A DNA stretch of 64,000 bases, taken from NCBI RefSeq assembly GCF_001887355.1, contig NZ_MPIN01000007.1:84888-148887 (forward strand), read 5' to 3'. How positions within the stretch are numbered: position 1 is the stretch's first letter; each line of letters begins with the position of its first letter. The notes under the pieces are model-generated. The model was not told where the DNA came from and searched no databases. It worked only from the letters and a program-made list of their open reading frames with translations. The stretch is from Cystobacter ferrugineus. Lineage in GTDB: Bacteria; Myxococcota; Myxococcia; Myxococcales; Myxococcaceae. Made by a program: the position numbers and the translations under genes. Positions 1 through 64,000 of the stretch are shown one piece after another.

Positions 1-202
<202 letters not shown>

Positions 203-261
203 TGGCGTGGGTCTTGCTTGTCGTCTGGGTGACCAAGGTCGCCCGATGTAGGTGGGTTTGC

Positions 262-283
262 TCCCCGAGGGGAAGCTCGGGGA
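262..283 (+). promoter_or_regulatory. 8-bp hairpin in glmS leader
   Basis: TCCCCGAG (262-269) and CTCGGGGA (276-283) form a perfect 8-bp stem with a 6-nt loop, 28 bp before the glmS start. It has no U-run after it, so it may be a weak glmU terminator or a leader structure. No glmS ribozyme signature is seen. Confidence 0.3.
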
Positions 284-311
284 CCATGGGCGTGAGAGAG
301 GACAGAACAAT

Positions 312-2147
<1,836 letters not shown>

Positions 2148-2190
2148 TCCGCCGCCGGCCCCTCCCTCGCGAGGGGCCGTGAGAGCACGA

Positions 2191-2227
2191 CGCCCGGGTG
2201 CCTCCCTCTCGAGGCCCCGGGCGTTTT
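2191..2227 (+). terminator. Rho-independent terminator after glmS
   Basis: CGCCCGGG (2191-2198) pairs perfectly with CCCGGGCG (2216-2223) and is followed by TTTT (2224-2227). It lies between the convergent glmS and lipoxygenase genes. Confidence 0.75.
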
Positions 2228-2237
2228 CATGTCCGGC

Positions 2238-4133
2238 TCAGATGTTGATGCTCTGGGGGATCTTCTTGGGATCCAGGTAGGGGTAGGGCGCGTAGCGGCC
2301 CTTGTTGCGCTCCTGGATGGTGGTGCTGATGCGCTCGAGCTGGGTCTGGAACTCGCGCAGCGGCTCGACGACGCGCAGCTCCTTGAACCACAGCGCGGGG
2401 TACTGTCCGAGCTGCGTGTGGTAGACGGAACCCAGCAGGGTGAGGAAGTTGAGCTGGGTGGAGGCCATGTCCAGCGGGGGGAGCTGATCCAGCGGCGGGT
2501 TGAGCGCGGCGTCGGCGCTGGTGAAGGGAGCGCCCCGGTAGGCGGCGCCCGGCACGAATGGCGTGTACGTCATCAGCCCCGCCTGGGCGAAGTTCACCGC
2601 CGCGTGCTGCGCGCTGCCGGTGAAGATCAGCATCGTCAGCGCCTTCACGAGGTAGTCCACCGTGGTCAGCTTGCCGGCGCCGTCCTCGCCGAAGCCCCTC
2701 ACCCGGCCTCCGTCCTTGCTGACCAGCGTGCGGCTCCAGAGCTGGAGTTCCTGATCGTTGGCGACCTGCGCGTCCGAGGCGTAGTGGATGACCACGTAGG
2801 AGCGCACCCACTGTTCGATGGCGCCCCACAGCAGTTGGGCGTCATCCCGGTAGGGATAGTCCAGGGAGGCGTCCGTCACGCCCCGGTTCTCGAGCTCGTT
2901 GGGCAGCATGCCCTGGTTGAAGTCGAAGCTCGGATCATCCAGGAGCGATTGCACCGCGACGACGCGGCTGGTGGCGATGGTGCCACCCAGCAGCATGTCC
3001 ACGTCTCCACCGGGGGCGATGAGCTTCGCCTGGGCCGCGTTGTTGATGAAGATGGTGCCCTCGAAGTGCGGCCGCAGCAGCAGGCTCACCGGATGGGAGT
3101 CCGGCAGGCACTGGTGGGTGGCGACCACGAAGGGCTCCACCAGCAGGTGCGTGCGGCCCAGGTGGGAGCTCAGCTCGTGGAGGTTGAAGTCCGCCACCTC
3201 GACGACCGTCTTGGCCTGGTCCCAGGCCACCCCATCCGCGGGCGTGTAGAGCACATAGGCGCTCGAGTCCTGGCCGCAGCGGATGCCCAGGGCCTCGAGC
3301 TGCCGGGGGCCGCTGCCGCGCGGCAGACCGAAGAGGGCCCGAGGCGCGAAGCAGTACTTGGGCCCGTCGGGGAAGTTGCCGTTGATGACGCCCGCCAGCG
3401 CCTTGTAGTCCGCCAGGAACAGCCGCCCCTCGGCGAGCGCCTGCCTCACCGTGTCCCCCGCTCCGAGCACGGCGCTCAGTTGCGCGTCGCTCAGGCCGAG
3501 CGTGTCCTCGGGGGTGAGCGCCTTCCGGATGACGAGCGGATTGAAGCCCGCCACCCGCATCCAGGCGAAGGTTTCATCCTTCTCCGCGATGCCAGCCTGC
3601 ACGGGCTGGGGCAGGGGCAGGGTGGTGAAGAGGTTGGTGTAGTCCTGCAGCGAGTGCGGCCGTCCCACGGGCTTGGCGAGCACCGCGTCCACCACCAGCT
3701 TCAAGATGTCCGTGACGCTGCCCAGCTCCTGCTTCCAGGCGCGCTCGGTGATGAGCGCGCACTGCTCGGCGAACCGGGCGGTTTCTCCCAGCTCGGAGAG
3801 CCCCGCCTTCAGGGAGTCCGGGGTCGGGAACTTCGCCAGGTGGGTGAGGTCGATCTTCCCCAGGCCCCGGGAGGAGAGGTCCACGCTCATCGCGTCCGGA
3901 GCGGGCGCGGGCGCGGACGGGTTCGACGCCTGCTCGCGCTGGGCCTGTTCGATCTTCCACTGGAGCAGGTTGTGGCCGATGCGCAGCGACTGCCAGACGA
4001 CCTGTCCGTACCACTCGAGGGTGGGCTGCTCGGACTTGGGAACGCTCTGCGACATCGCGAGCGGGCTCACGTACTCGTAGTTGTACGTGTACTCGGACGC
4101 GGGAGACGACGAGCGGGCTTCGACAATCGCCAT
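2238..4133 (-). CDS. Lipoxygenase (iron dioxygenase of polyunsaturated fatty acids)
   Basis: A 631-residue protein, typical for bacterial lipoxygenases, without an N-terminal PLAT domain. All five non-haem iron ligands can be placed by the plant/animal pattern: His324 and His329 (LSSHLGRTH, followed by EPFVVATH and the conserved His347 and His356), His510 and Asn514 (HAAVNF), and the terminal Ile631 carboxylate (SINI-COOH). It should insert O2 into arachidonate- or linoleate-type fatty acids to give hydroperoxides. No signal peptide is evident. The ATG is preceded by CTGGAG at good spacing. It is convergent with glmS and follows the nrd operon in the same direction with a 165-bp gap holding a hairpin, so it is probably a separate unit. 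Regiospecificity cannot be read from sequence. Confidence 0.93.
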   Translation of the reverse strand: MAIVEARSSSPASEYTYNYEYVSPLAMSQSVPKSEQPTLEWYGQVVWQSLRIGHNLLQWKIEQAQREQASNPSAPAPAPDAMSVDLSSRGLGKIDLTHLAKFPTPDSLKAGLSELGETARFAEQCALITERAWKQELGSVTDILKLVVDAVLAKPVGRPHSLQDYTNLFTTLPLPQPVQAGIAEKDETFAWMRVAGFNPLVIRKALTPEDTLGLSDAQLSAVLGAGDTVRQALAEGRLFLADYKALAGVINGNFPDGPKYCFAPRALFGLPRGSGPRQLEALGIRCGQDSSAYVLYTPADGVAWDQAKTVVEVADFNLHELSSHLGRTHLLVEPFVVATHQCLPDSHPVSLLLRPHFEGTIFINNAAQAKLIAPGGDVDMLLGGTIATSRVVAVQSLLDDPSFDFNQGMLPNELENRGVTDASLDYPYRDDAQLLWGAIEQWVRSYVVIHYASDAQVANDQELQLWSRTLVSKDGGRVRGFGEDGAGKLTTVDYLVKALTMLIFTGSAQHAAVNFAQAGLMTYTPFVPGAAYRGAPFTSADAALNPPLDQLPPLDMASTQLNFLTLLGSVYHTQLGQYPALWFKELRVVEPLREFQTQLERISTTIQERNKGRYAPYPYLDPKKIPQSINI

Positions 4134-4254
4134 GCGGACTCCAGGTGAAAAGGGTGGGTGATCCGAACTCGAAAGTTTGGATTCCCACCATCATCCCCTG
4201 GGCCTATGGACATGTGAACCCGTGGACAGAAGCGTCCGCACGTTTTCTCGCCTG

Positions 4255-4281
4255 GTCCGGGAGGGAGTGGTCCTCCCGGAC
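4255..4281 (-). terminator. Candidate terminator hairpin after nrdB
   Basis: GTCCGGGAGG (4255-4264) and CCTCCCGGAC (4272-4281) make a perfect 10-bp stem with a 7-nt loop just past the nrdB stop. No U-run follows on the minus strand, so termination is inferred from position and stability only. Confidence 0.4.
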
Positions 4282-4298
4282 AGGGGGGCGCCAGGCGC

Positions 4299-5363
4299 CT
4301 AGAACGCGGCGTCGAAGGTCACTTCTCCGACGACGCCCACCTGGTAGGCGGAGACGCGGCGCTCGAAGAAGTTGGCCAGCTCCTGCACGTCCTGCAGGTC
4401 CATGAAGGCGAACGGGTTCTTCGAGCCGTAGCGCTTGGGCAGCTCCAGCAGGGTGAGGCGCTGATCCGCCACGTACTCGAGGTACTGGCGCATCTCGTTC
4501 ACGGACAGTCCGGCCACGCCGCCGCCCAGGAGGTCCTCGGCGAAGCGCAGCTCACACGCCACCGCCTCCTCCATCATGCTCACCACGTCGCGCTCCATCT
4601 GCGCGTCGAAGAGGCCGGGCTCCTCGCGGCGCACGCACTTGACCACCTCGAAGGCGAACGCCATGTGGGCGCTCTCGTCGCGGAACACCCAGTTGGTGCC
4701 CGCGGCCAGGCCGTGGAGCAGCCCGCGCGAGCGCAGGAAGTACACGTAGGCGAAGGCCGCGAAGAAGAAGAGCCCCTCGATGCAGGCGGCGAAGCAGATG
4801 AGGTTGAGCAGGAAGGCGCGGCGCTGCTCGCGTGTCTCCAGCCGGTCCAACTGGTGCACCGAGTCCATCCACTTGAAGCAGAAGGCGGCCTTCTCTTGGA
4901 TGCTCGGGATGTTGTCGATGGCGGCGAAGGCCTTGGCGCGCTCGGCCGGGTCGGGCACGTACGTGTCGAGCAGCGTGAGGTAGAACTGCACGTGCAGTGC
5001 CTCCTCGTAGAGCTGGCGGGACAGGTACATGCGCGCCTCGGGCGCGTTCACGTGCTTGTACAGGTTGAGCACGAGGTTGTTGGACACGATGGAGTCGCCC
5101 GTGGCGAAGAAGGCCACGAGGCGCTGGATGAGGTGGCGGTCCGCGGGCGACATCTTCGAGCGCAGGTCGCCCACGTCCGTGGAGAAGTCCACCTCCTCCA
5201 CCGTCCAGGTGTTCTTGATGGCGTTGCGGTACATCTCGAAGAACGCCGGGTACTGCATGGGGCGCAGGGTGAGGTTGAGCCCTGGATCCAGCAGGCGCCC
5301 GCCCGTCTTGGGAGTCGCGTTGGAGGGCATGGGGGTCTCGAGCGGCTTGGCGGCGGCGGTCAC
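4299..5363 (-). CDS. nrdB: Ribonucleotide reductase class Ia, beta subunit
   Basis: 354 residues from a GTG that overlaps the nrdA stop (GTGA), implying translational coupling; an in-frame ATG at 5330 would give 343 residues but has no Shine-Dalgarno. The diiron/tyrosyl-radical centre is visible: Asp59, Glu121-x-x-His124 with the radical Tyr128 seven residues after the Glu (as E115/H118/Y122 in E. coli), a Glu in CIEGLFFF, and Glu/His in RDESAH. The radical Tyr is present, so this is not a Tyr-less Chlamydia-type (class Ic) subunit. NrdB generates and stores the radical passed to NrdA for dNTP synthesis. It shares the cobalamin-riboswitch transcript with nrdA. Confidence 0.95.
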   Translation of the reverse strand: MTAAAKPLETPMPSNATPKTGGRLLDPGLNLTLRPMQYPAFFEMYRNAIKNTWTVEEVDFSTDVGDLRSKMSPADRHLIQRLVAFFATGDSIVSNNLVLNLYKHVNAPEARMYLSRQLYEEALHVQFYLTLLDTYVPDPAERAKAFAAIDNIPSIQEKAAFCFKWMDSVHQLDRLETREQRRAFLLNLICFAACIEGLFFFAAFAYVYFLRSRGLLHGLAAGTNWVFRDESAHMAFAFEVVKCVRREEPGLFDAQMERDVVSMMEEAVACELRFAEDLLGGGVAGLSVNEMRQYLEYVADQRLTLLELPKRYGSKNPFAFMDLQDVQELANFFERRVSAYQVGVVGEVTFDAAF

Positions 5364-7750
5364 TGGCAGGCCTCGCAGGCTTCGGGGTTTTCCAGGGAGC
5401 AGGCGATGGCCTGCGCCTCGGTGGGCTTCTCCTCGCGGGGCGCCTCGACGGTGGCCTTGGCGATGCGCGTGGCGGGGCGCGAGCGCAGGTAGTACGTCGT
5501 CTTCAGTCCCTTCTTCCAGGCGTACATGTACATGGAGCTGAGCTGCCCGATGTTGGGCGACTCCATGAACAGGTTGAGCGACTGGCTCTGGTCGATGAAG
5601 GCGCCGCGGTCGGCCGCCATGTCGATGAGCGAGCGCATGGGCAGCTCCCACGCGGTGCGGTAGATGGCGCGCACCTCGGCGGGGATGTCTGAAATCCCCT
5701 GGATGGAGCCTTCCGCGAGCTTGATGCGCGTGCGCATGTCCTCGTTCCACTTGCCCAGGGCCTTGAGCTCCTCGACCAGGTAGCGGTTGACCTGGAGGAA
5801 GTCACCCGAGAGCGTCTCTCGCTTGAAGAGGTTGGACACCTGGGGCTCGATGCACTCGTAGCAGCCCGCGATGGAGGCGATGGTCGCCGTGGGGGCGATG
5901 GCGATGAGCAGCGAGTTGCGCAGGCCGGTCTGCTTCACCCGCGCACGCAGCGCATCCCAGCGCGCGGGGTCCTCGGGCGTCACGCTCCAGGCATCGAACT
6001 GGAGCTCGCCCTGGGCGGCGCGCGTCTCGGGGAAGGCGGGGTGGGCGCCGCGCTCGGCCGCGAGTTCCGCGGACGCCGAGAGGGCGTGGAAGTAGATTTC
6101 CTCGGACACCTTGCGCGAGAGCGTGCGCGCCTCGGGGGCGTCGAAGGGCAGGCGCATCTGGAAGAAGACGTCCTGCAGGCCCATGATGCCCAGGCCCACC
6201 GGGCGCCAGCGCCGGTTGGAGCTCTCGGCGGTGGGGATGGGGTAGAAGTTCAGGTCGATGACCCGGTCGAGCTGCCGCACCGCCGTGCGCACCGTCTGGG
6301 CGAGCTTCTCCCAGTCGAACGTCACCTTGCCCGCCGCGTCCGTGGACGTGTGCCGCGCGAGGTTGATGGAGCCGAGGTTGCAGACGGCCGTCTCGTCCTT
6401 GTTCGTCACCTCGAGGATTTCCGTGCACAGGTTGGACAGGTGCACGACGCGGCCCGGGCGCGCCGTCTGGTTGCACGCGCGGTTGCTCTTGTCCTTGAAC
6501 GTCATCCAGCCGTTACCCGTCTGGGCGAGCGTGCGCATCATGCGCGCGTACACCTCGCGCGCCTTGATGCTCTTGACGGCCAGCCCCCTGGCCTCCGCCT
6601 CGAGGTAGGCGCGCTCGAACTCCTCGCCATACAGGTCGGTGAGGTGCGGCACCACCTTGGGATCGAAGAGCGACCAGGAGCCGTCCGCCTCGACGCGCTT
6701 CATGAACAGGTCGGGCACCCAGTTGGCGAGGTTCAGGTTGTGCGTGCGCCGGGCCTCGTCACCCGTGTTGTCGCGCAGCTCCAGGAACTCCTCCAGGTCC
6801 GCGTGCCACGTCTCCAGGTACACGCACGCCGCGCCCTTGCGCTTGCCGCCCTGGTTCACCGCCGCCACGGACGCATCCAGCGTCTTGAGCCACGGGACGA
6901 TGCCGTTGCTGTGCCCGTTGGTGCTGGTGATGAGCGAGCCGCGCGAGCGGATGCGGTGGTAGGCGAGCCCGATGCCGCCCGAGAACTTCGAGAGCATGGC
7001 CACGTCGGTGTAGCGCTGGTAGATGCTGCCCAGCTCGTCCTCGGGCGAGTCGAGCAGGAAGCACGAGGAGAGCTGCTCGTGCCGGGTGCCGGAGTTGAAG
7101 AGGGTGGGGGAGCTGGGCACGTACTCCAGGAGCGAGAAGCGCCGGTAGAGCTCCAGGGCCTCGGGCACGGTCTCGCCGAGCGCCACGGCGATGCGCATGA
7201 AGAAGTGCTGGGGCGTCTCCAGCACCGCGCGCGTGGTGGGGTGCTTGAGCAGGTAGCGATCGTAGACGGTGCGCAGGCCGAAGTACTCGAAGAGCCGGTT
7301 GCGCGTGGGATCGATGGCGTCGTTGAGCTTGCGCGAGTTGGCGGCGACGAGCTGGGCGACGCGCTCGTTGACGAGCCCCAGCCGGTGGGCCGCGGCGATG
7401 GACTGCGAGAAGGAGTGCACCTCCTGACCCGACAGCTCCTTGTCGATGTACGTGGCGAGCAGCCGCGCGGCGAGCCGGGCGTACTCGGGCTCCTCGAGCG
7501 TGAGCGAGGCCGCGGTCTGGATGGAGAGCTGATCCAACTCCTGGGTCGAGGCGCCGTCATAGAGACCGGCGATCGTCTTGGTGGCCACGCGGATGGCGTC
7601 CACCTGGCGCAGGCCATCACAGCAGCGGCTGATGGCGCGGACGATTTTGTTCAGATCCGCGGCCTCGAGCGTCCCATTTCGCTTGCGTACCCGCATGGTG
7701 GTGGGGGGCGGTTGCGAGTTGGGGGGCGAGACGGGGATGGTGTCCAACAT
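5360..7750 (-). CDS. nrdA: Ribonucleotide reductase class Ia, alpha (catalytic) subunit
   Basis: 796 residues. The ATG at 7750 is picked because GGAGGAG lies 6 nt upstream; the frame stays open further back, but that stretch is the riboswitch. An N-terminal ATP-cone (MRVRKRNG from residue 19) predicts dATP/ATP overall activity control. Catalytic residues are present: redox Cys230 and Cys457, the Asn440-Leu-Cys442-Thr-Glu444 loop, the radical-transfer pair Tyr753-Tyr754, and the C-terminal swinging-arm CEAC (792-795) reduced by thioredoxin or glutaredoxin. It reduces NDPs to dNDPs in the cytoplasm with NrdB. Expression is very probably repressed by adenosylcobalamin through the leader at 7913-8113. 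Confidence 0.96.
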   Translation of the reverse strand: MLDTIPVSPPNSQPPPTTMRVRKRNGTLEAADLNKIVRAISRCCDGLRQVDAIRVATKTIAGLYDGASTQELDQLSIQTAASLTLEEPEYARLAARLLATYIDKELSGQEVHSFSQSIAAAHRLGLVNERVAQLVAANSRKLNDAIDPTRNRLFEYFGLRTVYDRYLLKHPTTRAVLETPQHFFMRIAVALGETVPEALELYRRFSLLEYVPSSPTLFNSGTRHEQLSSCFLLDSPEDELGSIYQRYTDVAMLSKFSGGIGLAYHRIRSRGSLITSTNGHSNGIVPWLKTLDASVAAVNQGGKRKGAACVYLETWHADLEEFLELRDNTGDEARRTHNLNLANWVPDLFMKRVEADGSWSLFDPKVVPHLTDLYGEEFERAYLEAEARGLAVKSIKAREVYARMMRTLAQTGNGWMTFKDKSNRACNQTARPGRVVHLSNLCTEILEVTNKDETAVCNLGSINLARHTSTDAAGKVTFDWEKLAQTVRTAVRQLDRVIDLNFYPIPTAESSNRRWRPVGLGIMGLQDVFFQMRLPFDAPEARTLSRKVSEEIYFHALSASAELAAERGAHPAFPETRAAQGELQFDAWSVTPEDPARWDALRARVKQTGLRNSLLIAIAPTATIASIAGCYECIEPQVSNLFKRETLSGDFLQVNRYLVEELKALGKWNEDMRTRIKLAEGSIQGISDIPAEVRAIYRTAWELPMRSLIDMAADRGAFIDQSQSLNLFMESPNIGQLSSMYMYAWKKGLKTTYYLRSRPATRIAKATVEAPREEKPTEAQAIACSLENPEACEACQ

Positions 7751-7770
7751 GTTGCGGCTCCTCCTACACG

Positions 7771-7876
7771 ACCGTGGCGGCTGGAGCACGGTGAGGAGAG
7801 GACACAACGGGAGCCCGCACGCGACGAGTGGCGCTCGTGGCGTGTTGGACCGCGCGCCTCCCCCGAGGTGCTCCAG
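7771..7876 (-). promoter_or_regulatory. nrdA: Candidate expression platform of the cobalamin riboswitch
   Basis: Two mutually exclusive RNA pairings are visible between aptamer and nrdA RBS. CTGGAGCAC (7876-7868 on the minus strand) can pair over 9 bp with GTGCTCCAG (7789-7781). Alternatively ACCGTG (7792-7787) pairs with CACGGT (7776-7771) in a local hairpin ending 8 nt before the Shine-Dalgarno. The second arm of the long pairing overlaps the local hairpin, so only one can form. No U-run terminator is present, suggesting control of translation or Rho access. Inference from base pairing by eye. Confidence 0.45.
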
Positions 7877-7912
7877 GTCGAGACCACGCCTGGATGTCTC
7901 TCCAGGACATGG

Positions 7913-8113
7913 GTGGCTGGCAGGTCTTCGGGCTCGCGAGCGTTCCGGCGCCCTCGCCGGAGTACCACCGCCTACTGCCGTCCCCTTCCCAGCCCGAGGG
8001 CCAGTGGTGTGGACGGGTTCGTTCTCGCTGACCGCTGCGGGGCAGCTCCGGACTCCCACCGGATTCCCTTTTCGTCCCGGGCGACGCGCGTCCGGGCACC
8101 AGCGACGAGCCAC
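7913..8113 (-). promoter_or_regulatory. Cobalamin (adenosylcobalamin) riboswitch aptamer upstream of nrdAB
   Basis: Read on the minus strand, the order of conserved blocks is that of the B12 riboswitch: GGGAATCCGGTGGGAGTCCG, GAGCTGCCCCGCAGCGGT, CCACTGG, the B12 box GGGACGGCAGTAGG-like segment, and CCCGAAGACCTGCC. The closing P1 stem is GTGGCT (8113-8108) with AGCCAC (7918-7913). Bounds are set by that stem. In Streptomyces a cobalamin riboswitch is known to shut off class Ia nrdABS when B12 allows the class II enzyme; the same logic is inferred here. Confidence 0.93.
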
Positions 8114-8258
8114 ACCTTAAGGGGGGACTTGTAGGAGTCAAAGAAGCGGCGCACCCCCGGGGGGGTGGTGTCGGGTGTCCGACGGGAGCCCTCCTTTGAT
8201 ACCGCTCCGGCGGGAGCGCTCCGGCTTCGATGAGCTGCGATCATTACCTTCATGAGCG

Positions 8259-9029
8259 ATGAGCGTTCTCCACCCTCCCCCCACCTTCTCTCCGGGCCCG
8301 CGCGTCCGTGACGCCGTGCGGCGGGAGCCGGAGCTGCCGTCCCTGGCTCCCTGGGAGCCGCTCCCCGAGCCCACCCGGGCGCCCCTCCCGGAGGCGAAGC
8401 GGCGGGAGGTACTGAGCCTCGTGGAGGCGGCCCGGAGCGCCACGGGGGACGAGCGGGAGGAACTGGCCGGTCAGTTGGGGAGTCAACTGGAGGCGCTGGG
8501 GGAGGGAGGCGGCTGCCGGGAGGTGGCGGATCTGCTCCTGCACCTCTTGGAGAGCGGCCAGTTGGAGGGGCTGGTGGAGCGCGGGGGCCGGACGTGCCGG
8601 AGCGCGGCCGTCGAGTCCCTGACGCGGCTCGGCTTTCCCTATGCCCTGGAGGTCCGTCCCGAGGACCTGGATCATCTCCGGGCGTGGACCCGGCGGCGGC
8701 GTGGCCCGGCCGTGCCCCCGGGCGTGTTGCCGGCGGGGGTGTTGGGGGTGGGCTTCGTCGGGCAGTGGTGGGCCCTGTCCCCGGAGGTGGCTTCCGAGGT
8801 GGGGGGGGGGGGGCCGTTCCTGGTGGTGCTCATGGGCCTGGCGCTGATGGGGCTGATGCTGGCCCTGTTGGCCCCTGAACGTTCTCCCTCCAGGCGGGCG
8901 GGCCTGTTCGTGCTGACCCTGCTCTCCCTCGTCGAGGTGTTTTTGGGGGGGCCCGCCGGTTATCACGGAGCGGCGAGTGGCCTGGCCGGGCTGATGGCCT
9001 GCCTGCTGCTCGTGCGGACACGACGCTGA
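8259..9029 (+). CDS. Hypothetical membrane protein
   Basis: 256 residues, family not recognised. The first ~160 residues are Pro/Glu/Leu-rich, probably cytosolic and helical (EAKRREVLSLVEAAR, REELAGQLGSQLEALG). The last ~100 residues hold about three hydrophobic segments (PAGVLGVGFVGQWWAL, FLVVLMGLALMGLMLALL, AGLFVLTLLSLVEVFLGG, then AASGLAGLMACLLLV), so it is likely anchored in the inner membrane. ATG codons at 8252 (other frame) and 8259 lie close together; 8259 is the in-frame one, without a clear Shine-Dalgarno. The gap 8114-8258 between it and the divergent riboswitch holds short GC hairpins only. Confidence 0.6.
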   Translation: MSVLHPPPTFSPGPRVRDAVRREPELPSLAPWEPLPEPTRAPLPEAKRREVLSLVEAARSATGDEREELAGQLGSQLEALGEGGGCREVADLLLHLLESGQLEGLVERGGRTCRSAAVESLTRLGFPYALEVRPEDLDHLRAWTRRRRGPAVPPGVLPAGVLGVGFVGQWWALSPEVASEVGGGGPFLVVLMGLALMGLMLALLAPERSPSRRAGLFVLTLLSLVEVFLGGPAGYHGAASGLAGLMACLLLVRTRR

Positions 9030-9137
9030 ACGTTCTGGGTCATGTCAGACGGATGGACTAGGGTTTTCCCATCGCGTACTAAACGTGAGTTCAGGTGAGC
9101 CGGGGTGGCTCGCCGCATACGCAAGGAGCAAGACGAA

Positions 9138-10235
9138 ATGGCCGTGAATCCGGAGAAGGAGAAGGCGATCGAGTTGGCGATGTCCGCGGTGGAGCGCCAG
9201 TTCGGTAAGGGGTCCATCATGCGGCTCGGCAACGAGGAGCCGCTGGTGAGGGATGTTCAGGCCATTTCGACGGGAAGCGTCTCGCTCGACATCGCCTTGG
9301 GCGTCGGAGGCGTGCCCAAGGGCCGTATCGTGGAGATCTACGGGCCGGAGTCCTCGGGTAAGACGACGCTCTGCCTCCATGTGGTGGCCGAGGCGCAGAA
9401 GCGCGGTGGCGTGGCGGGCTACATCGACGCCGAGCACGCCCTGGACATCGGGTACGCGCGCAAGCTGGGTGTTCGCACGGATGACCTGCTGCTGAGCCAG
9501 CCGGACACCGGCGAGCAGGCGCTGGAGATCGCCGAGATGCTGGTGCGCTCGGGCGCCATCGACGTGCTGGTGGTGGACTCGGTGGCCGCGCTCGTGCCGA
9601 AGGCGGAGCTCGAGGGCGAGATGGGTGATGCGCACATGGGCGTGCAGGCGCGCCTCATGAGCCAGGCCCTGCGCAAGCTCACGGGCACCATCAGCAAGAG
9701 CCAGACGTGCGTCATCTTCATCAATCAGATCCGCATGAAGATTGGCGTGATGTTCGGCAACCCCGAGACGACGACGGGCGGCAACGCGCTGAAGTTCTAC
9801 GCGTCGCAGCGCCTGGACATCCGCCGCGTGGGCGCCATCAAGAATGGCGAGAACGTGGTGGGCAGCCGCACCCGCGTGAAGGTGGTGAAGAACAAGGTGG
9901 CGCCTCCGTTCAAGGAGGTCGAGTTCGACATCATGTACGGCTCGGGCATCTCGAGGGAGGGCGACCTCATCGACCTGGCGTCGACGGACAACATCATCGA
10001 GAAGAGCGGTAGCTGGTTCTCCTTCAAGGGAGAGCGCATCGGCCAGGGCCGCGAGAACGCCAAGGACTACCTGCGTGACCATCCCGAGGTCATGAAGGAA
10101 GTGGAGCGGCAGGTGTACGAGAAGTACGGCATCGGCAAGCCGGCGGTGGCGGCGGTGCCGACGACTCCGACCGATGGCGAGCCGGCGGCCGAGGGCCACA
10201 GCGAGAAGCGCCAGCGCGTGAAGGCCGTGAAGTAG
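9138..10235 (+). CDS. recA: Recombinase RecA
   Basis: 366 residues with the full RecA core: Walker A GPESSGKT at residues 69-76, Walker [10 protein letters not shown], the L2/signature region ([22 protein letters not shown]) and ALKFYAS. The ATG at 9138 follows AAGGAGC at good spacing; an in-frame upstream start would precede this RBS. RecA coats single-stranded DNA, drives strand exchange and activates LexA self-cleavage. The C-terminal tail is basic ([10 protein letters not shown]) rather than strongly acidic as in E. coli. No convincing LexA box is visible upstream. Myxobacteria commonly carry two recA genes; only one is in this window. No intein. Confidence 0.97.
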
Positions 10236-10263
10236 TCCACGCCTTCGTTGCCTTGAAGTCCCA

Positions 10264-10304
10264 GGGGCCGTCTCCCTTCACCGGGGGGCGGCCCCTTCGC
10301 TTTT
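10264..10304 (+). terminator. Terminator after recA
   Basis: GGGGCCG (10264-10270) pairs with CGGCCCC (10289-10295), followed by TTCGCTTTT. The loop of 18 nt is long, but the position 28 bp past the recA stop and the T-rich tail support termination. Confidence 0.6.
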
Positions 10305-10468
10305 CGGCTTTGGCGGGACCCTGGCCTGGGCGGCGAGGGTCCCCTCGGTCCGACACTCCTGGGGGAGTCGTGGTGGTTCTCTGTGGACAACGGTGGGCCT
10401 TCCGCCCGAAGGTCGCTGTCCCCGACCGCGGGCCGCGCCGCGGTGAGGTACTGGAGACAAGGAGCCGC

Positions 10469-11839
10469 ATGATGCGCCGCATCGAGACCGCCCTGTTCGC
10501 CGCCGTCTGTGCCGTGGTTTTCGTGGCCTGTTCCGCGTGTGGAGGGAAGGACAATCCCAACGGCCCCGTCGGCAAGACGAGCCAGTTCTTCCTGCCCACG
10601 GGAGCGCCTCGCAACACGGGGGATCCGCACATCCAGGCGGACGCGCAGGGCAACTTCCACATCGTCTACCCGGCCTACTCCCAGGGCGATGCCTACTACG
10701 CGTTCTGCCCGTCCAACTGCAGCTCGGTCGAGCAGGCCAAGGTGGTGCACCTCAAGACGCAGGGCGCGGTGGACAACGCCCGGGTGGCGGTGGGGCCGGA
10801 TGGCAAGCCGCAACTGCTGCTCAACACCTACGAGCGCGTCTACTACGCCACGTGCACGGGCGACTGCACCCAGAGCGCCTCGTGGACGGTGACGCCCATC
10901 CTCGAGCATGGCGGCCAGCGCGAGGTGTCCGGCGATGCGTTCGCCGTCACGCCCCAGGGCAAGCCGCGTTTCGTCATGCACAGCTACCGCAGCATCGGCA
11001 TCGGGGCGCCCACTCCGGCGACCTTCTATGTGCAGTGTGACAGCAATTGCCAGAACCCGGCGAGCTGGACCCAGTCGCAGATCGCCACGACCAACTGGCA
11101 GATGGGCTCGCTGCGCTTCACTCCCTCGGGCCAGCCGCGTCTGGCCAAGGCGGAGCTCGTCGGTTATGGCGATCACCTGGGCTATTACTACGAGTGCGAC
11201 AGTGATTGCGCATCGGCCGCCAACTGGAAGGGCCTGTCCCTCTATAAGACGTTCTACGGCTTCTCCGAGGCGGTGCGCATGTACCCGGCCCTGTCGCTGC
11301 GGCTCACGAGCCAGGGCAAGCCTCGCCTGGCGCTGATGGGTGATGACGGCAGTGGCCGCAACCTGCTCTACCTGGAGTGCGACCAGAACTGCACCAGCAC
11401 GGACAGTTGGTTCGCGCAGATCCTCCTGCCGGCCAACGAAGGGGGCGCGCAGCTCAAGGCGGGGCTCGATCTCGCGCTCGACAGCAAGGATCAACCGCGC
11501 ATCGCCTACGCGGCGGGCTTCAACATCCTGCTGGCGAGTTGTGACGCCAACTGCACCGACGAGACGAAGTCGAAGTGGAACCTGGCCAAGGTGGAGTTCG
11601 CCTCGGACATGGAGAAGGACAAGATCATCCCCTATCCGGACTGCAACATCGCGGGGGGCTGGTTCCTGCACAGCCCGTCGGTCGCGCTGGGCAAGGAGGG
11701 CCTGCCGCGGGTGGCGTACCGCGCGCAGGACATCAGCGGCGGTGGCTCGAATCCCGGCCCCGGTGAGATCAAGTGCACGGCGGGCGCGGACATGACGTTC
11801 GCCCGCTTCACCCAGCTCGACGCGCTCCGCGCGCCGTGA
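10469..11839 (+). CDS. Cys-rich repeat lipoprotein, probable beta-propeller
   Basis: 456 residues; start chosen at the ATG behind AAGGAG. A short hydrophobic leader ends in a lipobox-like stretch with Cys21 or Cys24 as the lipidated residue. The mature part is built from about six ~60-residue units. Each has a G-(K/Q)-P-R strand (DGKPQLLL, QGKPRFVM, SGQPRLAK, QGKPRLAL, KDQPRIAY, EGLPRVAY), and most also carry a C-x3-C motif (CTGDC, CDSNC, CDSDC, CDQNC, CDANC; CPSNC in the first unit) near a Trp or hydrophobic strand. This pattern suggests a disulfide-stabilised six-bladed propeller on the cell surface or in the periplasm. No catalytic motif is recognised. It stands alone, convergent with the next gene. 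Confidence 0.75.
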   Translation: MMRRIETALFAAVCAVVFVACSACGGKDNPNGPVGKTSQFFLPTGAPRNTGDPHIQADAQGNFHIVYPAYSQGDAYYAFCPSNCSSVEQAKVVHLKTQGAVDNARVAVGPDGKPQLLLNTYERVYYATCTGDCTQSASWTVTPILEHGGQREVSGDAFAVTPQGKPRFVMHSYRSIGIGAPTPATFYVQCDSNCQNPASWTQSQIATTNWQMGSLRFTPSGQPRLAKAELVGYGDHLGYYYECDSDCASAANWKGLSLYKTFYGFSEAVRMYPALSLRLTSQGKPRLALMGDDGSGRNLLYLECDQNCTSTDSWFAQILLPANEGGAQLKAGLDLALDSKDQPRIAYAAGFNILLASCDANCTDETKSKWNLAKVEFASDMEKDKIIPYPDCNIAGGWFLHSPSVALGKEGLPRVAYRAQDISGGGSNPGPGEIKCTAGADMTFARFTQLDALRAP

Positions 11840-11861
11840 GCGGAGGCCCCGCCGCGCGGAC

Positions 11862-13115
11862 TCAGGGCACGAAGGAGAGCGCGCCCGGGGGCAGCTCCGT
11901 GCCCGCGGGCCACAGCAGGTAGGCCGCGCGGCGCGAATGGTCCCACGCCCGCAGCAGTTCCTCGCGGCGGTACGTCACGCTCACCGTCTCGTCGCTGGGG
12001 AAGGCCGGGTCGTTGCAGACGACGTCGCCCTGGGGCGTGAAGCCCTTCACCACGAGCAGGTGCCCATCCGAGCGGGGAACGGGCGAGCCGGTCAGCTCGC
12101 CGCGCTCGTAGGCGACGCTGATGCTCACGGGGATGCCCTGGGCGATGAGCCGCTCCACCTGGGTGAAGCTGTCGAAGCGCGCCACCAGTCCGTGGAGCAC
12201 TCCGCCCGCCAGCGCCGAGGCATAGGCGGTGTTGAAGGGCCAGTTGCCCGTGCCCGCGTAGACCGCGTCGTGCACGGAGGCGGCCGCCACGGGCACGCTC
12301 ACCTGGAGCGCGTCCTGGCTGAGCCGGTGGCTCCAGTACGCGAGCAGCATGGAGACCGAGGTGGGGGAGCACCAGGCGCCGCCATGGGGTGGGTAGAGCA
12401 TCTGCGAGCGGCCGGGCACCTCGAGCACCGTGCCCCAGGCGCGCCGGTCCGAGGGCTCCTCGGGCGCGGTGCGGCCCGTGTCGGTCATCGCCGCCGCGAG
12501 CGCGCGCACGCGGGGGCTCACGCCACGCTGGGTGGAGAAGAGCCACACCGTCATCCGCAGCCCGTCCGCCTTCTGCTTGAGCACGAGGGTGTCGGTGAGC
12601 ACCTTGCCCCGTTCGTCTTCCTGGCGCTCCACGCTGTGGCGCGTCACGGTGCCCGGCTCGAGCGCCCAGACGCCGAAGTCGTAGTCCCGCGTCCACTCGC
12701 CCTCCACGCGCGCCGCGAACGTCAGCCGCACCCAGGTGCCCGGCGGGGTGAGCACGTCGAACGAGGGCACCACGTTGTCGAAGCCCCCCGGCAGGGCTTG
12801 CACCTCGGAGAGGGCCCGGCCGACGAGCGCGCCCCCTTCGGGCAGGGGGTTGTCCGAGCCAGGGAGGGTGTGGCCCGGGAAGGGATCCGCGGGGGCGGGG
12901 CCGGAGGGATCCAGCTCGAGCTGCCCCTCCGGGGTGAGCCGGGTGCCCTCGCGGGTGAAGCGCTCGAAGTCGCGTGCCTGGGCGCTCTTCCTCCAGATTC
13001 TCGCCACGGGTGTTGTCTCCTCGGGGGTGGGCCGGGTCTGCCAGCTACACGCCGTCAGCGCCGCCGCCAGGAGGACCAGGGACGCGCGGACAGGGGCCTT
13101 GGGGGGAGTCATCAT
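11862..13115 (-). CDS. Lipoprotein with C39-like cysteine peptidase domain
   Basis: 417 residues from the ATG at 13115, behind GAGAGGA and 11 nt after the stop of the M20 gene, so the two are co-transcribed. The leader ends LLAAALTAC, a good lipobox. The N-terminal half is a beta-rich region of unknown role. The C-terminal ~190 residues match the peptidase_C39_2 fold: Cys in GGAWCSPTSVSMLLAYW, His in SDGHLLVVKGF, and Asp in VCNDPAF form the papain-like triad. No ABC-transporter domain is attached, so it is not a bacteriocin exporter. It is probably an envelope-anchored peptidase acting with the secreted M20 enzyme on peptides. Confidence 0.85.
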   Translation of the reverse strand: MMTPPKAPVRASLVLLAAALTACSWQTRPTPEETTPVARIWRKSAQARDFERFTREGTRLTPEGQLELDPSGPAPADPFPGHTLPGSDNPLPEGGALVGRALSEVQALPGGFDNVVPSFDVLTPPGTWVRLTFAARVEGEWTRDYDFGVWALEPGTVTRHSVERQEDERGKVLTDTLVLKQKADGLRMTVWLFSTQRGVSPRVRALAAAMTDTGRTAPEEPSDRRAWGTVLEVPGRSQMLYPPHGGAWCSPTSVSMLLAYWSHRLSQDALQVSVPVAAASVHDAVYAGTGNWPFNTAYASALAGGVLHGLVARFDSFTQVERLIAQGIPVSISVAYERGELTGSPVPRSDGHLLVVKGFTPQGDVVCNDPAFPSDETVSVTYRREELLRAWDHSRRAAYLLWPAGTELPPGALSFVP

Positions 13116-13126
13116 GTGATCCTCTC

Positions 13127-14524
13127 TCACTTCACCAGCTCGGACAGGAGCCGGTGGACGAAGTCGGCGCCGGGCTGGAGCGAGGCCACGGGGATGCGCT
13201 CGTTGGGGGCATGGGCCGTGCGCGCGTCCTCCGGCGTGAGGGCGAAGAGATCGATGCCGTAGGCGTGGATGCCCGCGCGACGCAGGGCGGTGGACTCGGT
13301 GGTGCCGGTGGACATGCGGGGGAAGACGGGCGCGCCGGGCCAGACCTGGGCGGCGGCGGCGCGAGCGGCCCGGAACATCGCGTTGTCGCCCACGGGCGAG
13401 GCGGGAGAGTCCAGGGGCCGCGCGTTCCATTCCACCTGGATGGTCGGGTCCGCGATCGCCGCGACGAGCCGCGCGCGAACCTGCTCGGGGTCGTCATCCG
13501 GGAGCAGCCGGCAGTTGAGGGTGGCCTCGGCGGTGGCGGGGATGACGTTGGGGCGGGTGCCCGCGGTGAAGACGGTGGGCACACACGTGGTGCGCAGCAC
13601 GGCGGCCAGGGCGGGCTCGAGCCGCGCGAGCGTGTCCACCGCGTCCTGGGGTGGATCGTCCGGAGCGGCGGCGATCCGCTTGAGGGCCTCGCCCGTCTCG
13701 CCGCCCGTCACCTTCAGCCGACCCTCGAGGTTCAGCCGGGTCACGGGGGTGAGCCGGGTGGGGAAGGTGATCGCTCCGACGCGGGCCACCGCCGCCGCCA
13801 GCCGCACCAGGGGCGAGGGCGTGGCGGGAGGCACCGAGGAATGGCCGCCGGGACCGGTGGCGCGGAGCACCATGTGGCGCGACACGCGCTCGGCGGCCTG
13901 GAGGTTGACGAAGCGCACCCGGCGGCGGTCCTCGCTCAGCTCCGTGAGCCCGCCTTCATTGAGGGCGAACTCCGCCTCGCGCAGCTCGGGGCGGCGCTCC
14001 AACAGCCAGTCGATGCCGGCCTGGGAGCCCACCTCCTCGTCGGCGCTGAGCACGAGCACCACGTCGCGCGAGCGCTTCCCACCCTCCCGCGCGAGCCGCC
14101 GCAGCGCGAGGACGCTGGCCGCGGCCATGCCCTTGTTGTCCTGGACGCCGCGCCCATACAGGAAGCCGTCGCGCTCGGTGAGCGTCCAGGGATCGGACGC
14201 CCACTCCTCGCGCCGCGCGGGCACGGTGTCGAGGTGGGCGAGCACGAGCAGGGGCCTCGCGGCGCCGGAGCCCTTCAGCCGGGCGATGAGGTGGGCGCGT
14301 CCGGGAGTGGCCTCGACGAGCTCGGAGGAGATGCCGGCCTCGCGCAACCACCGCGCGGCCACCTGGGCGGCGGCGGCCTCGTTGCCGGGAGGGTTGGAGG
14401 TGTCCACGGCGATGAGCTCGGCGAGCAGCGCGCGCATCTCTCCCTTCGCTGGGGGCGGGGCGCTGGCGGCGAGTCCGCGGCCAGGCGCGAACAGGAGGGC
14501 GAGGGCCAACAGGAGGGGGCGCAT
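13127..14524 (-). CDS. Secreted M20-family metallopeptidase
   Basis: 465 residues with a Sec signal peptide (MRPLLLALALLFAPGRGLAA). The di-zinc M20 site is visible: His97 and Asp99 (AHLDTVP), Asp129 (GRGVQDNKG), the Glu pair at 163-164 (ADEEVGS), a Glu in FALNEGG, and a His in RRAGIHAYG. It should cleave C-terminal residues or dipeptides outside the cytoplasm. The gene is first in an operon with the C39-like lipoprotein and starts only 67 bp from the divergent dipeptide epimerase gene, so a shared bidirectional promoter is likely. The context points to peptides derived from murein or prey. Confidence 0.9.
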   Translation of the reverse strand: MRPLLLALALLFAPGRGLAASAPPPAKGEMRALLAELIAVDTSNPPGNEAAAAQVAARWLREAGISSELVEATPGRAHLIARLKGSGAARPLLVLAHLDTVPARREEWASDPWTLTERDGFLYGRGVQDNKGMAAASVLALRRLAREGGKRSRDVVLVLSADEEVGSQAGIDWLLERRPELREAEFALNEGGLTELSEDRRRVRFVNLQAAERVSRHMVLRATGPGGHSSVPPATPSPLVRLAAAVARVGAITFPTRLTPVTRLNLEGRLKVTGGETGEALKRIAAAPDDPPQDAVDTLARLEPALAAVLRTTCVPTVFTAGTRPNVIPATAEATLNCRLLPDDDPEQVRARLVAAIADPTIQVEWNARPLDSPASPVGDNAMFRAARAAAAQVWPGAPVFPRMSTGTTESTALRRAGIHAYGIDLFALTPEDARTAHAPNERIPVASLQPGADFVHRLLSELVK

Positions 14525-14591
14525 GCGGAGGGAGTCTAGGGGAGTCGCTCAGGGCTGTGCTAATGCGGCTCCTCCCCCCAGGGTTCTCCGC

Positions 14592-15617
14592 ATGTCACTC
14601 TCCATGGATGTCCGAATCCTCGAGCTTCCCCTGCGCCACGCCTGGACGATCGCGCGAGGGACGAGCACCTTCAAACGCAACGTCATCGTCGAGCTGAGCG
14701 CGGACGGGGTGGTGGGCCGGGGCGAAGCGGCGCCGAACGTGCGCTACGGGGAGTCCGCCGACACGGTGACGGAGGCGCTCGGGCGGCTCGCTCCGGCGCT
14801 GGAGGGAGACCCGTGGCACTTCCGGGTCCTCTCCGAGCGCATCGACGAGGCCCTGCCAGGAAACCATGCGGCCAAGGCGGCGTTGGACGTGGCGCTGCAT
14901 GATCTGGCGGGCAAGCGGCTGGGGGTTCCGCTCTACCGGATGCTGGGCCTGGACCCGGCGCGCATGCCCATCACCTCCTTCTCCATCGGCATCGACGACG
15001 CCCAGACGCTGGCGCGCAAGGTGCGTGAGGCGGAGCCATATCCGGTGCTCAAGGTGAAGCTGGGCGCACAGGCGGTGCGCGAGACCTTCGGCGCGGTGCG
15101 CGGCGCCACCTCGAAGGTGGTGCGGGTGGACGCCAACGAGGCGTGGGGTCCCGAGGAAGCGCTGCGTCACATCGAGTGGCTGGCGGAGCGGGGGGTGGAG
15201 CTGGTGGAGCAGCCCCTGCCAGCGGCGGATGTCGAGGGCGCGAAGTGGCTGCGCGAGCGCTCGCCGCTGCCGCTGGTGGCGGACGAGGCGTTGATGAAGG
15301 CCTCGGACGTGCCGCGGTTGGCCGAGGGCTACCACGGCATCAACGTGAAGCTTCAGAAGTGCGGGGGCATCCGCGAGGCCTTGCGCATCATCGAGACGGC
15401 GCGCGCCTGTGGGTTGAAGGTGATGCTGGGCTGCATGGTGGAGACGTCGGTGGGCATCGCGGCGGCGGCGCACCTGGGGCCGCTGGCGGACTGGTTGGAC
15501 TTGGACGGCAACCTCTTGCTGTCGGCGGATCCCTTCCGGGGGCATCCGGTGGTGGATGGGCGTATTTGTCTGGGGGACGGGCCCGGGCTCGGCGTGGAGC
15601 CCCAATCCCAGCCATGA
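14592..15617 (+). CDS. Dipeptide epimerase (L-Ala-D/L-Glu epimerase type)
   Basis: 341 residues of the enolase superfamily, muconate-lactonizing subgroup. Catalytic features are in place: the KVK motif with Lys154 and Lys156, metal ligands Asp180 (VDAN), Glu206 (VEQPL) and Asp231 (ADEA), and the second-face Lys253 (NVKLQKCGG). Length and motifs match YcjG/YkfB enzymes that interconvert L-Ala-D-Glu and L-Ala-L-Glu during murein peptide recycling. Specificity within this family varies, so other dipeptides are possible. The start may be ATG 14592 or the in-frame ATG 14604. Its stop overlaps the DUF819 start (ATGA), so the two proteins are co-translated. Confidence 0.9.
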   Translation: MSLSMDVRILELPLRHAWTIARGTSTFKRNVIVELSADGVVGRGEAAPNVRYGESADTVTEALGRLAPALEGDPWHFRVLSERIDEALPGNHAAKAALDVALHDLAGKRLGVPLYRMLGLDPARMPITSFSIGIDDAQTLARKVREAEPYPVLKVKLGAQAVRETFGAVRGATSKVVRVDANEAWGPEEALRHIEWLAERGVELVEQPLPAADVEGAKWLRERSPLPLVADEALMKASDVPRLAEGYHGINVKLQKCGGIREALRIIETARACGLKVMLGCMVETSVGIAAAAHLGPLADWLDLDGNLLLSADPFRGHPVVDGRICLGDGPGLGVEPQSQP

Positions 15618-16816
15618 GCGCGCCGCTCATCCAGGAGCCCATGGCGGTGCTCACGGTGCTGTTGGCCGTGTTGGCGCTGTTGCTCTTCGTCGAGCGGCAT
15701 CCGGTGCTCGGGCGTGTCTTCAAGGTCGTGCCCCTGCTGGTGCTCGTCTATTTCATTCCCACGCTGCTCTCGAACACGGGAGTGATTCCCACGCAGTCGC
15801 CACTGTATGGCTTCGTGTCGGCGTACCTGCTGCCCGCGAGCCTGGTGCTCCAGGTATTGTCGATGGACCTGGGAGCGATTGCCCGGCTGGGACGCAACGC
15901 GGTGGTGCCCTTCCTGGCGGGGACGGCGGGCATCATGCTCGGGGGGCCGATCGCCTATCTGCTGCTGGGCCGGTGGATGCCAGAGGAGCTGGGAGAGCAG
16001 GCGTGGAAGGGATTGGCGGCGTTGAGTGGCTCGTGGATTGGGGGGACCGCGAACTTCGTGGCCATCGGGCGGAGTATCGGGGCGCACGAGGACACGTTGA
16101 GCATGATGGTGGTGGTGGACGTGGGAGTGTCCAACCTGTGGACGGCGGTGTTGCTGTGGTTCGCGGGCCAGGAGTTGAAGATGGACGCGCGCATGGGGGC
16201 GGACCGGAAGGCGCTCGATGAGGTGCGCGAGCAGGTGGCGCGCTTCCAGGCCTCGGTGGCGCGGCCCGTGACGCTGTCGGACCTGGTGTGGATGCTCACC
16301 CTGGGGCTCGGGACGACGGTGGTGTGCACGGAGGTGGCGAGTCATCTGCCGGACGTGGGTACCTTCATCACGGGCTTCACGTGGGTGATGTTGCTGGTGA
16401 CGACGGTGGGAGCGGCGATGTCGTTCACCCGCCTGAGAGAGCTGGAGGGAGCGGGGGCGAGTCGGGTGGGGGCCTTGTTCCTCTACATGTTGGTGATGAC
16501 CATCGGGGCCAGGGCGGATTTCCGGCGGTTGTTGGACGCGCCGGCCATGGTGGCGGTGGGGCTGGTGTGGATGGCGATCCACGCGGGCTTTGTCCTGGCG
16601 GCGCGGCGGTGGCTGCGCGCGCCCATCTTCTTCGCGGCGGTGGGCTCGCAGGCGAACGTGGGGGGCGCGGCCTCGTCATCGGTGGTAGCGGCGGCCTTCC
16701 ACCCCGCGCTGGCACCCGTGGGCGTCATGCTGGCGGTGGCGGGTTATGTGCTGGGCACCTACGGCGGACTCGTGTGCGCGGTGATGCTGGAGCAAGTGTA
16801 TCGCTGGCTGCACTGA
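15614..16816 (+). CDS. DUF819 family inner-membrane protein, probable permease
   Basis: 400 residues, almost entirely hydrophobic, with roughly ten transmembrane segments and one charged cytoplasmic loop in the middle (ARMGADRKALDEVREQVARFQ). Family hallmarks include GSWIGGTANFVAIG and GSQANVGGAASSSVVAAAFHP, two repeated glycine-rich motifs resembling the re-entrant hairpins of sodium-coupled carriers. The family has no firmly assigned substrate. Fusion by start/stop overlap to a dipeptide epimerase suggests it imports murein-type dipeptides; that is inference from context. Confidence 0.82.
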   Translation: MSAPLIQEPMAVLTVLLAVLALLLFVERHPVLGRVFKVVPLLVLVYFIPTLLSNTGVIPTQSPLYGFVSAYLLPASLVLQVLSMDLGAIARLGRNAVVPFLAGTAGIMLGGPIAYLLLGRWMPEELGEQAWKGLAALSGSWIGGTANFVAIGRSIGAHEDTLSMMVVVDVGVSNLWTAVLLWFAGQELKMDARMGADRKALDEVREQVARFQASVARPVTLSDLVWMLTLGLGTTVVCTEVASHLPDVGTFITGFTWVMLLVTTVGAAMSFTRLRELEGAGASRVGALFLYMLVMTIGARADFRRLLDAPAMVAVGLVWMAIHAGFVLAARRWLRAPIFFAAVGSQANVGGAASSSVVAAAFHPALAPVGVMLAVAGYVLGTYGGLVCAVMLEQVYRWLH

Positions 16817-16868
16817 GTTGACTGGTTCGACGTCGAACGCTATAAACCTGTGCTTGGCTGCATTGAGT
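16805..16868. repeat. 14-bp imperfect direct repeat at the edge of the accessory patch
   Basis: TGGCTGCACTGAGT (16805-16818), which includes the end of the DUF819 gene, recurs as TGGCTGCATTGAGT (16855-16868), 13 of 14 identical and 50 bp apart. The pair brackets a perfect palindrome. It may mark an old insertion or recombination junction, as base composition drops in GC from here on. Confidence 0.45.
16825..16838. promoter_or_regulatory. Perfect 14-bp palindrome, candidate operator
   Basis: GTTCGACGTCGAAC is fully self-complementary and is followed 2 bp later by TATAAA. It sits 118 bp before the putative toxin gene. It could be a repressor site over a promoter for the toxin/immunity pair; the arms resemble half-sites of Gram-positive-type LexA boxes but in the inverted order. 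Confidence 0.4.
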
Positions 16869-16955
16869 GAGTGTCTCGGCGGCGTAAGCTTCAGTACGCC
16901 TGATAAAATTCAATAGCCGTTGCCATTCTGGGAGTCCAAAGGGGGGGGGCCGTCA

Positions 16956-17563
16956 ATGAGCTTTGACCGGCGAGTCGCCGCATCATGGCACGGGTGGGTC
17001 TTGCTGGGCTTGTTGCTGCTGGCCCAGGCATCCTGGGCACAGGCGGCAGGTACGGCGACTCAGTTGACTGGAAGGGTGTTGACCAACACCCCTCCGGGAC
17101 CTCAGGACGATACCATCAGGGCTCGGCTCAAGGCCTGCCTGCTCATGGGCGATATGAAGTGCGTCGTCGATGAGTATCTGTTGCTCAAGGACCTGGGGCA
17201 GATGCCTGGCTGGTTGGTGGCTTTCCAGAACGCATTCTCCATTACTAATCGTCGCCCTGGTGAATGCGAGAAGGTTGCCCGTGCCATCCACACGGCCCTT
17301 CGCGAGTTCACACAACGCCCGTTTTCATCCGTTTTTCAATCAGGGGTAAGTCTCGGTTCATGGGGTTCGATGTGATCGAGAATGGGGTGTTTGTACGGAA
17401 TCTTCAGGTTTCGCCCAATGCGCATCACGTGGCCGTGAAGTTGGGTGACCGCGTCATTGATGCCTATACGGGACTGGCGGGTCTGCCCTTGCGCGAATAC
17501 ATGACCCGGCTCACGACGAGTTCGGACAGTCGGGTCATTCACGAGATCGTGAAGGCGTTATGA
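16956..17563 (+). pseudogene. Secreted papain-fold toxin-like protein, split by a frameshift
   Basis: The first frame (16956-17375) encodes a Sec signal peptide (cleavage near AQA-AG, residues ~28-32), a linker, and a helix with the likely nucleophile Cys104 (GECEKVARAIHTAL), then runs into junk residues. The -1 frame continues the domain from about 17315 to 17563: FIRFSIRGKSRF, GFDVIENG, PNAHHVAVKLGD (His) and VIDAYTGLAGLPLREY (Asp). Together these give the Cys...His...Asp order and spacing of papain-fold toxins (Tox-PL-2/NlpC-like). The break falls near TTTT and TTTTT runs at 17321-17337, so a real mutation, a sequencing error or slippage are all possible. The stop overlaps the next start (ATGA). 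Function is inferred from motif order. Confidence 0.6.
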
Positions 17564-18306
17564 GCGCGGAAGAGCTTCCCGAGGAGTGGCGGGGGCGACG
17601 CGTGGGCGTCCTGGACTCGCTCCTTCAGGGCCGCCGATACGTCCTGACGCGACATGCCCTGTGGTTCGTGACGGGGATTGAAACCGCTGACTCCCTGTTT
17701 CCCTCCATACAGGGGTGGCTCGCGAACACGCATCTCAATGGCGGGGCAGAACTGGCGTGGCGGGAGTTCCTGGACTGGTACCAGGAGTCACGAGGCGAGC
17801 CGCTGTGCTACGACTGGTATGTCAAGCCTCTCCAGGAGTGTCAGGGAGACGAGGAGCGGGCGGCCCTGGTGCTGTTGGATCTCGTGGCTGGATACGTCGA
17901 GAAACATGGGGTGTTTGCCCGGCGTGGGGCTGGTGCCATGGACGAATGGGTCTTCGCCACCTATGGGCCGTTGCCCAGCGAGTGGGGCGGTCGCCCCGTC
18001 GGTCTATTGGATGCGCTCCTCTGGCTGCGGCAACGGATGGATCAGGGACATGAACTGTCTCTTCTCACGGGGGCGCGGAGCATCGAGTCCCTGTACTGCT
18101 TCACCATTGGATGGATCCGCAACACCGTGTACAATCGTCAGAAGGACCCCTCCCTGGAACCCTTCTGGGATTGGCTCCGGGACGTCAAGAAGGAGTTCCC
18201 GGGCGAGGGCTGGCACGTCAAATACCTGCGCGACTGCCAGGGAGACCATACGAGGGCCGTCCGGAAGTTCCTCGACCTCGCCGCCGAATTCAAGGAGTCA
18301 CGCTGA
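17560..18306 (+). CDS. Duplicated-domain protein, candidate immunity protein for the upstream toxin
   Basis: 248 residues, no signal peptide, cytosolic. The family is not recognised, but the protein is an internal duplication: residues ~6-117 and ~135-246 share L-P-x-E-W-x-G-R-x-V-G-x-L-D, a TG motif, G-W-x-x-N-T, D-W, W-x-x-K-x-L-x-x-C-Q-G-D and a closing helix. The start overlaps the stop of the papain-fold gene, so the two were translated as one unit. Small cytosolic proteins coupled to secreted toxins are usually cognate immunity proteins, which is the proposed role. Both are more A/T-rich than neighbours, consistent with horizontal gain. Confidence 0.6.
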   Translation: MSAEELPEEWRGRRVGVLDSLLQGRRYVLTRHALWFVTGIETADSLFPSIQGWLANTHLNGGAELAWREFLDWYQESRGEPLCYDWYVKPLQECQGDEERAALVLLDLVAGYVEKHGVFARRGAGAMDEWVFATYGPLPSEWGGRPVGLLDALLWLRQRMDQGHELSLLTGARSIESLYCFTIGWIRNTVYNRQKDPSLEPFWDWLRDVKKEFPGEGWHVKYLRDCQGDHTRAVRKFLDLAAEFKESR

Positions 18307-18318
18307 AGCACGTCAGCG

Positions 18319-18846
18319 CTACGGCGCCAGCCCCAGTTGTTGCATGTACGCCTGGTTGTCCCAGAACAAGTACTCCTCGACCATGACGCCGTTCTTCCAG
18401 CGGCCCACGGTGTTCATCACCAGCCTGAACGACTTGCCCGTCGGAGGGATGCTCGTTCCATCCGGAAGCGGCATGGGCCGGGTGAAGGTTCCCTCCATCA
18501 CCCCGATGACGCTCGTCCACTCCCCCGAGCCGAACTTGATGGGATGCACCTGGATGCGCGTGTCCGGTGCGTACACGAACATCGCCTTCAAGTCCTCGAT
18601 GTGGATGTCGATGCCCTGCGTCTGATGGCCATCGGGCCAGTGGACGATGATGTTCTTCCCATGGCTGTGATGGAGCTGGTCCCACTTCTGGTTCGTGAAC
18701 ACATCGAAGTCGAGGGTGTCGAAGGTGGCGAGGTTCTCGCGCACCCGGCGCGCGTCCTCCCGGTACTGCTCCAATTCCTGCCATGGGTTCGTGTAGGGGG
18801 CAGCGCCGAGCAACGACACGGTGAGCAACAGGGGACGAATGAACAT
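18319..18846 (-). CDS. Secreted SnoaL/NTF2-like protein (ester-cyclase type)
   Basis: 175 residues with a short signal peptide (MFIRPLLLTVSLLGAAP). The body follows the SnoaL pattern: a first helix pair, LATFDTLDFDVFTNQ, KNIIVHWPDGHQTQGI, EDLKAMFVYAPDTRIQVHPIK, GEWTSVIGVMEGTFTRPM and a final KNGVMVEEYLFWDNQAYMQQLGL helix. Such folds are cyclases, isomerases or binding proteins; the periplasmic location and lack of polyketide genes nearby leave substrate open. RBS AGGAG precedes the ATG. It is convergent with the immunity candidate, 12 bp away. The 246-bp region 18847-19092 shows no gene. Confidence 0.75.
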   Translation of the reverse strand: MFIRPLLLTVSLLGAAPYTNPWQELEQYREDARRVRENLATFDTLDFDVFTNQKWDQLHHSHGKNIIVHWPDGHQTQGIDIHIEDLKAMFVYAPDTRIQVHPIKFGSGEWTSVIGVMEGTFTRPMPLPDGTSIPPTGKSFRLVMNTVGRWKNGVMVEEYLFWDNQAYMQQLGLAP

Positions 18847-19092
18847 GATGGTGCTTCTCCTGGTTGAGGCGTGACGCCGGGCTCAGCCCGCCGTCGCGCT
18901 GTTCGAAGAGCAATGTGTCGGTGTTGCACCAGCGCGACTAGCTGGCTCCAACGCTCTTCACTGTTGCTCGATTGGAACGCTCGACCATGCCTTCCCGTAA
19001 GGGCCTGGAGCACCGCTCCGGCCCTGGTATGCCGGTGTCTCCCTCGTTAAAAGAGGCGCTTCACCTGAAGAAGCCCGGAGCAGGAGCCTCGC

Positions 19093-19905
19093 ATGACGAC
19101 CCTGGGAAGCATGGGCGCGGCACACAAGCTGAATCGGATCTCCACGTTCCTGGCCCGCCGTGATCTCGGAGAGCTGACGAAAACCGCTCTGCGCACGAGC
19201 GTGGGGATCGAGCGGGCGGACCTGCTCCTCTTGCTGGGCAGCAGTCTGCCGCGAACGGCCGAGTGGGCCGCCGCCGCCTTCGCCTCGGGGATCGCCGAAC
19301 GCTTCATGATCGCCGGTGGTATCGGTCACTCGACCTCGATGTTGAGGGAGGCGGTTCGCAACGATCCCCGGTACTCGGGCATCGAGCTGGAGGGCAGGAG
19401 CGAAGCGGAAATCATGGCGCACATCGCCGCCCGCTCCGCGGGGCTGGCTCCGCGCGACATCCTCCTGGAAACCGAGTCGACCAACTGCGGGGACAACGCG
19501 ATCCAGTCCAGACGTGTCTTGAAGCAGCTCGGGTTGTCGCCACGGACCGTCATCCTGGTGCAGGACCCGACCATGCAACTCAGGACCCACGCGTCCTTCG
19601 TCCTGTACTGGAACGCCGAGGCGGAAGGCGTCCAGCTCATCAGCCAGGCGCCCTTCGTTCCCCAGCTCGTGGTGCGGGACGGCGCGTTCGCCATCGAGCC
19701 GGGGACCGATGCCGGGCCGATCTGGAGCGTGGAGCGCTTCATCTCGCTCCTCCTGGGGGAGATTCCACGGCTCCACGACGATGAGGCGGGCTATGGCCCT
19801 CGCGGGAAGGGATTCATTGCCCACGTGGACGTGCCCGAGGACATCCTGGAGGCCTATCGCCAGCTCCTCCCGGAGTTCGGCTCCCTGGTGCGCAAGCCCG
19901 CCTGA
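19093..19905 (+). CDS. YdcF/ElyC family protein (DUF218)
   Basis: 270 residues. The DUF218 core is visible: LLLLGSSLPRTAEWAAAAFASG, FMIAGGIGHST, a GRSEAEIM helix, LLETESTNCGDNAIQSRRVL and a Rossmann-like strand TVILVQDPTMQLRT. Relatives are YdcF (binds S-adenosylmethionine in vitro) and SanA/ElyC (envelope maintenance). No transmembrane segment is seen here, so it resembles cytosolic YdcF. The RBS GGAG lies ahead of the ATG. It is flanked by unrelated genes, so no pathway can be read from context. Confidence 0.8.
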   Translation: MTTLGSMGAAHKLNRISTFLARRDLGELTKTALRTSVGIERADLLLLLGSSLPRTAEWAAAAFASGIAERFMIAGGIGHSTSMLREAVRNDPRYSGIELEGRSEAEIMAHIAARSAGLAPRDILLETESTNCGDNAIQSRRVLKQLGLSPRTVILVQDPTMQLRTHASFVLYWNAEAEGVQLISQAPFVPQLVVRDGAFAIEPGTDAGPIWSVERFISLLLGEIPRLHDDEAGYGPRGKGFIAHVDVPEDILEAYRQLLPEFGSLVRKPA

Positions 19906-19935
19906 CGGGGTGCCGTTCGCGCGGTGGCTGGCCGG

Positions 19936-20310
19936 TCAGGAGCCGCCCCGGCGGATGAGGGGCAGCTTCGCCCGGGAGTAGGTCTGCTTCCTGCGCAATC
20001 GCCCTTGCGCGAAGTGCAGCACATCCAGTCCCTCCCAATGGAAGGCCTGTCCGATTCCTGTACGGAAAAGCAATTGTTTGAGTCTCTCGGAGCCGGTCAC
20101 TCCCCACGCTTGCGACAGGTCATGCTGGCAGCGCCACTGGAGCACCACCTTGCCCGCGGCCTCGTCCACCAGCATGTCCTGGGTGATGAAGCGGAGGCGT
20201 CCGAACACGCCTCGGAACTGGGGCTCGAAGGCCGCCCGGATGGCCGGGATGCCCCGGGCGTGGTGACCCTCGAGGGTCTCGTAGACGGCGTCCTCGGCGA
20301 AGTACGTCAT
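19936..20310 (-). CDS. NTF2-like (SnoaL-like) protein with displaced N-terminus
   Basis: 124 residues from the only in-frame ATG. The reading frame is coherent further upstream (RSELEALVLRFTNAFNRDNLDEV), exactly the first helix expected in NTF2-like proteins, but no ATG or GTG exists before an in-frame TAG. An ATG at 20399 lies at the correct distance but one base out of frame, and it overlaps the stop of the symporter remnant. The gene therefore seems to have suffered a 1-bp indel near its start, so the product may be truncated or absent. Core motifs include FAEDAVYETLEGHHARGIPAI and VVLQWRC. Function unknown. Confidence 0.6.
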   Translation of the reverse strand: MTYFAEDAVYETLEGHHARGIPAIRAAFEPQFRGVFGRLRFITQDMLVDEAAGKVVLQWRCQHDLSQAWGVTGSERLKQLLFRTGIGQAFHWEGLDVLHFAQGRLRRKQTYSRAKLPLIRRGGS

Positions 20311-20395
20311 TACTTCGTCCAGGTTGTCGCGGTTGAAGGCATTGGTGAAGCGCAGGACGAGGGCTTCCAGTTCGCTCCGGGGCGTGGTGCTGTCT

Positions 20396-20875
20396 TCATG
20401 CCAGACCCCCTATCAAAATTGGACACGTCCTCTCCGCGCCCATGGCGCCGAAGACCACGGGTTCGCAATACACCCAGCGATAGGGCAGGGTGAGGCGCGG
20501 CTTGATGGCATACGCGAGGAATTGCTCGCCGTAGTACGTCTAGCCAATCGTGATGGCTTTGGCGAAGGAGCCATGCACCCAGCTCCAGAACAGCGCCCCG
20601 GGTCCACCGCTCACGATGGTCGTGGCCACTCCCGTGATGTTGCCCCATGGACGCCCCAGCGCCGTCATGAACGCCTGGAAGGGGTTCAGGCTGCCTTCAC
20701 CCGTGGATTGCATGAGCTCCACGGCCCATAGGCTCCCCCGAAAGCGCGCCACCTGAACGAACCGGAGCCGGATCGTCAGGAACACACCGGTTCCCAACAG
20801 GAGCGCCAACATCCACGGCCCCCACACGGCGTTGCTTGCTACATCGATGGCACGGCGGATGGATTCGGGCCGCAT
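20396..20875 (-). pseudogene. Remnant of an alanine/glycine:cation symporter (AGCS family)
   Basis: The first ~95 codons match the N-terminus of AGCS carriers (LLGTGVFLTIRLRFVQVARF, NPFQAFMTALG, GNITGVATTIVSGGPGALFW). The frame then jumps to the C-terminal hallmark ITIG-stop-TYYGEQFLAY, where the stop (TAG) stands in place of the conserved Trp. It continues in frame with KPRLTLPYRWVY and ends at a TGA at 20398. The middle ~300 residues are deleted and one nonsense codon is present, so no carrier can be made. The remnant ends at the start of the displaced NTF2-like gene, so the whole 19.9-20.9 kb stretch is decaying. Confidence 0.8.
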
Positions 20876-20936
20876 GACCTTCCGTCATACTCCCGTGGCA
20901 AGCTCCGCGGCACGCCATCGCGAGGACAGACCGCTC

Positions 20937-22220
20937 ATGATCGTTCCCTCTCCCTCCCGTGAACTCCTCGAGCTCTGGGCGGACGTCCACCCCGTGGACC
21001 TGCCGCCCCCCGCCCTCGTGCGCCAGCCCCATGTGGGCGCCGCGCTCCGGCGTCTGCGCGACGCCGCTCCGGAACTGTTCCACCTCGAGGAAGTGGGACG
21101 CTCGGTGGAGGGTCGGCCGCTCGAGCTCGTGCGCTTCGGTCAGGGCCCGCTCCACCTCCTGCTCTGGTCCCAGATGCACGGCGACGAGCCCTCCGCCACC
21201 TCCGCGCTCCTCGATCTGCTCGAATACGTCCACCGCCACCGCCACTCCCCCCGGGTGACGCGTTGGCTCTCCTCGCTCACCGTGCATGCGCTCCCCCTGC
21301 TCAACCCGGATGGCGCCGAGCGCTTCCAGCGACGCAACGCGCAAGGCATCGACATCAACCGCGACGCCCTGGCGCTCCAGACGCCCGAGGGCCGCACGCT
21401 CAAGGCGGTGCGGGATCGGCTCCAGCCGGCGCTCGGCTTCAACCTCCATGACCAGAGCTGGCGCACGGCGGTGGGCGACACGGGGCGGCCCGCCTCCATC
21501 TCCGTGCTGGCCCCTCCCTTCGACGCCGCGCGCAACGACAACCCCGGGCGGGTGTTCGCCAAGAAGGTCTGCGCCGTCATCCGCGATGCCCTGGAGCCGC
21601 TCATCCCCGGGCAGATTGGCCGCTTCGATGACTCCTTCGAGGCGCGCGCCTTTGGCGACAACCTGGGGCGCTGGGGCACTCCCACCGTGCTCATCGAGAC
21701 GGGCCCCTGGCCCTCGCCCGAGCCCGATGAGCCCATGCTCCGGCTCACCTTCGTGGCCCTGACGTCCGCCCTGGAGTCGCTCGCCCAGGGAAGCGCGGAG
21801 CACGCCGACGTCGGCCGCTACGAGTCCATCCCCTTCAATCGAAGCAACGGGCTGCTGCACCTGCTCATCCGGGGCGCCCAGGTGTTTGGCGAGGCGGGCG
21901 ACGCCTTCGTCGCGGACCTCGGGGTGGTGGCGCAGCGGGCGCTGCGCCAGCGCGAGGGCGCCCCGTGCATCGTGCTCACGGGAACCCTCGAGGAGCTGGG
22001 AGACCTGAGCGTCCTGGGGGCGATGGAGGTGGTGGATGGCTCGGGCCTCACGGTCGTTCCGCTCCCCCCCGGGGACGTGAAGGCCGGACAGGTGCTGCCG
22101 CTGCCTCCCCGGAGCGCCCGGGTGGTGCGCACGGAGCAACCCGCGGAGCTGATGGTGTTGCGGCCGGTGGATTCCGCCGGGAACCACCGCGTGGAGCGGG
22201 TCATCCGTTACGAGCGCTGA
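20937..22220 (+). CDS. M14-family zinc carboxypeptidase
   Basis: 427 residues from the ATG at 20937 (GAGGA upstream). Zinc ligands are His81 and Glu84 (SQMHGDEPSAT) and His171 (NLHDQS); substrate-binding residues are in LLNPDGAERF and DINRD (Asn141, Arg142); the catalytic Glu is in TVLIETGPWP. No signal peptide is evident, which points to cytosolic use of imported peptides, unless secretion is non-classical. The C-terminal ~120 residues form a beta-rich extension of the kind seen in bacterial M14 proteins. The hairpin ahead of the next gene lies 30 bp downstream. Confidence 0.88.
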   Translation: MIVPSPSRELLELWADVHPVDLPPPALVRQPHVGAALRRLRDAAPELFHLEEVGRSVEGRPLELVRFGQGPLHLLLWSQMHGDEPSATSALLDLLEYVHRHRHSPRVTRWLSSLTVHALPLLNPDGAERFQRRNAQGIDINRDALALQTPEGRTLKAVRDRLQPALGFNLHDQSWRTAVGDTGRPASISVLAPPFDAARNDNPGRVFAKKVCAVIRDALEPLIPGQIGRFDDSFEARAFGDNLGRWGTPTVLIETGPWPSPEPDEPMLRLTFVALTSALESLAQGSAEHADVGRYESIPFNRSNGLLHLLIRGAQVFGEAGDAFVADLGVVAQRALRQREGAPCIVLTGTLEELGDLSVLGAMEVVDGSGLTVVPLPPGDVKAGQVLPLPPRSARVVRTEQPAELMVLRPVDSAGNHRVERVIRYER

Positions 22221-22249
22221 TTCCCAGTTTCCAAGAAATATGGCAAAGG

Positions 22250-22277
22250 ATTCCCCTCCGCATCCCAGGAGGGGAAT
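22250..22277 (+). promoter_or_regulatory. Perfect 10-bp hairpin that buries the RBS of the TonB receptor gene
   Basis: ATTCCCCTCC (22250-22259) pairs with GGAGGGGAAT (22268-22277) across an 8-nt loop. The 3' arm contains the Shine-Dalgarno AGGAGG and ends 3 nt before the GTG start at 22281. The stem would block ribosome binding unless opened. There is no U-run, so it is less likely to be a terminator. Confidence 0.55.
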
Positions 22278-22280
22278 GAC

Positions 22281-25200
22281 GTGGACTCGCAGGTTGCACG
22301 CGTGCGCGCGTGGTGTGTGCTGTTGTTGCTGTGGGGCACCAGCGCGATGGCGCAGGGCACGGCGGTCATCGTCGGGAAGATCATCAACGGCGCGGACAAG
22401 CAGGCCGTGCAGGACGCGGTGGTGACGGCCACCTCGCCGAGCCTCCAGGGCGAGCAGGTGGTGGTGTCGGACGCCAGCGGCCTCTACCGCATTCCGCAAC
22501 TGCCGCCGGGCGTCTACACCCTCCGGGTGGACCGCGAGGGGTTCAAGCCCTACTCCCGGCCGGACATCCAACTGCGAATCGACCGCACCATCCGCTTCAA
22601 CGTGGAGCTGCTGCCGGAGGCGGGCCTGAGCGAGGACGTGGTCGTCGTGGCCACGCCGCCCACGGTGGACGTGGGCTCGAGCACGCAAGGCGTGAGCGTG
22701 GATACCGCCCAGCTTCGCAACCTCGCGTTGATCCGCCCGGGCAGCAAGGGCTCGGCGTCGCGCTCCTTCGAGTCCCTGGCCGAGCTGGCGCCGGGCGCGC
22801 AGGAAGACGCCTTCGGGGTGAGCATCAATGGCAGCACCTCGCCCGAGAGCCAGTACGTGGTGGATGGCCTGTCGGTGAATGATCCCGCGGTGGGCACCAT
22901 CGGCACGCCGCTGTCGGTGGAGTTCATCAAGGAGGTCAACGTCATCACCGGCGGCTACATGCCCGAGTACGGCCGCTCCACGGGCGGGGTGCTCAACGTG
23001 GTCACCAAGTCCGGCTCCAACGAGTTCCATGGCTCCGTCTTCGGCACCATCGCCCCGGGCTTCCTGCAGACGCCGGGGCTGGAGATCAAGCGGGCCGGGA
23101 GCGTCATCTCCGCGCAGGGCACGCCGTGGAACCAGGGGGACGTGGGCTTCGAGCTGGGGGGCCCCATCCTGCGCGACAGGCTCTGGTTCTACGCGGGCGC
23201 GGCGCCCTCGTTCAATCGCATCCAGGTCGCCCGGCAGATCAGCGCCTTGAACCTGTGCACGGAGGTCAATCCCGCCATCGGCTGTACGAAGGTGGGGGCG
23301 GTGCAGAAGGATCCGGTCACCGGCTTCCAGGTCGCCACGCCCATCGAGGGCACCCGGGTGGAGCGCTTCGCGGACGAGCGGACCCTGCAGTACATCGGCA
23401 AGCTCACCTATCTCTTCAACCCGGACCACACCCTGAGCGTGTCGGTGTATGGCACGCCCAACCAGTCCGGCGGTCCGGGCCGCTACGCCTTCAGCCGCGA
23501 TGGAGCCCCGGAGGTGTGCACCAGCGGGCTGTCGTGCACTTCCAACGTGCAGGGGGCGTATGAAGCCATCGCCACCCGTCGCACCGGGGGCGCCATGGAC
23601 GTGGTGGCCAAGCAGTCCTCGTCCTTCTTCGACAAGTCCCTGCTGCTCGACGCGACCGTGGGCTGGCACCACCAGCAGGCCTCCTCGCTGCCGACGGATG
23701 GCTCGGGGCTGTCCAGCGGCTGGGGCCTGTCCGCCACGCCCAACATCTCCTGGCGGCGCACGAGCAACCCGGGCTACCACTCCATCACCGAGTTCGAGAC
23801 CCTGCCGGATCCTTCCGTCTGTGAGGGCGGGCGCTGCCCGGTCTCCTCGTACACGACGGGAGGGCCTGGCACCATCAGCGTCTCGTCGCTCAATCGCTAT
23901 CAGGGCAAGGTGCTGGGGACGTACCTGTTCCAGGCCCTGGGCCACCATGTGCTCAAGGCCGGCTTCGATGGCGAGGGCGCCAGTTTCTACAACAACCGGG
24001 CGCGCACGGGACTGGCACCCTGGGTCGAGTGCCGCAACGGCACGTGCTTCTACACCCAGAACCAGTACGGCTACCTCGAGGCGCCGGACGTGCCCGTGTT
24101 CGACCCGAGCAAGGAGGGCACGTCCACCTCGATGACCCTGGGCGGCTTCGTGCAGGATAGCTGGTCCGTGCTCGACAAGGTCACCGTCAACGTGGGCGTG
24201 CGCTACGACACCCAGACCATCTGGGGGTTGGATGGCAAGGTGGGGTTGAGCCTTCCCCACCAGTGGTCGCCCCGCCTGGGCGTCATCTATGACTTCACCC
24301 AGCAGGGCCGCTCGAAGCTCTATGCCAACTTCGCGCGCTTCTACGAGAACGTCCCCCTCGACATGGCAGACCTGTCCTTCCCCCAGCAGCGGCTGCTGTC
24401 GGCCACCTACAACGCTCCCGCCTGCAACCCCTCCCGCCCGGGCGACCTCGCGCCGGGAGGCGCCTGCAACTCGAACAGCAACCGGCAGCCCCTGGGCGAT
24501 CCGGAGAACCCCAACCAGTACTGGAGCTCCCAGGGCGGAGACCGCGTGCCGGTGGATCCCAACATCCGGGCGCAGTCCAGTGACGAGCTCGTCGTGGGCG
24601 CGGAGTACGAGCTCGTGTTCGGCCGCCTGGGCGCTTCCTACACGAAGCGCTACCTCAATGACGTCATCGAGGACATGAGCCGCGACGACGGCAGCACCTT
24701 CTTCCTGGGCAATCCCGGCAAGGGCACCTCGACGGACTTCCCCCTGGCCCGCCGCGACTACGACGCGGTGAATGTCTATTACACCAAGACCTTCTCCAAC
24801 TCGTGGCTGGCGCAGGTGAGCTACACGGCGTCCTCGCTGCGCGGCAACTACTCGGGCCTCTTCCGGGCGGACACCAATCAGTTGTCTCCCAACCTGACGC
24901 GCGACTTCGATCTGCTGTCGCTCACCACCAACCGTGACGGGCCGCTGCCGGGAGATCGCACGCACGCGTTCAAGGCCTTTGGCGCCAAGGAGTTCCGCGT
25001 GTCGCGCGACCTGAACATCGACCTCGGTGGGAGCTACCGGGTGCGCTCGGGCTCGCCGCTCAACTACCTGGGCTACCACCCGCGGCGCGACGGCGCGGAG
25101 ACGTTCATCCTGCCGCGTGGCAGCGCGGGCCGGCTCCCGTGGGTTCACAACATCGACGGGCACCTGGGCCTGAACTATCGGCTGGGTGGCGACACCTCGC

Positions 25201-25478
25201 TCGGCGTCACCCTGGATGTCTTCAACCTCTTCAACTTCCAGCAGGTGACGGACGTGGATCAGGTGTTCACGTTCACCCAGGTTCTCCCCATCGAGGATGG
25301 GGGCAAGCCCGCCGATGTGGCGAGCTGCGCCGGGCCGGACATCACCGGGTGCCGCGTGCGCTCCTCGGCGGCCAACAACCCCCTCATCACCAACACGGAC
25401 ATCAACCCCAACTTCAAGCGCCCCATCGCCTACCAGTCGCCGCGCTCCGTCCGTCTGGGAATGCGGCTGAGCTTCTAG
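22281..25478 (+). CDS. TonB-dependent outer-membrane receptor with N-terminal carboxypeptidase-regulatory-like domain
   Basis: 1065 residues starting at GTG behind AGGAGG. Signal peptide ends near AMAQ. Residues ~28-112 form a CarboxypepD_reg-like Ig domain (VIVGKIINGADKQAVQDAVV, GLYRIPQLPPGVYTLRV). The plug follows (VSINGSTSPESQYVVDGLSVND, VNVITGGYMPEYGRSTGGVLNVVTKSGSNEFHG) and then a ~22-strand barrel ending in the outer-membrane signature PRSVRLGMRLSF. The Oar-like arrangement is common in myxobacteria, where such proteins import peptides or glycans or act in development. It is followed at 24 bp by a lipoprotein gene, its likely partner. Confidence 0.92.
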   Translation: MDSQVARVRAWCVLLLLWGTSAMAQGTAVIVGKIINGADKQAVQDAVVTATSPSLQGEQVVVSDASGLYRIPQLPPGVYTLRVDREGFKPYSRPDIQLRIDRTIRFNVELLPEAGLSEDVVVVATPPTVDVGSSTQGVSVDTAQLRNLALIRPGSKGSASRSFESLAELAPGAQEDAFGVSINGSTSPESQYVVDGLSVNDPAVGTIGTPLSVEFIKEVNVITGGYMPEYGRSTGGVLNVVTKSGSNEFHGSVFGTIAPGFLQTPGLEIKRAGSVISAQGTPWNQGDVGFELGGPILRDRLWFYAGAAPSFNRIQVARQISALNLCTEVNPAIGCTKVGAVQKDPVTGFQVATPIEGTRVERFADERTLQYIGKLTYLFNPDHTLSVSVYGTPNQSGGPGRYAFSRDGAPEVCTSGLSCTSNVQGAYEAIATRRTGGAMDVVAKQSSSFFDKSLLLDATVGWHHQQASSLPTDGSGLSSGWGLSATPNISWRRTSNPGYHSITEFETLPDPSVCEGGRCPVSSYTTGGPGTISVSSLNRYQGKVLGTYLFQALGHHVLKAGFDGEGASFYNNRARTGLAPWVECRNGTCFYTQNQYGYLEAPDVPVFDPSKEGTSTSMTLGGFVQDSWSVLDKVTVNVGVRYDTQTIWGLDGKVGLSLPHQWSPRLGVIYDFTQQGRSKLYANFARFYENVPLDMADLSFPQQRLLSATYNAPACNPSRPGDLAPGGACNSNSNRQPLGDPENPNQYWSSQGGDRVPVDPNIRAQSSDELVVGAEYELVFGRLGASYTKRYLNDVIEDMSRDDGSTFFLGNPGKGTSTDFPLARRDYDAVNVYYTKTFSNSWLAQVSYTASSLRGNYSGLFRADTNQLSPNLTRDFDLLSLTTNRDGPLPGDRTHAFKAFGAKEFRVSRDLNIDLGGSYRVRSGSPLNYLGYHPRRDGAETFILPRGSAGRLPWVHNIDGHLGLNYRLGGDTSLGVTLDVFNLFNFQQVTDVDQVFTFTQVLPIEDGGKPADVASCAGPDITGCRVRSSAANNPLITNTDINPNFKRPIAYQSPRSVRLGMRLSF

Positions 25479-25502
25479 GCGCGTGCACCCCGGAGAGACA
25501 TC

Positions 25503-26234
25503 ATGAAGCGTGGATTGATTGGTTTGGGGTTGCTCCTGGGCGCCTGTGGGGCCCAGCGGCAGGAGCCGCAGTGTGTGGTGGCGCGGGCCGTGTTCGACGG
25601 CTCCGTCGGCTCGTTCGCGGCCACCTATTCGCTCAAGTCGGGCGAGGATCCGGCACGCGCCTGCGCCCAGCTCGAGTCCGAGCCGGTGGGCCTGCAGAAG
25701 TACCTCGGCGAGGAGGGGGCACTGGATTCGGTGAGCCTGCGCACCGAGCGGGTGGGCAAGTTGGTGAATGAGGCGAAGCTGGACCCCGCGGCCGCGAACC
25801 AGCCCAACTCCGTGGGCGCGTTGACGAGCGAGGCCCCGGGGCCGGACAACTTCTGCGAGGTGCCCGTCCTCAACCCCACGCGCCTGGTCACGCTCGACTC
25901 GTCGTCGGAGGGGGCCAAGGACTTGACGTACGAGTGGTCGGGGCTGCGCATCTACAACACCCCCTCCATCCCCGGCACGCAGTTCATCGCGGACCTGCGC
26001 TACACGGAGAACGGGTGCGTCGCCGAGTACACCGTGCGCGGCATCTGGCCCGTGGTGGCTTGCGGAAGTGGCTCGAAAAGCGACGCGCAGCCGCCAGTCG
26101 AGTCGAAGTGCGACCCCTACGCGGACCCGCCCACGCGCCTGCGCGGCTCGGGCATCAACCCCAGCTTCCCCGTGAAGTGCGACCCCGTCGCCCTCATCTG
26201 CGTGCTGACGGGCGAGGTGCCTTCCGTTCCGTAG
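25503..26234 (+). CDS. Lipoprotein co-transcribed with the TonB receptor
   Basis: 243 residues with a clear lipobox (GLLLGAC). The mature protein has eight or more cysteines (QCVVARA, DPARACAQL, NFCEVPVL, NGCVAEY, VACGSG, SKCDPY, VKCDPVALICVL), suggesting several disulfides, and a beta-rich C-terminus. Family not recognised. The Shine-Dalgarno GGAGA precedes the ATG and the gene lies 24 bp behind the receptor, so it probably caps or assists the transporter at the outer membrane. A bidirectional terminator follows. Confidence 0.75.
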   Translation: MKRGLIGLGLLLGACGAQRQEPQCVVARAVFDGSVGSFAATYSLKSGEDPARACAQLESEPVGLQKYLGEEGALDSVSLRTERVGKLVNEAKLDPAAANQPNSVGALTSEAPGPDNFCEVPVLNPTRLVTLDSSSEGAKDLTYEWSGLRIYNTPSIPGTQFIADLRYTENGCVAEYTVRGIWPVVACGSGSKSDAQPPVESKCDPYADPPTRLRGSGINPSFPVKCDPVALICVLTGEVPSVP

Positions 26235-26270
26235 CCCCGGGAACTCGGGCGGCTCTTTCTCTGGAGGTGG

Positions 26271-26299
26271 GAAAAAGCGTCACTCCCATGCGCTTTTTC
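26271..26299 (+). terminator. Terminator after the TonB receptor/lipoprotein operon
   Basis: GAAAAAGCG (26271-26279) pairs perfectly with CGCTTTTTC (26291-26299), an 11-nt loop, with the T-run in the 3' arm. Works on both strands. Confidence 0.8.
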
Positions 26300-26436
26300 T
26301 CAGAATCCTGGAGTGAATCTTTGAGTGACAGGCTTTTGCTCCGTGCTCGGAAACTCCACGAGGATTGGAGGCGATAATCCTACATATAACCAGTACGTGC
26401 GCTGAGTACGTACGGTCTTCACTCCAGGACTTCGAG

Positions 26437-27633
26437 ATGAGCGTTCGCTTCCACTCGCCCAGGTCGCTGTTCCACCGAACCCACGCTCAGCCCTCCTCGC
26501 AGCCCAGGCAGCTCTCGCCGTCCAAGCCGCTGCCGATGCCCCCCGAGGCCCAGCAGAAGACCGCTCCCGCGCTCAACAAGCCGCTGCCGAGTCTGCCCCC
26601 CGAGGCGTCCGCGCCGACGGTGAAGAAGCAGCCGGCCCCCGCCACCCCGGCCGGGGCGCTGCTCGTCCCCGTCAACAACAACAATGGGATGCTCGCGAGC
26701 TCGGGCAATGCGGTCAACCTGCCGGCTCCCGCGCCCTTCAAGGCAGCTCAGGGCGCCAGGCCGAACAAGCTCGTCGATGCCCAGGGCCCCAAGGTGGAGA
26801 AGAACCTTCCGGGAGCCACGCTGACGGCGCAGGCGGGCTCGGCGAGCCTGACCACCGTCAAACACAACGCCAAGGGCTCCCACCAACTGTACGTCCAGGG
26901 CGAGGCCAACGGGCCCAACGCCTCCTTCGTGGCCAACGTGGAGCACGAGGGCCGCCTGGGGTCGAGCAGCGCGCAGTTCGTCGCCGACGCCAATGCCCTC
27001 AAGGTGCAGGGCCAGGCGGGCTATAGCCTCGACACGCGCAGCCACGCGTACACGGCGAATGCGTTCCTCAAGGCCGAGACCTCGGTGGGGGTCGCGGCTC
27101 AGCTGACCCATGACTTCAACGAGCACGTGGGTGTGCACGCGACGGGGTCGGCGAGGGCCTCCGCCCTGGCGGTCGCGGAGGGCAGTTTGGCCTTCGATCC
27201 GAAGAACCGCACGGCCCTGGTGGCGGGCAGGGTCGGCGCGGGGGCGAGCGCCGAGGCCAATGCCACCTTCGGTGGCCATGTGGGCCGCCTGCACGGCTCC
27301 GTCACCCTGGGCGCGGTCGCGGGCGCGACGGCGACCGCCGGCGGCAGGGCCGGGTTCGACAAGGGCAAGCTCACGCTCGCCACGGACGTGAAGGCCGCGA
27401 TGGGCGTGGGGACCCGCGTCAGGACCGAGGTGGCGCTCGACACCAGCCACCACCCCAAGCCCTCGATCAAGCAGGGGCTGGTGAACTCCGGTCTGGTGGG
27501 TCTGACGCCGGGACTCCCGGCGGCGAGCCAGGGCCCGATGACCGGTCATTCCCATTCGGCGCTCGGGGCCCTGTTCAAGTCGAGCATGTTGGCCACGGCG
27601 CCCGGGCTCCCCCAGGTGTCCCACCACACGTGA
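26437..27633 (+). CDS. Ala/Gly-rich repetitive protein of unknown function
   Basis: 398 residues, not recognised. No signal peptide. Residues ~1-75 are basic and Pro-rich (QPRQLSPSKPLPMPPEAQ, KPLPSLPPEASAP), a likely flexible tether. Residues ~125-370 show short alternating strands of small residues with turns (GEANGPNASFVANVEHEGRL, GVHATGSARASALAVAEGSL, GATATAGGRAGFDKGKLTLA), an amphipathic beta pattern reminiscent of beta-solenoid or channel-like structures. Aromatic residues are rare. The upstream 26300-26436 region is unusually A/T-rich and probably carries its promoter. No motif hints at an enzyme. Confidence 0.65.
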   Translation: MSVRFHSPRSLFHRTHAQPSSQPRQLSPSKPLPMPPEAQQKTAPALNKPLPSLPPEASAPTVKKQPAPATPAGALLVPVNNNNGMLASSGNAVNLPAPAPFKAAQGARPNKLVDAQGPKVEKNLPGATLTAQAGSASLTTVKHNAKGSHQLYVQGEANGPNASFVANVEHEGRLGSSSAQFVADANALKVQGQAGYSLDTRSHAYTANAFLKAETSVGVAAQLTHDFNEHVGVHATGSARASALAVAEGSLAFDPKNRTALVAGRVGAGASAEANATFGGHVGRLHGSVTLGAVAGATATAGGRAGFDKGKLTLATDVKAAMGVGTRVRTEVALDTSHHPKPSIKQGLVNSGLVGLTPGLPAASQGPMTGHSHSALGALFKSSMLATAPGLPQVSHHT

Positions 27634-27693
27634 TGCGTCGAGGCCGTCCCCCGTTGGTGGCCCGTTCATGAGTACTCGAGTCCAGGAGTCGTG

Positions 27694-28812
27694 ATGCCTT
27701 CCCTCGGTGAGATGTTGGCGATGGGCCAGGTGAAGCAGGCCGCGGAGCTGGCGAACCAGCGGCTGGGCCGCAATCCCAAGGATGGGGAGGCCCTCGTCAC
27801 GCTGGCCAAGGTGTCGCTGGTGGAGGGCGATGGGGCCCGGGCCGAGTCCCTGCTCCAGCAGGCGGCGGCCCAGGGCTCGCAGCGGGACGTGGTGCTCGTG
27901 CGCGCCGCCCTGGCGCTCCAGCGCGAGGACTGGGAGGCGGTGAAGACGCTCTACCTGCCGCTCGCGGCCCAGGGCGATGACCGGCCCGAGGTCTGGTATG
28001 GCCTGGGGGTGGCGCTGATGCGGCTGGGCAACGTCGAGGCCGCGCGCGAGGCGCTGGAGCGCGCCGTGACGCTGAATCCCCAGGAGCCCTCCTTCCGCTT
28101 CGAGCTGGGCCGCGCGTGGGCGATGGGGGACCGGGTCCGGCCCGCGGTGCGTCAGTTCGTCTGCTGCTTGCGGTTGAACGCGCGGGATGCGCGGGCGTGG
28201 CGCTTCCTGGCCGAGCTGTTGGCGCAGCGGGGCAAGGTGCGCTCCGCCGAGCGGCTCTTGAAGCGGGGCCAGGAGCAGGTGCCCGAGGCGGCGGTGCTTC
28301 GCGAGCCGCTGCCCACGTCCGCTCCGGCGCCGGATCCGAACGCCGCCCTGATCGAACAGGTGGTGGGGCTGCTGGGCCGCAGCCGGAACCGCGAGGCCCT
28401 GGCGCTCGTGCGCGAGGCACAAGGCAAGGGGGCGCGCTCGTTGACGCTCAAGCTCCTGGAGGCCAAGGCCTGCGAGTCCCTGCTCCGGCCGGATGAGGAG
28501 GGGGCCATGCGCGCCTATGAAGAGGCGATGGGGATGGATCCCCAGGCGTGGGAGGCGTGCAACGACCTGGGTCTGTTCCTGCTGCGGCGGGGCCAGAGGC
28601 ACGCGGCGCTCGCCATCGATGTGCTGCGGGAGGCCCGGCGGCGGGCGCCCACCCGGCCCGAGCCGGTCTTCAACCTGGCGGTGGCGTGCTCCAAGGGCGG
28701 AATGTCCACCGAGAGCGCCGAGCTGGCGCGGCGGCTCGTGAGTACCCTGCCCGCGGAACATCCCTTCCACGGCCATGCCCGGGCCCTGCTCCAGAAGCTG
28801 GGCGAGGCCTGA
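27694..28812 (+). CDS. Tetratricopeptide repeat protein
   Basis: 372 residues of TPR units, visible as repeats with the pattern W-x2-L-G...Y/R-x2-A...P (AAELANQRLGRNPKDGEAL, EVWYGLGVALMRLGNVEAAREALERAVTLNPQEP, AWEACNDLGLFLLRRGQRHAAL, EPVFNLAVACSKGGMSTESAELARRL). No signal or membrane segment, so a cytosolic scaffold is likely. The ATG at 27694 follows AGGAG; a GTG directly before it is less well spaced. It is convergent with the Uma2-type gene and its partner is unknown. Confidence 0.82.
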   Translation: MPSLGEMLAMGQVKQAAELANQRLGRNPKDGEALVTLAKVSLVEGDGARAESLLQQAAAQGSQRDVVLVRAALALQREDWEAVKTLYLPLAAQGDDRPEVWYGLGVALMRLGNVEAAREALERAVTLNPQEPSFRFELGRAWAMGDRVRPAVRQFVCCLRLNARDARAWRFLAELLAQRGKVRSAERLLKRGQEQVPEAAVLREPLPTSAPAPDPNAALIEQVVGLLGRSRNREALALVREAQGKGARSLTLKLLEAKACESLLRPDEEGAMRAYEEAMGMDPQAWEACNDLGLFLLRRGQRHAALAIDVLREARRRAPTRPEPVFNLAVACSKGGMSTESAELARRLVSTLPAEHPFHGHARALLQKLGEA

Positions 28813-28827
28813 GCGAGCACGGGCGCC

Positions 28828-29451
28828 TCACTTGGACCAGAGCAACTCCAGCTCGAGTTCGATGGCCTCGAAGGGCTCGGCACGCACCCGCTGATCCTCG
28901 GCGAAGGAGTCGACCAGGAGCCACTGGCTCTCCTGGAGCCGGAAGATATCGAGCGTGCGGGCCAGCGGGTCCACGTGCCACATGTGCCGGACCCCTTCGC
29001 GGGCGTAGATGCGCTGCTTGGGGCCCTTGTCCCTCTGCCGCGTGCGCTCGGAGAGGATCTCGCACACCCAGTCCGGGGCGAGGTCGTAGTGCGCCGGGGC
29101 GTCATCCCCACCGAGCGCATCTGGTAGGCGCTCACGCCTCCAGCCCGCGAGGTCCGGGACGAGCTTGTCCGGGCGAGGGCCGAAGTGAAGCTCCGGCTCG
29201 ACGATGATGACCCACCCACCCGGTCCGCCCCTGCCAAGCTTGAAGGGAACCGTGATGAGGCCACCCAGGTTCGACGCCACGTTGGCATGCGGACGGGCGG
29301 GGCGAGGGCTGACGTGCAGCTCCCCGTCGAGGATCTCCGCCACCATCTCGGGCGGAGACGCCTGGAAGGCCGCCTCCACGGACGGCGCGTTGCGCTCGGT
29401 GGAGTCGGAGCCTGGAGGGTCGTGGGGGGACATGAAGGAAGAATTCAGCAT
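28828..29451 (-). CDS. Uma2 family endonuclease-like protein (DUF820), copy 1
   Basis: 207 residues from ATG 29451. The PD-(D/E)xK-like core of Uma2/DUF820 proteins is intact: EPELHFGPRPDKLVPDLAGW (Glu, Asp), DWVCEILS (Glu) and DKGPKQRIYAREGVRHMWHVDP (Lys). The family is abundant in cyanobacteria and myxobacteria; nuclease activity is predicted from fold and poorly tested. It is about 88% identical, without gaps, to the copy at 29799-30422 (25 differences in 213 aligned codons by my count). Nucleotide identity extends ~15 bp upstream of the ATG, so a recent tandem duplication is clear. ATG 29433 is an alternative start; no good RBS precedes either. Confidence 0.85.
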   Translation of the reverse strand: MLNSSFMSPHDPPGSDSTERNAPSVEAAFQASPPEMVAEILDGELHVSPRPARPHANVASNLGGLITVPFKLGRGGPGGWVIIVEPELHFGPRPDKLVPDLAGWRRERLPDALGGDDAPAHYDLAPDWVCEILSERTRQRDKGPKQRIYAREGVRHMWHVDPLARTLDIFRLQESQWLLVDSFAEDQRVRAEPFEAIELELELLWSK

Positions 29452-29469
29452 GGCCCCCGGCTCGTGCAA

Positions 29470-29751
29470 CGCCGGGGCCGAGAAACCGTGCTCTCCTCCC
29501 GCCGAGCGCCCCCATCGCTGTTTGAAGATGTTGCGGTGCGCGGCCCACCAATCGCGCCACTCCTGGACCGCCCGCTGCCGCTCGGCCCGCGGACCCGCGG
29601 GCTGGAAGTGGAGTCACGTGGACGTCGCGTCCCTCAGCACCATCTCCGCCAGGAAGCGCGTGCGCAGATCCTCACTCTCCAGCAGCTCGATGAGCTGGGG
29701 AATGGTGTGCCGGGCCATCTCCTCCCGCTGCCGCGCGAATGTCTCATCCAT
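29470..29751 (-). pseudogene. HEAT-repeat protein fragment interrupted by a stop codon
   Basis: An ATG at 29751 opens 45 codons (MDETFARQREEMARHTIPQL and a helix LLESEDLRTRFLAEMVLRDA) to a TGA at 29614-29616. The same frame continues as LHFQPAGPRAERQRAVQEW then RDWWAAH, the W-R-x-W-W ending typical of short bacterial HEAT-repeat proteins (...AxRxxAVxxWRxWW). The TGA therefore most likely is a nonsense mutation inside one gene, whose frame then runs straight into the Uma2 frame. A functional 45-residue peptide cannot be excluded. Confidence 0.55.
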
Positions 29752-29798
29752 GACCGGGTTCTCTTTCGTGGCCTGAGTCGCTGAGTGGTGACGGTGCT

Positions 29799-30422
29799 TC
29801 ACCTGGACCAGAGCAGCGTCAGGTCGAGTTCGATGGCCTCGAAGGGCTCGGCACGCACCCGCTGATCCTCGGCGAAGGAGTCGACCAGGAGCCACTGACT
29901 CCCCTGGAGCCGGAAGATATCGAGCGTGCGGGCCAGCGGGTCCACGTGCCACATGTGCCGGACGCCTTCCCGGGCGTAGATGCGCTGCTTGGGGCCCTTG
30001 TCCCTCTGTCGTGTGCTCTTGGAGAGGACCTCGCATACCCAGTCCGGGGCGAGATCGTAGTGTGCTGGCGCGTCCTTCCCGCCGAGCACATCTGGCATCC
30101 GCTCCCGCCGCCAGCCAGCGAGGTCCGGGACGAGCTTGTCCGGGCGTGGGCCGAAGTGAAGCTCCGGCTCATCGATGAAGACCCATCCTCCGGGTCCCCC
30201 CGTGCCGAGCCAGAAGGGCGCCCCGATGAGGACGCCCAGTCGCGACGCCACGCTGGCATGCGGACGGGCGGGGCGAGGGCTGACGTGCAGCTCCCCGTCG
30301 AGGATCTCCGCCACCATCTCCGGCGGAGACGCCTGGAAGGCTGCCTCCACGGACGGATCGTTGCGCTCGGTGGCGTCGGTGTCTGGAGGGTCGCGGGGGG
30401 ACATGAGGGAAGAGTTCAGCAT
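29799..30422 (-). CDS. Uma2 family endonuclease-like protein (DUF820), copy 2
   Basis: 207 residues, paralogue of the gene at 28828-29451 with the same active-site motifs (EPELHFGPRPDKLVPDLAGW; DWVCEVLS; DKGPKQRIYAREGVRH). Differences cluster in the N-terminal third and around LIGAPFWLGTGG (LITVPFKLGRGG in copy 1) and VFIDEPELHF (VIIVEPELHF in copy 1), which may change a surface or substrate contact. It is divergent from tex with 156 bp between the starts. Role unknown; no restriction or transposase genes accompany it. Confidence 0.85.
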   Translation of the reverse strand: MLNSSLMSPRDPPDTDATERNDPSVEAAFQASPPEMVAEILDGELHVSPRPARPHASVASRLGVLIGAPFWLGTGGPGGWVFIDEPELHFGPRPDKLVPDLAGWRRERMPDVLGGKDAPAHYDLAPDWVCEVLSKSTRQRDKGPKQRIYAREGVRHMWHVDPLARTLDIFRLQGSQWLLVDSFAEDQRVRAEPFEAIELDLTLLWSR

Positions 30423-30578
30423 GGCCCCCGGCTCGTGCAACGCCGAGGCCGGATCCCCTGCGGACAGGGTCCGTGTGCCACGGGCCCGCCCGGCCCCTCC
30501 TTATATGAGCGGGGTGGAGGAGGGCTCCCGGACGGGGCCTCGCCATCGGGTGTGGGATGGTGTAGGGTGTGGGTCGCC

Positions 30579-32891
<2,313 letters not shown>

Positions 32892-32925
32892 GCCGGCCAG
32901 TTTCCAAGGCGATTTGGAGCGGACA

Positions 32926-32954
32926 GGGGGAGACACCCGATTTAAATCTCCCCC
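32926..32954 (+). promoter_or_regulatory. Hairpin abutting the aldo/keto reductase start
   Basis: GGGGGAGA (32926-32933) pairs with TCTCCCCC (32947-32954), a perfect 8-bp stem ending one base before the ATG at 32956. The only purine-rich Shine-Dalgarno-like run lies in the 5' arm, so the structure could hinder initiation, or act as a tex terminator without U-run. Confidence 0.4.
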
Positions 32955-32955
32955 C

Positions 32956-33954
32956 ATGCACTTCCGACGTCTTGGCGGCAGCGGTCTGAAGATCAGTGAG
33001 ATTTCCTATGGCAACTGGCTGACCCATGGTTCCCAGGTCGAGGAGGAGGCGGCGCTCGCGTGCGTCCGCGCCGCGCTCGACGAGGGCATCACCACCTTCG
33101 ATACCGCCGACGTCTACGCCGGCACGCGCGCGGAAGCGGTGCTGGGCCGCGCCCTCGAGGGACAGCGCCGCGAGGGCCTGGAGATCTTCACCAAGGTCTA
33201 CTGGCCGACGGGCAAGGGGCCCAACGACCGGGGCTTGTCGCGCAAGCACATCATGGAATCCATCCATGGTTCGCTCAAGCGGCTGAAGACGGACTACGTG
33301 GACCTGTACCAGGCGCATCGCTACGACTACGAGACGCCGCTGGAGGAGACGATGCAGGCGTTCGCCGACGTCGTCCGTCAGGGTAAGGCGCTCTACATCG
33401 GAGTGTCCGAGTGGAAGGCGGAGGAGATCCGCGCGGGCGTGACGCTGGCCCGGCAGCTCGGCTTTCAGCTCGTGTCCAGTCAGCCGCAGTACTCGATGCT
33501 GTGGCGGACCATCGAGGCCCAGGTGATCCCCACGTCCCAGGAACTGGGTGTGGGTCAGATCGTCTGGTCTCCCATTGCCCAAGGGGTGCTCACGGGCAAG
33601 TACCGTCCGGGAGAGAAGCCGCCGCCGGGCAGCCGAGCCACGGATGACAAGGGGGGCGCCGATCAGATCAAGCGCTTCATGCGTGACGAGGTCCTCACGC
33701 GCGTGCAGCAGCTCAAGCCGGTGGCGGATGAGGTGGGGCTGTCGATGGCGCAGCTCGCCGTGGCGTGGGTGCTGCAGAACCCGAACGTCTCCTCGGCCAT
33801 CATCGGCGCCTCGCGGCCCGATCAGGTCAAGGAGAACGTGAAGGCCGCGGGGGTGAAGTTGAGCGCGGAGGTGATGCGGCGGATCGACGAGCTCATCGGC
33901 CCCGTCGCCGAGCGGGACCCCGCGCGCACGGGGAGTCCCCCGAAGCGGCCGTGA
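32956..33954 (+). CDS. Aldo/keto reductase
   Basis: 332 residues, a complete (beta/alpha)8 aldo/keto reductase. The catalytic set is Asp in TFDTADVY with its Tyr, Lys in EIFTKVYW and His in YQAHRYD; the NADPH-binding C-terminal loop is AIIGASRPDQVKENVKA. The subgroup resembles potassium-channel beta-subunit/YghZ-like reductases (GNWLTHG, SPIAQGVLTGKY), which reduce aldehydes such as methylglyoxal. Cytosolic. It lies 64 bp after tex in the same direction, but a hairpin separates them. Confidence 0.92.
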   Translation: MHFRRLGGSGLKISEISYGNWLTHGSQVEEEAALACVRAALDEGITTFDTADVYAGTRAEAVLGRALEGQRREGLEIFTKVYWPTGKGPNDRGLSRKHIMESIHGSLKRLKTDYVDLYQAHRYDYETPLEETMQAFADVVRQGKALYIGVSEWKAEEIRAGVTLARQLGFQLVSSQPQYSMLWRTIEAQVIPTSQELGVGQIVWSPIAQGVLTGKYRPGEKPPPGSRATDDKGGADQIKRFMRDEVLTRVQQLKPVADEVGLSMAQLAVAWVLQNPNVSSAIIGASRPDQVKENVKAAGVKLSAEVMRRIDELIGPVAERDPARTGSPPKRP

Positions 33955-33965
33955 GCTGACGGGCG

Positions 33966-35084
33966 TCAGTCGTCGATGGGCAGGGGCCTCGCCTCGGAGG
34001 CGAGCTGCTGGGTGCGCGCGAGCAGTTGGTGGAAGCGATCCGTGCCGTTGCGCGCGTCGAACTTCGCGGCGAGGTCCTCCGTCTGCGCGGCGAGCCAGCC
34101 GCGCAGGGCCCGCGTCTCGTAGGTGCCCGCGGGGGAGTACAGCGCGAAGGTGCGCGGCAGGGCGAGCTCCACCCGCTCCCGTTCCTCCACCATGGCGCGC
34201 TCCATCAGGGCGAGCGCGGACGCGTGGAAGGTGAAGCGGTTGAGGGGCGTCGCGTGCTCCAGCGCCCAGCCCAGATGCCGCTCGAAGAGCTTCAGCCCCC
34301 GCTCCACGTTCCCCGTGAGCGCGAGGAACTCCAGGTGCTCACCCACCGTGCTGACGAAGTACCGATCTCCACGCACCATCGCGTAGCCGCGCAGGTGGTG
34401 CTCGCGCGCCTGCTCCCACTGGCCCAGCTTGAAGAGCGGATAGAGCACCCGTCCGAACGTGAGGTGCGGCACCTTCGCGCACGCGTGGCGTCCCTCGAGC
34501 AGGGGCCGGGCCCTCTGCATCAGCCGCGCGTAGTCCCCCTGGTCGAGGTAATGGTGCAGCTCGACGTTCAGCTCGCACGCGAGGCAGTCGGTGAGGTGGT
34601 CGCGAGGTGTCTCCAGCCACCGGGCGCGCATCTCCTCGGCCCGGGCCCGCTCGCCCATGTCGCGGGCGGCGAGGTAGCGCAGCTTGAACACCGCGCGCTG
34701 GCCCGCTCCCGCCTTCGCGTAGCCCTGCTCCACGTCATCCAGCGCGGCTTCTATCTGCTTGCGGCCGATATGGGGGAACTCGGGCAGGACGCCCACCATC
34801 CACTTCTGCTTCCACAGCAGGCCCTCGGGATCGAAGCGCCGAGGGTCTCGCTGCTGCTGACCGCGGCACCACGCGTAGGCGACCAGGGCGCGCTCCGGGA
34901 AGCCCGCGAAGGTGGCCGCCTCGATGAGCTCGTCGCGCGTCTCATAGGCGAGCGCCACCTCGCCGTGCGTGTCCGCCAGCCGTGCCGCCTCCTCCAGCGC
35001 CATCACCTTGGACTCGCCCGGCTCCAACCGCTCGGCACGCGCGCGCAGGGTGTTGAACCGCTCGCGCCAGTCTTGCTCCGTCAA
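33966..35084 (-). CDS. Helical-repeat protein encoded in operon with an HSP90-family chaperone
   Basis: 372 residues, mostly helices with TPR-like periodicity (EALDDVEQGYAKAGAGQRAVF, RVLYPLFKLGQWEQAREHHLRG, HLEFLALTGNVERGLKLFERH). No conserved enzyme motif is seen. The start is taken as TTG at 35084, overlapping the chaperone stop (TTGA) with GGGAGG 7 nt upstream; there is no in-frame ATG near this point. This coupling implies stoichiometric production with the HSP90-like protein. TPR proteins are classic HSP90 co-chaperones in eukaryotes; a similar partnership is proposed here as inference, though the chaperone lacks a C-terminal EEVD tail. Confidence 0.75.
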   Translation of the reverse strand: MTEQDWRERFNTLRARAERLEPGESKVMALEEAARLADTHGEVALAYETRDELIEAATFAGFPERALVAYAWCRGQQQRDPRRFDPEGLLWKQKWMVGVLPEFPHIGRKQIEAALDDVEQGYAKAGAGQRAVFKLRYLAARDMGERARAEEMRARWLETPRDHLTDCLACELNVELHHYLDQGDYARLMQRARPLLEGRHACAKVPHLTFGRVLYPLFKLGQWEQAREHHLRGYAMVRGDRYFVSTVGEHLEFLALTGNVERGLKLFERHLGWALEHATPLNRFTFHASALALMERAMVEERERVELALPRTFALYSPAGTYETRALRGWLAAQTEDLAAKFDARNGTDRFHQLLARTQQLASEARPLPIDD

Positions 35085-36919
35085 TGCATGCCTCCCGTCC
35101 CTTCGTCGTCGTCCAGGCGCGCCGCGATGAGGCCGAGCAGGCCCCGGTTGAGCAGCGCCATCTCCCGCGCGTTGAGCGGCCGGTGGCCGAGCAGCAGCGC
35201 CTGGACGTACAGCATCTCCACGGACAGCCGGAGCTGGGCGGTGTCCCGCACACGCGCGAGCTGACGTACCACGGGGTTGCGCAGGTTGAAGCACAACTGG
35301 GGCCGCTCCTCGTCGGAGCGCTTGCCCAGTGCCCCCTCGAGCACCGAGGCGTACAGCGCGTCCGTCTCCTCGCGTGCCCGCTCCAGGTCGCGCTGGAAGG
35401 CGCCGTCGCTCGCGTCGCCGTAGAGCGTGGGGACCTCGGGCGGGAGGAATTTCTTGATGCTCACCTCGCACCGGAAGGGCTCCAGGGCCTCTTCCGCCAC
35501 CCGCCGCAGCCGGGCCACCGCCTCGTCCTCCTCGTGTGTCAGCTCCTCGAAGCCCTGGGGAAGCCGCGCCGCGGAGAACAGCTCCACCTGGGCGTCCGGG
35601 TGCACCCGGGGCAGCTTCTCCAGGAGCGCCGCGTCGTGCGTGTAGGCGGCGTTGATGATGCACAGCCCCTGGGCGGCCGCCACGCGCGCCACCTGCCGGA
35701 AGGTCTCCAGGGTGTTGACGTAGCGCACCGTGGAGGACTCCTGGCGGTAGTGCTCCAGCGTCATCGTTCCCAGGGTCGTCTCGAAGGGGAGCCAGTGGAT
35801 GACGAGCCGGTAGAAGTCGTCATCGTCCAGTGCGAGTGACTTCACCGACAGGCCATGCAGGGCGATGAGCCGCTGGAGGGCGCGGGGCTGCTCGGTGGCC
35901 AGGTCCACCAGGTACTGGCGCAGCAGTTGGCCGAGCGCCTCGCGGGCGCGCGAGAGCGTGGCGTCCTCGTAGAAGGACTCGCGGCTGGCGGTGGGGCGCA
36001 GGCCCTGGGCATCCACCACGCATTTGACGAAGAAGGCCCAGTCCGGCAGCAGGTTCTCCGCGCTCTCCGACAGCAGCATGCCCTTGAGGTACACGCGGTG
36101 CTTCTGGCGGGCGTTGAAGTGGGGCGAGAAGGGCAGCACGTAGGCCACGCCCTCCACGCCTCCGGCCTCCGCGCGCAGCGAGATGCAGTCCACGAAGTCC
36201 ATGCCGAACACCTCGCGCCCATGGGCCAGCAGCGCCTGGCGCCGGGCCGCCGCGCTCGGGTACGTGCGGCGCCAGGGGGGCGGGGCGCTGTTGAGGTGCT
36301 CGGTGTGGCCGTGGGCGGTGAGGTGGATGGGGTAGGGCAGCAGGCCCCCGTAGTGCAGGATGAGCTGACGCACGCGCTCGGGGGTGAAGTACTCGGCGGC
36401 GTCCGGGCGGGGCAGGAGGAAGACCTGGGTGCCGCAGCGCTCCATCGGGTGCGCGGAGGGACCCACGGAGTAGGTTCCGTCATGCCGGCCCCGCCACTCC
36501 CAGGTGCTCCCGTCTCCCCGGACCGAGCGCGTCACCACCAGCAGCTCGTCACACACCATGAAGCACGAGAGCAGACCGATACCGAACTGGCCGATGAAGT
36601 CCGCCCGGTGGGCCTCGATGGCCTCGCGCTTGGAGCTCTCGCCGATGGTGGCCAGGAAGCGGTGCAGCTCCTCCTCCGTCAGTCCCACGCCTTCGTCGCG
36701 GAAGAGCAGGGTGGGGGGCCCACCGTCCTGCTTCTCGATGAGCTCCACGTGCACCGCGCCCGGGTGGGTGGGCTCCAGGTGCTGGCGGGCACGGTTGGCG
36801 TCGGTGGCGTTCTGCAGCAGCTCGCGCACGAACACCCCGGGTGTGCTGTAGAGATGATGGGAGAGGAGGTCGATAACCCCCCGGAGGTTGACCTGGAAGC
36901 GGTGTGCCACGGGCGGCAC
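35081..36919 (-). CDS. HSP90-family molecular chaperone (divergent HtpG)
   Basis: 612 residues. The GHKL ATPase pocket is intact: Glu33 and Asn37 (VRELLQNATDANRAR), DEGVGL (75-80), TIGESSKR, and the lid/glycine loop QFGIGLLSCF (111-120). The middle domain keeps the catalytic Arg region (YLKGMLLSESAENLLPDWAFF; RPTASRESFYED). The C-terminal third diverges from E. coli HtpG and ends in GGMH. The start is GTG with no strong RBS; a second in-frame GTG lies three codons on. It is first in an operon with the repeat protein to which it is coupled. It may be a second HSP90 alongside a canonical HtpG elsewhere, but that cannot be seen here. Confidence 0.9.
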   Translation of the reverse strand: MPPVAHRFQVNLRGVIDLLSHHLYSTPGVFVRELLQNATDANRARQHLEPTHPGAVHVELIEKQDGGPPTLLFRDEGVGLTEEELHRFLATIGESSKREAIEAHRADFIGQFGIGLLSCFMVCDELLVVTRSVRGDGSTWEWRGRHDGTYSVGPSAHPMERCGTQVFLLPRPDAAEYFTPERVRQLILHYGGLLPYPIHLTAHGHTEHLNSAPPPWRRTYPSAAARRQALLAHGREVFGMDFVDCISLRAEAGGVEGVAYVLPFSPHFNARQKHRVYLKGMLLSESAENLLPDWAFFVKCVVDAQGLRPTASRESFYEDATLSRAREALGQLLRQYLVDLATEQPRALQRLIALHGLSVKSLALDDDDFYRLVIHWLPFETTLGTMTLEHYRQESSTVRYVNTLETFRQVARVAAAQGLCIINAAYTHDAALLEKLPRVHPDAQVELFSAARLPQGFEELTHEEDEAVARLRRVAEEALEPFRCEVSIKKFLPPEVPTLYGDASDGAFQRDLERAREETDALYASVLEGALGKRSDEERPQLCFNLRNPVVRQLARVRDTAQLRLSVEMLYVQALLLGHRPLNAREMALLNRGLLGLIAARLDDDEGTGGMH

Positions 36920-37085
36920 ACTCTAGCGCAGATGCCTGGGCCCGGATGCGCTCGTTCCGGGGCGTCCTTCTCATGACGGTCGGGCGGGCGGCGGCCTTGG
37001 TGGCGGGGGGCCAGTGGCGTCCGGGGCGGCGGTGGAGTATTTCCCCTGTGGCGGGCCGGCGCGGTCTCCGAGGTGGGTTCCACAC

Positions 37086-37454
37086 ATGAAGCTGGGAAGG
37101 GCGGCCAGGTTCTCCTCGCTGCTAGAGCGCTACTATGGCCGGTTGCGGCGCGAGGTGCGTGAGACGGGGGAGCTGTATCAGCTGCTCGCCCGGGTCGCTC
37201 GCCGGCAGCCGCTCACGCCCGAGGAACGCCGACGCATGCGGGCGCAGTTGATCGACCTGGCCAAGGTGCTCCCCGCGCTCGCGATCTTCGCGGCGCCCGG
37301 TGGCATGTTGCTGTTGATCGCCCTGGGCAAGGTGCTGCCCTTCAGCCTGTTGCCGAGCGCCTTCCAGGAGGATCCGCCCGCCCCGCCCCAGCCGGCGCCC
37401 CAGCCAGTGCCGGCCCCACGGGCGGACGAGCCCGCGCGGCGTGAGGTGGGCTGA
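37086..37454 (+). CDS. LETM1-like domain membrane protein
   Basis: 122 residues from ATG 37086. The central stretch RMRAQLIDLAKVLPALAIFAAPGGMLLLIALGKVLPFSLLPSAF matches the LETM1 transmembrane/ribosome-binding motif of the eukaryotic mitochondrial protein (one or two membrane segments), preceded by an amphipathic helix and followed by a Pro/Ala-rich tail. Bacterial versions are short and untested. It may be an inner-membrane protein tied to ion homeostasis or ribosome contact. It is divergent from the HSP90 gene by 166 bp and 54 bp upstream of the MHS transporter. Confidence 0.7.
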   Translation: MKLGRAARFSSLLERYYGRLRREVRETGELYQLLARVARRQPLTPEERRRMRAQLIDLAKVLPALAIFAAPGGMLLLIALGKVLPFSLLPSAFQEDPPAPPQPAPQPVPAPRADEPARREVG

Positions 37455-37508
37455 CATCTCCCGCGACGAGTGCTTGCCCGGCTCCGGGGATCACGCTCTG
37501 TTCTCTCC

Positions 37509-38834
37509 ATGGAGACCACTTCGAGCCTCGAGACCCCATCATCGCTCGCGCAGCGCCCGCTCTCCGCCCAGGACGTGAGGACGCTCGGCCTGGCGGCGCT
37601 GGGGGGCGCGCTGGAGTTCTACGACTTCATCATCTTCGTGTTCTTCACCGCGGTGATTGGCGAGCTCTTCTTCCCCGCCGACACGCCGGAGTGGCTGCGC
37701 CAGTTGCAGGCGTTCGGCCTGTTCGCGGCGGGCTACCTCGTGCGGCCCCTGGGTGGCATCGTGATGGCGCACTTCGGCGATCGCGGTGGGCGCAAGCGCA
37801 TGTTCGCGCTGAGCGTGTTCATGATGGCGGTGCCCACGCTGCTCATCGGCTCGCTGCCCACCTACGCCACGGCCGGGTACGCGGCGCCGCTGTTGCTGTT
37901 GCTCATGCGCATGCTGCAGGGCGCGGCGGTGGGCGGGGAGGTGCCCGGCGCGTGGGTGTTCGTCTCCGAGCACGTGCCGGAGCGGCGCGTGGGGCTCGCC
38001 TGCGGCATCCTCACCGCGGGCCTCACGTTCGGCATCCTGCTCGGCTCGCTGATGGCGACGGCCATCAACCTCATCTACACCCCCGAGCAGGTGCGGGACT
38101 TCGCCTGGCGCATCCCCTTCCTGGTGGGCGGCGTGTTCGGCTTCTTCGCCGTCTACCTGCGCCGCTGGCTGGCGGAGACGCCCGTGTTCGAGCAGATGCG
38201 CCAGCGCAAGGCGCTCGTGGAGGGACTGCCGCTCAAGGAGGTGCTGCGGGGACACGGCACCGGCGTGGTGGTGTCCATGTTGATCACCTGGTTGCTCACC
38301 GCCGCCATCGTGGTGGTCATCCTGATGACGCCCACGTTGATGCAGAAGCTGCATGGCATCGCGCCGGCGGTCGCGCTGCGCGCCAACAGCCTGGCCACGC
38401 TGAGCCTCACCCTGGGGGCGGTGCTCTTCGGCCTGGCGGTGGATCGCTTCGGCGCGGGGCGGGCGCTGGCCGCGGGCAGCCTGCTGCTGAGCGTGACGAC
38501 GTACCTGCTCTATGTCGGCGTGGGCACGCGGCCCGAGCACCTCGTCCCGTTGTACCTGCTCGCGGGGCTGGGGGCGGGCGTGGTGGGGGTGGTGCCCTCG
38601 GTGATGGTGCGCGCCTTTCCCGCGCCGGTGCGCTTCTCGGGCCTGTCGTTCTCCTACAACATGGCCTACGCCCTCTTCGGCGGGGTGACGCCCCTGGTGG
38701 TGACGCTGATGATCCAGGCGTCGCCGCTGGCGCCCGCGCACTACGTGGCGGCGCTCGGGGCCGTGGGACTCTTCGTGGCGCTCTACCTGCTGACCGCCGG
38801 GCGCGCCCGCTTCGCCTCCATGCGCGCCTCCTGA
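37509..38834 (+). CDS. MFS transporter of the metabolite:H+ symporter (MHS) family
   Basis: 441 residues with 12 predicted transmembrane helices. MHS/ProP signatures are present: LGGALEFYDFIIFVFF in TM1, the loop motif GDRGGRKRMF after TM2, and LLMRMLQGAAVGGEVPGAWVFVSEH in TM4. Relatives carry proline/betaine, citrate or dicarboxylates with protons; substrate cannot be assigned. The start ATG lies behind TTCTCTCC, a poor RBS. It is 54 bp from the LETM1-like gene and upstream of the Fur-controlled unit. Confidence 0.88.
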   Translation: METTSSLETPSSLAQRPLSAQDVRTLGLAALGGALEFYDFIIFVFFTAVIGELFFPADTPEWLRQLQAFGLFAAGYLVRPLGGIVMAHFGDRGGRKRMFALSVFMMAVPTLLIGSLPTYATAGYAAPLLLLLMRMLQGAAVGGEVPGAWVFVSEHVPERRVGLACGILTAGLTFGILLGSLMATAINLIYTPEQVRDFAWRIPFLVGGVFGFFAVYLRRWLAETPVFEQMRQRKALVEGLPLKEVLRGHGTGVVVSMLITWLLTAAIVVVILMTPTLMQKLHGIAPAVALRANSLATLSLTLGAVLFGLAVDRFGAGRALAAGSLLLSVTTYLLYVGVGTRPEHLVPLYLLAGLGAGVVGVVPSVMVRAFPAPVRFSGLSFSYNMAYALFGGVTPLVVTLMIQASPLAPAHYVAALGAVGLFVALYLLTAGRARFASMRAS

Positions 38835-38867
38835 CCAGGCACGGACACGCACTCGCACAAGGGGGAC

Positions 38868-38897
38868 TTGCCCACCGCCCCCCGTGTCGTCTATAAG
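38868..38897 (+). promoter_or_regulatory. Candidate sigma-70-type promoter for the iron-regulated unit
   Basis: TTGCCC (38868-38873) and TATAAG (38892-38897) are 18 bp apart, giving a transcription start near 38904, just ahead of the Fur box. Confidence 0.5.
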
Positions 38898-38917
38898 TGC
38901 GCCCGTTTCATGATTTT

Positions 38918-38936
38918 GATTTTCATTATCATTATC
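38918..38936 (+). promoter_or_regulatory. Fur box
   Basis: GATTTTCATTATCATTATC; its reverse complement matches the 19-bp consensus GATAATGATAATCATTATC at 16 of 19 positions. It lies downstream of the candidate promoter and 36 bp before the GTG of the MFS gene, well placed for iron-dependent repression. The A/T-richness stands out in this GC-rich DNA. Confidence 0.85.
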
Positions 38937-38971
38937 AGTGCTGGAAGGGCGTCGAGTCCCGGGAGCCTGTC

Positions 38972-40195
38972 GTGACCGTTTCCACCCCGCCGAAGTCGGA
39001 GCAGCGGATGCTCTGGCTGCTGGCCGCCGTGCAGTTCACCCACCTGCTGGACTTCATGATCGTCATGCCGTTGGGGCCGGAGTTCATGCGGCGCCTGGGC
39101 ATCACGGCCGCGCAGTTCGGGGTGTTGGTGTCGGCGTACACGCTGGCGTCGGCGGGGATGGGGCTGCTCGGGGGGCTGTGGTTGGATCGGTTCGATAGAA
39201 AGCGCACGCTGCTCGGGCTGTACGCGGGGTTCATCGTGGCCACGCTGCTGTGTGGCTTGTCGGACAGCCACCTGGGACTGCTCGGGGCGCGCACGGTGGC
39301 GGGGGCGTGCGCGGGGCTGATGAGCGCGGTGGTGCAGGCCATCATCGGGGACATCATCCCCGCGGAGCGCCGGGGGCGGGCCATCGGCACGGTGATGTCG
39401 GCGTATGGCCTGTGCGCGGTGGCGGGTGTGCCCCTGGGGCTGTGGCTGGCGAGCCAGTGGGGCTGGCGCTCGCCGTTCTGGGTCATCTGCGCGCTCGGGG
39501 GCGGGTTGTGGCTCGCGCTGCTGTTCGTCCTGCCCTCGGTCAACCAGCACCTGGCCGGGCGCCGTGACGCGCGCGGCGGAGCCCTGGACGCGCCGGGGTG
39601 GTCGCCCGCCCTGGCGCTCGGGTGGGTGTTGACCTTCTGCGTGGTGTTCTCCGGCTTCCTGCTGATTCCCTATCTGAGCCCCTACATGGTGGGCAACCTC
39701 GGGCTCCAGCTCTCCGACCTGTCCTGGGTGTACCTGGCGGGCGGCGCCGCCACGTTGTTCAGCTCGCGGTGGATTGGCCGGCTGGCGGACCGGTTCGGCC
39801 CGGCCCGCGTCCTGGGCGGGTTGCTGGTGGGCACGGTGGGGCCGCACCTGCTGTTCACGCACCTGACCGCGGCGCCGCTGCCCGGGGTGGCGGCGGTGTT
39901 CGTGCTGTTCATGGTGCTCACCTCCGGGCGGGCCATTCCCACCCTGGCGCTGGTCGCCTCCCGGGTGCCCCCCGCGCTGCGCGGCCGCTACATGGCCGTC
40001 AACATGGCGGCGAGCGATGGCGCCTCGGGAGCCGGCGCGTGGGTGGGGGGCCTGCTCTTGACGGTGCTGCCCGATGGCGCGCTGGCGGGGTTTGGACGGG
40101 TGGGGTGGATCGCCGCCGGGGTGACGGGCTGCGCGCTCCTCACGCTGTGGTTGTTCGGCCGTCGTGTCGCCGCCCCGAGCGCGGTGCCGGCCTGA
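38972..40195 (+). CDS. MFS exporter (DHA1-type), iron-regulated, probable myxochelin exporter
   Basis: 407 residues from GTG 38972 (GGGAG 7 nt upstream); translating from further upstream would run through the Fur box. Twelve transmembrane helices with drug-efflux motifs: DFMIVMPLGPEFMRRLGI in TM1, LGGLWLDRFDRKRTLL (motif A), and GVPLGLWLASQWGWRSPFW in TM5. It shares a Fur box with mxcL 38 bp downstream. In the myxochelin regulon of Stigmatella an MFS permease gene (mxcK, as I recall it) accompanies mxcL, so siderophore export is the likely job. Symbol left blank because orthology was not tested. Confidence 0.8.
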   Translation: MTVSTPPKSEQRMLWLLAAVQFTHLLDFMIVMPLGPEFMRRLGITAAQFGVLVSAYTLASAGMGLLGGLWLDRFDRKRTLLGLYAGFIVATLLCGLSDSHLGLLGARTVAGACAGLMSAVVQAIIGDIIPAERRGRAIGTVMSAYGLCAVAGVPLGLWLASQWGWRSPFWVICALGGGLWLALLFVLPSVNQHLAGRRDARGGALDAPGWSPALALGWVLTFCVVFSGFLLIPYLSPYMVGNLGLQLSDLSWVYLAGGAATLFSSRWIGRLADRFGPARVLGGLLVGTVGPHLLFTHLTAAPLPGVAAVFVLFMVLTSGRAIPTLALVASRVPPALRGRYMAVNMAASDGASGAGAWVGGLLLTVLPDGALAGFGRVGWIAAGVTGCALLTLWLFGRRVAAPSAVPA

Positions 40196-40233
40196 GTTCT
40201 TCCAACGCAGTTCTCCTTCACACGAGGAATCCC

Positions 40234-41520
40234 ATGGACGTACACGCGAACCGGCACCCGTCTCTGCCCCGGCCCATCGTGGGCAAGATGGACCTGACCA
40301 ACTCCAACCGCTTGCTGGCCGAGGCGAAGCGGCTGGTGCCCGGCCTCACCCAGACGATGATGAAGAAGCCGGAGATGTTCGCCCCCGGCTCCTTCCCCGT
40401 CTACCTCGCCCGCGGGCAGGGCGCGCTGGTGGAGGACGTGGATGGTCAGCAGTACATCGACTACATCTGCGGGCTCGGCGCGAACTCGCTCGGCCACAAC
40501 CACCCGGCCGTCGTGGACACCATCCGCCGGCACCTGGAGGACGGGCTGCTGCACTCGCTGCCCACCGCCTGGGAGGTGAGCGCCGCGCGGACGCTGGTGG
40601 AGATGATCCCCGGCGCGGAGATGGCGCGCTTCTTCAAGACGGGAGCGGATGCCACCTCGGCGGCGGTGCGCCTGGCGCGCTACGTCACGGGCAAGGAGCA
40701 CCTCATCACGGTGGGCTACAACGGCTGGCACGACCACTTCATGTATGACACGCCGGGAGTGCCCGCGGTGCTCGCCCAGTACACCACGCGCATGCCGCTG
40801 TTCGAGGAGCCGGACGAGGCGGCGCTGCTCGCCCGCATCGAGCAGACGGGGAGCCAGCTCGCGGCGGTGCTCTTGTCGGTGCCCTTCAACCGCAGCCTCA
40901 CCCGCGAGTTCATGCACAAGCTGCGCGCCACGTGCACGGCGCACGGCGTGCTGCTCATCCAGGACGAGGTCATCACCGGCTTCCGGCTGGCTCCGGGCGG
41001 CGCCCAGCAGTTCTTCGACGTGAAGGCCGACTTCGTCTGTCTGTCCAAGGCGATCGCCGCGGGCATGCCCCTGTCGGCGGTGGCCGGGCCGGAGAAGTTC
41101 CTGAGCAAGCTGGCGGACCTGCAGGTGTCCACCACGTTCGGTGGCGAGCTCCTGTCACTGGCGGTGTGCGAGGCCGTGCTCAAGGTGAGCCGCGAGCCGG
41201 GCTTCACCGAGCACCTGGCGAACCTCGGCCGGCGGCTGGCCACGGGCATCAACGCCCGGGCCGAGCGCGTGGGCTCGCCGCTGCGCATCCTGGGCTATGA
41301 CGCCATCCCCCTGTTCCGCTTCTCCAAGAACCCCGTGGAGAACGCGAAGCTCACCCAGCCCTTCCAGGCGGGCATGGCGCGCCGTGGCATCCTCTTGCGC
41401 CGCGACCTCAACTTCATCTGCGCGGCGCACACCGTCGAGCAGATCGACTACACCGTCGAGATGGCCGAGGAAGTGATGCGCGAGTGCCTCCAGCAGGCCC
41501 CGGCCCCCAGCGCGGCCTGA
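40234..41520 (+). CDS. mxcL: Class III aminotransferase, myxochelin B-forming (MxcL-type, GSA aminomutase-like)
   Basis: 428 residues, PLP fold type I, related to glutamate-1-semialdehyde aminomutase. Active-site residues: GANSLGHNHP, TGADATSAAVRLAR, QDEVITGFR (PLP Asp) and the Schiff-base Lys in LSKAIAAGMPLSA. A true HemL is unlikely because the gene sits behind a Fur box with an exporter. MxcL in Stigmatella transaminates the aldehyde released from the NRPS to give myxochelin B instead of A. The NRPS and catechol genes of the pathway are not within this window, so the role rests on similarity and iron control. Confidence 0.83.
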   Translation: MDVHANRHPSLPRPIVGKMDLTNSNRLLAEAKRLVPGLTQTMMKKPEMFAPGSFPVYLARGQGALVEDVDGQQYIDYICGLGANSLGHNHPAVVDTIRRHLEDGLLHSLPTAWEVSAARTLVEMIPGAEMARFFKTGADATSAAVRLARYVTGKEHLITVGYNGWHDHFMYDTPGVPAVLAQYTTRMPLFEEPDEAALLARIEQTGSQLAAVLLSVPFNRSLTREFMHKLRATCTAHGVLLIQDEVITGFRLAPGGAQQFFDVKADFVCLSKAIAAGMPLSAVAGPEKFLSKLADLQVSTTFGGELLSLAVCEAVLKVSREPGFTEHLANLGRRLATGINARAERVGSPLRILGYDAIPLFRFSKNPVENAKLTQPFQAGMARRGILLRRDLNFICAAHTVEQIDYTVEMAEEVMRECLQQAPAPSAA

Positions 41521-41532
41521 GCCGGACATCCA

Positions 41533-41568
41533 CCGGGCCCCGGGGGTGACCCCCCCCGCCGGGCCCGG
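41533..41568 (+). terminator. GC-rich hairpin after mxcL
   Basis: CCGGGCCC (41533-41540) pairs with GGGCCCGG (41561-41568) 13 bp after the stop. No T-run follows, so the call rests on position and stem strength. Confidence 0.45.
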
Positions 41569-41632
41569 GGGGGGGTCCCGGTCATGCGGAAGGCGCCGCC
41601 CGACCGGGGAGATTGGGGTAGGCTGCCCCGCC

Positions 41633-42232
41633 ATGTCTCTTGACTCCACGCCCTCGGCGCGCCCCCACATCCTGCGTCGGACGCTCCTGCTCGATGCCGG
41701 CTTTCAGTTCCGCTACATGTTCCGGTTCGCCGCCATTGGCGCATTTGGCGTGCTGATCATCGGAGTGCTCGCCTCCCGGGTGATTCGCAACGCGGTGGAG
41801 GAGGGCGGCTCGCCGGAGGTGATGCTGGCGAGCAGTGACACCCTGCTGTGGCTCGGCGGAGTGGGCGCGATCGTGATGGCGATCCTCACGTCCCTGGTGG
41901 GGCTGGTGCTCACCCACCGGGTGGCGGGGCCGGTGCACGTGATGAACCTCTACCTCGCGTCCATCGCCGCCGGCCGCTATCCACGGCTGCGTCCCCTGCG
42001 CAGCGGCGACGAGCTGCGCGAGTTCTTCGAGTCCCTGAGCTACACCGTGGACCGGCTGCGCGAGCGCGAGGCCGAGGAGGCCCGCCTGCTCACCGAGGTC
42101 ATCGACGCCCTGGAGCCCCTGGCCACCACCCAGGACGCCCAGGCGGCGCTGCGCATCCTCGGCTCGATGCGCACCCGCAAACGTCAGGCCATCGAAGGTC
42201 CCACCTCGGGCACGCTGAAGTCCGTTGCCTGA
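41633..42232 (+). CDS. HAMP-domain membrane protein
   Basis: 199 residues. Two transmembrane helices (FRFAAIGAFGVLIIGVLAS; LLWLGGVGAIVMAILTSLVGLVLTHRVAGP) flank a short periplasmic loop of about 30 residues. The second helix runs into a HAMP-like segment (HRVAGPVHVMNLYLASIAAG, then SGDELREFFESLSYTVDRLRERE), followed by a coiled-coil helix and a short tail. There is no kinase, cyclase or methyl-accepting domain. Such stand-alone HAMP proteins are common in myxobacteria and may signal through partners. It precedes fmt by 30 bp. Confidence 0.75.
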   Translation: MSLDSTPSARPHILRRTLLLDAGFQFRYMFRFAAIGAFGVLIIGVLASRVIRNAVEEGGSPEVMLASSDTLLWLGGVGAIVMAILTSLVGLVLTHRVAGPVHVMNLYLASIAAGRYPRLRPLRSGDELREFFESLSYTVDRLREREAEEARLLTEVIDALEPLATTQDAQAALRILGSMRTRKRQAIEGPTSGTLKSVA

Positions 42233-42262
42233 AGCGCCTGGGTACAGCACAACACCCCTTCC

Positions 42263-43198
42263 ATGACCCGTCCCCGTATCGTCTTCATGGGCACGCCCGA
42301 GTTCGCCGTGCCTTCCCTGGCCGCCCTCTTCGACATCGGGGACGTGGTGGCCGTCGTCACCCAGCCGGACAAGCCCAAGGGCCGAGGCCAGGCGCTCGCC
42401 ATCTCCCCGGTGAAGGCCTACGCGCTCGAGCGGGGTGTGCCGGTGTTGCAGCCCCAGAAGCTGCGCACCCCTCCCTTCTCCGAGGTGCTGCGCGAACTCA
42501 AACCCGATGTCGCCGTGGTGACGGCCTACGGGAAGATCCTCCCCAAGGACTTGCTGGAGACGCCCGCGCGCGGGTGCCTCAACGTGCACGCCTCGCTCCT
42601 GCCGCGCTTCCGGGGGGCCGCCCCCATCCAGTGGGCCATCGCCCATGGGGACACGGAGACGGGCGTGGCGTTGATGGTGATGGACGAGGGCCTGGACACG
42701 GGGCCGGTGCTGGCCGAGAAGCGGCTGCCCATCGCCCCGGACGAGACGAGCGCCACCCTGCACGACAAGCTGTCCACGCTGGGCGGAGCGCTCCTGCGCG
42801 AGTACCTCCCGGCCTACCTGCGCGGCGAGCTGACGCCGGTGCCGCAGCCCTCCGAGGGCATGGTGCTCGCGCCCATCATCCACAAGGAGGAGGGCAAGCT
42901 CGACTTCTCCCGGCCCGCGGTGGAGCTGGAGCGGCGCCTGCGTGCCTTCACCCCCTGGCCGGGCGCCTTCACCACCCTGGAGGGCAAGCTGTTCAAGGTC
43001 CATAAGGCCAGGGTGGGCACGGGACGGGGCGAGCCGGGCACCGTGCTGTCCGCGGACGCGCGAGGGCTGGAGGTGGCGTGCGCGGAGGGCTCACTGGTGC
43101 TGCTCGAGGTGCAACCCGAGGGCAAGCGGGTGATGCCCGTGGGTGACTTCCTGGCGGGACGCAAGCTCGCGCCGGGCAGCCGGCCGTTCGAGACGTAG
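42263..43198 (+). CDS. fmt: Methionyl-tRNA formyltransferase
   Basis: 311 residues, the normal length. N-terminal formyltransferase domain with the folate/catalytic hallmark NVHASLLPRFRGAAPIQWAI (Asn, His) and the Asp in MDEGLDTGP, and the start MGTPEFAVPSL. The C-terminal OB-like tRNA-binding domain begins around LRAFTPWPGAFTT. It formylates Met-tRNAi using 10-formyl-THF for translation initiation. The def partner is not adjacent upstream; the usual fmt-rsmB order is kept downstream but with a dehydroquinase-like gene inserted between. Confidence 0.96.
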   Translation: MTRPRIVFMGTPEFAVPSLAALFDIGDVVAVVTQPDKPKGRGQALAISPVKAYALERGVPVLQPQKLRTPPFSEVLRELKPDVAVVTAYGKILPKDLLETPARGCLNVHASLLPRFRGAAPIQWAIAHGDTETGVALMVMDEGLDTGPVLAEKRLPIAPDETSATLHDKLSTLGGALLREYLPAYLRGELTPVPQPSEGMVLAPIIHKEEGKLDFSRPAVELERRLRAFTPWPGAFTTLEGKLFKVHKARVGTGRGEPGTVLSADARGLEVACAEGSLVLLEVQPEGKRVMPVGDFLAGRKLAPGSRPFET

Positions 43199-43210
43199 GA
43201 GAGACGCGAC

Positions 43211-44134
43211 ATGGGCAAGAGGCTGTTGGTGCTGCATGGGCCCAACCTGAACCTGTTGGGTGAGCGCGAGGGCCGCGAGGGTGGACGGTTCGCCGACCTC
43301 GACGCCGCGCTGAAGGCCCGGGCGGCCGCCCTGGGGCTGGAATTGACGGTGGTGCAGTCCAACCATGAGGGCGTCCTGCTCGACACCCTGCACGCCGAGC
43401 GCTCGCGCGTGGAGGGCGTGGTGGTGAGCCCCTCGAGCCTCTTCGGCTCGTACCCGTTGCGCGACGCCCTGGAGGCCATCGGGCTGCCCGCGCTCGAGGT
43501 GTACCTGGAGGCGCTCGGCGAGCGCGAGTCCGTGGTGGCCGAGGCCTGTGCCGCCACGCTCGAGGGGGAGGGGTTCGATTCCTACCTCCAGGCCCTGGAG
43601 CGCTTCGCGAGCGGAGACCTCACCGGCGAGTCCTCCGGGGAGGACGAAGGCGACGAGGAGGCCGAGGAGGCCGAGGCCGACGAGGAGGCGCTGGAGGACG
43701 AGGTGGCCGAGGAGCCCGTGGGGCTCGCGAAGACGCTGGGCCGCCGGGGCTCGGGGGCGAAGGCTCCGGCCGCGGCCCCTGCCTCGGGCTCACGCAAGAC
43801 GCTGGGCCGCAAGGTGGTGGAACTGGCCGTGCCCCCCGCGTCCGTGAAGACGCTGGGCCGCAAGAGCCCGCCGGCCGCGCCCTCGGAGGACGTCCTCTCC
43901 CGGGCGCTGGTGCGGAGCAGGATCTCCGACCGGCTCGCCGGACGCCTGTCTCCCGCGGACCTGGCCACCTGGGCGCGCTCGTGGTGGACGCGCGTCCAGG
44001 GAGGCGCCCCCACGGAGACGGGCCAGCGCGAGCTGTTGGAGGACATCCTGCAGCGGCTCACCCTCGCCAACATCCCGGCGACCCGCATGTCCGAGACGGA
44101 GTTGGTGGATTGGATGACCCGGCTGGAGGGGTGA
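43211..44134 (+). CDS. Degenerate type II dehydroquinase fused to an acidic linker and unknown C-terminal domain
   Basis: 307 residues. Residues 1-~112 have the type II 3-dehydroquinate dehydratase fold (LLVLHGPNLNLLGERE, VVQSNHEGVLLDTLH, LRDALEAIGLPALEVYLEAL), but the catalytic Tyr of the REPxxYG loop is replaced (GREGG) and the catalytic His of the xTHTS motif is absent (SLFGSYPLRDA). So it is probably not an active dehydroquinase. Residues 144-169 are almost all Glu/Asp/Ala. Three KTLGR(R/K) repeats follow at 174-179, 196-201 and 213-218. The C-terminal ~85 residues are helical (DLATWARSWWTRVQGG) and unrecognised. It sits between fmt and rsmB with gaps of 12 and 10 bp, so a role linked to translation or rRNA is plausible. 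Confidence 0.8.
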   Translation: MGKRLLVLHGPNLNLLGEREGREGGRFADLDAALKARAAALGLELTVVQSNHEGVLLDTLHAERSRVEGVVVSPSSLFGSYPLRDALEAIGLPALEVYLEALGERESVVAEACAATLEGEGFDSYLQALERFASGDLTGESSGEDEGDEEAEEAEADEEALEDEVAEEPVGLAKTLGRRGSGAKAPAAAPASGSRKTLGRKVVELAVPPASVKTLGRKSPPAAPSEDVLSRALVRSRISDRLAGRLSPADLATWARSWWTRVQGGAPTETGQRELLEDILQRLTLANIPATRMSETELVDWMTRLEG

Positions 44135-44144
44135 GAGGCACTTC

Positions 44145-45464
44145 ATGAACGCACGCGCCATCAGCATCCAGATCCTCAGCCGCGTCCGCGCCACGGATGC
44201 CTACCTCAACGTGGTGCTCGACACGTTTCTCTCGGAGTCGCCTCCGGCGGATCCCCGGGACGCGGGGCTCATCACCGAGCTCGTCTACGGCGCCACGCGC
44301 CGCGAGCTCGCGCTGGACTACGCCATCACCCGCTTCGCCGACCGCAAGCTGGAGGCACTGGAGGACAAGGTGCTCGCGGCGTTGCGCGTGGGCGCCTACC
44401 AGCTCTTCTACACGCGGGTGCCGGCGCGCGCCGCGGTGGCCGAGACGGTGCAGGCCCTCAAGGACGTGGGGCTCACGCGCGCGGCGGGGTTCGCCAACGC
44501 CATCCTGCGCAAGCTCGCCGCGCTCCCCGCGCAGCCCCTGCCCTCCGAGGAGGACCTGGTCGAGTTCCTGTCGGTGCGCGAGAGCCACCCGCGCTGGCTG
44601 GTGGAGCGCTGGCTGCGCCAGTTCGGCCGGGAGCGCGCCGAGGCGATGCTCGTCGCCAACAACCAGACGCCCGCCGTGGTCATCCGTGCCAACCGCGCGA
44701 AGGTGACGCGCGACGCGCTGCTCGAGCAGTTGCGCGAGACGGGGCTGGAGGCGCGCCCCACGCCGGTGTCCCCGGTGGGTATCATCCTGCCTCCGGTGGG
44801 CCGGGTGGAGGACGTGTACGGCTACGCCGAGGGCCTGTGGCAGGTGCAGGACGAGGCGGCGCAGCTCGTGGGCGTCTACGGCGACATCCCCGACACGGCG
44901 CGCGTGCTGGATGCGTGCGCGGCGCCGGGGGGCAAGGCCTGCCACCAGGCCGAGACGCACCAGGTGGTGGCCACGGATCTGCACGCCAACAAGATGCGGA
45001 AGATCCTCTCCGAGGCGAAGCGCCTGGGCCTCACCGAGCGCCTGCGCGCCGAGGTGCACGACGCGACCGAGCCCTGGCCGGAGGCCTGGGGCGAGTTCCA
45101 CGCGTTCGTGGTGGACGCGCCGTGCTCGGGCCTGGGGACGCTGCGGCGGCACCCGGAGCTGCGCTACCGGCGCAAGCCGGAGGACCTGGGGCGGCTGGCG
45201 GTGTTGCAGCGGCGCATCCTGGAGAACTGCCAGGAGGCGGTGCCCCCGGGCGGTCTGCTCGTCTACGCGGTGTGCACCCCCGAGCCCCAGGAGGGGCAGG
45301 ATCAGGTGGAGATGTTCCTGCGCAGCCACCCGGAGTGGACGGCGGAGCCCCCGGTGCCGCGCGAGGGCGTGAAGTTGCCGCTCACCCAGGCGTACCTGCG
45401 CACCCTGCCGGGCCCCGAGGGCTGGGACGGCTTCTTCGCCGCGCGCCTGCGCAAGCTGTACTGA
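44145..45464 (+). CDS. rsmB: 16S rRNA (cytosine-967-C5)-methyltransferase
   Basis: 439 residues. N-terminal NusB-like helical domain (ARAISIQILSRVRATDAYLN, ITELVYGATRRE, ANAILRKLA), then the SAM-dependent methyltransferase fold with motif I VLDACAAPGGKACHQAE, Asp in VVATDLHANK, the nucleophile/proton motif DAPCSGLGTLRRHPE and the second Cys in VYAVCTPEPQE (usually STCS). GAGAGG precedes the ATG, 10 bp after the previous stop. It methylates C967 of 16S rRNA during 30S assembly. Last gene of the fmt operon; convergent with the pseudokinase gene 7 bp away. Confidence 0.94.
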   Translation: MNARAISIQILSRVRATDAYLNVVLDTFLSESPPADPRDAGLITELVYGATRRELALDYAITRFADRKLEALEDKVLAALRVGAYQLFYTRVPARAAVAETVQALKDVGLTRAAGFANAILRKLAALPAQPLPSEEDLVEFLSVRESHPRWLVERWLRQFGRERAEAMLVANNQTPAVVIRANRAKVTRDALLEQLRETGLEARPTPVSPVGIILPPVGRVEDVYGYAEGLWQVQDEAAQLVGVYGDIPDTARVLDACAAPGGKACHQAETHQVVATDLHANKMRKILSEAKRLGLTERLRAEVHDATEPWPEAWGEFHAFVVDAPCSGLGTLRRHPELRYRRKPEDLGRLAVLQRRILENCQEAVPPGGLLVYAVCTPEPQEGQDQVEMFLRSHPEWTAEPPVPREGVKLPLTQAYLRTLPGPEGWDGFFAARLRKLY

Positions 45465-45471
45465 ACTCGCC

Positions 45472-46323
45472 TCAGCGAGGCGGGAGCACCAGCGGATCCG
45501 GCGGCTCGGGCTGGTAGTTGTCCGGCGGCGGGGACACGGGGGTGGGCAGGGTGTTGAGGATGGGCAGGAGGGCGTCGAGCGCCTCGGTGGCGTCGCCGAA
45601 GCGCTCGTGCGGTGCCGGGGCCGTGGCCCGCGCCGCCCAGGACTCCCAGCGTCCCTTCCAGGCTCCATCCCGGCGCGAGGCCAGCATGTCGCGCAGGATG
45701 CGCCCGAAGGCGAAGACATCCGTGGACGCGGGCAGGGGCCCCTCTTCCTTCCACTCGGGCGCGAGGTAGTCCGCGCCGCCCTCGGGAGGCTTGAGCCAGC
45801 CCGCGGCGTGCGTCCGCCGGAAGTGCTCCAGCCCCATGTCGAGCACGCTCAGCCGCGCGCCCGCGGGCCCCGAGGCGACGAGCACCCGCGAGGACCGCAG
45901 CCGTCCATGCACGAGGCCCGCGTTCCGGGCGGCGGTGAGTGCTCCGGCCAGTTGCCGCGCGAGCGCGCGCAGGTCGGGTAGATCGACTCCTATTTCGTGC
46001 AGTCCCCTCAACATGGACGGCAGGGACTCCCCGCTCCACCAGGGGCGTACGAGCCACAAGCCCTCCCGGGCCTCGTCGTACCCGGTGTCCACCACGGGCG
46101 CGAAGGCGGTGTGTCCGGTGCGTTGGGCCTCGCGCAGCACGTGCGTGAAGTGCTCCAGCTCGGCGCGGGAGGGGGCCCGGAGTGTTCGCCACAGGGTGAG
46201 CCGACCGGCTTCTCCTCCCTGGGTGGGCTCTACCTGACACTCCACACCGGGCTCGTCGCTGAGGGCGGGCCGGACGACCCGCCACGTCCCGCCAAGGATG
46301 TCACCTGGAATCAGTGGGCTCAT
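45472..46323 (-). CDS. Serine/threonine pseudokinase
   Basis: 283 residues of a protein-kinase fold lacking catalytic residues. There is no VAIK Lys (the strand reads TLWRTLRA), the catalytic loop HRDLKxxN is HGRLRSS (139-145, Asp absent), and DFG is DMG in LDMG (161-164). The lower-lobe scaffold is kept: LAPEW for APE (188-191) and TDVFAFGRIL for the helix-F Asp (202). A Pro-rich C-terminal tail ends the protein; no transmembrane helix. It starts 110 bp from the divergent DUF2378 gene. A scaffold or sensor role is likely, since myxobacteria carry many Hanks kinases and some pseudokinases. Confidence 0.8.
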   Translation of the reverse strand: MSPLIPGDILGGTWRVVRPALSDEPGVECQVEPTQGGEAGRLTLWRTLRAPSRAELEHFTHVLREAQRTGHTAFAPVVDTGYDEAREGLWLVRPWWSGESLPSMLRGLHEIGVDLPDLRALARQLAGALTAARNAGLVHGRLRSSRVLVASGPAGARLSVLDMGLEHFRRTHAAGWLKPPEGGADYLAPEWKEEGPLPASTDVFAFGRILRDMLASRRDGAWKGRWESWAARATAPAPHERFGDATEALDALLPILNTLPTPVSPPPDNYQPEPPDPLVLPPR

Positions 46324-46433
46324 GGGAGTGAAGTGTAAACTGGATGAGGACCCTGGACGTGAGGGGTCCTCTTCAGGTGGAGTCCATCCCCGAACACGGG
46401 GTCTCGCGGTTCCCTGGTCACCCAACGAGCGAC

Positions 46434-47045
46434 ATGGAGCACGGCGCACAGCAGGAACTGGAGCGGCGACTGGACGTGATTCGTCCCGAGGACACCCTGC
46501 GGGGCTTCTTCTTCAACGGCGTGCTGGAGCAGGTGCGCCCGCTGGGTGACCCGGTCTCCTGGCGCCGCTGCGTCGAGGCGGCCGGCGGTGATCGGTTCAT
46601 GGCCTTCTTCAGCTACCCCATGGATTCCTTCATCCGGCTGCTCTACGCCGCGGCGAGCGTGCTGAGCGAGGGGCGCGGGGACTTCCGCACGGCCTTGTGG
46701 CACCTGGGGCGGGAAATGGTCCCGTACTACCTGGAATCCAGCGCGGGGCAGGTGCTGTTGCTGTTGGCCCGAGGGGAGCCGCGGTGGTTGCTCGAAGGAC
46801 TCCCCTCCGCCTTCCGGACGGCCGTCCGGCATGGCGAGTGCTCGGTCGCCTGGTTGGGACCGACCCAAGGCCGGCTGCTCTTCCAGGGCTGTACCCTGCC
46901 GGCCGAGTACTACGAGGGCGCGGTGCGGGGCGTCTTCGAGAGCACGCGCATCGCGCAGACCGTGGTCTGCGCGCGGCAGATCAACCTGCTCGACACGGAG
47001 GTGGATGTGTCCTGGGACAAGGAGAGACATGCGGCGGGTGGTTGA
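46434..47045 (+). CDS. DUF2378 (TIGR02265) family protein
   Basis: 203 residues; the ATG at 46434 gives the usual family length, while an in-frame ATG at 46344 would add 30 residues. Family features: DVIRPEDTLRGFFFNGVLEQV, WRRCVEAAGGDRFMAFFSYPMDSFIRLLYAAAS, a central helix and C-terminal beta strands (CSVAWLGPTQGRLLFQGCTLP; EYYEGAVRGVFESTRIA). DUF2378 is found almost only in myxobacteria, in many copies per genome, and has no known function; the fold recalls heme-NO/V4R-type ligand domains by its layout, which I infer only weakly. Its 3' end overlaps the hydrolase gene. Confidence 0.85.
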   Translation: MEHGAQQELERRLDVIRPEDTLRGFFFNGVLEQVRPLGDPVSWRRCVEAAGGDRFMAFFSYPMDSFIRLLYAAASVLSEGRGDFRTALWHLGREMVPYYLESSAGQVLLLLARGEPRWLLEGLPSAFRTAVRHGECSVAWLGPTQGRLLFQGCTLPAEYYEGAVRGVFESTRIAQTVVCARQINLLDTEVDVSWDKERHAAGG

Positions 47046-47802
47046 GTGGACGGAGTTGCCGGGCGAGGGACCGCGGGTCCTGTTGTTGCCGGGTCTGGGG
47101 GCCCGGGGCGCCGGCTTCCAGGCGCTCGCGAGACGGCTCCAGCCCAGGGCGCGGCCCATTCTCGTCGAGTACCCCGAGGGCCCTCACGCGGCCCGGGGCG
47201 CGGGGGCGCTCGCCCAGGAGCTCTTCGAGGCCTGTGGCCCGGTGGACGCGGTGGTGGCCAGCTCCTTCGGGGGCATGGTGGCCGCGCACCTGGCCGCGGC
47301 GGGCGCCGCGCGGGGCGTGGCCTTCCTGGGCTCCTTCACCCGGACCGAGCACCTGGGAGCGCGGGGCCGGCTCATCGCGATGATGGGGCCCATCGCCGTG
47401 CTGGGGCGGCCGGGTCCACTCACCGCCGCCCTGGCCTCCTGGCGCCCCATCTCACCCGCCCGTGTGCCCGAGGTGGTCCCCACCACCCGGCTCGAGCGGA
47501 TGACCACGCTCCACCGCGCCTTCGCCATTCGTGGCGAGCCGCCGCCTCCGTCCCTGCGCGGCCTGCCGGTATCGTGCGTGTGCATCCAGGGCACCCGGGA
47601 CGTGCTGGTGCCGCCCTCGACGGTGAAGCGCCTGGCCGCCTCGCTGCCTCCGGGCACGCCCCAGCACCTGCTGCGCGGCGCCGGTCACGTGCCCTACTTC
47701 ACCCACCCGGAGCAGTGCGCGCGCCTGCTCGAGCCCTGGCTCGAGGCGCTGGCGCCTCCGGTGACGCTCAGCTCTCCTCGGTCGATGCCTCAGCGAGCTT
47801 GA
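47029..47802 (+). CDS. Alpha/beta hydrolase
   Basis: 257 residues from ATG 47029 behind AAGGAGAG, overlapping the end of the DUF2378 gene by 17 bp, so translation is coupled. Nucleophile elbow ASSFGGMVA (Ser), Asp in QGTRDVLVP and His in GAGHVPYFTHPEQ give a complete triad; oxyanion region LLLPGLGARG. No signal peptide. Resembles small esterases such as BioH-like hydrolases; substrate unknown. The 3' end overlaps the convergent LysR gene by 35 bp. Confidence 0.87.
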   Translation: MRRVVEWTELPGEGPRVLLLPGLGARGAGFQALARRLQPRARPILVEYPEGPHAARGAGALAQELFEACGPVDAVVASSFGGMVAAHLAAAGAARGVAFLGSFTRTEHLGARGRLIAMMGPIAVLGRPGPLTAALASWRPISPARVPEVVPTTRLERMTTLHRAFAIRGEPPPPSLRGLPVSCVCIQGTRDVLVPPSTVKRLAASLPPGTPQHLLRGAGHVPYFTHPEQCARLLEPWLEALAPPVTLSSPRSMPQRA

Positions 47803-48667
47803 AGGCCTCGAGCACCGCGGCGGACGCCCGGTCCAGGTACTTGCCCTTGCGGATGAGCAGGCCGATGGGACGCGACACCGGTCCCTCGGCGAAGGGCTTG
47901 GAGACGATCGTCCCCTGGGCCACCTCGGCCGCCACCGTGGCCATGGGCAGGATGGCCACGCCAATGCCCATCTCCACCGCGCGCTTGATGGTCTCGACGT
48001 TGTCGATCTCCATCACCGGGTTGAGGTCCAGGTTCTTCTCGCGCACCAGCCGGTCCAACGCCTTGCGCGTGGGCGCCTCGCGATCAAACGCGATGAAGGG
48101 CACGCCCGAGAGCGCCGTGAGGCTCACCTTCGCCTTGCTGGCGAACGGGTGGTTGGGGGAGCAAACAACAGCCAGCTTGTCATCGCGGAACGGGTGGATG
48201 TCCACGCCGGCGCGCGGCTGCGGGTAGGCCACGATGCCAATCTCCGCCGCGCCCAGGATGACATCGTCATACACCTGATCATTGCGCCGGTAGTTCAGGC
48301 GCATGTTCACCTTGGGGTGGGTCTTGAGCAGCTGCTTCTGCACGTTGCGCAGCTCATGCAGACCCACCGAATAGATGGTGGAGACCGTCGTGGTGCCATG
48401 CACCTCGGCGGACTGCTCGCGGATCTCCTGCTCCACCTCGGCGAAGCGCGCCAGGATTTCCTTGCACCCGCGGAAGAGGCGCTCGCCCGCGGGCGTCGGC
48501 GTCACCTGCCGCGCGCTACGCGACAGCAACTTCTGCTCGTAGCGATTCTCCAGGGCGCGGATCTGCTGGCTCACCGCCGACTGCGTCACATGATTGAGCT
48601 GCGCGGCGCGCGAGAAGGAGCCGGTCTCGACCACGTCACAAAACATCTTCAAGGATTCAAGCTGCAT
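47768..48667 (-). CDS. LysR-family transcriptional regulator
   Basis: 299 residues. N-terminal winged helix MQLESLKMFCDVVETGSFSRAAQLNHVTQSAVSQQIRALE with the recognition helix, followed by a linker helix and the type 2 periplasmic-binding effector domain (YSVGLHELRNVQKQLLKTHP, AEIGIVAYPQPRAG, FIAFDREAPTRKALDRLV). It resembles the CysB/CbbR branch. LysR proteins usually regulate a divergent target; the nearest divergent reading frame is far (49133), so autoregulation through the repeated CCTAAT elements upstream is likely. Confidence 0.93.
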   Translation of the reverse strand: MQLESLKMFCDVVETGSFSRAAQLNHVTQSAVSQQIRALENRYEQKLLSRSARQVTPTPAGERLFRGCKEILARFAEVEQEIREQSAEVHGTTTVSTIYSVGLHELRNVQKQLLKTHPKVNMRLNYRRNDQVYDDVILGAAEIGIVAYPQPRAGVDIHPFRDDKLAVVCSPNHPFASKAKVSLTALSGVPFIAFDREAPTRKALDRLVREKNLDLNPVMEIDNVETIKRAVEMGIGVAILPMATVAAEVAQGTIVSKPFAEGPVSRPIGLLIRKGKYLDRASAAVLEAFKLAEASTEES

Positions 48668-48681
48668 AGGGCGGCGCCCCT

Positions 48682-48751
48682 CCTAACCGAAGCCTAATAA
48701 CGAGGCCAGCCCTAATTAGCCGGTCTACGCCGGATGGCGGCTCGCCTAATT
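48682..48751 (-). promoter_or_regulatory. CCTAA(T) repeats upstream of the LysR gene
   Basis: CCTAA occurs at 48682, 48693, 48711 (as CCTAATTAG, a short palindrome) and 48745 (CCTAATTG) in an otherwise GC-rich 90-bp stretch. They may be LysR-binding half-sites or promoter elements. Confidence 0.35.
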
Positions 48752-48761
48752 GACGGGCGCG

Positions 48762-49073
48762 TCAGCCCGGCCCCTCGGCGGAGGAGGGAGACTTGGACCG
48801 GAGCACGAGCACCGCCGTGGCCAGGCCGAGCGCCAGCAGGGCCGCTCCCGACATGCCCTGCACGCGGCCCATCTCCTGCGCGCTCTCCCGCATGAGGGCG
48901 CACTCCTCCTCGGGGAGCTCCGTGCAGTCGGCGGGTTTCATGCGCGTCACAATGCCGTTACCGGCGAGGAAGAGGCCGCCCAGCAGCAGGCCGCCACTCA
49001 GTCCCAGCAGTGCTGCTCGGAGCAGCCCCCGGGCGCTCGGGGGGGCCGGGGTGTTTCTGGCTTCGCGTTGCAT
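48762..49073 (-). CDS. Small two-helix membrane protein, hypothetical
   Basis: 103 residues with two transmembrane helices (ALLGLSGGLLLGGLFLAGNGIV; GMSGAALLALGLATAVLVLRS) around a ~30-residue loop with two cysteines (DCTELPEEECALM) that could form a disulfide in the periplasm. Both ends are probably cytoplasmic. Same direction as the LysR gene, 94 bp apart. Family not recognised; codon bias is like the neighbours. Confidence 0.6.
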   Translation of the reverse strand: MQREARNTPAPPSARGLLRAALLGLSGGLLLGGLFLAGNGIVTRMKPADCTELPEEECALMRESAQEMGRVQGMSGAALLALGLATAVLVLRSKSPSSAEGPG

Positions 49074-49132
49074 GGCCGGACGCTACCCCCGCCCTGGGGT
49101 CGCGCGCCACATCCCGCGTATGCTCGGCCCCC

Positions 49133-50245
49133 ATGCGAATCCTCTACGGTGTCGTTGGCGAAGGCATGGGGCACGCGACCCGCTCCCGCGTCCTCCTCGA
49201 GGAACTCACCCGCGAGCACGAGGTGCAGATCGTCGTCTCGGGACGAGCCAAGGACTATCTGGCCAAACGCTTCGACAAGGTGCACGGCATCTGGGGCCTC
49301 ACCCTGGCCTACGAGGGCAACTCGGTGAAGAAGCTGCAGACGCTGCTGCAGAACGTCTCCGGGGCCATCAAGGGCTGGCCGCACAACATCCGCCAGTACT
49401 TCGAGCTCGTGGAGAAGTTCCAGCCCGACGTGGTGGTGAGTGACTTCGAGAGCTTCAGCTACCTCTTCGGCCGCAACCACCGCCTGCCCGTCATCAGCGT
49501 GGACAACATGCAGATCATCAACCGCTGCCAGCACGACAGCGCGCTGCTCGCCGGTTGGGAGGAGGACTTCGAGGGCACGCGCGCCATCGTGAAGTCCAAG
49601 CTGCCCGGCTGTTTCCACTACCTCGTCACGTCCTTCTTCCATCCACCGGTGCGCAAGGAGCGCACCACCGTGCTGCCCTCCATCCTCCGGCCGGAGATCC
49701 TCGCCGCCCGCTCCGAGCCCGGAGAGCACCTGCTCGTCTACCAGACCTCCACCTCCAACACCGCGCTGCCGGACATCCTCAAGCAGAGCGGGCTGCCCTG
49801 CCACATCTACGGGCTGCGGCGGGACCTCACCGAGGACGTGCGCGACGGCAATCTGCTCTACCGCCCCTTCAGTGAGGCGGGCTTCATCGACGACCTGCGC
49901 ACCGCGCGGGCCGTGGTGGCCGGCGGCGGTTACACCCTCATGAGCGAGGCCGTCTACCTGCACAAGCCCATGCTCGCGCTCCCCGTCCAGGGCCAGTTCG
50001 AGCAGGTGCTCAATGCCCTGTACCTGGAGAAGCTCGGCTACGGCATGTACGCGCCCACGCTCACCGTGGAGCGGCTGCGCGACTTCCTCGATCGCGTCCC
50101 CCAGTGCCAGAAGGCGCTCGAGGGCTACACCCAGGAGGGGAACGAGAAGATGATGAGCGCCCTGCGCGAGCAGCTCGCCCGGGCCGCCGAGTACAAGGGC
50201 CGCTGGTGGGAAGACGTCGAGCCGGGTGGACCCGTGAACGGCTGA
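49133..50245 (+). CDS. Glycosyltransferase of the MJ1255/UDP-GlcNAc-transferase-like family
   Basis: 370 residues, GT-B fold. N-terminus MRILYGVVGEGMGHATRSRVLLEEL carries the glycine-rich acceptor loop, then VVSDFESFSYLFGRNHRLPVISVDN. The donor-binding C-terminal part has HLLVYQTSTSN, VVAGGGYTLMSEAVYLHKPMLALP and QFEQVLNALYLEKLGYG. This pattern matches the MJ1255-type family annotated as glycosyltransferase, related to MurG and glycolipid transferases. Membrane-associated but without transmembrane helices. Product and acceptor unknown; no polysaccharide cluster nearby. Confidence 0.82.
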   Translation: MRILYGVVGEGMGHATRSRVLLEELTREHEVQIVVSGRAKDYLAKRFDKVHGIWGLTLAYEGNSVKKLQTLLQNVSGAIKGWPHNIRQYFELVEKFQPDVVVSDFESFSYLFGRNHRLPVISVDNMQIINRCQHDSALLAGWEEDFEGTRAIVKSKLPGCFHYLVTSFFHPPVRKERTTVLPSILRPEILAARSEPGEHLLVYQTSTSNTALPDILKQSGLPCHIYGLRRDLTEDVRDGNLLYRPFSEAGFIDDLRTARAVVAGGGYTLMSEAVYLHKPMLALPVQGQFEQVLNALYLEKLGYGMYAPTLTVERLRDFLDRVPQCQKALEGYTQEGNEKMMSALREQLARAAEYKGRWWEDVEPGGPVNG

Positions 50246-50274
50246 GGCTCGCCCCGTTCCTCACGACGCACCGC

Positions 50275-51195
50275 CTACAGGCGCAGCGAGTCGAGGAACG
50301 CGGTGACGTCGGCGACGAAGCGCTGGGGCTGCTCGACATGGGGGGCGTGGCCCGTGTCCGGGTAGAGCAGCAGCCGGCCACGGCCCAGCGCCTGGGCGAG
50401 CGCCCGTTGCTCGGCGACGGAGAAGATGCCGTCCCGGTCCCCGCCCACGACGAGCGCGGGGACGCGGATGCTCCCGAGCCGGGAGGAATGGTCCTCGGCG
50501 GCGAGCCCCGCGAGCGCGTCCTTCCAGACGCGGGCGGGCACCTTGAGGCTCTCGGCGACGGCGGTGTCGAGGAAGGTGGAGGGGATGGGGCGGTAGAAGG
50601 TGCTCGCCTGGAAGTCGCGGACGAAGGCCGGATCGATCGGATCGCTCAGGGTGTCCACCACGGACTTCAGGTCGGCGATGACGGCATTGCCCCGGGACGT
50701 AGGGGCCGAGCCGACGAGCACGAGGGCCTGGACGCGCTGGGGGTACTCGAGGGCGACCTGCTGGGCGATGAAGCTGCCCATGGAGTGGCCCAGGAGGGTG
50801 GCGCGCCGGTGGCCCCGGGCGTCGAGGAAGGCCACCACGTCGGCGGCGAAGTCGGACTGGGAGTAGCCGCCGCTGGGGCGCGAGGAGTCGCCGTGGCCGC
50901 GCTGGTCGAGCGCGTAGACGTGATAGCGGCGCGACAGCAGCGGGTAGTCCAGCTCGAAGGAGCGGTACGAGTCGGTGTAGCCGTGCAGCAGCACGAGCAC
51001 CGGACCCTCGCGGCGGCCCTGCTCGACGTAGTGCATCCGCACGCCGGTGGACAGCCACACGAAGCCCTCGCGCGGGCCTGGCTCGGCGCCGAGGGCCTCG
51101 GCCCCCGTGCCCAGGTGGGATTGCTCGGTCGCGTCTTCCGGGCCGCAGGCGCTCAGCGCCGCCACGGCGAGCAGCAGGATCAGATGGTTCTTCAT
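50275..51195 (-). CDS. Alpha/beta-hydrolase lipoprotein
   Basis: 306 residues from ATG 51195, preceded by GGAGG. Lipobox AVAALSAC marks an envelope lipoprotein. The hydrolase core is canonical: LVLLHGYTDSYRSF (oxyanion), DQRGHGDSSRP, nucleophile in LLGHSMGSFIAQQ, Asp in VVGGDRDGIFS and His in PDTGHAPHVEQP. Closest in look to haloalkane dehalogenase/epoxide hydrolase-like or esterase enzymes; the halide-stabilising residues cannot be judged. Likely faces the periplasm or cell surface and attacks an external substrate. Confidence 0.88.
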   Translation of the reverse strand: MKNHLILLLAVAALSACGPEDATEQSHLGTGAEALGAEPGPREGFVWLSTGVRMHYVEQGRREGPVLVLLHGYTDSYRSFELDYPLLSRRYHVYALDQRGHGDSSRPSGGYSQSDFAADVVAFLDARGHRRATLLGHSMGSFIAQQVALEYPQRVQALVLVGSAPTSRGNAVIADLKSVVDTLSDPIDPAFVRDFQASTFYRPIPSTFLDTAVAESLKVPARVWKDALAGLAAEDHSSRLGSIRVPALVVGGDRDGIFSVAEQRALAQALGRGRLLLYPDTGHAPHVEQPQRFVADVTAFLDSLRL

Positions 51196-51587
51196 GGGGT
51201 CCCCCTCCAGGAGCCTTCGCCCATAGCAGGCCATCAGGCGATGGCAAGATATGTATATCGGGAATTAGCAGACAAATCCGCTACGTTTACAATAGTGCAG
51301 CTGATGTCGATGCTCATCGCTCCGGCCTGATTGGAGTTGACGCACTCCGGGTTCGGGCACGGGCTCAATGACAGCACATGCGCGCCGGGGGTTTCTTCGG
51401 CCGGGCGCGATGACGTCCCGCGTCACCCACGCGCCCGCTCGGGCGGCTTCCCGTCCTCTCACCCGCTGGGAGCGAGAGGCGGACGAACATAGCGCTTGCG
51501 CTGGGCGCGACATGGGACTACGCCTGCCACCGCAAAAGTCATACAGCACGCAAGCATCACCAACATCAGACAGTTCAGGAGGACGGA
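51196..51587. other. 392-bp intergenic region before araF
   Basis: Nearest the divergent lipoprotein gene it is A/T-rich (51241-51310, including GATATGTATATC). On the minus strand a short open frame (51234-51377) carries four cysteines but no RBS. The half nearer araF is GC-rich without a clear promoter or operator. The araF Shine-Dalgarno AGGAGG lies at 51577-51582. Confidence 0.5.
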
Positions 51588-52577
51588 ATGCGCCTTTGGA
51601 AGAACCTGATCGTGGCTTGTGCCGTGTCCTTGCTCTCGGCGGTCTCCGCCTCCGCCGCCGACGCGAAGGACGTGAAGATTGGCTTTGTCGTCAAGCAGCC
51701 CGAGGAGCCCTGGTTCCAGGACGAGTGGAAGTTCGCGGACATCGCCGCCAAGGAGAAGGGCTTCACCCTGGTGAAGATTGGCGCCGAGGACGGGGAGAAG
51801 GCCCTGTCCGCCATCGACAACCTCGGGGCGCAGGGCGCCCAGGGCGTCATCATCTGCACGCCCGACGTGAAGCTCGGGCCGGGTCTGGTGGCCCGGGCCA
51901 ATGCCAACCAGCTCAAGCTCATGACGGTGGATGACCGGCTGGTGGACAGCAAGGGCCGGCCGCTGGAGAAGGTGCCGCACATGGGCATCTCCGCCACCAA
52001 GATTGGCGAGGCGGTGGGGCAGGCCATCGTGGATCAGATCAAGGCGCGGGGCTGGAACATGAAGGAGGTCGGTGCCATCCGCGTCTCCTATGATCAGCTC
52101 CCCACGGCGAAGGAGCGCGTCGAGGGCGCCATCTCCGTGCTCAAGAAGAACGGCTTCCCGGCGCAGAACATCTTCGACGCGCCCCAGAGCAAGACGGACA
52201 CCGAGGCGGCGCTCAACGCGGCCAACGTGGTGCTCAACAAGAACGCGGGCCTCAAGAAGTGGGTGGCGTTCGGCCTCAACGACGAGGCGGTGCTCGGCGC
52301 CGTCCGGGCCACCGAGACGGCCGGGCTGAAGGCGGCGGACGTGGTGGGCATCGGCATCGGCGGCTCGGATGCGTCCATCAACGAGTTCAAGAAGTCCGCC
52401 CCGACGGGCTTCTACGGCAGCATCATCATCTCGCCCAAGCGCCACGGCTACGAGACCGCGCTCAACATGTTCAACTGGGTGAGCACCGGCAAGGAGCCGG
52501 AGAAGCTCATCCTCACCTCGGGCGAGCTGGCCACGCGCGACACGTACAAGGACGTCCGCAAGCAGCTCGGACTCTAG
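51588..52577 (+). CDS. araF: L-arabinose-type ABC transporter, periplasmic binding protein
   Basis: 329 residues with a signal peptide ending ASAADA. The segment KIGFVVKQPEEPWFQDEWKF and FADIAA..GFTLVKI, DGEKALSAIDNL, ICTPDVKLGPGLVARA, KAADVVGIGIGGSDA and GFYGSIIISPKRHGYE line up closely with E. coli AraF rather than with xylose- or ribose-binding proteins. It captures an aldopentose in the periplasm for AraGH. AGGAGG is ideally spaced before the ATG. First gene of a three-gene operon; no arabinose catabolic gene follows. Confidence 0.9.
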   Translation: MRLWKNLIVACAVSLLSAVSASAADAKDVKIGFVVKQPEEPWFQDEWKFADIAAKEKGFTLVKIGAEDGEKALSAIDNLGAQGAQGVIICTPDVKLGPGLVARANANQLKLMTVDDRLVDSKGRPLEKVPHMGISATKIGEAVGQAIVDQIKARGWNMKEVGAIRVSYDQLPTAKERVEGAISVLKKNGFPAQNIFDAPQSKTDTEAALNAANVVLNKNAGLKKWVAFGLNDEAVLGAVRATETAGLKAADVVGIGIGGSDASINEFKKSAPTGFYGSIIISPKRHGYETALNMFNWVSTGKEPEKLILTSGELATRDTYKDVRKQLGL

Positions 52578-52590
52578 TGGTCGAAGGCGC

Positions 52591-54105
52591 ATGACCCCGT
52601 TCCTCGAATTCACGAACATCTCCAAGAGCTTTCCCGGGGTCCGCGCCCTCAAGGAGTTGAGCTTCTCCGTTCCCGCCGGCCGGGTCATCGGCCTGCTCGG
52701 CGAGAACGGCGCGGGCAAGTCCACGCTCATCAAGATATTGGGCGGGGACTACCAGCCGGACACGGGGGAGATCCGCATCGCGGGCCAGGCGCGGCGCTTC
52801 ACCTCGACGCGCGCCTCGCTCGGCGCCGGAGTCACCGTGGTGCACCAGGAGCTGCAACTGGTGCCCGAGCTGACGGTGGCCGAGAACCTCATGCTCGGCC
52901 GCTTTCCCTCCCGGGCGGGGGTGGTGGACTTCCGCAAGCTGTTCGAGCAGGTGGGCGCCGTCCTGAAGGACATCGGCGTGGAGGTGGACCCCCGGGTCAA
53001 GGTCTCCGAGCTGTCGATCGGCACCCGGCAGATGGTGGAGATCGCCAAGGCCGCCATCTTCGACGCCTCCGTCATCGCCCTGGACGAGCCCACCTCCTCG
53101 CTCTCCGCGCACGAGAGCGAGGTGCTCTTCCGCCTCGTCGACCGGCTGCGCAAGGCGGGCAAGGTCATCCTCTACGTGTCGCACCGGTTGGATGAGTTGT
53201 TCCGGCTGTGCGACGGCTGCGTGGTGCTGCGTGATGGGCGCCTCGTGGCGCATCACGAGACCATGGAAGGCCTCACGCGCGAGGTGCTGGTGCGCGAGAT
53301 GGTGGGGCGGGAGATCCAGGACATCTGGGGCTGGCGGCCCCGGAAGCTGGGCGACGTGCGCCTGTCGGCCTCGGGGGTGAGGGGCTCGCGCCTGCCCATT
53401 CCCGCGTCCTTCCAGGTGCGCGCCGGGGAGATCCTCGGCTTCTTCGGGCTGGTGGGGGCGGGGCGCAGCGAGCTGTCGCGCCTGCTCTACGGCGCCGATC
53501 GGCGGCACGCGGGCGAGCTGCGGATGGATGGCCAGCCCGTCCACGTGCGCAACCCGCGGCAGGCGGTGCGCGCGGGGCTCGTGCTCTGTCCGGAGGACCG
53601 CAAGGCGGATGGCATCCTCCAGGGCCGCTCGGTCGAGGAGAACGTCAACGTCTCCTGCCGCCGCCACTTCTCGCCGCTGGGGTTCATCAACCCGGGCCGC
53701 GAGGCGCGCATGGCCGAGGACTACATCAAGCGGCTCGGCGTGCGCACGCCGTCGCGCTTCCAGGACATCGTCAACCTGTCGGGCGGCAACCAGCAGAAGG
53801 TCATCCTGTCGCGCTGGCTGGCCGAGCAGGGCATCAAGGTCTTCATCGTCGACGAGCCCACGCGCGGCATCGACGTGGGGGCCAAGAGCGACATCTACGA
53901 AGTGCTGTACGGACTGGCGGAGCTGGGCATCTCCATCATCGTCATCTCCAGCGAGCTGCCCGAGGTCATGGGCATCAGCGACCGGATTCTCGTCATGTGC
54001 GGTGGCCGCATCACGGCGGAGTTCGACCGACCCGACTTCTCCGAGGAGAAACTCCTGGCGGCGGCACTGCCCGACCGCTCCGTGGCCCAAGAGGATTCGA
54101 AATGA
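52591..54105 (+). CDS. araG: L-arabinose-type ABC transporter, double ATPase subunit
   Basis: 504 residues, two fused ATPase domains as in all CUT2 sugar importers. Domain 1 has Walker A GENGAGKST (37-45), a signature at LSIGTRQMVEIAKA and Walker B VIALDEPTSSL. Domain 2 has a degenerate Walker A (GLVGAGRSE), signature LSGGNQQKVILSRWL and Walker B VFIVDEPTRGIDVGAKS. It powers uptake through AraH. The stop overlaps the araH start (ATGA); the gap from araF is 13 bp. Confidence 0.93.
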   Translation: MTPFLEFTNISKSFPGVRALKELSFSVPAGRVIGLLGENGAGKSTLIKILGGDYQPDTGEIRIAGQARRFTSTRASLGAGVTVVHQELQLVPELTVAENLMLGRFPSRAGVVDFRKLFEQVGAVLKDIGVEVDPRVKVSELSIGTRQMVEIAKAAIFDASVIALDEPTSSLSAHESEVLFRLVDRLRKAGKVILYVSHRLDELFRLCDGCVVLRDGRLVAHHETMEGLTREVLVREMVGREIQDIWGWRPRKLGDVRLSASGVRGSRLPIPASFQVRAGEILGFFGLVGAGRSELSRLLYGADRRHAGELRMDGQPVHVRNPRQAVRAGLVLCPEDRKADGILQGRSVEENVNVSCRRHFSPLGFINPGREARMAEDYIKRLGVRTPSRFQDIVNLSGGNQQKVILSRWLAEQGIKVFIVDEPTRGIDVGAKSDIYEVLYGLAELGISIIVISSELPEVMGISDRILVMCGGRITAEFDRPDFSEEKLLAAALPDRSVAQEDSK

Positions 54106-55049
54106 ATCGTTTGAAGCGCATCGTGCTCGGTGAGCAGGGGCTGGTCATCCTGTTCCTGCTCGCCCTGGCGATCGTCTCCCTCACCGTCCCCAACTTCATG
54201 ACCCAGCGCAACGTGCTGGGTCTGCTCCAGGCGGTGGTGACCATCGGCATCGTGTCCTGCACGATGATGTTGTGCCTGGCCTCGCGCGACGTGGACCTGT
54301 CCGTCGGCTCGACGGTGGCCTTCACCGGAATGATCGCCGTGATGATGGCCAACCACACCGAGAACATCCTGCTCGGGTTGCTGGCCGCGATCGCGGCGGG
54401 CGTGGTGGTGGGGGCCGTCAACGGCATCATCATCGCGAAGTTCGGCGTCAACGCCTTCATCACCACGCTGGCGACGATGCAGGTGGTGCGCGGCCTGGCG
54501 CTGATCTCCTCGGACGGCCGCGCCGTGGGCGTGGATGACTCGGACTATTTCGAGATCGCGCAGAAGACCGTGGTGGGGGTGCCGATGCCCATCCTCGTGA
54601 TGGTGGTCGTCTTCCTGCTCTTCGGCTTCGTGCTCAACCGCACCGTGTTCGGGCGCAACACCCTGGCCATCGGTGGCAACCCGGACGCCTCGCGGCTGGC
54701 CGGCCTCAACGTGGGCGCCACCCGCATCATCATCTTCGTGCTGCAAGGCATCGCGTGCGCGGTCGCCGGCATCCTGCTGTCCTCGCGCATCACCAGCGGT
54801 CAGCCCAACGCGGCCCAGGGGCTCGAGCTGTCGGTCATCTCCGCGTGCGTGCTGGGCGGCGTGTCGATGTCCGGTGGCCGGGCGGCCGTCTCCGGCGTGC
54901 TGGTGGGCGTGCTCATCATGGGCATCGCGGAGAACGTGATGAACCTGATGAACATCCAGGCCTTCTACCAGTACGTGGCCCGAGGCGTGATCCTCCTGCT
55001 CGCCGTGCTGCTCGACAACCTGCGCACGCGCGCGATGGGACGGCGCTGA
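54102..55049 (+). CDS. araH: L-arabinose-type ABC transporter, permease
   Basis: 315 residues, about nine transmembrane helices. CUT2 permease marks: ASRDVDLSVGSTVAFTG, NGIIIAKFGVNAFITTLATMQVVRGLAL, TVFGRNTLAIGGNPDASRLAGLNV (the EAA-like coupling loop) and SGGRAAVSGVLVGVLIMG near the end. Forms the inner-membrane channel with AraG. Closes the operon; a strong terminator follows. Confidence 0.92.
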   Translation: MNRLKRIVLGEQGLVILFLLALAIVSLTVPNFMTQRNVLGLLQAVVTIGIVSCTMMLCLASRDVDLSVGSTVAFTGMIAVMMANHTENILLGLLAAIAAGVVVGAVNGIIIAKFGVNAFITTLATMQVVRGLALISSDGRAVGVDDSDYFEIAQKTVVGVPMPILVMVVVFLLFGFVLNRTVFGRNTLAIGGNPDASRLAGLNVGATRIIIFVLQGIACAVAGILLSSRITSGQPNAAQGLELSVISACVLGGVSMSGGRAAVSGVLVGVLIMGIAENVMNLMNIQAFYQYVARGVILLLAVLLDNLRTRAMGRR

Positions 55050-55056
55050 GCGGGAC

Positions 55057-55083
55057 GGGCCCCGTTCGAGGCGAACGGGGCCC
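55057..55083 (+). terminator. Bidirectional terminator after araFGH
   Basis: GGGCCCCGTTCG (55057-55068) and CGAACGGGGCCC (55072-55083) form a perfect 12-bp stem with a 3-nt loop between the convergent araH and SDR genes. T-run absent, but the stem is very stable. Confidence 0.65.
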
Positions 55084-55105
55084 CCGAGTGGCTCGGTGAG
55101 GCAAC

Positions 55106-56140
55106 TCAGTGCAGCAGCTCGTTGTTGCGCTGGGCCGCCCACCGCGTGAGCTGGGTGACCCAGGAGCGCGTGAGGGGTGTCTCGCTCTCGAAGCCCCAGT
55201 GCCGCTCGGTGTTGCCGTCCTGGGGCATCAGGCGGGTGATCTGCGCGAGCACCGCCGCCGTGAGGTTGGGCGCCAGCGTCCTGACGAGCGTGGCGACCTT
55301 CGCGGGCAGCCCCAGCAGGGCTTCCGCGTCACCCCGGCGGCACGACTCGATGATTTTGCGCGCCGCCCGCTCCGAGTTCATCGACAGGCCCGGCAGTGAG
55401 TCGCTCGTGATGAACCAGGCGTACTCCGCCTCGTGGTCTCCCTTGACGACCACGTTGGGCGGGCTGCCGGTGCGCATCAGTCCCGGGCACACCGTCGTCA
55501 CGAGAATCCCGTCCTGCGCCAGCTCCGCGCGCAGTCCGTCCGACAACCCCACCAGGGCGAACTTGCTCGCGCTGTAGGGCAGCATGTGTGGCACGCTGAT
55601 CCTTCCTCCAATGGAGGAGATGTTGACGATGCGGCCCCAGCCTCGCTGCTTCATCTCCGGCAGCACCGCCAGCGTCGTGTAGAGCGGCGCCCAGAAGTGC
55701 AGGTCCATCGCCTCGGAGAAGTCGCGCTCGTCCATGGACTCGAGCGGGCCCACCTGGACGGTGCCGGCGTTGTTCACCAGCACGTCCACCGGGCCGAAGT
55801 GCTCGTGCACCCGGGCCACCAGCGCCTCCACCTGCACCCGGTCCGTCACGTCGCAGGGAATCGCCAGCACCTCGCCGCCGCTCGCCTCCAGCTCATCCTT
55901 CGCCCGCGACAGCTCCACCTGCTCGCGCGCGCACAGCACGACATTGGCTCCCTCGGCGACGAAGAGCCGGGCCATCTCCAGGCCCAGTCCGCGCGAGCCG
56001 CCCGTCACCAACACCGTGCGTCCGTGGAAGGACGGCTTCTCTCGCCGCAGGGCACGCAGTCCCATCACCGCGCCCACGCCCGCCGCGGCCATGGCGCCCA
56101 GCGTCAGCCGGGAAGACTCCTTCTTCTTGTGGTCGGCCAT
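55106..56140 (-). CDS. Short-chain dehydrogenase/reductase with N-terminal membrane anchor
   Basis: 344 residues. An N-terminal basic stretch and hydrophobic segment (LTLGAMAAAGVGAVMGLRAL) may anchor it. The Rossmann core has TGGSRGLGLEMA, CDVTD, VNNAG, and the catalytic Ser (ISSIGG), Tyr and Lys (YSASK). The C-terminal extension of ~90 residues resembles lipid- or sterol-acting SDRs. RBS GAGGAG. It lies 22 bp after the thioredoxin-fold gene and is likely co-transcribed with it. Substrate unknown. Confidence 0.88.
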   Translation of the reverse strand: MADHKKKESSRLTLGAMAAAGVGAVMGLRALRREKPSFHGRTVLVTGGSRGLGLEMARLFVAEGANVVLCAREQVELSRAKDELEASGGEVLAIPCDVTDRVQVEALVARVHEHFGPVDVLVNNAGTVQVGPLESMDERDFSEAMDLHFWAPLYTTLAVLPEMKQRGWGRIVNISSIGGRISVPHMLPYSASKFALVGLSDGLRAELAQDGILVTTVCPGLMRTGSPPNVVVKGDHEAEYAWFITSDSLPGLSMNSERAARKIIESCRRGDAEALLGLPAKVATLVRTLAPNLTAAVLAQITRLMPQDGNTERHWGFESETPLTRSWVTQLTRWAAQRNNELLH

Positions 56141-56162
56141 ATCGCTCCTCGGGGTCTGGGGT

Positions 56163-56654
56163 TCAGGGCGCGGACGCGCCAGCAGTGGACTCGGCGGAGG
56201 TGAGCCGCTCCAGCAGGGGCCGCAGCACCTCTTCCAGGGACTCGTCGCCCATCACGCGCAAGCGAAGCTTCAGGGACTCGTCGAACACGAGGTAGGCGGG
56301 TGTGCCTCGGACGCCATAGGCCTGGGCGATGGAGCAATCGTCCACCGCCACCGGGTGGTGGAAGCCCAGGCGCTTCACCGTGGCCTCGATGTCGTTCGTA
56401 TCCATGGCCTGGTCCGGCGCCTGGCCCTTCATGGGCACGTGGACGCCAATCACCTGGAGCCCTCGGGGGATGAATTCCCGCACCAGGGACTGGAGCCTCG
56501 GGAACTGGGACTGGCTGGAGGCGAAGCGCTCCGTCCAGAAGTACAGCAGCACGGGCCGGCCGTGCAGGTCGTGAACGTGTACCGGAGCGTTGATCCAACC
56601 GCCCGGTGGATCCAACACCGTCAGGGAAACGTCGAGAGAGGACTTGGAGGACAT
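56163..56654 (-). CDS. TlpA/peroxiredoxin-like thioredoxin-fold protein without CxxC
   Basis: 163 residues with a thioredoxin-like fold: GRPVLLYFWTERFASSQSQF, GLQVIGVHVPMKGQ, HPVAVDDCSIAQAYGVRGTP (cis-Pro loop) and AYLVFDESLKLRLRVMG. The position of the WCxxC motif reads WTERFASS, so both redox cysteines are missing; only one Cys, in VDDCS, remains. It cannot work as a disulfide oxidoreductase in the usual way and may act as a scaffold or binder. No signal peptide is seen. First gene of an operon with the SDR. Confidence 0.75.
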   Translation of the reverse strand: MSSKSSLDVSLTVLDPPGGWINAPVHVHDLHGRPVLLYFWTERFASSQSQFPRLQSLVREFIPRGLQVIGVHVPMKGQAPDQAMDTNDIEATVKRLGFHHPVAVDDCSIAQAYGVRGTPAYLVFDESLKLRLRVMGDESLEEVLRPLLERLTSAESTAGASAP

Positions 56655-56891
56655 GCCCTGAAGCTATGCATCGGCGTCGTGCCCTCCGGCGCCCCCGGCC
56701 CCCAGGCCGCTCTCCGTCCGCCCGGGGGATGGCGCGCCGCGTCTCCCGCGCCTGACGCGGCGAGTCGCGGATGTCAATCCCAAAGCGCCCGTGCGGTTTT
56801 CAATTTCTGAGAAAGCAAGGTAGATTGGCCTCCCCTGCCTGGCAGCTCTGCATGCAGGCCCCCCGGAAGTTCGAGCAGGAGGCACTCCCCC

Positions 56892-57773
56892 ATGAAGCAG
56901 TTCCTGAGCGCGGCCGCCGTGGCCGTCACCACGCTGATGGGAGCCGAGGCATCGGCGACCAACTACACGCTGTGGATTCACGGCAGGAATGGCGGCAGCA
57001 CCCAGTCGGGCAACTACAACGACTTCAGCTATTGGGGTCCGAGCAGCACCGCGGCGGGCGTGAACAAGAAGGCCGTCAACTGGAAAGGCAACCAGCGCAT
57101 CTCCGTGGAGAACTACCGCATCCGCGACGCGCTCGACTGCTTCTGCACGGGTGGCAACTGGTGCTACGTCGCCGCGCACAGCGCGGGGGATTTGCAGATT
57201 GGCTACGCGATGTCGCTCTACGGTGGCTCCACGCGCTCCATCAAGAACGCCGTGCCCAACAGCAGTGGCGTGTGTGGCGACGCGGGCGGCACCCAGGTGG
57301 GCTGGAACATCAAGTGGGTGGACGTGGCCTCGGGCGCGAGCGGCGGCAGCGAGCTGGCGGACCATGGCGACTGGGCGATGTCGGAGCCGCTCGTGAGCGA
57401 CCTGGTCACCACCACGGCGCGCGGCATGTACAACCACAACACCACGCGCTCGGTGTGGTTCTACAACTTCGCGGGCTCCAGGGGCACGGCCTACTCCGGC
57501 ATCCTTCCGGGGCAGGACGACGAGGTCGTGTCCTACCACTCGACGGGTGGCGTCTCCGGCTCCTCGGGCGGCTCCCTTTGCAACCCCGGTGACTGGTTCT
57601 GTGACGGCACGCTGAACACGGGCACCAGCACGTGCAGCAACGGCCGCGCCAAGTGGTCCTACCACTTCGTGTCGCTGCGCGATGATGGCGAGTCCTATGA
57701 TCACTACGCCGCTGGCAACTGGTCCGGCATCGTCGGGCCCGTGCGCGCCGACGCGGTCACCTACGCCAAGTAG
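56892..57773 (+). CDS. Secreted protein with serine-hydrolase-like features
   Basis: 293 residues, Sec signal peptide (cleavage near EASA-TN). NYTLWIHGRNGG resembles the first strand and oxyanion loop of an alpha/beta hydrolase, and CYVAAHSAGDLQIGYAM contains an A-x-S-x-G elbow (Ser97). Later GQDDEVVSYHSTGG and SYDHYAAGNWSG could supply Asp and His. Paired cysteines (CFCTGGNWC, CNPGDWFC, CSNG) suggest disulfides. The catalytic call is inference; the family was not recognised. AGGAGG lies 10 nt before the ATG. In a predatory organism an exported hydrolase is plausible. Confidence 0.65.
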   Translation: MKQFLSAAAVAVTTLMGAEASATNYTLWIHGRNGGSTQSGNYNDFSYWGPSSTAAGVNKKAVNWKGNQRISVENYRIRDALDCFCTGGNWCYVAAHSAGDLQIGYAMSLYGGSTRSIKNAVPNSSGVCGDAGGTQVGWNIKWVDVASGASGGSELADHGDWAMSEPLVSDLVTTTARGMYNHNTTRSVWFYNFAGSRGTAYSGILPGQDDEVVSYHSTGGVSGSSGGSLCNPGDWFCDGTLNTGTSTCSNGRAKWSYHFVSLRDDGESYDHYAAGNWSGIVGPVRADAVTYAK

Positions 57774-57794
57774 CTCGTTCCCGGCGCTCCCGAC

Positions 57795-59087
57795 ATGAAG
57801 CACGACAGCGGCCCTCCTGCTCCGTCCTCTCCGCCGGCTCGCCCCGCGCGCCGCGGCCGATGGTTCCTCCTGCTCATTCCCCTCGTGGTGGGGGGAGGGG
57901 GGCTGCTGTTGTGCATGCGGATGCCCGCTCCGGACCCGGACTCACCGGAGACATCCGGGCCGGGTGTTTCCTCCTCCTCCCCGGATCGCGCGAGCCCCCG
58001 GGCCCGCGTGCCGGGTGCTCCGTCTGCGTCGGCTCCCGTGGCGCCAGCGGCTTCCGCCCTGTCGCCCGAGGAGGCCGAGCGCGAGGCCCAACGGCAGCTC
58101 TGGACGGCGCGGCTGGAGCGGGCGCGCTTCTCGCTCGAGTCCTACCGGCAGTCCACGCGCTACCCGCACGAGTCCCGCCCCATCGAGGAGCACCCGGATC
58201 GGGTGTACCCGGCCTCGCCCTCGCGCAAGCAGCCGCTGGGCAAGAAAGGGGGAGACATCTCCCTGCGGCTCGAGCAGGAGAAGGTCTTCGTCGTGGGCGA
58301 GGAGTCCGTGCGCTTCTTCGTGGGCTGTGAGAACGCGCACACCGGACAGCCCCTGCCCTGCGAGGTGCACTCCGCCACCGCGAGCGAGGCGCCCTACCTG
58401 GAGCAGGCGGCACGGCTGGGCGCGGTGCCGCTGGAGTTCAACGACTCGGGGCGCCTGGGGGACAAGGTCGCCGGGGATGGCACGTGGACGACGAGCTTCC
58501 AGCCGTTCCGTCAGGGGTTCGCCCTGTTCGAGGGCACGCTGCGCGTGGGCTTCAGCGTGAGGGCCGCGGGCAACGCCGAGGGCAGCTCCTTCTTCGACAT
58601 CCAGTTCACCCCCGCGCCGCCCGCCACCTTCACCGGCAAGGTGCGCGAGGTGGTGGAGCAGGGCTCGTTGCGGCTGTATGCTGGGCTCCAGGTGCGCAAG
58701 CCCGGCCGCTACGTGTTCGCGGCGCGCGTGGATGACGAGGCGGGCGTGCCGCTCGCCTACCTGGACTTCAACGAGGAGCTGGAGGCGGGCGCGCGCGAGG
58801 TGCGCTTCTCGCTCTTCGGGTTGTTGCTGCACGACAAGAAGCCGGACTTCCCCCTGCGGCTGCGCGACGTGGAGGGCTTCCTCCTGCGCGAACGGGGGGA
58901 TCCGGATCGGGAACTGGTCAAGACGCTCGCGGGCGTCGTGCACACCACGGGCGAATACCCCCTGGAGCGCTTCGCCTCGGACGAATGGACGAGCGAGGAG
59001 CGCCAGCGCTACCTGGACGAGTTCTCCCGCGACGTGGCCGAGGCCCAGGCGCACCTGGACGAGCTCGCGGGCAAGGGTCCGCCCTGA
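57795..59087 (+). CDS. Membrane-anchored beta-rich envelope protein (choice-of-anchor X-like)
   Basis: 430 residues. N-terminal basic/Pro segment, then one transmembrane helix (FLLLIPLVVGGGGLLLCM) and a Ser/Pro/Ala-rich spacer, so the body faces the periplasm. Residues ~150-380 form two Ig-like beta domains (GGDISLRLEQEKVFVVGEES, DKVAGDGTWTTSFQP, LQVRKPGRYVFAARVDDEAG), a layout used by myxobacterial choice-of-anchor X proteins. A C-terminal helix of ~60 residues follows (WTSEERQRYLDEFSRDVAEA). It lies 21 bp after the secreted hydrolase-like gene and may be co-expressed. Confidence 0.68.
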   Translation: MKHDSGPPAPSSPPARPARRGRWFLLLIPLVVGGGGLLLCMRMPAPDPDSPETSGPGVSSSSPDRASPRARVPGAPSASAPVAPAASALSPEEAEREAQRQLWTARLERARFSLESYRQSTRYPHESRPIEEHPDRVYPASPSRKQPLGKKGGDISLRLEQEKVFVVGEESVRFFVGCENAHTGQPLPCEVHSATASEAPYLEQAARLGAVPLEFNDSGRLGDKVAGDGTWTTSFQPFRQGFALFEGTLRVGFSVRAAGNAEGSSFFDIQFTPAPPATFTGKVREVVEQGSLRLYAGLQVRKPGRYVFAARVDDEAGVPLAYLDFNEELEAGAREVRFSLFGLLLHDKKPDFPLRLRDVEGFLLRERGDPDRELVKTLAGVVHTTGEYPLERFASDEWTSEERQRYLDEFSRDVAEAQAHLDELAGKGPP

Positions 59088-59093
59088 GCGGGG

Positions 59094-62000
59094 TTACTCG
59101 CTCGCGGTGAGCAGGCCGAAGGCGGCGGCGCGCACGGCGGGGCGCGGGTGCTGGCGCAGGGCGCGCAAGGCCTGGGCCGCGTCCTCGCGCCAGTTCAGCC
59201 GGCGCCCGGCGGCGGAGATGAGCACCACCGCGACCAGGGGCAGGGGCTCGGTGACGGCCTGGGCGAGTTGCAGCAGTCCCTCCGGAGTCCACTCGGCGCC
59301 GTGATGGTTCACCGCGCTGGCCACCGTGGCGGCGAGCCCCGAGGTGAAGAGGGGCTCCTCGCGCGTCTCCTCCGCCAGGGCGAGCAGCACCCGGGTGGCG
59401 TCCGGGACGTTCTGCCACTGGAGTCCCGCCAGACGCAGGGCCGCGCTCTCGGGCCAGAGCGACGGCTCGTGCGCCAGCACCTGGGCCAGGGCCTCGAGGT
59501 GCGCTCGCAGGCGGGCGCGCACCGGGAGTGGCTGGCCGAGCAGCGCCCGAATCAACCCCTCGAGCCGTTGCCGCTCGGGCACATCGCGCTCGGCGGTGGC
59601 GTTGAAGACGAGGGGCGCGGAGACGAGCCGCGTGGCGCAGTCCTTCACGTGCTCGAAGGCCTTGCCCTCGCGGGTGGTGTCCACCAGGGCGCCGAGGGCC
59701 TCGCGCCACTCGATGCCCTGGGCGATGTCCAGCACGCGCCCGGCCGCCTCGCGCGCCACCGTGTCCTCCATCCCGCTGGCCCAGTGCGCGAGCCCCGTGA
59801 AGGCCCGGCGGCGCACGGTGGGCTCGGGGTGGCGCGACACCTGGAGGAGGAGCGCCGCGTAGCGGGGCCGCGCCTCGGGAGGCAGCCGCGCCGGGGCTTC
59901 GTCGAGGAGGCTCGCGGCGACATCCGCTTCTGGACTGCGCGCGATGGCCTCCAGCAGCTCCCACGCGGCGGGCTCGTCGAGCAGTTGCCGCGCGGCGTGG
60001 CCCACGGCGATGCGCACGTCCTTGTGCAGCCGGGGGTTGTCCCACTGCTCGCGCAGGAGGGGGAGGCTGCGCGGGGAGCGGAAGGCACCGAGCAGCCGCA
60101 GGGCCTCCTTGTGCACCGTCACCTTGAGCCGCTCGCGCGCGAGCAGCGTGCCGAGCGTGGTGGAGAGCACCTCGGGGGCGACGCGCCGGGCCACCCGGGG
60201 CACCGCGTACATGGCCACCCGCGCCCGGTCTCCGTCCAGGGCGTCCAGCAGCAGGGGCAGCGCGGGCTCGGGCTGGTCCAACGCCGCGAGCGCGCCCAGC
60301 GCGGCCTCCACCGTGGGCACGTCCGGCGAGGCGAGGAATGGGGCGAGGGTGTCCAGGTCGACCACGGGCATGCGTGGCAGGACGTGCAGCACGCGCATGC
60401 GCTCGAAGGCGCTGCGCTCGGTGTCCGCGGCGATGCGCAGGAGCAGATTCCTCAGTTGCTCCTGCTGGCGGGGCACCCAGCGGTGGAAGCCGTCGAACAC
60501 CGAGGGCACCCAGATCGTCTTGCCCGTGCTGAAGCGCCCCTTGAGGCGCCGGCCCTTGAGGAAGGGATCCAACCACTCCTGGCGCCTGCGATGCAGGTGC
60601 TCGAGGACGGGGTAGAGGACGACGTGGCTCTCGTCGCGATCGAGCAGTTCGCGCACCCGCGCGTCTCGCGTGCGCGGCGAGGCGAGCCAGAGTCCGATGG
60701 CCTCCTGGGCGCCCGTGTCGGGGGTGGATTCGGTGATGGTCGCGAGCTGGGTCTGGAGCATGTCCAGGTTCCACGCCCGCCGGCCCAGGGCGCGCGCGAT
60801 GGCGAGGGTCATCCCGTGGCTCTCGCGCTCGTTGGCGGCGCGGATGAGCGGGAGCAGGGCCGCGAAGAGGTGGTGCTCCGCGCCTCGGGGAAGATCCCGT
60901 TCCAGGGAGGGCAGATGGAGCGCGCCGGCCCGGGCCGCCAGCCGCTTCACGGTCTCCAGGGCGAAGCGGAAGAGGGGATGGTCCGGCGCGGTGGCGTACT
61001 GGCGCAGCAGCCGCAGGGCCAGCGCCTGGATCGCATTGTGCGTGCCGAGGGACGTGTCGCGCGCCTCGACGGCGTACGTCACCTGGGACTCGAGGGCGGG
61101 GATGTGTTCGGGCGTGAAGAGGGACAACGGGAGGCGGGAGAGCTCGAGCAGGACGCCATGGCGGACCGGATCCTGCTCGTTCCTCAGCCGGGCCAGGGCG
61201 GCGAGCGTCTCCGTCAGGCCCCGGCGCGACAGGCCGGTGCAGGCCACGAGCAGGGTGAGCGCCCGGGCCCGGTCCTCGGCCTTGCTCGCGGAGGCGGCCT
61301 GGCGCAGGGGCTCACGCGCGTGCTCGATGGCGCGCAGGGCCAGCATGGCGAGCCGCCGGTCGCGGTCCTCGCGCACCTCGCGCAGGCCGAGCTGCCGGGT
61401 GGCCTCGGCGTCGCGCGAGGCGAGGGGCAGGACGGTGAGCAGGGTATCGGGGTGCGCGCGCGGCGCCGTTCCCTCGAAGGCATGGGCGAAGAGGGCGGGG
61501 CGCTCGGAGGGAGGACACGACGCGAGGAAGCGGGCGAGGAGGGAGGGGGCCTCGGCGAGAGCCCGGGCGAGGGCGAGCCGCTGGTCCGCGGAGGCGGTCT
61601 TCAGTTCACGCAGCGCGCCCCGGGGCAGCGGCGCGCGCAGGAGGGTGGCCCGGAAGGCGGGACGCAGCAGGAGCGCGAGCGTCTGCTCGGGGTAGCGGCG
61701 CACGAGGCGTCGCAGGGTCCACGTCACGAAGGTGGGCAGGTGGTCCGGAGGAGCGAAGTCCCGGACGAGCGCCAGCACGGCCTCGCCCCGGGAGAGCGTC
61801 AGTTCCTGGAGCGGCACGTGGTAGCGCTGGAAGAGGGAGACGCGCTCGAGTCCGGAGGCCTGGGCGAAGGTGTCGCGGAGGAAGGCCAGCACCGCGTCCG
61901 GCATCTGGTGCACGAGCGAGCGCCAGACGCTGACCTGGTGGGCGAGCTCGGGGAGCAGGCGGTGAAGGGCGGCCGGGTCGAGCGCGAGCAGGAGGAGCGA

Positions 62001-62426
62001 GGCCTCCGCGGCGCCATGGCGGGAGCGGATGAGGGGGAAGAGCCGGGCGGCGAGCGCGCTCCGCCGGGCATGGGCCAGGCCCTTGAGGACGCGGCGGCGG
62101 ACGAAGGGGGCCAGCTCGGGCAGGCGCCGTTCGAGGGCGGCGTCGTCCAGGACGAAGCGTCCGGCGAAGGCGGCGGCCCGGCCCTGGACCAGGCAGGAGG
62201 GGTGGGTGAGTCCCCGCAGCAGGGTGTCTCCGTCCCGCGCCGCCCGGGCCATCTCGAGCGCCAGCAGTCCTTCATGGGCGCCGCCGGAGATCAGCCGGTT
62301 CATGAGCGGCTTCAGCTCGGGGAGGTCGCGGCCATCGCGGCCCAGGAGGGCGACCCGTCTGAGCCGCGCCCCGTGGTTCAGTTTGTCCAGCTCCGACAGC
62401 AATGCCTCTCGCGACGGGATCCGCAT
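59094..62426 (-). CDS. Giant HEAT-repeat protein
   Basis: 1110 residues from ATG 62426 (GAGAGG upstream). The protein is an almost uninterrupted array of helical HEAT/ARM-like repeats, seen as LxxLL-rich helix pairs with Asp/Arg caps (APFLASPDVPTVEAALGALA, ALRLLGAFRSPRSLPLLREQ, ALLLQVSRHPEPTVRRRAFT, ALRQHPRPAVRAAAFGLLTA). No signal peptide or membrane helix. One atypical insert around RRLKGRFSTGKTIWVPSVFD interrupts the array. Such solenoids bind proteins or nucleic acids (DNA glycosylase AlkD and kinase-linked scaffolds are examples). Partner unknown. Confidence 0.78.
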   Translation of the reverse strand: MRIPSREALLSELDKLNHGARLRRVALLGRDGRDLPELKPLMNRLISGGAHEGLLALEMARAARDGDTLLRGLTHPSCLVQGRAAAFAGRFVLDDAALERRLPELAPFVRRRVLKGLAHARRSALAARLFPLIRSRHGAAEASLLLLALDPAALHRLLPELAHQVSVWRSLVHQMPDAVLAFLRDTFAQASGLERVSLFQRYHVPLQELTLSRGEAVLALVRDFAPPDHLPTFVTWTLRRLVRRYPEQTLALLLRPAFRATLLRAPLPRGALRELKTASADQRLALARALAEAPSLLARFLASCPPSERPALFAHAFEGTAPRAHPDTLLTVLPLASRDAEATRQLGLREVREDRDRRLAMLALRAIEHAREPLRQAASASKAEDRARALTLLVACTGLSRRGLTETLAALARLRNEQDPVRHGVLLELSRLPLSLFTPEHIPALESQVTYAVEARDTSLGTHNAIQALALRLLRQYATAPDHPLFRFALETVKRLAARAGALHLPSLERDLPRGAEHHLFAALLPLIRAANERESHGMTLAIARALGRRAWNLDMLQTQLATITESTPDTGAQEAIGLWLASPRTRDARVRELLDRDESHVVLYPVLEHLHRRRQEWLDPFLKGRRLKGRFSTGKTIWVPSVFDGFHRWVPRQQEQLRNLLLRIAADTERSAFERMRVLHVLPRMPVVDLDTLAPFLASPDVPTVEAALGALAALDQPEPALPLLLDALDGDRARVAMYAVPRVARRVAPEVLSTTLGTLLARERLKVTVHKEALRLLGAFRSPRSLPLLREQWDNPRLHKDVRIAVGHAARQLLDEPAAWELLEAIARSPEADVAASLLDEAPARLPPEARPRYAALLLQVSRHPEPTVRRRAFTGLAHWASGMEDTVAREAAGRVLDIAQGIEWREALGALVDTTREGKAFEHVKDCATRLVSAPLVFNATAERDVPERQRLEGLIRALLGQPLPVRARLRAHLEALAQVLAHEPSLWPESAALRLAGLQWQNVPDATRVLLALAEETREEPLFTSGLAATVASAVNHHGAEWTPEGLLQLAQAVTEPLPLVAVVLISAAGRRLNWREDAAQALRALRQHPRPAVRAAAFGLLTASE

Positions 62427-62539
62427 GCGGACTTCCTCTCCAGGTTGCCGCCCGCGACGGGACGCCGTGAGGGGCGGGATGTGGCCCCCGGACCCGGAGG
62501 CCGGGGCACTGATGGCGTTGCTGGCGCGTACCTGACCGC

Positions 62540-63304
62540 TCAGCCCGCCTCGCCGCCGCCGTCGATGTTGTAGGCCGAGCCGCTGATGGAGGCCGCCGCG
62601 TCCGAGGCCAGGAAGAGGCACAGCGCCGCGACTTCCTCGGGTTGGATGACCCGGCCCATGGCGTGCATGTTCGCCAGCGCCGCGTGGGCCTCCTGCTCCG
62701 AGCGGCCCGTGGTCTTGCTGATGGCGGCCTTGGCGTTGGAGAGCATGTCCGTCTCCGTCCAGCCCGGATTGACGATGTTCACCGTCACGTTCTTGCGCGC
62801 CCACTCCGCCGCCAGCGAGCGCGTGAGTCCGAGCAGCGCGTGCTTGGACGCGCAGTAGGCCGACGTGTACTTCACGCCCCGCGTCGCCGCGATGCTGCCG
62901 ATGTTGATGATCCGGCCCCCGCCCGCCGCCGCCATCGCGGGCAACAGCTCGCGGCAGAAGAGGAAGGGCGCCGTCACGTTCACCGCCATCACCCGGTGGT
63001 AGTCCTCCGTGCTCGTCTTGTTGATGGGGGCGGACACGGTGATGCCCGCGTTGTTCACCAGCACCCGGGGCGCCCCGGCCTCGAGGATGCGCCGGCTCGC
63101 GGCGATCACCGCCGCCTCGTCCGCCACGTCGATGGCCAACGGGCGCACCGCTCCATTGGACTCGCGCGCGAGCTGCTCCAGCGCGTCCGCCGCCCGAGCG
63201 AGGGCCCACACCTCGTAGCCCTCCTTCACGAAGGACTGCACCAGCGCCCGCCCGATGCCCCGGCTGGCGCCCGTCACCACGGCTACCTTCTTGGATGTCG
63301 TCAT
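62540..63304 (-). CDS. Short-chain dehydrogenase/reductase (FabG-like)
   Basis: 254 residues from ATG 63304. Classical SDR: TGASRGIGRALV (cofactor loop), DVAD, VNNAGITV, catalytic Ser in INIGSIAATRG, Tyr/Lys in YCASKHALLG, and the C-terminal ISGSAYNIDGGGEAG. This combination is close to FabG and 3-hydroxyacyl or acetoacetyl reductases; the cofactor loop has no acidic residue after strand 2, suggesting NADPH. It lies upstream of the HEAT gene in the same direction with a 113-bp gap and divergent from the M20 peptidase gene. Substrate unknown. Confidence 0.9.
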   Translation of the reverse strand: MTTSKKVAVVTGASRGIGRALVQSFVKEGYEVWALARAADALEQLARESNGAVRPLAIDVADEAAVIAASRRILEAGAPRVLVNNAGITVSAPINKTSTEDYHRVMAVNVTAPFLFCRELLPAMAAAGGGRIINIGSIAATRGVKYTSAYCASKHALLGLTRSLAAEWARKNVTVNIVNPGWTETDMLSNAKAAISKTTGRSEQEAHAALANMHAMGRVIQPEEVAALCLFLASDAAASISGSAYNIDGGGEAG

Positions 63305-63500
63305 GGCGCCCAACCATACCCGGACACCGTCCGTCCTGGCCCTGTCCGGTGAGACAAGCCCCCACGAGGAGTATGGCTGGAATGGGACGCCCGGGAGGGA
63401 AGCGACCTGGCGGGAGCACGGGGGCCGCCCATCGGGGCCCGGGGTGGTGTAGAGGGGAGGGCGCCTCGTGTTTCACGAATCGAACCCGGAGCCCGTCCTC

Positions 63501-64000
63501 ATGAGCACCCCCCGGTTGAACGTCACCACCGCCACCGCCACGTCCGAGCGCATCTGGGAGGAGGAGATCATCCCCCGGCTGCACGACTACATCCGCATCC
63601 CCAACAAGTCGCCCAGCTTCGACAAGGAGTGGGCGAAGAGCGGGCACATGGACAAGGCGGTGAAGCTCATCGCCGGCTGGTGCGAGTCCCAGGCGAAGCA
63701 CATCCCCGGCCTCAAGGTGGAGGTGGTGACGCTCAAGAACGAGCAGGGCGAGGCGCGCACCCCCGTCATCTACATGGAGATTCCCGGCACGGGCGACGAC
63801 ACGGTGGTGCTCTACGGCCACCTGGACAAGCAGCCGGAGATGACGGGCTGGCGCGCGGGGCTCTCCCCCTGGGAGCCGGTGCGCGAGGGCGACAAGCTCT
63901 ACGGGCGTGGCGGCGCGGATGATGGGTACTCGGCCTTCGCGTCGCTGGCGGCCATCCGCCTCTTGCGCGAGCAGGGCGTGCCGCACGCGCGCTGCGTGGT
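63501..64000 (+). CDS. M20-family dipeptidase, cut by window end
   Basis: The first 166 codons are seen. Metal-site beginnings are clear: His/Asp in VVLYGHLDKQPEM and Asp in YGRGGADDGYSAF, matching the M20 carnosinase/dipeptidase group (H-L-D-x-Q-P). No signal peptide, so cytosolic. The ATG at 63501 follows CGGAG; an in-frame GTG at 63468 has a stronger RBS (GGGGAGG 7 nt upstream) and would add 11 residues, so the start is unsettled. Unlike the secreted M20 enzyme at 13127-14524, this one would trim imported dipeptides. Confidence 0.88.
   Translation, partial: MSTPRLNVTTATATSERIWEEEIIPRLHDYIRIPNKSPSFDKEWAKSGHMDKAVKLIAGWCESQAKHIPGLKVEVVTLKNEQGEARTPVIYMEIPGTGDDTVVLYGHLDKQPEMTGWRAGLSPWEPVREGDKLYGRGGADDGYSAFASLAAIRLLREQGVPHARCV

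Follow-up and report, generated by a model that had tools for sequence, protein, structure and literature searches.

The window, which is the whole 64,000-nucleotide stretch of DNA that we analyzed, comes from a genome of 12.05 Mb and encodes on its forward strand a 307-residue protein (43211-44134) in which an AroQ-like domain is fused to a long arm and a C-terminal four-helix domain. The coordinates, strand, and length of the gene were confirmed, and relatives of it were found. It starts 12 bases after the end of fmt, which encodes methionyl-tRNA formyltransferase (42263-43198, + strand; TIGR00460, 305 bits, over the cut-off), and ends 10 bases before the start of rsmB, which encodes the 16S rRNA m5C967 methyltransferase (44145-45464, + strand; NF011494, 381 bits, and TIGR00563, 322 bits, both over the cut-offs). 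Within the protein, all parts of which are read on the + strand, the AroQ-like domain spans residues 4-134 (43220-43612) and is followed by an acidic tract at residues 140-168 (43628-43714). Pattern matching then places KTLGR motifs at residues 174 (43730-43744, with R next), 196 (43796-43810, with K next), and 213 (43847-43861, with K next), and the C-terminal domain occupies residues 227-307 (43889-44131). In the predicted structure both domains are confident, while the arm between them, residues 141-224, mostly has a pLDDT below 50. Beyond rsmB, the window also encodes a protein-kinase-like protein (45472-46449, - strand), which scores under the Pfam Pkinase cut-off and just above the PF07714 cut-off, and a DUF2378/TIGR02265 protein (46344-47045, + strand) from a family of unknown function.

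An earlier, sequence-only reading of the locus held that the type II dehydroquinase fold is kept while the catalytic Tyr and His are gone, and both parts of this statement agree with our results. Residues 5-132 match PF01220 at 97.3 bits against a gathering score of 23.3, and the structural model resembles solved type II dehydroquinases (Foldseek, E 2.4e-11). Like type II AroQ (PF01220, TIGR01088), the fusion has the fold, the sequence homology, and the core residues; it differs in that the catalytic Tyr and His are absent, the lid loop is shortened, and the NCBIfam AroQ cut-offs are missed (best of five models 94.8 versus 130; TIGR01088 85.6 bits versus 169.85), as well as in the added arm and C-terminal domain and the location between fmt and rsmB. 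To examine individual residues, we aligned 60 fused rows with 27 AroQ proteins without the C-terminal domain; the fused rows represent 59 distinct proteins, because L010 and L095 are one gene. No AroQ row could be obtained from three fusions truncated by contig ends (L042, L044, and L056), and L073 and L033-L036 were excluded. Residues are numbered as in the M. tuberculosis enzyme, after excerpts of PMC6011038.

In the window protein, Gly, Phe, and Tyr align at Tyr24, His81, and His101, the lid loop is two residues shorter, and there is a one-residue deletion near His81. Tyr24 is found in none of the 59 fused proteins, whereas it is present in all 27 AroQ proteins without the extra domain. His81 and His101, likewise invariant in those 27, remain in 5/59 and 10/59 fused proteins, and Arg112 remains in 21/59 as opposed to 26/27. 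His81, His101, Ser103, and Arg112 are thus mostly gone, with replacements that differ by lineage. Kept more often are Asn12 (50/59), Asn75 (47/59), and Glu99 (58/59). At the position of Asp88, a residue that in type II dehydroquinases is contributed by the neighboring subunit, the 59 fused proteins have Glu (41), Asp (16), or Ala (2), and at the position of Arg19, the essential lid-loop residue, an Arg aligns in 37/59, on a shortened loop. The structural positions, namely, the Gly-Pro of GPN, E53, and Y131, are kept in 60/60 fused rows (one gene counted twice).

The five fusions that keep His81 (L039, L045, L055, L071, and L072) suggest, by comparison of the aligned residues, that the lid Tyr was lost early and the other catalytic residues later. 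Decay appears to have been gradual, because four of them (L039, L045, L071, and L072) retain His81, Asn75, Glu99, and His101 together, and these four may have weak activity or ligand binding. The frequent retention of Asn12, Asn75, and Glu99 would also fit a metabolite sensor, in which the decayed pocket binds dehydroquinate or a relative of it and signals the status of the aromatic pathway to translation. We regard such a sensor as quite unlikely, given the lineage-specific replacement of the four mostly lost residues and a lid loop that is shortened or deleted and, in the window model (residues 17-21), of low confidence.

A canonical-scoring AroQ besides the fusion was found in 9 of the 96 family genomes (the window genome G000, together with G004, G006, G032, G033, G045, G080, G081, and G082), with the calls in G004, G006, G032, and G033 made by score and frame length; two fusions are themselves high-scoring (165 bits in G044 and 154 bits in G048). 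A search for the type I enzyme with PF01487 gave no match in any of the 96. The scarcity of canonical-scoring AroQ and the empty PF01487 search speak for a residual or altered enzyme, in which the fusion would dehydrate dehydroquinate, or carry out some other reaction, through other residues. However, the PF01487 result is a false negative, as a divergent AroD-AroE is present, and when this is taken with the complete absence of Tyr24 from the fused proteins, we consider continued catalysis by the family highly improbable. The proposal that most Myxococcaceae are without a dehydroquinase was likewise rejected, since this AroD-AroE adjoins aroC, aroB, and aroA.

The bifunctional protein is nearly or wholly missed by PF01487. 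In the aroB cluster of G062 it has 423 residues (L127:7550-8821, - strand), with a shikimate dehydrogenase segment that scores 24.8 bits with PF08501, just below the cut-off of 27, and a type I dehydroquinase segment at 23.0 bits versus a cut-off of 22.2; it aligns across the junction with the plant bifunctional enzyme 2gpt. The window genome's own AroD-AroE (L128:7708-8955, - strand) has no PF01487 match. Of the 96 family genomes, 88 have a match to AroD-AroE (E <= 1e-8), which in a few cases is partial, and eight have none (G019, G043, G045, G048, G074, G081, G082, and G093). The His, Lys, Arg, and Gly-Gln positions, which we take to be the catalytic motifs of type I dehydroquinase, are kept in 13/13 full-length loci aligned (L134, which is partial, was left out, and L133, L136, L137, and L143 are without a match).

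In the window genome, this AroD-AroE (G000:C13) is accompanied by an ordinary AroQ (G000:C28; L001:1495-1947, + strand). The latter type is sporadic in the family. In the tree, the window genome's copy does not join the majority of AroQ proteins from its order but groups with AroQ from outside the order (L050, L087, L090, and L093), so it may have been gained later. The sequence-only reading had named the absence of another dehydroquinase gene as a result that would contradict it; we found two. Judged by gene content, the dehydroquinase step is probably covered by other genes in the family genomes. AroD-AroE is not the sole replacement, because G045, G081, and G082 have a decayed fusion and another AroQ with no AroD-AroE match. 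For G156 and G157, which lie outside the family, neither the P0001 search, whose sole match is the fusion, nor the AroD-AroE search returned a second dehydroquinase.

We call the window's family Myxococcaceae because the named relatives of the gene belong to Myxococcaceae and their kin. Matches to P0001 (E <= 1e-10) occur in 88/96 family genomes, the match in G080 being an ordinary AroQ, and outside the family, two sister families contribute three further genomes with fusions (G155, G156, and G157). A scan of named genomes gave 26 loci with the C-terminal domain, in Archangium, Corallococcus, Myxococcus, Pyxidicoccus, Hyalangium, Citreicoccus, and uncultured relatives. Because the proteins of 16 named loci are identical to those of other loci, we counted distinct proteins (59 in the residue counts and 58 in the motif counts) and, for gene order, 67 (of 84) distinct genes. 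For four loci (L055, L058, L064, and L041), tblastn with the C-terminal domain gave no match at 1e-5, and these were called fused by sequence or place; L041, which is truncated by a contig end, was left out of the motif counts. A single open frame runs from AroQ into the C-terminal domain in 59 of the 60 fused rows, and the remaining one, L041, ends with its contig. Candidate stand-alone C-terminal domains in G045, G047, and G087 were rejected: these short frames sit at contig ends and are therefore cut-off fusions. Counting the window protein, 58 distinct proteins whose sequence could be followed through to the C terminus share the fused architecture, which confirms that it goes beyond chance.

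In a tree of 48 rows, hand-picked for spread from the 87 aligned and including some long branches, three of them fused, one branch separates the fused from the other rows with support of 97/97. Among 12 close pairs, with few changes in each, dN/dS is 0.02-0.40 for the AroQ domain, 0-0.48 for the C-terminal domain, and 0.09-1.78 for the linker; the AroQ and C-terminal domains are both under purifying selection. A fast-evolving linker and a lost catalytic site are what one would expect of a decaying passenger gene kept for operon spacing alone. Selection on both domains, the single open frame in nearly every fused row, and matches in 88/96 family genomes (one, in G080, to ordinary AroQ) have already largely refuted this reading, and we give it the smallest probability among those considered. 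With catalytic residues lost family-wide, two other dehydroquinase genes in the window genome, and purifying selection, the earlier suggestion of a repurposed pseudoenzyme is well supported, and the fused protein is very likely a pseudoenzyme.

The three KTLGR(K/R) repeats reported for the window protein are conserved among relatives. The pattern K[TS][LIM]G[RK] occurs in 58/58 fused proteins and in 0/27 other AroQ proteins, at one to six copies per arm and at least two copies in 52 of the fused proteins. The last copy is the most widely kept, with K213, T214, and G216 invariant in 18/18 alignment rows. The Glu/Asp run, which the sequence-only reading also listed, is present in the window protein and is not a defining part: a stretch of at least 10 D/E in 20 linker residues is found in 9/58 fused proteins, namely, the window protein, five near relatives, and the distant L043, L060, and L062, and 7 further fused proteins have 7 or 8 D/E in such a stretch. 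The conserved parts of the fusion are the motifs and the C-terminal domain rather than the acidic run. In one relative (L055:1795-3546, - strand), the fused protein reaches 584 residues; its linker is very long, and its C-terminal domain is divergent.

We also considered whether KTLGR is simply widespread in the proteome and rejected this, as a DNA pattern for it (with Arg as CGN only) gave 20 matches in the genome versus 16 in the reversed control. Among the genes around the 20 matches, only the fused gene (3) and the gene for a 187-residue protein (2) have more than one. The latter is a small helical protein whose basic tail contains KSIGRK twice (L148:1072-1635 and L234:5536-6099, both + strand). 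It has a match in 92/96 family genomes; its close relatives have the motif in 30/30 cases and two copies in 29/30, and 16/20 distant relatives have the looser K[TSV][LIVM]G[RK]. In the four genomes read (G000, G006, G011, and G062), its gene lies just upstream of what we take to be a GrpE-like gene and dnaK. The likeness of the motifs may be partly a convergence of basic tails, because the tail of this protein is Lys/Ala/Pro-rich.

The arrangement around the fused gene recurs in relatives, as does the placement between fmt and rsmB noted before. fmt lies upstream on the same strand in 59/67 distinct fused genes (within 150 bp in 54/67), and rsmB lies downstream in 66/67 (within 150 bp in 62/67), with an overlap of exactly 4 bases in 37/67. 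Contig ends and short flanks account for part of the missing neighbors, and fmt is more distant in some remote rows. At L165, from Archangium lansinium, ∼3.4 kb separates the fused gene from rsmB. It is this gene order, by itself, that suggests a link of the fused protein to translation or ribosome assembly.

The sequence-only reading went further and proposed that the alternating acidic and basic low-complexity parts bind rRNA or ribosomal proteins. This idea is weakened by the presence of a strong acidic run in only 9/58 fused proteins, though these include distant lineages; the KTLGR motifs are conserved. A related possibility is a nucleic-acid adaptor: arranged around an AroQ oligomer core, the basic KTLGRK arms would bind rRNA or tRNA together with the helical domain and help RsmB or Fmt. 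The place between fmt and rsmB, the frequent 4-base overlap, and the occurrence of the same motif in the Lys/Ala/Pro-rich tail of a second protein are in line with such an adaptor. However, the motif retains T/S, a hydrophobic residue, and Gly, which gives it the look of a recognition peptide rather than of generic charge, and RNA-binding families over the cut-off were not found. We therefore view a nucleic-acid adaptor as possible, if doubtful.

The C-terminal domain is predicted to be a four-helix bundle (pLDDT 93, pTM 0.82), and, in agreement with the earlier reading of an unknown domain, nothing exceeded the cut-offs for it in Pfam, NCBIfam, or PDB sequence searches; the best E in a PDB profile search was 0.66. 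Effector-associated domain 2 (EAD2, PF19956) scores 16.2 bits for the window domain versus a gathering score of 23.8, matches 3/24 members at E <= 10 (best 5.6e-4), and is over the cut-off in 0/11 genomes searched. Foldseek gave no match to the model at E <= 0.001, from which newness of the fold does not follow. The best VIA-align match is the colicin D immunity protein ImmD, likewise a four-helix bundle and similar in size (11% identity, rmsd 3.2 across 79 residues, Z 6.1). The comparison concerns the fold only; this Z is similar to that of designed helical bundles and within the range of chance, the Foldseek E is 5.3, and PF09204 (colicin D immunity) is over the cut-off in 0/11 genomes searched.

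Taken together, our best reading is a scaffold with short linear motifs, and we see about an even chance that a displaced AroQ now serves as a multivalent scaffold that is co-produced with Fmt and RsmB. On this proposal, an AroQ copy in the fmt-rsmB operon would have been released from catalysis once another dehydroquinase took over, which would be the divergent type I AroD-AroE in most Myxococcaceae and, in a few, a separate AroQ encoded at another locus. We infer this course of fusion and displacement, as we do a role in translation. The AroQ fold would have been kept, probably as an oligomer that displays many disordered arms; type II dehydroquinases are described, in excerpts of PMC6011038, as dodecamers of trimers. 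Each K[TS][LIM]G[RK] copy could then be a short motif recognized by a protein kinase or by a shared partner, and the four-helix domain at the end of the arm may bind a second partner. A bolder version, which we hold to be unlikely, makes K[TS][LIVM]G[RK] a tag for a myxobacterial reader, either a kinase or a binding protein, that would join the pseudo-dehydroquinase and the GrpE/DnaK-linked helical protein into a multivalent hub of translation and folding on the displaced enzyme shell. For the scaffold as for the hub, a common short motif offers a direct handle for finding the partner.

A close parallel is Candida albicans Aro1, in which, according to excerpts of PMC9074039, the dehydroquinase domain is inactive yet kept and the type II enzyme Dqd1 compensates. 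In both systems a dehydroquinase domain inactivated by active-site substitutions is retained and an unrelated type of dehydroquinase does the step, but the roles are reversed: Aro1 has the dead domain of type I and its compensating enzyme of type II, whereas the fusion has a dead type II domain, probably replaced by the type I AroD-AroE. For the arm, the motifs, and the helical domain of the fusion, those excerpts describe no counterpart in Aro1 (PMC9074039). No myxobacterial pseudo-dehydroquinase was among the matches listed in a search of open-licence PubMed Central literature. The family appears to offer a clear natural example of an enzyme that was displaced from its pathway and retained in a new role, and intermediates of the decay can still be seen in living lineages. 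It also calls for caution in annotation, as PF01220 matches in Myxococcaceae are mostly not dehydroquinases and the likely real enzyme, the divergent AroD-AroE, escapes a Pfam genome search. Among the canonical AroQ proteins, two (L051:2022-2918, 299 residues, and L053:1986-2876, 297 residues, both - strand) carry an extra C-terminal domain that to us looks GAF-like, and the long canonical AroQ of G081 adjoins aroB.
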